Source of the DNA: Clostridiaceae bacterium
GTDB taxonomy: Bacteria > Bacillota > Clostridia > DSM-8532
Assembly: GCA_025361665.1 (NCBI GenBank)
Contig: JANYKF010000154.1
Span: forward strand, 1 to 11,287
Length of the DNA: 11,287 nucleotides
Direction: 5' to 3'
In this document: positions 1 to 11,287 of the stretch, piece by piece
Layout: each line of letters begins with the position of its first letter
Position numbering within the stretch: position 1 is the first letter of the stretch
Made by a program: the position numbers and the translations under genes
Notes under the pieces: generated by a model
The model's input: only the letters and a program-made list of their open reading frames with translations
What the model was told of the DNA's origin: nothing
Databases searched by the model: none

Positions 1-71
1 TCGACAGAGATATGGGAGAGGTGGAGACCCGCCTCGTCAACCGGCATACAACCATGCGCCAGGAGGAATGA
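1..71 (+). CDS. IMP cyclohydrolase, C-terminal end only (partial)
   Basis: Only the last 22 codons are present, in the frame beginning at base 3 and ending at TGA 69-71. The tail reads DRDMGEVETRLVNR followed by eight residues. From memory, this resembles the end of the stand-alone clostridial IMP cyclohydrolase, which finishes with an '(I)D..TGE.ETRIVN' pattern. That enzyme closes the ring of FAICAR to give IMP, the last step of de novo purine synthesis. The identification gains weight from the next gene, one nucleotide downstream, which encodes the preceding step (AICAR formyltransferase) without its usual fused cyclohydrolase domain. The SD of that next gene (AGGAGG, 61-66) lies inside this coding end, so the two are probably translationally coupled. 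The assignment rests on a very short segment plus context. A frame ending at TGA 74-76 is also open here but gives no recognisable sequence. Confidence 0.55.
   Translation, partial: DRDMGEVETRLVNRHTTMRQEE
61..66 (+). promoter_or_regulatory. Shine-Dalgarno of AICAR formyltransferase
   Basis: AGGAGG lies six nucleotides before the ATG at 73 and inside the last codons of the preceding partial gene. It fixes the start at 73 and suggests coupling of the two purine genes. Confidence 0.85.
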
Positions 72-72
72 T

Positions 73-1242
73 ATGAAGGAATTGACGGTCAAGTACGGAT
101 GCAACCCGCATCAGAAGCCATCCCGCCTGTTCATGAAGGAAGGGGATCTTCCCCTTGAAGTGCTGCATGGAACGCCCAGCTACATCAATTTCATGGATGC
201 ACTGAATGCATGGCAGCTTGTCCGGGAACTGCGTGAAGAGACAGGGTTCCCGGCAGCAGCCTCTTTCAAGCACGTCAGCCCTGCGGGGGCGGCCATTGGC
301 ATACCCATGCCGCCTGCTCTGGCTGCATCCTGCCATGTGGAAGGAAAGACGCTCTCCCCTGTGGCTGTCGCCTATGCGCGCGCCCGGGGGGCCGATCGCG
401 TTTCTTCCTATGGCGATTTCGTCGCGGTGAGCGATGTCGTCGACATTTCACTGGCGGACCTTTTGGCGAAGGAAGTATCAGACGGCATCATCGCACCCGG
501 TTTTGAACCGGAAGCGCTGGAAAAGCTGAAAACGAAGAAAAGGGGCGCTTATGTCATCCTGAAGATGGACCCCTCCTACCGCCCGGCTGCGAAGGAGTCG
601 AGGGATGTGTTCGGCATCACCCTTGAACAGCTCCGCAATGATGCGCGTATAGACGCCTCTCTGCTGCGGCAGGTTGTCACGCGGGAAAAGGATATGCCGG
701 AATCGGCCATCCGTGACCTGATCATTGCCACCATCACCCTCAAATACACGCAGTCCAATTCCATCTGCTTCGCCTTTGACGGACAGGTGATCGGGGTCGG
801 CGCCGGACAGCAGTCCCGCATCCACTGCACGCGTCTCGCGGCGGGGAAGGCCGACAACTGGATGCTGCGCCAGCATCCGAAAGTACTGGGCATGCAGTTC
901 CGGGAAGGTCTTTCGAATTCGGTGAAAGACAATGCGGTCGACCAGTTTTTACGGGATGACATCACGGATGTGGAGCTTGACGAATGGCGGACCTTGTTTA
1001 CGGAAGTTCCGGATAAGCTTTCCAAACAGGAAAAGCAGGACTTCATTCTCGCATTTGGCGGCATCGCCTATTCATCGGATGCGTTCATCCCGTTCCGGGA
1101 CAACCTTGACAGGGCAGCCGGGAGCGGCACCCGATACGTCGCCCAGGCAGGCGGATCTGTGAAGGACGCCGAGGTCATCGCGGCGGCCGATGCCTATGGC
1201 ATGGTCATGTGCTTCACGGGGCTGCGCCTTTTCCATCACTGA
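73..1242 (+). CDS. Stand-alone AICAR formyltransferase (PurH transformylase domain only)
   Basis: This 389-residue cytoplasmic enzyme should transfer the formyl group of 10-formyltetrahydrofolate to AICAR to make FAICAR, the penultimate step of IMP synthesis. The sequence shows hallmarks of the AICARFT domain: the catalytic Lys-His pair in KHVSPAGAA (K66, H67), the QQSRIHCTRLAAGKADNW segment near residues 248-265, AFGGIAYSSDAFIPFRDN near residue 330, and the terminal block YVAQAGGSVKD ... GLRLFHH. Ordinary bifunctional PurH is about 510-530 residues, with an N-terminal MGS-like IMP cyclohydrolase domain. That domain is absent here, and the protein starts directly with the transferase fold (MKELTVKYGCNPHQKP). 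The start is secure, with AGGAGG six nucleotides upstream. It follows a probable separate IMP cyclohydrolase by one nucleotide. No clear intrinsic terminator follows the stop. The symbol purH is withheld because it usually denotes the fused enzyme. Confidence 0.95.
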   Translation: MKELTVKYGCNPHQKPSRLFMKEGDLPLEVLHGTPSYINFMDALNAWQLVRELREETGFPAAASFKHVSPAGAAIGIPMPPALAASCHVEGKTLSPVAVAYARARGADRVSSYGDFVAVSDVVDISLADLLAKEVSDGIIAPGFEPEALEKLKTKKRGAYVILKMDPSYRPAAKESRDVFGITLEQLRNDARIDASLLRQVVTREKDMPESAIRDLIIATITLKYTQSNSICFAFDGQVIGVGAGQQSRIHCTRLAAGKADNWMLRQHPKVLGMQFREGLSNSVKDNAVDQFLRDDITDVELDEWRTLFTEVPDKLSKQEKQDFILAFGGIAYSSDAFIPFRDNLDRAAGSGTRYVAQAGGSVKDAEVIAAADAYGMVMCFTGLRLFHH

Positions 1243-1271
1243 AGCGTATCCATCGTCCGCTGAAATCCTGT

Positions 1272-1300
1272 TTGACATCATGAAGCGAGAATTGTATAAT
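1272..1300 (+). promoter_or_regulatory. Consensus SigA-type promoter of the methyltransferase gene
   Basis: TTGACA at 1272-1277 and TATAAT at 1295-1300 are separated by exactly 17 nt. Both hexamers match the sigma-70/SigA consensus at all six positions. Transcription would begin near 1307, about 38 nt before the preferred ATG at 1345. That start point makes the upstream in-frame ATG at 1306 unusable on this transcript, except as a leaderless start. A fully consensus promoter driving one methyltransferase gene implies strong activity unless it is repressed; see the overlapping palindrome. Confidence 0.85.
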
Positions 1301-1319
1301 TATACATGTTAAGTGTATA
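1293..1319. promoter_or_regulatory. Candidate repressor operator: 14-bp palindrome over the -10, plus a third half-site
   Basis: Bases 1293-1306 form the perfect palindrome TGTATAATTATACA, which contains the whole -10 hexamer. A third TGTATA half-site lies at 1314-1319, forming a second inverted repeat with TATACA at 1301-1306 across a 7-nt spacer. A dimeric repressor here would block RNA polymerase directly. No regulator gene is encoded nearby, so its identity is unknown. Some similarity between the two symmetric arms is unavoidable, because TATAAT is AT-rich. Confidence 0.5.
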
Positions 1320-1333
1320 TTCATGCAACCCGT

Positions 1334-1338
1334 GGAGG
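1334..1338 (+). promoter_or_regulatory. Shine-Dalgarno that decides the methyltransferase start
   Basis: GGAGG ends six nucleotides before the second ATG of the pair at 1342/1345. This favours initiation at 1345 over the in-frame ATG at 1306, which has no SD and coincides with the predicted transcription start. Confidence 0.75.
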
Positions 1339-1344
1339 CACATG

Positions 1345-2109
1345 ATGAATCAGACGGAATGGCTCCCTTGCAAAAACTGGATGTCGGAAGGTGCGGAAGC
1401 GACCCTGGTGACCTTGATCCTGGAATCGGGCCGCATATCGCGTCATTCTCACGTTCTGGAAATCGGCTGCGGTTTGGGCCGCCTGTCCGGTGAGATTGCG
1501 AGGGCATCGGGAGCCAGGGTCCTTGCCACAGAAGCTTCCCACATCGATTTGGAAAAAGCGAGGGCGATCGAGCCGGATGTCGGGTTCATGCAGGGATCAG
1601 GCTTGTCGATTCCTTTTCAGGAGACCTTGTTCGATGTTGTGATCATTCACCAGACCGACCTGCATTTATCCGCCTTGTCGAAGGTCCTGTCCGGTATGGC
1701 AAGGATTCTGAATGCGGACGGCAGGCTTCTGATATTGGCCGAAACCCGTCAGCAGACGCTTGGCCGGATCACGAGCCGGTATTTTCCTTCCCTTGCCGCC
1801 GCAGATGCCCTTCAATGCCCGGATGCGGCGGAGTTGGCCGTTCATGCGGCGGACGCCGGATTTGTCGCCTGCGGGGCCAGGGTTTTCGGGAATGGATGCA
1901 TTTCCATGGACCAGACTTTTCTTCGCCAGGTACGCCGATTCGGTCATTCCATGATCCACCGGATCGGCTGCCTGGAATATGCCGAAGGGCTGATGAGGCT
2001 TGAAGAGGACTATTACGGGCATCCATACGGTCATCATCACGCCGGAAACACCCTGATCGTCCTGGCCAAGGAAGCGGAAGCATGCCTTCCCCTGTCGAAA
2101 ACAGCGTGA
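1345..2109 (+). CDS. Class I SAM-dependent methyltransferase, substrate unknown
   Basis: The 254-residue protein has a Rossmann-type methyltransferase core. Motif I is VLEIGCGLG at about residues 37-45 (SAM-binding loop). An acidic residue at the end of strand 2 (E63 in ATEAS) would hold the ribose, and the motif II/post-I region is PFQETLFDVVI near residues 90-100. A helix and strand after it, ARILNADGRLLILAE, match the usual UbiE/Methyltransf_11-like order. The C-terminal half (about 120-254) is not diagnostic of substrate. It contains a His-rich patch, HPYGHHHAGN, near the end that could bind metal, though this is only a possibility. There is no signal peptide, so it should be cytoplasmic. 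The gene has its own perfect promoter with an overlapping palindrome, so it is probably induced rather than constitutive. The start at 1345 is chosen from the SD; 1342 is an alternative, and 1306 is unlikely. Small-molecule, RNA or protein substrates all remain open. Confidence 0.85.
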   Translation: MNQTEWLPCKNWMSEGAEATLVTLILESGRISRHSHVLEIGCGLGRLSGEIARASGARVLATEASHIDLEKARAIEPDVGFMQGSGLSIPFQETLFDVVIIHQTDLHLSALSKVLSGMARILNADGRLLILAETRQQTLGRITSRYFPSLAAADALQCPDAAELAVHAADAGFVACGARVFGNGCISMDQTFLRQVRRFGHSMIHRIGCLEYAEGLMRLEEDYYGHPYGHHHAGNTLIVLAKEAEACLPLSKTA

Positions 2110-2118
2110 ACAGGGTCT

Positions 2119-2148
2119 TTTACACCGGAATCGTTCTTCTGTTATAAT
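2119..2148 (+). promoter_or_regulatory. Extended -10 promoter of the ABC-F gene
   Basis: TTTACA at 2119-2124 (5/6 to consensus) and TATAAT at 2143-2148 (6/6) are separated by 18 nt. TG at 2140-2141 one base before the -10 makes it an extended -10 element. Transcription would begin near 2155, leaving a leader of only about 25 nt before the ATG at 2181. The GTG at 2151 would fall upstream of the transcript. Confidence 0.7.
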
Positions 2149-2180
2149 GGGTGTTGCAGTCCTGTGCTGAAAGGATCCTT

Positions 2181-4118
<1,938 letters not shown>

Positions 4119-4121
<3 letters not shown>

Positions 4122-4126
4122 GGAGG
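4119..4126 (+). promoter_or_regulatory. Stop codon fused to the SD of the esterase gene (TAAGGAGG)
   Basis: The ABC-F stop TAA forms one block with a full Shine-Dalgarno, TAAGGAGG, eight nucleotides before ATG 4135. This supports co-transcription with reinitiation or coupling. It also shows that the in-frame ATG at 4102, inside the ABC-F gene, is not the real start. Confidence 0.8.
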
Positions 4127-4134
4127 AAACAGCC

Positions 4135-5100
4135 ATGCCGATCATTGACATGCCATTGGAGGAACTGAAGGCATTCCAGGGCAGGAACCCTTGTCCGGAA
4201 GACATGGATCGCTTCTGGGAAGACGCCATTGCGGAAATGAAATCAGTGGATGCCGCCGTGGAACTGATTCCGGCCCGCTTCACCACCCCGTTCGCAGACT
4301 GCTTCGACTTGTGGTTCACCGGGGTGCGGGGCGCCCGGATTCACGCGAAGTTCCTGAGGCCGAAGAGCCTGAATGGAAAAGCGCCCGCCATTCTGCAGTT
4401 CCACGGTTATACGGGAAATTGCGGAGACTGGGTCAGCAAACTCTCCTATGTCGCCGCGGGATTCATGGTGGCGGCCTTGGATTGCCGGGGCCAGGGCGGA
4501 CTGTCCGAAGATGCGGGCGGCGTGAAGGGCAATACGCACAACGGCCACATCATCCGCGGCCTGGACGACAAGCCGGAAAACATGCTGATGCGTCAGATCT
4601 ATCTGGATTCAGCGCAATTGGCCGGCATCGTCATGGGCATGGAAGATGTGGACGAAACCCGCGTGGCCGCCATGGGCGGATCCCAGGGAGGAGCCCTCAC
4701 CATTGCCTGTTCTTCGCTCGAACCACGCATCTGCCGCCTGGCGCCGATGTTTCCGTTTCTCTGCGATTACAAAAGGGTCTGGGAGATGGATCTGGCGAAA
4801 GATGCCTACCAGGAGATCCGCACGTTCTTCCGGATGTTCGATCCGCGCCACGAGCGGGAAGACGCCATTTTCGAGCAGCTTGGGTACATTGACCTGCAGC
4901 ATCTTTCCAAACGCATCCGGGGCGAAGTGCTCATGGCCGTCGGCCTGATGGACACCATTTGCCCGCCTTCCAGCCAGTTTGCCATGTACAACCGGATCAC
5001 GGCGAAGAAACAAATCGTCCTCTATCCCGATTACGGGCATGAAGGACTTCCGGATTTCGACGACATCACCTACGGGTTCATGTCAGAGCTTTTGTCGTGA
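4135..5100 (+). CDS. CE7 acetyl esterase (acetylxylan esterase / cephalosporin-C deacetylase family)
   Basis: This 321-residue alpha/beta hydrolase has the CE7 family motifs in order: DCRGQGG (R118-G-Q), the nucleophile elbow GGSQGG with S183, the acid D273 in VGLMDTICPP, and H302 in YGHE. These positions almost coincide with the triad I recall for the Thermotoga maritima enzyme (S188, D274, H303), and the length is typical. CE7 enzymes remove acetyl groups from short xylo-oligosaccharides and other small acetylated molecules, including cephalosporin C. They usually work in the cytoplasm as hexamers, and no signal peptide is seen here. The start at 4135 is chosen from TAAGGAGG and leaves a 13-nt gap after the ABC-F gene. 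No xylanase, sugar transporter or kinase is nearby, so context does not point to xylan use. The natural substrate is open. Confidence 0.93.
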   Translation: MPIIDMPLEELKAFQGRNPCPEDMDRFWEDAIAEMKSVDAAVELIPARFTTPFADCFDLWFTGVRGARIHAKFLRPKSLNGKAPAILQFHGYTGNCGDWVSKLSYVAAGFMVAALDCRGQGGLSEDAGGVKGNTHNGHIIRGLDDKPENMLMRQIYLDSAQLAGIVMGMEDVDETRVAAMGGSQGGALTIACSSLEPRICRLAPMFPFLCDYKRVWEMDLAKDAYQEIRTFFRMFDPRHEREDAIFEQLGYIDLQHLSKRIRGEVLMAVGLMDTICPPSSQFAMYNRITAKKQIVLYPDYGHEGLPDFDDITYGFMSELLS

Positions 5101-5105
5101 TGCAC

Positions 5106-5110
5106 GGAGG
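5106..5110 (+). promoter_or_regulatory. Shine-Dalgarno that decides the helicase start
   Basis: GGAGG lies seven nucleotides before ATG 5118. The upstream in-frame GTG 5097 and ATG 5100 overlap the esterase stop and have no SD, so 5118 is preferred. Confidence 0.75.
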
Positions 5111-5117
5111 CATTTCC

Positions 5118-8117
5118 ATGAATCCCCTGCGCTTCAAATTTGAGTTCCGATCCCATCAAAAACTCATCCTGGACCGGTTTGAGGAAGAAAGGCGGAAGAC
5201 CCCCGCGGGTGAACCGCTTCGTTACCATGTGGTGGCTCCGCCCGGTGCCGGAAAAACGATTGTCGGGTTGGAACTGGCCATCCGCCTGGGAAAACCCGTG
5301 ATGGTCGTGTGCCCGAACACGGCCATCCAGGGCCAGTGGATGAAGAAACTTGAAATGTTCATCCCCGATGCCAATCCGGAAACGGTGCGTGTGTTGTCCA
5401 CGACCGATGCATCATCCCCCCGGTGGCTCAATGTGCTGACTTATCAGATCCTGAGCATTCCGGAAGATCCGGGTGAATGCATGGTGGACATTGCCGAGGG
5501 AATCTGGGCGGAAACCATGCTGGATGCCCAGGGGGTTGAGGAAGAAGAAGCCCGTGCGCGGATTGCGAAAATGAAAACGTCGAACCCGGCCGCTTATCGC
5601 AAGGAACTGGCCCGGTTTACGAAAAAGCTGCGCGATGGGAAGCTGGAGGAGCTCATGACACCGTCCGGCGCCCCGGGGGCCGTACCGGCTTCCATTCCGC
5701 CGGAAGAACGTTTCCTCGGCATCCTGCATCCGAACACCCGCGCCTTGCTGTGCAGCCTGAAGCAGGCCGGCGTGAAGACCGTGATTTTCGATGAGTGCCA
5801 CCACCTGCAGACCTGGTGGGCGCAGGTGATGAAACACCTGTTGAAATGGATGGACGTGGAGAGCATCATTGGCCTGACCGCTACCCCTCCGTATGACGAG
5901 AATGCCGAGGTGCTCCAAAACTACATCGGCCTGCTTGGCCCTGTCGACTTCGAGATTCCGACCCCCGCCGTGGTGAAGGACGGCATGCTGGCCCCTTATC
6001 AGGACTTGCTGTATATGTGCCGTCCGCAGGAAACGGAGTGGACGTTCCTCCAGAATTGCCATGGAAAGTTCCGGGAACTGCTGGTCCTGTTCGCAAAGCC
6101 GGACAGTGATTTCTGCCGTTTCATGCAGGAGCGGATTCTTGAGCGGAAGATGGCGGACGGTTCGCAACGGGAATGGAAGAAGCTCTACGCAGCGCGGAAG
6201 GAATTCGCCGTCGCCGGCATCAAATACCTTCATTCTGCCGGCGTCCGCCTATCGCCGGACATCTCCATGACCCCCGCGATGTCGGGACATCCCACGCTGG
6301 AGGAATGGACCCTTCTTGTGGAGGATTATGCGCTCAACCGCTTGAAGCTTTCCGCTTCAGCGGAAGATGCCGTTCTTTACAATGATATCCGGGATGCGCT
6401 TTATGCACTGGGATTCATTCTGACGGAGAAAGGCATCCGCAGCTACATTTCGCCTTTGGACCGTGTTCTGGCCTACAGTCGCAGCAAACTGACGGCTGTT
6501 CGTGAAATCCTGCTGACGGAAATGAGGTCAATGGGCGATTCCCTCCGGGCGGTTGTCGTCACGGATTTCGAGTTTTCCAACGCCCTTTCGCTCAAGCAGC
6601 TGGACAAGGTGCTTGACGCGGAGTGTGGCGGAGCCATCAGCGTCATGAGGATGATGGCGGCCGACCCGGAACTGGACAGGCTCAACCCCGTCATGGTAAC
6701 CGGGAAAAGCCTGCTGTGCGATGAAGACATCGCGGAAGCGTATCGGGGCCGGCTGTCCGCATGGGCGCAGAAGCAGGGCTATGACATTTTGCTGCAGATG
6801 ACGCCGTCTCCGGACGGGACCTTTGTCTCCATCGAAGGGACCGGGCGCGACTGGAACACGCGGAGCGCCATCCTGTTCACCACGAGCCTTCTGGAGGAAG
6901 GACTCACACGCTGCATCATCGGCACGAGGGGCCTGCTGGGAGAAGGGTGGGACAGCATCTCCCTCAACACCCTCATTGATCTTTCCGTGGCCACCACCTA
7001 TGCCTCCGTCAACCAGCTGCGCGGCAGAAGCATCCGGAAAAACGAAGGAGCACCCCGCAAGCTGGCGAACAATTGGGATGTGGTCTGCTACGCACCCGAA
7101 TTGGAAAAGGGGATCAATGACGTGCTGCGGCTGACGAAAAAACACGGCCAATTCTACGGGATATGCGCTGATGGCCGCATTAGCAAGGGCACGGCTCATC
7201 TTGATGCAAGGCTGGCCCTGAAGGATCGGCTGAAGACAGAAGAGGCAAATGCGCTCAATGACACCATGCTCCGGCGCAGCGGCAATCGGGATCCTGTCTA
7301 TGATTTGTGGAAGGTCGGGGAACCGTTCCGGAATATCGAGCAGGAATGTGTCGAATTCCGGCTGGAACAAGGCGCCGTCATCGGTGATTTTGGTCAGCAG
7401 ACAGCTGAGCTGGCTCATTTGCAGGCGAAGACAATGGGCTTGTCTTTCAAGGGGGGTGCCGGTGTCCTGTCCTTGCTGGCCGCCCTGGTGGCCACCGGCG
7501 TCAGCCTTCCCATGGCCGCGATGGCCGGTGCGGCTTCCGCGTTGTTTCTATATTCCAGCGCAAAGGGACTTGCGAGGACGGCGGCGTTCGGGAGGGAGGA
7601 AGTGGCACGGATCCGGCCCGAGATCTTTGCACGGCGCATGGCCTTCGCCATCTTCCACGCCTTGAAAGAAAACAGCTTGCTGCCGGTGAACGTGCAGGAG
7701 CGCCAGGTTGTCCTGACCTCCGGCGCCGACGGGTCCGTCCGTGTTTTTCTCGATGGAACCCCTCAGGAATCGATCCTTTTTTCCAGGAGCCTGGATGAAT
7801 TGCTCAGTCCGATTGCGGACCAGCGGTATGTCGTGCCCCGCTACGAATCGCCGGTACCCAAGGGGAAGGGAAACATCGCATTTCTGCAGAAAGCCCTTTC
7901 CCCCGGACAACCTGTTCTGGCCGGATACCACCCGGTTCCGGAAGAACTGGGCCTGAACAGGGAACGCGCCGCCATCTTCCAAAAACACTGGAACCGGCAT
8001 GTGAGCAGGGGAGACGTGGTTTATCTGAAAAGTCCGGAAGGGCAGGCAATCCAGGAGCATTTCGGACTGGTCGACCCGTTGGGCGTGCAGAAGCATGTTG
8101 CCGCCATCTGGCGGTAA
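5118..8117 (+). CDS. Large SF2 helicase-like protein with hydrophobic C-terminal segment
   Basis: This 999-residue protein has a full set of superfamily 2 motifs: an N-terminal FRSHQ (Q-motif-like), Walker A APPGAGKT (40-47), VCPNTAIQGQW (65-74), DECHH (225-229), TAT (254-256), RAVVVTDF (477-484), GEGWDS (608-613) and QLRGRSIR (633-640, with the expected arginines). It should therefore hydrolyse ATP and translocate on or remodel nucleic acid. Between motif Ib and motif II lies a charged helical insertion (about 118-205). About 210 residues separate the two RecA lobes. After motif VI come about 340 residues of unrecognised sequence with an Ala/Leu/Gly-rich hydrophobic stretch at about 781-815, long enough for a hairpin or one to two membrane passes. 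From memory, unnamed 'DEAD/DEAH box helicase family' proteins in actinobacteria share DECHHL, '(S/T)PAVV..G.LAPY' and YVVPRY-like blocks; this is unverified. No nuclease or methylase partner is adjacent. The gap from the esterase gene is 17 nt. Confidence 0.85.
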   Translation: MNPLRFKFEFRSHQKLILDRFEEERRKTPAGEPLRYHVVAPPGAGKTIVGLELAIRLGKPVMVVCPNTAIQGQWMKKLEMFIPDANPETVRVLSTTDASSPRWLNVLTYQILSIPEDPGECMVDIAEGIWAETMLDAQGVEEEEARARIAKMKTSNPAAYRKELARFTKKLRDGKLEELMTPSGAPGAVPASIPPEERFLGILHPNTRALLCSLKQAGVKTVIFDECHHLQTWWAQVMKHLLKWMDVESIIGLTATPPYDENAEVLQNYIGLLGPVDFEIPTPAVVKDGMLAPYQDLLYMCRPQETEWTFLQNCHGKFRELLVLFAKPDSDFCRFMQERILERKMADGSQREWKKLYAARKEFAVAGIKYLHSAGVRLSPDISMTPAMSGHPTLEEWTLLVEDYALNRLKLSASAEDAVLYNDIRDALYALGFILTEKGIRSYISPLDRVLAYSRSKLTAVREILLTEMRSMGDSLRAVVVTDFEFSNALSLKQLDKVLDAECGGAISVMRMMAADPELDRLNPVMVTGKSLLCDEDIAEAYRGRLSAWAQKQGYDILLQMTPSPDGTFVSIEGTGRDWNTRSAILFTTSLLEEGLTRCIIGTRGLLGEGWDSISLNTLIDLSVATTYASVNQLRGRSIRKNEGAPRKLANNWDVVCYAPELEKGINDVLRLTKKHGQFYGICADGRISKGTAHLDARLALKDRLKTEEANALNDTMLRRSGNRDPVYDLWKVGEPFRNIEQECVEFRLEQGAVIGDFGQQTAELAHLQAKTMGLSFKGGAGVLSLLAALVATGVSLPMAAMAGAASALFLYSSAKGLARTAAFGREEVARIRPEIFARRMAFAIFHALKENSLLPVNVQERQVVLTSGADGSVRVFLDGTPQESILFSRSLDELLSPIADQRYVVPRYESPVPKGKGNIAFLQKALSPGQPVLAGYHPVPEELGLNRERAAIFQKHWNRHVSRGDVVYLKSPEGQAIQEHFGLVDPLGVQKHVAAIWR
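8098..8117 (+). other. Stable hairpin enclosing the helicase stop codon
   Basis: TTGCCGCC and GGCGGTAA pair as an 8-bp stem (one G-U) around an ATCT tetraloop, with the TAA stop as the 3' end of the stem. There is no T-run afterwards, so it is not a standard intrinsic terminator. It could stabilise the 3' end of the mRNA or mark processing. It may also be chance, because the stem is also coding. Confidence 0.4.
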
Positions 8118-8207
8118 GGATACGTAAAACGGCAGTAGCAGTTGGCAGACAAATGATGGATAATGGAATCATCATCAGGGGGAACGGATTCAATGGGGGA
8201 GAAACAG

Positions 8208-9146
8208 ATGCGCATTTTAATCGCCGAGGATGATTTGACGTCCCGAACCGCCCTCGCGGGAATTCTGAAAAGGGCTGGTTATGATGTCATATCGACCGTG
8301 AACGGTGCTGAGGCCTGGAATGAGCTTCAGAAGCCGGATGCGCCGAAACTGGCCATTCTGGACTGGATGATGCCGGAAATGGACGGCGCGGAAGTCGTCC
8401 GGCTTGTCCGTGCCCAGCCGTCCGAACGGCCGGCCTACCTCATCATGCTGACGGGCATGGACAAAAAAACGGACATCGTGTCGGGACTCAGTATCGGCGC
8501 GAACGATTACCTTTCCAAACCGTTTGATTCCGGAGAACTGCGCGCGCGCATCGAAGTGGGCCGGCGCATGCTCGAGATGCAGGACGCGCTGATGGAAAGC
8601 CATGAAACTGTTTTGTACCAGGCCAGTCATGATTCCCTGACGGGCATGTGGAACCGGCGCGCCATCCTTGAGCGCCTCAACGAGGAAATCTCGAGAATGA
8701 ACCGTTCGGGAGATTCACTGACGATCGGGATCTGCGACATCGATCATTTCAAGCTGGTCAACGACTCGTATGGTCATCAGACCGGAGATGAGGTGCTCTG
8801 CGAGCTTGTCCGGATTTTGCATGAATGTCTCCGGAAATACGATGTGGCCGGAAGAATCGGCGGAGAGGAGTTCCTTCTCATCACGCCGATGAATGACAGC
8901 TCGGATGTCACCGCCGTGTATGAGCGGCTGTGCGCAACGGTCGCCGAAAACAGCTTCAGAACAAGGTCCGGCGGCTTGTCCATCACGGTGAGCATCGGCG
9001 TGGTGAAAGGGAGGCCCGGAAACGTGGCCGATGAAATGCTTGCGATGGCCGACACCGCACTGTACCGCGCGAAGGCGGAAGGCCGGAACCGCCTGGCTTA
9101 TTCGATTCTGCCGCCTGCAGGAACCACAGCGGTTATCCATTCATGA
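8208..9146 (+). CDS. REC-GGDEF response regulator (diguanylate cyclase)
   Basis: This 312-residue protein has a receiver domain (1-~120) and a GGDEF domain (~140-305). The receiver has acidic D8/D9, phosphoacceptor D52 (LDWMMPEMDG), T82 and K104 (SKPF), all key residues. The cyclase has DxLTGxxNRR at its start, DIDHFKLVNDSYGH (metal/GTP region) and GGEEF at 218-222, a catalytically competent signature. RKYD (209-212), five residues before GGEEF, fits the inhibitory I-site RxxD that binds c-di-GMP for product inhibition. A short helix joins the domains, as in WspR-type proteins, where phosphorylation drives dimerisation. It should make c-di-GMP from two GTP in the cytoplasm. No histidine kinase, EAL or HD-GYP gene is next to it. 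ATG 8208 has GGAG six nucleotides upstream and places the receiver at the N-terminus; in-frame ATGs at 8193 and 8163 are alternatives. The gap from the helicase stop is 90 nt. Confidence 0.94.
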   Translation: MRILIAEDDLTSRTALAGILKRAGYDVISTVNGAEAWNELQKPDAPKLAILDWMMPEMDGAEVVRLVRAQPSERPAYLIMLTGMDKKTDIVSGLSIGANDYLSKPFDSGELRARIEVGRRMLEMQDALMESHETVLYQASHDSLTGMWNRRAILERLNEEISRMNRSGDSLTIGICDIDHFKLVNDSYGHQTGDEVLCELVRILHECLRKYDVAGRIGGEEFLLITPMNDSSDVTAVYERLCATVAENSFRTRSGGLSITVSIGVVKGRPGNVADEMLAMADTALYRAKAEGRNRLAYSILPPAGTTAVIHS

Positions 9147-9174
9147 ATGACGAATCGTGAGGAAAGGGAAATCC

Positions 9175-10353
9175 ATGCCGATCCACAAGAACCGCATTGT
9201 CCTGTTTTGCCTTGTCAGCGGACTTTTCTGGTTTTCCCTCTACACCTATGTTCCGTTTCTTACCGTGCACGCGCAGACGATGGGGGCCTCCTATTCCATG
9301 CTGGGCCTCATCGCGGGTTCCTACGGCTTCGTCCAGATGCTGCTGCGCATCCCGCTGGGCATCCAGTCGGATCTGCTCAACAGGCGGAAACCGTTCATGC
9401 TGGCCGGCATTGTCATATCAATCCTCTGCGCGCTCGGCATGTGGTGGTTTGAAACCCCCGTGGGCCTGCTGGTGTTCAGGGCTTCCACAGGAGCCGCGGC
9501 AGCCACCTGGGTTGTGTTCACCGTTGTCTTCTCCAGTTACTTCAGGCCGGATGACGCACCGAAGGCCATGGGCATCCTGAATGCCTCCCTCAACGTCGGA
9601 CAGATGGCCGCCATGTTCCTGAGCGGCCTCATCGCCCAGCAGGCAGGCATCCGGCCGGTGTTCCTGCTTGGAACGGCAGGAGGCCTGGCGGCTCTCGCCC
9701 TTGGATTTTTCCTGACGGAAAACAAGGAATTCCACAAAGAGCCGCTGAACCTGAAAGAGCTGTTTCTTGTGGCCAGGGAGCCGAACCTGATGCTGGTATG
9801 CATACTCGGGGCTTTCAGCCAGCTGATTACATTTGCCACTGCGTTCAGCTTCATTCCCATCCTTGCGAAGCAGCTCGGAGCGAATTCATTTGACCTGGGC
9901 CTGCTGACCACGATGTATTCGCTGCCAGCCGTATTTGGTTCATTGCTGGTGGGGCCGGTTCTTGTAAAGCGTTTTGGGGAAAGGCTGACGCTGATAACGG
10001 GATTCCTTCTCGCAGCGGGGGTCTGCGGCTTCACGCCGTTCGTCCGCACCATGCCTGTCCTTTTCGGGGTCCAGATCATCGGCGGCTTCTGTTCCGGCGT
10101 CCTGTTCACCCTTCTGATGGGGCTTTGCATCCGCAATGTGGAGAACCGGAAGCGCGCAACGGCCATGGGATTCTTTCAGGCCATCTATGGCATCGGCATG
10201 TTTGCGGGACCTTCCCTGGTGGGTGCGCTGGGGGATTCCGTCGGCGTGTCCTGGGGGTATGCGCTTGTCGGCCTGTTTGGCCTGGCCGCTGCAGTCCTCT
10301 CCGGATTTTACCGGAGCATAAATGCGCGGCCGAGACCGGGGGTAAGGGGATGA
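9175..10353 (+). CDS. MFS transporter, substrate unknown
   Basis: The 392-residue protein has twelve predicted hydrophobic segments in two sets of six with a charged central loop (about ENKEFHKEPLNLKEL), the major facilitator layout. The loop between segments 2 and 3 carries a motif A variant, GIQSDLLNRRK (about 62-72), and a partial repeat KRFGER lies after segment 8. It sits in the cytoplasmic membrane and probably works as a proton-coupled porter. Drug efflux, sugar and siderophore subfamilies cannot be told apart by eye. ATG 9175 is preferred, with AAAGGG six nucleotides upstream; the GTG at 9157 overlaps the SD region and would add only six residues. The stop overlaps the start of the next gene (ATGA 10350-10353), so the transporter and acyltransferase are translationally coupled and probably work together, for example in export of an acylated product. 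That link is inference. Confidence 0.9.
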   Translation: MPIHKNRIVLFCLVSGLFWFSLYTYVPFLTVHAQTMGASYSMLGLIAGSYGFVQMLLRIPLGIQSDLLNRRKPFMLAGIVISILCALGMWWFETPVGLLVFRASTGAAAATWVVFTVVFSSYFRPDDAPKAMGILNASLNVGQMAAMFLSGLIAQQAGIRPVFLLGTAGGLAALALGFFLTENKEFHKEPLNLKELFLVAREPNLMLVCILGAFSQLITFATAFSFIPILAKQLGANSFDLGLLTTMYSLPAVFGSLLVGPVLVKRFGERLTLITGFLLAAGVCGFTPFVRTMPVLFGVQIIGGFCSGVLFTLLMGLCIRNVENRKRATAMGFFQAIYGIGMFAGPSLVGALGDSVGVSWGYALVGLFGLAAAVLSGFYRSINARPRPGVRG

Positions 10354-11287
10354 AAGACCGGAAAACCACGGGAAATGGCGACAAGTCATGGTACCGGATG
10401 GACAATGCGGCCAATCTTTATCCGGCGGTTCAATCGGCGCGCATCACGACGGTTTTCCGATTTTCCATGACCCTTCGCGTACCCGTCGATCCCATACGCC
10501 TGCAGGAGTCGATGGAAGCCCTGATGCCCAGGTTTCCTTACTGGCAGGTACGCCTGCACCGTGGGTTTTTCTGGTATTACCTGGATCACAACCCGGTTCG
10601 TCCACGGCTGCAAAAGGACGTGCGGTATCCGAACGGACGGCTGCATCCGCGATTCGGCACCCGGCACATGTACCGGGTCCGGTACTTCCATAACCGGATC
10701 GCGGCCGAATTCAGCCATTCCCTGACGGATGGCACCGGTGGACTCACCTACCTCAAGTCACTGGTCTATGATTATCTCAAGAGAATCGGGGAAGATCCCG
10801 GTGAGCCTGGCGACATCCCCATTGCCGGCCAACAGCCGGAAGATGGGGAAGACGTGGATGCCTACCAGCAGTTCTACAAGCATCCCCTCCCATTGCCGGA
10901 CAAGGGCCGGATGGCCTTCCATCCGCCCGGCCGGATGCTCGGGCCCGGTGTGTATCCCTTGATCACGGGCATCTCTCCGATGATCCCGGCCATGACGGAG
11001 GCGAAAAAAAGGGGAGTCACCCTGACGGTGTTTCTGACTGCCGTTTATCTGGATGCGCTTGCGTCCATTCAAGACGATGAAGGCAAGCCGGAACGGAAAA
11101 AGCGTCCTGTCGCCGTATCCGTTCCCGTGAACCTCCGTTCCATCTGGCCGACGAAATCGCTGCGGAATTTTACCCTGTATGTCACCCCTGAGATCGACCC
11201 GCGTCTGGGATCCTACACGTTCGAGGAGATTCTGCAGATCGTGCAGAACCATCTCGTCACGGAGGTCAATGAGAAGGCCATCAGCCG
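10350..11287 (+). CDS. Alcohol-acetyltransferase / condensation-like acyltransferase (3' end cut off)
   Basis: About 312 codons are present and the frame is open at the right edge. The N-terminus has WYRMDNAANLYPAV near residue 14, an opening I associate with the alcohol acetyltransferase/AATase-like family of clostridia. The active-site motif HxxxDG of CoA-dependent acyltransferases and NRPS condensation domains is present as HSLTDG (H123, D127, G128), followed by GGLTYLK. Later blocks VSVPVNLRSIW and FTLYVTPEID fit the second lobe of the chloramphenicol-acetyltransferase-like fold. Such enzymes move an acyl group from CoA or a carrier onto an alcohol or amine; the donor and acceptor here are unknown. 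The ATG overlaps the MFS stop by four bases, and its SD is weak (GTAAGGGG immediately upstream), consistent with translational coupling. Family members are usually over 400 residues, so roughly a quarter or more is missing. Confidence 0.85.
   Translation, partial: MKDRKTTGNGDKSWYRMDNAANLYPAVQSARITTVFRFSMTLRVPVDPIRLQESMEALMPRFPYWQVRLHRGFFWYYLDHNPVRPRLQKDVRYPNGRLHPRFGTRHMYRVRYFHNRIAAEFSHSLTDGTGGLTYLKSLVYDYLKRIGEDPGEPGDIPIAGQQPEDGEDVDAYQQFYKHPLPLPDKGRMAFHPPGRMLGPGVYPLITGISPMIPAMTEAKKRGVTLTVFLTAVYLDALASIQDDEGKPERKKRPVAVSVPVNLRSIWPTKSLRNFTLYVTPEIDPRLGSYTFEEILQIVQNHLVTEVNEKAIS

What the first reader, a model, noticed from the sequence alone, without database searches (positions are those of the whole stretch)
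5118..8117. 999-residue SF2 helicase with two big insertions and a hydrophobic segment, no obvious partner
All classical SF2 motifs are intact (APPGAGKT, DECHH, TAT, GEGWDS, QLRGRSIR). About 340 residues after motif VI are unrecognised and contain a hydrophobic Ala/Leu-rich stretch at residues 781-815. A nucleic-acid motor with a membrane-competent segment is unusual. It could be anchored at the membrane (defence against incoming DNA, DNA uptake, or RNA turnover), or the segment could be a buried hairpin. It lacks the adjacent methylase, nuclease or PLD genes of known restriction, DISARM or Druantia-like systems, so if it is a defence factor it would be a single-gene one. Defence function is speculation.
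Basis: partly seen in the sequence, partly recalled or inferred. Interest (0 to 1): 0.72.

Follow-up and report, generated by a model that had tools for sequence, protein, structure and literature searches.

The report
Helicase family with a membrane hairpin
This bacterial gene makes a DNA/RNA motor protein with what looks like a built-in two-helix membrane anchor, and the same anchor recurs in many distant relatives, so an unstudied family of nucleic-acid motors probably works at the cell membrane.

Summary
Window 5118-8117 (+) encodes a complete 999-residue SF2 motor, best matched in fold by XPB, with two helical insertions and a C-terminal domain without a clear fold match. The hydrophobic stretch (residues 779-815, uncharged) is the tip of a predicted helical hairpin (763-830).
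New here: the hairpin is a family trait with the signature of a transmembrane hairpin. All 112 sequences with the insert (window included) show two hydrophobic segments, and 110 have net-positive bases; hydrophobic pairs elsewhere in the same proteins give 31 of 81. A divergent second subfamily repeats it: 120 of 120 listed, 117 net-positive. One clade (mostly Marine Group II archaea and Planctomycetota) lacks just this segment; the tree needs one change. So it is a modular anchor, not a buried core.
Neighbours vary between genera, strong defence-gene matches are few (no background run), and no clear viral copy was found. Defence is not excluded but unsupported. I favour a membrane-anchored, XPB/RadD-like translocase for genome upkeep; substrate and role are inference. 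Seven paper searches listed no description.

The parts
5118..8117 (+). Gene of the SF2 motor, 999 aa, ATG start, stop included
5106..5110 (+). GGAGG, ribosome-binding-site-like, 8 bases before the ATG
   Evidence: read directly
5238..5258 (+). Motif I (Walker A), within APPGAGKT
   Evidence: P41 P42 G43 G45 K46 T47 invariant in 71 sequences
5469..5777 (+). Insertion 1, residues about 118-220, helical
5790..5804 (+). Motif II, DECHH
   Evidence: D225 E226 H228 H229 invariant
5877..5885 (+). Motif III, TAT
   Evidence: T254 and T256 invariant
6015..6542 (+). Insertion 2, residues about 300-475, mostly helical, between the two RecA-like domains
6939..6956 (+). Motif V, GEGWDS
   Evidence: E609 G610 W611 D612 invariant
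7014..7037 (+). Motif VI, QLRGRSIR
   Evidence: Q633 G636 R637 R640 invariant
7338..8114 (+). C-terminal alpha/beta domain, residues 741-999, loosely ferredoxin-like
   Evidence: weak matches only
7404..7607 (+). Helical hairpin, residues 763-792 and 797-830, proposed transmembrane anchor
7452..7562 (+). Uncharged hydrophobic tip of the hairpin, residues 779-815
2151..4121 (+). Upstream gene: ABC-F ATPase (context)
   Evidence: NF000355 462.9 bits, cut-off 380
4135..5100 (+). Upstream gene: acetyl xylan esterase-like AXE1, stop 17 bases before the helicase ATG (context)
   Evidence: PF05448 E 1.7e-125; homologue at the same place in L129
8163..9146 (+). Downstream gene: receiver-GGDEF response regulator (context)

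Best explanation
The protein belongs to a large, unnamed prokaryotic family of SF2 motors held at the cytoplasmic membrane by a hairpin of two transmembrane helices. The XPB-like motor and the C-terminal domain stay in the cytosol; the hairpin leaves that domain between its first strand and the following helix, crosses the membrane and returns, so both ends are inside and a short loop is outside (comparative sequence evidence here, no experiment). Inferred: the motor translocates on double-stranded DNA, as XPB- and RadD-like enzymes do, and the anchor confines it to DNA near the membrane, for genome upkeep rather than defence. My probabilities: integral or deeply inserted hairpin about 0.85; DNA rather than RNA as substrate about 0.65; genome upkeep rather than defence about 0.5. 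The confidence below is for the membrane-anchored motor, not for the cellular role.
Against: No trained membrane-protein predictor was available; hydropathy and charge counts only. The window's second segment is modest (16-mer 1.30). Hairpin confidence is lower than that of most of the domain (block means 65-78 against 88-98 in most later blocks). Loops of subfamily B carry more basic than acidic residues (0.062 against 0.022). L137, one of the divergent rows counted as hairpin by insert length, has a weak first segment (0.98). Insert-free relatives exist, so the anchor is not needed for the core activity. Substrate, translocation and role have no direct evidence. The gene is patchy in several groups: 9 of 32 genomes of its own family, 4 of 150 of the class of L025, 17 of 98 of the class of L078, which fits an accessory gene as well. 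The 112 sequences are related and some are near-duplicates.
Confidence: 0.75

Rival explanations
1. Single-gene anti-phage defence factor: the anchored motor meets incoming phage DNA at the membrane and blocks or remodels it, or signals through the hairpin.
For: Patchy in its own family (9 of 32 genomes) and in the class of L025 (4 of 150); weak PADLOC match to PbeA (26.5 bits); SF2 motors are common in defence (recalled).
Against: Few strong PADLOC matches among 111 flanking proteins of 28 loci (no background set was run). Window neighbours are an ABC-F, an esterase, a GGDEF regulator and a transporter; relatives sit beside glycolysis genes, rho or transporters. Conserved loci in genus g7 and Marine Group II archaea. 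Eight family members: no PADLOC match above 30.9 bits. No clear viral copy.
Confidence: 0.2
2. RNA motor at the membrane, for mRNA turnover or membrane-coupled translation, like a RIG-I- or Hef-type enzyme with a helical insertion.
For: A helical insertion sits between the RecA-like domains, as in RIG-I and Hef (recalled); Foldseek lists LGP2, RIG-I, MDA5 and Hef among its hits.
Confidence: 0.2
3. The hydrophobic hairpin is soluble: it packs in an oligomer or binds a hydrophobic partner.
For: Ala/Gly-rich in the window; moderate hydropathy of the second helix; at the loose cut, hydrophobic pairs also occur upstream in 81 of 112 of these proteins.
Against: Net-positive bases in 110 of 112 against 31 of 81 for control pairs; strongly hydrophobic segments in subfamily B (median lower value 2.44); absent as a unit in one clade; no strongly polar face in the window's two segments (lowest face mean -0.02 and 0.5).
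Confidence: 0.12

Closest known systems
XPB / Rad25 (SF2, DNA repair and transcription)
   Different: Far below the NCBIfam XPB cut-off (35.9 against 610 bits); two helical insertions, C-terminal domain and membrane hairpin added; no literal RED tripeptide in the window protein (motif recalled)
RadD (bacterial SF2 repair protein)
   Same: Weak profile match around motif II (E 8.8e-4, positions 208-249); bacterial genome maintenance (abstract starts seen)
   Different: 586-residue chain; no membrane hairpin (recalled)
Hef, RIG-I, LGP2 and MDA5 type helicases
   Different: Not among the sequence matches; different C-terminal parts (recalled)
FtsK / SpoIIIE (membrane-anchored DNA translocases, recalled)
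   Same: Works-like comparison only: a DNA motor fixed in the membrane
   Different: Different ATPase class; no FtsK_SpoIIIE match in Pfam; their anchor is N-terminal (recalled), here it is internal
PbeA and other defence helicases
   Same: Generic SF2 similarity, 26.5 bits
   Different: No partner genes of a defence system recognised in the window; no membrane hairpin in such systems known to me (recalled)

Membership tests
SF2 helicase (Pfam ResIII / DEAD) | Motor domain above the curated cut-off with motifs I, II, III, V and VI | tested here: met
   ResIII 57.8 against 22.5, DEAD 34 against 26; motif residues conserved in 71 sequences
XPB / Rad25 | NCBIfam equivalog score (NF045503, 610 bits) | tested here: not met
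   35.9 bits, residues 7-116 only; 34-52 bits for seven of eight relatives and none at E <= 1e-8 for P0121
XPB / Rad25 | XPB motor fold | tested here: met
RadD | Whole-length similarity to RadD | tested here: inconclusive
   Only a short match, E 8.8e-4 at profile positions 208-249
Type III restriction enzyme (Res subunit) | Adjacent Mod methyltransferase | tested here: not met
   The window's one methyltransferase (1306-2109) best matches small-molecule types and does not adjoin the helicase gene. Relatives' flanks were not searched for Mod as such
Pbe, DISARM, Druantia or other listed defence systems | Strong PADLOC match of the protein and partner genes beside it | tested here: not met
   Best 26.5 bits, at most 30.9 among eight relatives; no partners recognised in the window
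Integral membrane protein | Two hydrophobic segments with positive cytosolic bases | tested here: met
   by hydropathy and charge counts only
Integral membrane protein | Membrane location by experiment | not testable with these tools
   Needs fractionation or topology reporters
FtsK / SpoIIIE | FtsK-type ATPase domain | tested here: not met
   Not among the Pfam matches up to E 1
ComFA (DNA uptake) | Competence genes beside it | not tested
   The window's named neighbours are not competence genes; no direct comparison was run

The most novel reading that the evidence does not exclude
A widespread one-protein machine in which an SF2 nucleic-acid motor and a membrane hairpin are coupled: engagement of DNA or RNA drives movement of the hairpin in the membrane, or the membrane-fixed motor reels nucleic acid towards or along the membrane, as a single-gene translocase, chromosome tether or immune sensor-effector; Marine Group II archaea and planctomycetes then keep an anchor-free form.
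Probability: 0.15. Interest if true: 0.85.

Novelty: new variant of a known kind. Interest (0 to 1): 0.6.

Why it matters
Integral-membrane SF2 helicases are not, to my knowledge (recalled), a recognised class in bacteria. Here the anchor is a family trait, in rows labelled Bacillota, Chloroflexota, Candidatus Melainabacteria, Thermomicrobiota, Actinomycetota and Candidatus Dojkabacteria, and one clade without it offers a natural comparison between anchored and soluble forms of the same motor. That makes a concrete question testable: what nucleic-acid work must be done at the membrane?

Tried and rejected
Rejected: buried soluble hairpin. Rejected as unsupported: defence island and phage-borne gene. 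The viral collection scans gave 0 relatives (short exact patterns, so distant copies could be missed); 7 match only a short piece around the Walker A motif. Two unannotated fecal 'Bacteriophage sp.' records encode 922-923 aa relatives with a hydrophobic pair; they may be bacterial DNA, not resolved. Conserved partner gene: none seen across groups in the loci compared.

Rows dropped: 38 of 150 sequences had too short an insert region (35 without the insert; 3 truncated: L003, L033, L065). In P0029 the picker chose a wrong second segment and it was left in. In one search, of 299 proteins one was too short to score (P0022) and 10 of 298 fell below the 1.2 cut: P0023 (truncated), P0032, P0041, P0054 and P0256 (1.16-1.18) and P0253, P0257, P0291, P0293 and P0295 (0.57 or less). 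In one search a slightly different search put 120 of 120 subfamily B proteins at 1.3 or more. The 111 flanking proteins come from 169 candidates (150 printed), chosen by me by size and number; L038, L137 and L140 gave none. The tree used 72 of 154 rows (under 72% core identity), 69 of them labelled, and the label 'hairpin' there means an insert of 50 or more residues. L039, L075 and L076, binned as Gammaproteobacteria, Akkermansiaceae and Flavobacteriales, may be mis-binned (L039 sits among archaeal rows; L075 and L076 were not in that tree).

Full report
What is there. The window is G000:C479:1-11287, in a genome of 2.6 Mb and 525 contigs. The ORF at 5118-8117 is complete, with GGAGG 8 bases before its ATG. 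It follows an ABC-F gene and an AXE1-type esterase gene on the same strand, 17 bases after the esterase stop, and is followed by a receiver-GGDEF gene and an MFS transporter gene. G001, the one other genome of the genus returned, has ABC-F, esterase and helicase in the same order (L129).

Is the hairpin a membrane hairpin? Residues 779-815 are 37 residues without a charge; the next longest uncharged run in the protein is 17. Of 150 sequences, insert-free ones included, 93 have such a run of 25 or more in the C-terminal 40%; several Chloroflexota forms fall short because charged residues lie between their two hydrophobic segments (rows). In the 112 sequences that have the insert, two hydrophobic 16-mers (mean hydropathy 0.9 or more each) were found in all, with K+R 20-25% and D+E 6% in the bases, under 1% charged in the segments, and 3% K+R and 5% D+E in the loops; 110 of 112 are net-positive at the bases. 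That cut is loose: pairs also occur upstream in 81 of 112 of the same proteins, but those are less hydrophobic (median of the lower value 1.02 against 1.69; 4 of 81 against 103 of 112 at 1.3 or more) and balanced in charge: 31 of 81 net-positive. This is the positive-inside pattern with both ends in the cytosol. A second subfamily, found with L138 as query (3746 hits at E <= 0.001 among the 7992 candidates scored, best 120 listed), is related over the whole length (hhalign probability 100, 850 columns) and repeats the pattern: 120 of 120 with a pair, 117 net-positive. Against the simple picture, the loops of that subfamily hold more basic than acidic residues.

Where the hairpin is missing. 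Of 154 sequences, 3 are truncated there, 35 have 8-15 residues and 116 have 56-91 residues in place of the hairpin region. By their record titles the 35 are Marine Group II archaea, Planctomycetota and Verrucomicrobiota, with three rows that may be mis-binned. On a quick tree of the motor region (72 rows, 69 labelled; the hairpin lies outside the columns used) the two states are separated by one change with SH-aLRT 100. Because the most divergent rows (L137, L138, L140) have the insert, one loss is the simpler reading, but the root was not inferred, and L137's first segment is weak (0.98). A divergent alphaproteobacterial relative (L143) also lacks a strong pair (0.88) and was not in the tree, so a further loss is possible.

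Distribution and context. Own family: 9 of 32 genomes carry this subfamily and 2 others the second subfamily. Class of Candidatus Obscuribacter: 31 of 117; class of L061, Marine Group II: 60 of 118; class of L025 (Chloroflexota): 4 of 150; class of L078 (planctomycete): 17 of 98; all at E <= 1e-50 with one query each, inserts not checked. In the five genomes of genus g7 the gene sits between an MFS gene and phosphoglycerate kinase, triosephosphate isomerase and phosphoglycerate mutase genes. In Marine Group II archaea it sits among what look like succinyl-CoA ligase, primase small subunit and nucleotidyltransferase genes (names read from sequence, recalled). In Candidatus Melainabacteria loci a rhodanese-like gene recurs downstream in 11 loci (name recalled). 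No neighbour cluster was shared across these groups. Of 111 flanking proteins from 28 loci, PADLOC models at E <= 1e-15 match one member each, 12 models in all (type I restriction enzyme models, mads_3, mads_8, PDC-S27, Csa3; how many different proteins these are the output does not say). No background set was run, so this says few, not depleted. Viral collections gave no clear case.

Mechanism. Shown by sequence comparison: an SF2 motor with intact motifs, and a family-wide hydrophobic hairpin with positive bases. Inferred: the hairpin spans the membrane; the motor moves on double-stranded DNA; the anchor keeps that work at the membrane; the role is genome upkeep. Defence and RNA work remain open. 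The anchor-free clade implies that the core activity does not need the membrane.

Literature. Seven answered searches listed nothing that describes this family; I saw listings and abstract starts only and opened no paper. What I say of the RED motif, FtsK, ComFA and the RIG-I/Hef insertion is recalled.

Noticed in passing
window 1272-1300 and 2119-2148, +: Two strong sigma-70-like sites (12 of 12 and 11 of 12 matches, the second with TG) in front of the methyltransferase and ABC-F genes; the second could drive an ABC-F, esterase, helicase operon (5 sites found, 3.4 expected).
   Followed up: no
window 73-1242, +: Stand-alone AICAR formyltransferase of the NF005492 type (626.6 bits, cut-off 415), 389 aa, shorter than the bifunctional PurH model (511 positions).
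   Followed up: no
window 10386-11285, +: Incomplete ORF at the contig end with an HxxxDG motif (HSLTDG), condensation/acyltransferase-like by eye (recalled); no Pfam match at E <= 1e-5.
   Followed up: no
L138, P0121-P0240: A second, very large, largely clostridial (by the few source names given) subfamily of the same anchored motor, about 870-940 aa, some members with an annotated zinc ribbon (PF13240).
   Followed up: partly
L141:1000-3771, L144:3320-6088: Unannotated fecal 'Bacteriophage sp.' records that encode 923 and 922 aa relatives with a hydrophobic pair; either phage-borne copies or bacterial DNA in a phage collection.
   Followed up: partly
L007:7896-10942: The homologue is split over two overlapping frames (224 and 806 aa), by a sequencing error or a real frameshift.
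   Followed up: no
L039, L075, L076: Rows labelled Gammaproteobacteria, Akkermansiaceae and Flavobacteriales carry the insert-free form; possibly mis-binned contigs.
   Followed up: no
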